Of a stretch of DNA of 7,521 nt, positions 1 to 7,521 are shown piece by piece. The notes below the pieces were generated by a model, which was given only the letters and a program-made list of their open reading frames with translations, did not search any database and was not told the origin of the DNA. Every line of letters begins with the position of its first letter. Within the stretch, counting starts at the first letter, position 1. Source of the DNA: Lachnospiraceae bacterium (lineage in GTDB: Bacteria; Bacillota_A; Clostridia; Lachnospirales; Lachnospiraceae); assembly GCA_017960415.1 (NCBI GenBank), contig JAGCZE010000328.1:1-7521 (forward strand). Reading direction: 5' to 3'. The position numbers were made by a program, and so were the translations under genes.

Positions 1-128
1 AAGTATCGTAACCCGACGGTTTTATAGTGCTTTCCCGTTTCGGCAGATATGCGCGGATGGCCTTTTTCCGCAGCTTTCTGCATCCGGCGTTCCACCTGTC
101 AGAAACCATCTGAAAGGAGATCATCTCT

Positions 129-473
129 ATGAAAGCTGACAAAAAACCATTTGATGTCGACATTGATGATTACGGTGAGCGGATCAAGGAACTCAGGATC
201 AGCCGAGGTCTTACCCAAAACGATATCGCCAGGATGATGCACGTAACCCCGGGATATATCAGTAATATAGAAAACGGAAGAACTTCTATGTCACTGCGTA
301 TGCTTATATACTTTGCCAATGCAATGGAGATGTCTCTCGACACGCTTGTTGCCAATATCGATCCCGAGTATCAGGTCATGGCTATTGACAAGGAGATTCT
401 TGAGTGTATCTCCGGGATGAAACACGAGGATAAGATCAAACTTCACAAAACACTAAAGCTCTGGGTCAAGTAA
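129..473 (+). CDS. XRE/Cro-type helix-turn-helix transcriptional regulator
   Basis: This 114-residue cytoplasmic protein is a small DNA-binding regulator. Residues about 16-72 form the five-helix HTH_3 fold: the turn-bearing core runs from LTQNDIARMM (28-37) into the recognition helix TPGYISNIENGR (40-51), which matches the family pattern of 'sQ..lA...gvs...is..E.G'. The remaining 40 residues are charged and helical (KEILECISGMKHEDKIKLHK) and may serve in dimerisation. The start is supported by AAAGGAGA at 113-120, eight bases before the ATG. The stop codon lies in the loop of the downstream terminator. Beside an integrase such a gene could control excision or cargo expression, but host regulators of the same type are common and its target cannot be read from the sequence. 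Confidence 0.88.
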   Translation: MKADKKPFDVDIDDYGERIKELRISRGLTQNDIARMMHVTPGYISNIENGRTSMSLRMLIYFANAMEMSLDTLVANIDPEYQVMAIDKEILECISGMKHEDKIKLHKTLKLWVK

Positions 474-490
474 CCCAGAGCTTTTTGTTT
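455..490 (+). terminator. Rho-independent terminator shared by two convergent genes
   Basis: A perfect 12-bp inverted repeat, AAAGCTCTGGGT (455-466) and ACCCAGAGCTTT (473-484), encloses a six-base loop. The T-run from 482, interrupted by one G at 487, follows it on the + strand. The stem begins inside the last codons of the regulator gene, and its TAA stop (471-473) sits at the loop. On the opposite strand the hairpin comes directly after the stop of the secreted-protein gene (489-491), with a poorer run (CTTTAGTGTTTTG), so it probably terminates both transcripts. Confidence 0.9.
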
Positions 491-2444
491 ACTTCTTAAC
501 CGTGATCTTCATATAATCTTCTGAATGTACTGTATTGTAGTACTTTTTACCGTCTACAGTGATATAGGCGCGTACATACATTTCATATGTTTTGCCCTTC
601 TTCAGTTTCTTGCCGGTGTATGTGTAAGTCTTTGTTGTACCCTTCTTGATGTCCTTGAGTGTTTTGTATTCGAGGTCGGCTACGGGCGTGCCTTTCTTGT
701 ACTTGGCGTACATGATCTCGTAACCGCTGTAAGGTGCGCCGGTGATAGTGTCGCCGTCCCAGCTGAAGGACATCTTCTTGTACTTGTTCTTCGTGCAGTC
801 CATTTCGATGCTTACACTCTTCAGTGCCTTCTTGATCTGCTTGAGTGTAAGGGTCGTGGTTTCGGTACTCTTATCTTTATCCTTGCTGCCCGAATCCTTA
901 CCGGTATCCGTTGCGGGCTTTGCAACAGTCTTGGGTCTTACGATTAGCAGCGTCGATGCGGAGTTGCCGTACTTGTCTTTTACAGTGATCGTAAATGCGC
1001 CTTCAGTTCCCTTGCGGACGCAGTATCTTGCAAATGTAGTAGTCTTGGTACCGCCGGCAAGATAGATCTGACGCTTGCTCTGTGCCTTTGAGTCTTCCGA
1101 AGATGACCATTCGAAATCGTAGGCATATTCGTAGTCATACTCAAAATACTTGAGCTTCAGTGTGATCCAGGCATCCCTGTCTTCAGGTGAATAAACTACA
1201 TACTGAGTCTTCTCAAAATCAAGAGGACGGCAGTATACATGAACATTCCAGTACTCGGTATAGTTCTTGCTCTTTGAATTGAAGGTCAGAACCGCATCAC
1301 CGGGTTTCATTGCGCGTGATTCGTAGTCTGTGGAGCTGAAGCTTCCTACCTGACTGCGGGGTTCCAGAATGATCTTCTTATCGGATGTTGAAACCGTAAA
1401 TGTGGATTCTTTTGCGTAATTGGGTGTGATATTGGCATATCTGCCCACTTCGAGATCGATATTGTAATACGAATACTCCGGTTCCTTTACAGTCGCAATG
1501 ACCTGTATAGGTGCCTTCGGAACCTCGGGAACATAAATCTGCTGCACATAAGGTGTCGGAATAGGTGTTGTTACTTCCTTCGGAACCGGAATAGGCGTAG
1601 GTGTAGCAGTAGGGATCGGTGTTGCGGTAGGTACCGGTGTAGCGGTAGGAATCGGCTGCACCGGCTCCTGGGTAGGAATATCTGTAGGCTCCTGCCAAAT
1701 GGGATTCATCGGATCCTGGGGAACCTCTGTAGGTGTAGGTATCGCGGTAGGATCATCCCAGTCGGGATTCGCCGGTCCGCGGGGATTGTCTTCGGGAACA
1801 GGCGTTGCGGTAATATCGGTATCCGCCTCAGCTACAACATATTGGATCACATTCGCGGGTTCTCCGCTCTGTCTGCCGGTTGCTTCGCTATTGGTCTTCT
1901 CAAGGTTATCGGTAACCTGGAACTGACCGAAATCGATAGCGGCATTATTTGCGATCACATCATCCCAGTAATCAAAGAACTGGTCATTGGACGGAAGGTT
2001 AGAGTCATTATTATTGGCATCACCCTTAAAATACCCTGCAGTAAGCGTGGTCTGGATAAAATATATGACAGGACCGCCGTTGGCGCTGAAAACATCGTTG
2101 TTCGTCTGAACATCGCTGGAAGTAACCTCCCAGTAATCGATACCCTTGATGTACGGAACGGTCTCATTGCCCTGACCATAGTATCCGTAACGGGAATCCA
2201 GCAAATTACCGTTTTCATCAACAAACGTCAGAAGCTGATAGCTCTGATAGTCCTCTTCACTGCAAACAACAGAAATTGTGTCGCCCGGATAAGCAACAGT
2301 TCCTATCGGAACCGCTTCATGCGTATTGACTGTAAATACACCGTCTGCTTTTGCCCTATACGTCGGCAGAACGCCGATCACAAGCGCCAGAGCGCATGCC
2401 AATGCCAGTATACGCTGTAACATCTTCGCTGAATTAAGCTTCAT
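489..2444 (-). CDS. Exported multidomain protein with Pro/Thr stalk and C-terminal FN3-like domain
   Basis: This 651-residue protein begins with a Sec signal peptide: lysines near the N terminus, hydrophobic core ILALACALALVIGVL (12-26), and a probable AKA cleavage site before Asp34. Residues 34-205 are an unrecognised domain. Residues 211-320 are a Pro/Thr-rich stalk holding two copies of an NPxWxxPTxIPT-like motif (224-237 and 245-258) and then PTATP repeats. Residues about 325-405 and 406-505 look like two beta-rich Ig-like (Big-type) domains; a Lys/Ser/Thr linker follows, then an FN3-like domain (about 540-651) with GYEIMYAKYKKG and KGKTYEMYVRAY. There is no LPXTG motif, transmembrane tail or SLH domain, so it is probably released or held non-covalently; an adhesive or matrix role is inferred. 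The start has GGAGAGGAG 12 bases upstream and its own promoter. It converges on the regulator gene. Confidence 0.85.
   Translation of the reverse strand: MKLNSAKMLQRILALACALALVIGVLPTYRAKADGVFTVNTHEAVPIGTVAYPGDTISVVCSEEDYQSYQLLTFVDENGNLLDSRYGYYGQGNETVPYIKGIDYWEVTSSDVQTNNDVFSANGGPVIYFIQTTLTAGYFKGDANNNDSNLPSNDQFFDYWDDVIANNAAIDFGQFQVTDNLEKTNSEATGRQSGEPANVIQYVVAEADTDITATPVPEDNPRGPANPDWDDPTAIPTPTEVPQDPMNPIWQEPTDIPTQEPVQPIPTATPVPTATPIPTATPTPIPVPKEVTTPIPTPYVQQIYVPEVPKAPIQVIATVKEPEYSYYNIDLEVGRYANITPNYAKESTFTVSTSDKKIILEPRSQVGSFSSTDYESRAMKPGDAVLTFNSKSKNYTEYWNVHVYCRPLDFEKTQYVVYSPEDRDAWITLKLKYFEYDYEYAYDFEWSSSEDSKAQSKRQIYLAGGTKTTTFARYCVRKGTEGAFTITVKDKYGNSASTLLIVRPKTVAKPATDTGKDSGSKDKDKSTETTTLTLKQIKKALKSVSIEMDCTKNKYKKMSFSWDGDTITGAPYSGYEIMYAKYKKGTPVADLEYKTLKDIKKGTTKTYTYTGKKLKKGKTYEMYVRAYITVDGKKYYNTVHSEDYMKITVKK
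1600..1653 (-). repeat. Three 18-bp coding repeats of the Pro/Thr stalk
   Basis: Three consecutive 18-bp units at 1600-1617, 1618-1635 and 1636-1653 have the + strand pattern GGTGTAGC(A/G)GTAGG(G/T/A)(A)(T/C)C. Read on the minus strand they encode the six-residue PTATPx repeats of the stalk. Such in-frame repeats can expand or contract by slippage without breaking the gene, which would change stalk length. Confidence 0.8.
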
Positions 2445-2500
2445 TTTTACTACATTCTCCTCTCCAAAGTTGTAGCGGGAAACTACCCCACGTTGATGAT

Positions 2501-2529
2501 ATCATAACATTTTTGAGGTGAAAATTCAA
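2501..2529 (-). promoter_or_regulatory. Promoter of the secreted-protein gene
   Basis: On the minus strand TTGAAT (2524-2529) and TATGAT (2501-2506) are separated by exactly 17 bases, a near-consensus housekeeping sigma-factor promoter. Transcription would begin near 2494 and leave a leader of about 50 bases before the start codon at 2444. It gives the gene transcription independent of the integrase upstream. Confidence 0.7.
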
Positions 2530-2543
2530 TCATACGAATGAGT

Positions 2544-2591
2544 GAGTTACGAACAGAATTATGATCTGAGTTACAATCCAAATTGTGATCC
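2544..2591. repeat. Two 24-bp imperfect direct repeats between integrase and secreted-protein gene
   Basis: Copies at 2544-2567 and 2568-2591 match at 18 of 24 positions. They share GAGTTAC at the left, AATT in the middle and TGATC at the right. A partial third match, AATTCAATC, lies at 2523-2531 on the -35 box of the secreted-protein promoter. The position just upstream of that promoter fits binding sites for a regulator, but they could equally be remnants of a duplication. Confidence 0.6.
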
Positions 2592-2608
2592 GGCTTGCTG
2601 CCGGTCTC

Positions 2609-3703
2609 TCATCTGAATATCTTCTCAAGACTGTCCGCGATCTTCTTCTGCTCATCCGGGTAAAGGTGTGAGTAGGTGTTGAGGGTGGTTTCAACCTTCA
2701 CATGCCCGAGACGTTCGGACACAAGCAAGGGAGTTACATTCATATTTATGAGCAGTGATGCGTGCGAATGTCTCAGGTCGTGTATCTTTATGCGCTTCAC
2801 TCCGGCTTTCCGTGCGGCCCGCGTCAGCGTATCCCTGACAGAATCGAAGCCTACGGGAAACAGCCTGTGTCCGATGCCTTCCGGATTCAGGCTGTGATAC
2901 TCCGTATTGATATAATCTCGTATTTCCTCTGTCAATGAAGAATTGATATAGACCACCCTCCTGCTCTTCCTGGTCTTCGGCGGCGAAATGATATCCTGCC
3001 CGTGATATCTGCGGTATGTTTTCGTTACCCGTATCATGCCGTTTTCAAGGTCGACATCATCCGGTGTCAGCGCCAGCAACTCACCAAGCCGCAGTCCCGT
3101 CCAATACAGCAGATTAAACATAAGGCGGTTTCGCTTACCCGTCACCGCGGTCATGAACCGGGCAAACTCATCTATTGTCCAAAAATTCACGCTTTTCGGA
3201 ACCGACTCCCCGATAGTACCCACGTGATCGCACGGATTGTTTTTTAGGCCGAAAAAACGCACTCCGTACTTGAACACAGCCGACATCACCGAATCCACCC
3301 GATGCAGGTAAAGCTGCGAATAATCCAGCTTCAGCATGCCGTTCTGCCAGCCCCTGATATCGGCAGGCGTGATTTCGTTGATCTTCCTGTTTCTGAAACA
3401 GGGTCTGATAAACCTTTCCGCTATAAGATCATAGCCTATAAAAGTGCTTGTACGCACACGAACCCTCTTCTCGTCCAAAAACGAATCGAGCAGCCGGTCA
3501 AAGCTGATATTATCGTATTTTTCTTCTTCGTGTACGCTTCCGGTAAATCCGGTCTGCTTCAATTCAAAGTCCCTGGCTTCCTGTTTCGACCTGAACTCGC
3601 CCAAAAGCGCCGGCGAGTCATTATCCCCGCTCTGCCAATATACCTTATACGTGTGATTATCTTTATCCGGAATGATCATGAAAAAACTCCCTGCCGCCGG
3701 CAT
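2609..3703 (-). CDS. Tyrosine recombinase / integrase
   Basis: This 364-residue site-specific recombinase cuts and rejoins DNA through a phosphotyrosine link and would integrate and excise the element. Residues 1-50 look like the three-stranded arm-binding domain (GSFFMI, TYKVYW, LGEFRSKQEA). Residues about 66-165 are the SAM-like core-binding domain, and 175-360 the catalytic domain. The full active-site set is visible: Arg205 in TGLRLGEL, Lys243 or Lys246 in PPKTRKSRR, His308 and Arg311 in HDLRH, His334 in RLGH, and nucleophile Tyr344 in NTYSH. Length and motifs fit the phage/Tn916-type integrases. The chosen start has AAAGGG (3714-3719) ten bases before it and keeps the first strand of the arm domain; Met9 (start at 3679, GGGAG at 3687-3691) is an alternative. 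It ends with TGA at 2609-2611. The gene appears intact. Confidence 0.95.
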   Translation of the reverse strand: MPAAGSFFMIIPDKDNHTYKVYWQSGDNDSPALLGEFRSKQEARDFELKQTGFTGSVHEEEKYDNISFDRLLDSFLDEKRVRVRTSTFIGYDLIAERFIRPCFRNRKINEITPADIRGWQNGMLKLDYSQLYLHRVDSVMSAVFKYGVRFFGLKNNPCDHVGTIGESVPKSVNFWTIDEFARFMTAVTGKRNRLMFNLLYWTGLRLGELLALTPDDVDLENGMIRVTKTYRRYHGQDIISPPKTRKSRRVVYINSSLTEEIRDYINTEYHSLNPEGIGHRLFPVGFDSVRDTLTRAARKAGVKRIKIHDLRHSHASLLINMNVTPLLVSERLGHVKVETTLNTYSHLYPDEQKKIADSLEKIFR

Positions 3704-3782
3704 CTACTATGAACCCTTTGCCCCAATTTGAAATTATCTTTTGCATCCGAATATGGTCGCGGGTTCAATACGGCATATTCAG

Positions 3783-3811
3783 ATTATATATATGTATGCA
3801 TATTTATGCAA
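3783..3811 (-). promoter_or_regulatory. Probable integrase promoter
   Basis: On the minus strand a perfect TATAAT -10 box (3783-3788) lies 17 bases from TTGCAT (3806-3811), which matches the -35 consensus at three of six positions. Transcription would begin around 3776 and give a leader of about 70 bases. The surroundings are strongly AT-rich, so chance resemblance is possible. Confidence 0.5.
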
Positions 3812-3827
3812 GCATAATCTTGTACAA
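3795..3827. promoter_or_regulatory. Clustered TATGCA half-sites and TTGTACAA palindrome over the integrase promoter
   Basis: TATGCA occurs at 3795-3800 and 3805-3810, and the second copy is followed at once by its partial inverse, giving TATGCAAGCATA (3805-3816). An eight-base palindrome TTGTACAA lies at 3820-3827. These overlap or flank the -35 box of the integrase promoter and lie within 70 bases of the putative core site. They could be integrase arm sites, excisionase sites or a repressor operator; the sequence alone does not decide which. Confidence 0.35.
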
Positions 3828-3861
3828 AAAAATAGTATTTATTCGTATCTTTTATTTCATT

Positions 3862-3884
3862 CTATTGTTCTGACATAACAACGG
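3862..3884. other. Putative attR core site of the element
   Basis: TTGTT (3865-3869) and its inverse AACAA (3877-3881) flank a seven-base spacer, CTGACAT (3870-3876). With the outer bases the arms match at six of eight positions. Short inverted arms around a 6-8 base overlap are the usual core geometry of tyrosine recombinases. The site lies exactly where AT-rich element DNA gives way to GC-richer pilus-gene coding sequence, upstream of the integrase start. The matching copy that would confirm it (attL) is not in this window. Confidence 0.45.
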
Positions 3885-3979
3885 GTGCTGAAGGAACGGA
3901 TATCGGCGCTGCCGGCGACATCCCCGAAAACACCGCGGGTGCCGCAAGCGGAGCGGAACAGGCAGAGCCCGACAACTCG

Positions 3980-4738
3980 ATGGCCAGGATCTATCTCGGC
4001 GGTGCCGGAACCAATGTAAAAGGTCTCAAAGAGCTGATCGAAAATGAATTCAACGGCATCGAAGTTGTTATATTACCCAAACTTCCGGGCATCAACATCT
4101 CGAAAGACAACCGCGTAGCCGAAGAACATTCGACCGAACTGATCGCATGTATCGGTGCCAGCTTCCCGACTATCTCCTTCTATCGGAAGAGTGAGAAAGA
4201 AGCATTGTCGAAGACACTGATCATCAGCGCTGTCGGACTTGTGCTGGTTGCAGTGGCGGCGGTATTCATTGTGCTGAACGGCAAGACCGAATACGACAAG
4301 GCGATGGAACGAAAAGGAACTCTGGTTGCACAAAGAGATGCGCTTGAAGCCAAGGGTATAGAGATGCTCGAAGATGGGTACAATGCGGCTGCCGCAAGGT
4401 TCGCAAGGATCGAGGAAGCAGACGCTGGTACCTTCAATCATAACGAGAACTGGAACGACATTCTTAAAAGTCTGGAGCTCGAAAGTGTATCGAGCATGAC
4501 GGTATCTTCGGTTACATCGAACGAAACCGGACTGACCATGAATGTTACGGTCGGAAGTAAAGAAGATGCAGCAAAACTGCTTATGCAGCTGCAGAATATC
4601 CCGTATTTTGAGGAAGTTACGATAAGCTCCATTTCCGAGAATACCAGCGACGAAATGGGTATCAAGATCGTTTCGTTCTCACTTCAGTGCAAGTACAAGC
4701 TGCCTGATACAGATGCAGAAACCGGAAAGGAGGAGTGA
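3980..4738 (+). CDS. 5'-truncated PilM-PilN fusion (PilM C-terminus plus PilN)
   Basis: Type IV pilus inner-membrane platform protein; from the first ATG it has 252 residues. Residues 1-65 resemble the end of PilM, the actin-like cytoplasmic partner: RIYLGGAGTNVKGLKELI matches its 'iyLtGGgs.i.GL...l' phosphate-loop segment, and ELIACIGASF matches the closing helix. Residues 79-100 are a membrane span (TLIISAVGLVLVAVAAVFIV). Residues 104-135 are helical, and 160-242 form a PilN-like alpha/beta domain. The frame is open upstream to 3836, right after a TAG at 3833-3835, through an Ala/Gly/Glu-rich stretch with no ATG, GTG or TTG. The ATG has no ribosome binding site, so it is probably an internal codon of a gene cut by the element. 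It ends TGA-TAA, with the pilO ribosome binding site inside its last codons. The PilN assignment is firm from context and topology; the PilM part is likely. Confidence 0.75.
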   Translation: MARIYLGGAGTNVKGLKELIENEFNGIEVVILPKLPGINISKDNRVAEEHSTELIACIGASFPTISFYRKSEKEALSKTLIISAVGLVLVAVAAVFIVLNGKTEYDKAMERKGTLVAQRDALEAKGIEMLEDGYNAAAARFARIEEADAGTFNHNENWNDILKSLELESVSSMTVSSVTSNETGLTMNVTVGSKEDAAKLLMQLQNIPYFEEVTISSISENTSDEMGIKIVSFSLQCKYKLPDTDAETGKEE

Positions 4739-4744
4739 TAAGAC

Positions 4745-5530
4745 ATGAAGATCAGTCAAAAACATATTCAGTATATCCTGCTCCTTCTGATCGTTGTGAT
4801 CGCAGTATGCGCATACGAGTTCGGTTATGTCAAATATATTGAGAAAGCCAATCAGGTAAAGGAAGAAAATAAAGCTCTTGAGGCAAGGATCAATACACTT
4901 ACCGAAAAAGAATCCCACAGGGACGAATGGAATGCCGGAATAGACCAATTTGCAAAGGATTCACAGACTATTCTCACCAAATACGGCCCCGGCAATACAC
5001 CCGAGAAGAGCATCATGTTCATAAGATCCCTGGAAGAAGCTGCGGAAATGACTGGTCCGTCCATAGCTTTCAGCAATGACTCCGCTATTTTTGTGAGCAG
5101 CGAGACCGATGAAAACGGAAATCCTGTTGTAGAGCTTGACAGCAGCACTCTTTCGATCAACTATTCCACAACCTATGACGGATTGAAGAAGTGTATGGAT
5201 TTCATTAATTCATATCCCGAAAGAATGAACGTGAACGGCTTCAATGCCGCATACAATCATGAAAGCGGCCAGCTCTCGGGCAGCATGGTGATCAATCTTT
5301 ACGGTGTAAAGGATGCTGATCACAAGTACGTGGAGCCCACGATCTATGGTGTTGATCTTGGTGTGGACAATATTTTCGGAACATATGACCCGAACGCCGC
5401 ACAGCTTGAAGCAGGTGAGGCAAACGGTGCAGAAACAGGCAATCCGGAAACTGCCGAAACAGGCACAGAAGGCACCGAAACAGGCAGTACAGAGGCTTCT
5501 TCCGAAAATACCGAAACTGTTTCCGAATAA
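4745..5530 (+). CDS. pilO: PilO-like type IV pilus assembly protein
   Basis: This 261-residue bitopic membrane protein would pair with PilN to form the inner-membrane platform that links the cytoplasmic motor to the growing pilus. A short Lys-bearing N terminus leads into one membrane span (about 8-28, YILLLLIVVIAVCAYEFGYV), then a coiled coil (about 30-58) and an extracytoplasmic ferredoxin-like domain (about 70-195). The stretch SYPERMNVNGF and the following strand SGSMVINLYGV are typical of the PilO core. Residues 211-261 form an unusual acidic tail rich in Thr, Glu, Gly and Ala with ETG/TEG repeats, probably disordered and outside the cell. AAAGGAGG (4726-4733) stands 11 bases before the ATG and overlaps the end of the preceding gene, which suggests coupled translation. 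The last codons and the stop form the first copy of a tandem repeat. Confidence 0.85.
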   Translation: MKISQKHIQYILLLLIVVIAVCAYEFGYVKYIEKANQVKEENKALEARINTLTEKESHRDEWNAGIDQFAKDSQTILTKYGPGNTPEKSIMFIRSLEEAAEMTGPSIAFSNDSAIFVSSETDENGNPVVELDSSTLSINYSTTYDGLKKCMDFINSYPERMNVNGFNAAYNHESGQLSGSMVINLYGVKDADHKYVEPTIYGVDLGVDNIFGTYDPNAAQLEAGEANGAETGNPETAETGTEGTETGSTEASSENTETVSE

Positions 5531-5637
5531 TAAAACACCAGGATTGAAATTAGTACAGTTTCCGAATAACGGAACGTCCGGAAGTGATATAAGAACCGTT
5601 TCCGAATAACGGAACAGCCGGAATCGAAATAAGAACA
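5519..5637 (+). repeat. Three 39-40 bp tandem repeats starting at the pilO stop codon
   Basis: Copies begin at 5519 (39 bp), 5558 (40 bp) and 5598 (40 bp), each with GTTTCCGAATAA. Copies 2 and 3 share GTTTCCGAATAACGGAAC and match at about 34 of 40 positions; copy 1 is more diverged. In copy 1 the shared motif encodes Val-Ser-Glu-stop, the end of pilO. Copies 2 and 3 contain the inverted repeat TTCCG-AATAA-CGGAA, a possible small hairpin. They fill most of the pilO to prepilin gap; the remaining bases (5638-5672) hold the next ribosome binding site. Confidence 0.85.
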
Positions 5638-5672
5638 TTTGCCTATATAGTACATTTGGAGGAAACAAAGGG

Positions 5673-6914
5673 ATGAAGGAGTCACAGAAACGCGGATTTT
5701 TGCGTATACAACCGAATAATGCCGGCGTATCGCTGATCGAGGTGATAGTGGCTCTTCTCATCCTCGCTGTCATAACCGTTCCGCTGCTTCAGACATTCAC
5801 AACGGCAGCACGCGTCAACAGGGTAAATGCGCAGAAAACGGCCGCGGATGCCGTAGCAGCGAATATCATGGAGGCTGTAAAGGTATACGGCATCGAAGGT
5901 ACTGCCAGGGAATTGGATAAAGCCGAGAAAGATACCGAAGATCATTTAGTTACTCCTTCATGCTTCGGATTGAACGTAAACGGTGTTTCCTCGATCAGCG
6001 GCAGAGCAGTCAAAGATTATCTGGACAGGGCAAGAAAAGACTATGCCTGCACTGTCAGCGGCATTACCGAAGGAACCGGAAGCTTCAGTGTTGATATCAA
6101 TGTCAATACCGAACACAGCGGCAAGATCAGTTTCTCGGGCAGCGGCGAAGGATCCTACGATTATGCTGCATTCCGCGAGAATACGGTATTTATCAATCCT
6201 CTGGGTGTAGCGGACACTTATTATGATGAAATAGCCATAGAATGGTTTAAGGACAGCAACAGGAGGTACTACGAATATATTTCCTCACTTCCCGCAGACC
6301 ATCCAGATGCCGGAACCCATGTCACCCTTGCAGATGACAACAGGATCAAGAATGAGATGACCAGAGACTTCATCATAACGATCAGTAATAACACCGGGGA
6401 ATCGGTCAAGCCCTATAAAGTCAGTGCGAAAATAACATATACGATCTCTTCTTACGACGGACTGTTGGACGAAGAAACCACATTTACCGGATACAACAAT
6501 GAATTCGATCTTGATAAATTAAGCAATATTTATCTTTTCTACGTTCCGTTCCCTTATCTGGACGAAACTGAGGTCGAGGGCATGAAAAGCATGATATCCG
6601 GCGGTTATACCCCGACCTTTGGCATCACAGATGCTGATGCTGTTTATATCAACAGTTCCGTAGATCAGCAGATTGATTTTTATATCTCATTGCAGGGCAA
6701 TTGCGCAGATGATGATATTCTGTACGTTTATACCGATTCAAACAAGATCAATCTGTACAGCGATGTGGATCTGCTGAAGGTCGGTCCGGCATCATACAGT
6801 CCCACACTGATCAAACCCAAGGCAGACGATGCTGTGATCGCCGATGTCACGGTGACCGTAAAGGACAGCGAAGGAACAACGATCAGAGAATTAAATTCAA
6901 CTATCGAGCAGTAA
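5673..6914 (+). CDS. Prepilin-like minor pilin with long C-terminal domain (PilV/GspI-like)
   Basis: This 413-residue protein carries a class III (prepilin) signal: a basic leader ending at Gly18, cleavage before Val19, Glu at mature position 5 (Glu23), and the hydrophobic stem SLIEVIVALLILAVITVPLL. A prepilin peptidase encoded elsewhere would process it, and it would enter the pilus or pseudopilus as a minor subunit. The N-terminal helix continues to about residue 70. The rest is much longer than usual minor pilins (150-250 residues); residues 130-413 appear beta-rich, with repeated Asp/Asn/Tyr-rich strands and the closing DVTVTVKDSEGTTIREL. Cysteines at 97, 126 and 344 could form at most one disulfide. 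GGAGG (5658-5662) lies ten bases before the ATG. Position after pilO agrees with minor-pilin genes of pil operons; the exact PilV/GspI/PilW-type label is uncertain. Confidence 0.82.
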   Translation: MKESQKRGFLRIQPNNAGVSLIEVIVALLILAVITVPLLQTFTTAARVNRVNAQKTAADAVAANIMEAVKVYGIEGTARELDKAEKDTEDHLVTPSCFGLNVNGVSSISGRAVKDYLDRARKDYACTVSGITEGTGSFSVDINVNTEHSGKISFSGSGEGSYDYAAFRENTVFINPLGVADTYYDEIAIEWFKDSNRRYYEYISSLPADHPDAGTHVTLADDNRIKNEMTRDFIITISNNTGESVKPYKVSAKITYTISSYDGLLDEETTFTGYNNEFDLDKLSNIYLFYVPFPYLDETEVEGMKSMISGGYTPTFGITDADAVYINSSVDQQIDFYISLQGNCADDDILYVYTDSNKINLYSDVDLLKVGPASYSPTLIKPKADDAVIADVTVTVKDSEGTTIRELNSTIEQ

Positions 6915-6963
6915 ACAGTTGATTTTCATGACTGTTCAGGCTTTATGAGGAAAGGTGAGTAAG

Positions 6964-7521
6964 ATGAGTAGATCAGCACATGTCAATAATAAGGGTTCGG
7001 CTCTTGTGGCCGTTATCATCAGCATGCTTTTTATTGGCATAATTGCGGCTATCGTTCTGTCTCTGACACGTTCCAACCTGAGCAATTCGGAATCAAACAA
7101 GAACAGCTCGTCCAATTTTTATCAGGGCGAGGTCTACATGGATGAACTGCGCAGTGAGCTGAAAAAGCTTGCGGAGGTCGCAAAAAAGAGTGCTTACGAA
7201 AAATGGCTTAAATCCTATGTTGCAGGTTACTCTGAGATGTCTTCCACCGATCAGGAAAGCAAATTTTACGAGCTGTTTGCGGAAGAATTCCAGAAGCTGA
7301 TCGATACAACAACGATTTCCAAAGAATATGATGTCCTCGATGCAGACGTAAACGGAACCGGTACACCCTTAAGCAGCGCGGATATTGAAATAGAGCGTGA
7401 AGACGGTGAGATCAAAGGCATTATCATCAAAGGAATCTCGCTGACCAGGGAAGATGAACAGGGCGACATTACCACAATAAGTACAGACCTGTCATTGACC
7501 TTCCAGATACCCCCGGTCAGC
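6964..7521 (+). CDS. PilX/GspK-like pilus-assembly protein, 3' end beyond window
   Basis: The frame is open from the ATG to the window edge (186 codons, no stop). The N terminus has a short polar leader, MSRSAHVNNKG, followed by SALVAVIISMLFIGIIAAIVL, a prepilin-like hydrophobic stem that would be cut after Gly11. Mature position 5 is Ala rather than Glu, as is known for GspK/PilX-type tip pseudopilins. The following region is charged and helical (about 50-110), then shows beta-like strands (IEIEREDGEIKGIIIKGI). AAAGGTGAG (6951-6959) precedes the start by four bases. It is 49 bases downstream of the prepilin gene on the same strand, so it is very likely cotranscribed. Assignment rests on the N-terminal pattern and the neighbours. 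Confidence 0.75.
   Translation, partial: MSRSAHVNNKGSALVAVIISMLFIGIIAAIVLSLTRSNLSNSESNKNSSSNFYQGEVYMDELRSELKKLAEVAKKSAYEKWLKSYVAGYSEMSSTDQESKFYELFAEEFQKLIDTTTISKEYDVLDADVNGTGTPLSSADIEIEREDGEIKGIIIKGISLTREDEQGDITTISTDLSLTFQIPPVS

Follow-up and report, generated by a model that had tools for sequence, protein, structure and literature searches.

The 7,521-base stretch analysed here (the window), from an uncultured relative of gut Lachnospiraceae, carries the 3′ part of a fused pilM-pilN gene, cut off from its 5′ end beside a complete tyrosine recombinase (integrase) gene, and this observation of an interrupted gene is confirmed. Integrase-mediated recombination inside pilM-pilN is well supported, as read from the junctions at a 21-base core. 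Among the explanations weighed, we favour site-specific exchange of pilus 3′ cassettes at this core, to which the sequences may lend just short of an even chance, and plain insertion of a mobile element is the nearest alternative. We infer that exchange would take place in living cells, that both cassettes would work and that the tip of the pilus would change.

A pilM-pilN frame without its 5′ end

As a preliminary description of this DNA had stated, the frame that ends at position 4738 has no plausible start and is open back to a TAG at 3833-3835, which lies 130 bases from the integrase with its start codon at 3703 (Table 1). The ATG at 3980, said there to lack a ribosome binding site, is preceded by no Shine-Dalgarno match (by eye), and since the same position is a leucine in the intact relative L003 (LARIYIGG), we regard it as an internal residue. 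That the frame belongs to a pilM-pilN fusion was borne out by intact relatives, which encode one continuous PilM-PilN protein (613 aa in L002, 592 aa in L003) and carry the whole fusion rather than a separate pilM and a pilN starting near 3980. Pfam placed PilM_2 at residues 17-232 and PilN at residues 535-601 of L002 and found PilN alone in the window frame; no pilM 5′ part was found in the window. The downstream genes have good ribosome binding sites when inspected by eye, as had also been noted.

Scanning the contigs with the open frame of the window gave 4 loci from 54 matched stretches. Within the genus, 11 of 24 genomes match PilM-PilN at E 0.001, nine strongly and two weakly and distantly. 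An unbroken pilM-pilN frame of 598-689 aa is present in 8 of the 24 genomes, and in a ninth, G003, the gene is split at two contig ends with overlapping sequence (overlap judged by eye). The 3′ part of such a split gene is L004, whose bin has the 5′ part at the end of a second contig, with overlapping sequence. In one genome, G063, two contigs each carry a match to the 3′ half (L042 and L050) in an unbroken 556-aa frame; one of the two matches is a full pilM-pilN gene (L106).

Table 1. Features of the window, with the evidence for each name
Feature	Position	Strand	Evidence and remarks
Xre-type helix-turn-helix regulator	129..473	+	Pfam HTH_3, E=2.2e-13
fn3-containing surface protein, secreted-looking	489..2444	-	fn3, E=1.3e-5; conserved beside the integrase
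Tyrosine recombinase (integrase), complete	2609..3703	-	Pfam Phage_integrase, E=1.1e-23, and Phage_int_SAM_3; PHROG 1 integrase, E=8.7e-73
ATATTTATGCAA	3800..3811		Between integrase and core; identical in the window and L001 (alignment)
Putative recombination core	3867..3887	+	GTT, 7-base spacer CTGACAT (3870-3876) and right arm AACAACGGGTG; identical in the window, L001 and L002, with unalike flanks
pilM-pilN fusion, 3′ part without start codon	3869..4738	+	SDITTG linker, PilM C-terminal subdomain, transmembrane helix and PilN (E=8.3e-7); aligns with L002 from SDITTG (residue 320)
PilO-like membrane protein	4745..5530	+	Named from position and look; no family match in Pfam, NCBIfam or PHROG; four relatives have a counterpart in this position, with 55-67% identity over all pairs
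PilV-like minor pilin	5673..6914	+	N_methyl, E=1.2e-5; NCBIfam PilV at 31.6 bits, under its cut-off of 52.2
PilX-like large minor pilin	6955..7521, runs past the window end	+	Named from position; no Pfam match

The Xre-type regulator is the left neighbour of the module and probably lies outside it; its homologues, 53-55% identical and present in 3 of 9 genomes searched, are close to genes that look like those for ribosomal proteins or tRNA synthetases (by eye). The integrase contains the stretches HDLRHSH and NTYSHL, which we take to be catalytic, and its N-terminus seemingly resembles arm-binding domains, of which Pfam called none. An AT-rich stretch of 163 bases separates its start from the core, and the motif ATATTTATGCAA within the intergenic DNA is a possible arm-type binding site of the kind found in attP arms. 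A promoter scan at the junction returned 2 weak sites against 0.8 expected, and an Rfam scan of the window gave no match at E 0.1. At 5515-5631, between the PilO-like gene and the next pilin gene, there are three imperfect direct repeats of 38-40 bases with GTTTCCGAATAA or GTTTCCGAATAAC, which are copies of the end of the PilO-like gene including its stop codon.

A 21-base core in the pilM-pilN linker

The core, GTTCTGACATAACAACGGGTG, is identical in the window, in L001 (an interrupted locus in the Lachnospiraceae metagenome bin RUI154) and in L002 (an intact fusion in the same bin), and it is the longest block common to the three regions; the maximum in 500 dinucleotide shuffles was 8. Its left flank is integrase-side DNA in the window and L001 and pilM coding sequence in L002, and to its right lie three different pilM-pilN linkers, all in frame. 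The L001 site is a perfect 9-7-9 inverted repeat, CCCGTTGTT-CTGACAT-AACAACGGG, which, judged by its sequence, is the shape of a tyrosine-recombinase crossover site; only 6 of 500 shuffles of the region produced an equally good inverted repeat at any place. In the window and L002, whose sites are poor inverted repeats, 6 of the 9 left-arm positions match (by eye). No second core was found in the window (next best 14/19) or in L064, a further contig of RUI154 (next best 13/19), where the contigs end early.

The core is in frame in both L002 and the window, permitting restoration of the frame. The linker from the core to the PilM motif stays in frame in the window and L001 despite its different lengths, the cassette genes are open at both loci, and no base of the core differs between loci whose PilN parts share 66-79% identity. 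These features, together with the intact integrase frame of the window, speak against an old fixed remnant, that is, a second pilus locus deprived of its 5′ end by a single earlier recombination and not subject to rearrangement since. We consider such a remnant improbable, even though the two unbroken frames of equal length on two contigs of G063 indicate that second loci may exist and the left neighbours of the window and RUI154 loci differ.

Where a crossover at the core would fall in the protein was examined on an AlphaFold model of L002, built with 25 aligned sequences (mean pLDDT 80). The core encodes residues 320-325, inside a segment (296-362) that is mostly below a pLDDT of 50 (residues 296-305, 310-312 and 314-362) and lies between a helix ending at residue 290 and a strand starting at residue 365. 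A Foldseek search with this model returned PilM chains or a pilus machine model as its ten best matches (5eou first, 2ych tenth). The core is thus predicted to code for part of a disordered loop in the PilM fold, and a crossover there should cut the fold at a place that tolerates many linkers.

A second interrupted locus and an intact fusion in one bin

In RUI154, L001 carries an integrase gene truncated at the end of the contig, whose product is 67% identical to that of the window (residues 4-271), followed by a pil 3′ half. L064 ends in the missing integrase C-terminus and encodes a surface protein 76% identical to the fn3 protein of the window. L001 and L064 overlap by 11 bases at homologous codons (ERL), and because of this short overlap and the match to the gene order of the window, the two contigs would abut. 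From this alignment of loci, the order of surface protein, integrase, core and pil 3′ half appears conserved between the window and RUI154, with different left neighbours: a GGDEF response regulator in RUI154 versus the Xre regulator in the window. The idea that the GGDEF regulator stands at its ancestral place in RUI154, which would make the integrase locus fixed, was rejected. Its two best homologues (in G008 and G011) lie between SUF-like and secG/smpB-like genes (by eye), and neither of these places in RUI154 has a GGDEF gene.

Two kinds of copy are present in RUI154, on contigs that both have multi=7.0 in their titles: L002 is an intact fusion that contains the core, and L001 is a 3′ half preceded by integrase and core. 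The bin yielded a single pilM 5′ half but two 3′ halves, one in the intact gene and the other capped by the integrase. Between L001 and L002, the PilN parts are 79% identical, the PilO-like proteins 61% and the PilV-like proteins 32%. As RUI154 is a metagenome bin, its loci could come from two strains; the contig ends of L001 and L002 show no overlap, and no contig shows both loci or their orientation. The PilC protein of G003 has matches in RUI154 and G002 at 22-23% only, so pil contigs may be missing from these bins, and an absent pilM 5′ fragment proves little there.

The search for the other gene half

With the 5′ half of L002 as query, the protein collection yielded at least 41 proteins, intact fusions longer than about 570 aa being outside the range of the search. 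None of the 41 listed relatives is a pilM 5′ half ending at the core or has SDI in the linker (a script was run on all 41 and eight were read by eye); in four, SDI occurs within the PilN part, from residue 421 onwards. Two short proteins, P0134 with 309 aa and the more remote P0167 with 299 aa, were weighed as candidates for the missing pilM 5′ fragment and rejected, as neither reaches the position of the core or has SDI; other truncated forms may exist. Three further proteins, P0132, P0133 and P0135, look cut by contig ends (all three are named partial). To the left of the integrase, neither the 2.6 kb of the window nor the 4.1 kb of RUI154 contains pilM; the left end of an element would lie outside these stretches.

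These results bear on the proposal in the preliminary description that an element sits inside the gene and that its excision restores a full PilM-PilN protein. The interruption beside the integrase stood up: its boundary is exact, at a short core present in an intact relative as well. Placing the other half of the gene at the far end of an excisable element did not fare as well, with 0 of the 41 listed 5′ relatives ending at the core and no pilM in the left flanks; nor is an intact fusion together with a capped copy in one genome, as in RUI154, predicted by a simple excision switch. The same observations weigh on simple insertion in general, in which a mobile element at the core splits pilM-pilN, the 5′ half lies beyond the contig and excision would restore the gene, whether the element is a regulatory switch of the sigK/skin kind or a parasite blocking the pilus. 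We judge simple insertion possible, if somewhat doubtful: the precise core adjoins a phage-type integrase and is uninterrupted in L002, the ribosome binding sites downstream look good by eye, and prophages that disrupt the competence pilus gene comYC are documented in the portion of PMC4774983 available to us. Further against it, the genes next to the two loci on the left encode a regulator and a GGDEF protein, and PHROGs gave no structural phage protein among the five proteins tested.

Three integrase-side junctions were seen, a small number: two in DNA (window, L001) and one known only from protein sequence (P0125). Of the 32 residues that end with SDITTG, P0125 shares 31 with the integrase-side reading of L001. 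Over the first three 30-residue segments from SDITTG, L002 matches it at 25, 30 and 29 residues and L001 at 9, 14 and 23. P0125 is thus an RUI154-type left end joined to an L002-type linker and membrane part, and it becomes more L001-like towards the C-terminus, which suggests that homologous recombination between cassettes also shapes these genes. One more integrase-side junction is likely, as the 3′ half P0126 and the integrase P0004 lie on contigs of equal length and so are seemingly on one contig of 79,950 bases, which may also contain an intact fusion. The loci of the system are on short metagenome contigs, and chimeric contigs joined at a short repeat by assembly or binning could in principle mimic such junctions. 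We hold an artefact of this kind to be highly improbable, given the same gene order in diverged sequence in the window and RUI154 (in the latter over two contigs abutting by 11 bases) and P0125 as a third junction.

Distribution of the core and kinship of the integrase

An exact 18-base match to the core occurs in 1 of 397 family genomes, namely RUI154, in two copies. The best site around pilM-pilN in eight other genomes (G016 not being one of these eight) matches at 13-14 of 21 positions, compared with 13 in L064, which has no pil gene. Because the exact match is confined to RUI154 and the sites in the eight other genomes are weak, the core seems to go with the integrase. Mobile elements usually target sequence that is conserved by their hosts. 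The target here is a variable linker, which speaks for the site belonging to the system, but an empty site in a closely related, element-free host may simply be missing from the data.

No integrase near the 65% of P0004 other than that of RUI154 itself was found in the 24 genus genomes, and a search of 395 relatives brought up no other close 3′ half. In viral contigs, neither the core nor the pil 3′ half was found, and the window integrase as a single query had no match; an alignment of integrases retrieved 33 loci from them at 23-44% identity. Testing five proteins against PHROGs gave integrase and regulator-type matches, with the GGDEF protein falling into families of unknown function, and no structural phage protein among the five; the stretch to the left of the core measures only 3.9 kb.

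Integrases of the same broad family (46-50% identical) are present in three genus genomes (L032, L033 and L034), divergent beside a trypsin-like protease gene (by eye). The DNA behind the integrase differs between L032 and L033, possibly another pairing of a recombinase with a gene. No inverted-repeat core was found beside the related integrases L031-L034, in a scan that was also negative for the window and L002 and so carries little weight.

Divergence and base composition of the pilin genes

Across all pairs of five loci, the PilV-like proteins are 32-39% identical versus 64-79% for PilN, and the N-termini of the PilX-like proteins are 36-48% identical. A recombination site just upstream of divergent pilins, with its own recombinase, would give gut bacteria a concrete way of exchanging or silencing the tips of their pili, and DNA rearrangement may turn the pilus off or fit it with other parts. 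Among the matches listed in open-licence literature, covering titles and the starts of abstracts, we found no paper on recombination inside pilM or pilN.

Base composition was considered as a mark of the L002 cassette being foreign from the core on and was rejected, since third-position G+C falls late in pilN and not at the core, in L003 as in L002. In favour of the idea, the genes after pilN have a third-position G+C of 0.31-0.35 in L002 and 0.44-0.46 in L001, against an RUI154 mean of 0.53 (sd 0.04, 31 genes), so that L002 is the farther from the RUI154 level. In L002, L003 and RUI380, the genes after pilN mostly have lower third-position G+C than the genes before it. The pil operon of RUI380 has, at 7672-8513 of L073, small nucleotidyltransferase-like and HEPN-like genes between the PilO-like and PilV-like genes, which look by eye like an MNT-HEPN toxin-antitoxin pair.

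A model of cassette exchange

In the model that we favour, the core in the linker of the fused pilM-pilN would be the crossover site, and the window would show one side of the system. The adjacent tyrosine recombinase would link alternative 3′ cassettes, each made up of the PilM C-terminus, PilN, the PilO-like protein and the minor pilins, to alternative left partners, which are a pilM 5′ half and the control region of the recombinase itself. Joined to the integrase side, the cassette of the window would be headless and silent; recombination with a core beside a pilM 5′ half would activate it and silence or displace the earlier one. The geometry could be an inversion, as in a shufflon, or an integrating element that brings its own gene 3′ end and displaces that of the host.

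The case for exchange is built from the precise junctions, the common core, the intact recombinase frame of the window, the open cassette genes and the two kinds of left partner for the same core. The single 5′ half with two 3′ halves in RUI154 and the chimera P0125 fit cassette exchange, or an element with its own 3′ end, better than a lone interruption. Against exchange stand the phage-type integrase and the conserved attP-arm-like motif, which are more usual for integration and excision than for inversion. The poor inverted repeats of the window and L002 sites and the single core per locus also count against it, and base composition does not change at the core. A stronger form of the model, which we think unlikely, is a dedicated chromosomal switch with a single constant pilM 5′ half, to which the recombinase would attach whole alternative 3′ operons (PilM tail, PilN, PilO-like protein, minor pilins and possibly a tip protein), producing alternative type IV pili through a single crossover site in a disordered loop.

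Comparison with known rearrangement systems

The element e14 in icd is an example of target-gene 3′ ends being replaced by an incoming element, and the nifD and comK elements interrupt coding frames; Moraxella Piv is a further DNA-rearranging system for comparison. An element of the e14 type would account for the presence of both an intact hybrid gene and, on the opposite side, a remnant capped by the integrase; L002 could be the hybrid gene, and L001 and L002 would then be the two ends of one element. In the skin element of C. difficile, recombinase-coding DNA interrupts the sigK frame, and its recombinase resembles large serine recombinases (PMC5025042, from the part of the text available). 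Our locus shares the interruption of a coding frame by recombinase-coding DNA and differs in its tyrosine recombinase and in the other gene half, which was not found in the flanks or among the 41 listed relatives. The comYC prophages, as far as the accessible text of PMC4774983 describes them, are likewise integrase-borne and interrupt a pilus gene, with matching positions in different species, and elements inserted in comM are described in the part of PMC11472951 available to us. Our system differs from the comYC prophages in the absence of structural phage proteins among the five tested, in its variable linker as the target and in the presence of the core only in the one searched genome with a close (67%) integrase.

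There is also a likeness in layout to the shufflons of IncI plasmids (rci/sfx, pilV), in which, according to the sources as far as they were available, a tyrosine recombinase acts on a crossover in a pilus gene so that a constant 5′ part meets different 3′ parts. The sfx sites have a 7-base core, a conserved right arm and a variable left arm in the accessible portions of PMC9045228 and PMC11852207. The three sites compared here have an sfx-like layout, although a set of integrase attB and attR sites could look identical, and the recombinase adjoins the crossover site, at the distance given above in the window and in the same order in L001. The system differs from a shufflon in having one site per locus (window 1, L001 1, L064 0), on contigs that end before the region where more could lie. 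It also has an integrase that groups with phage integrases, and the likeness to the Rci system drawn here is one of site and layout. Finally, the crossover here lies in the assembly gene pilM-pilN, so that an exchange would change the downstream genes as well.
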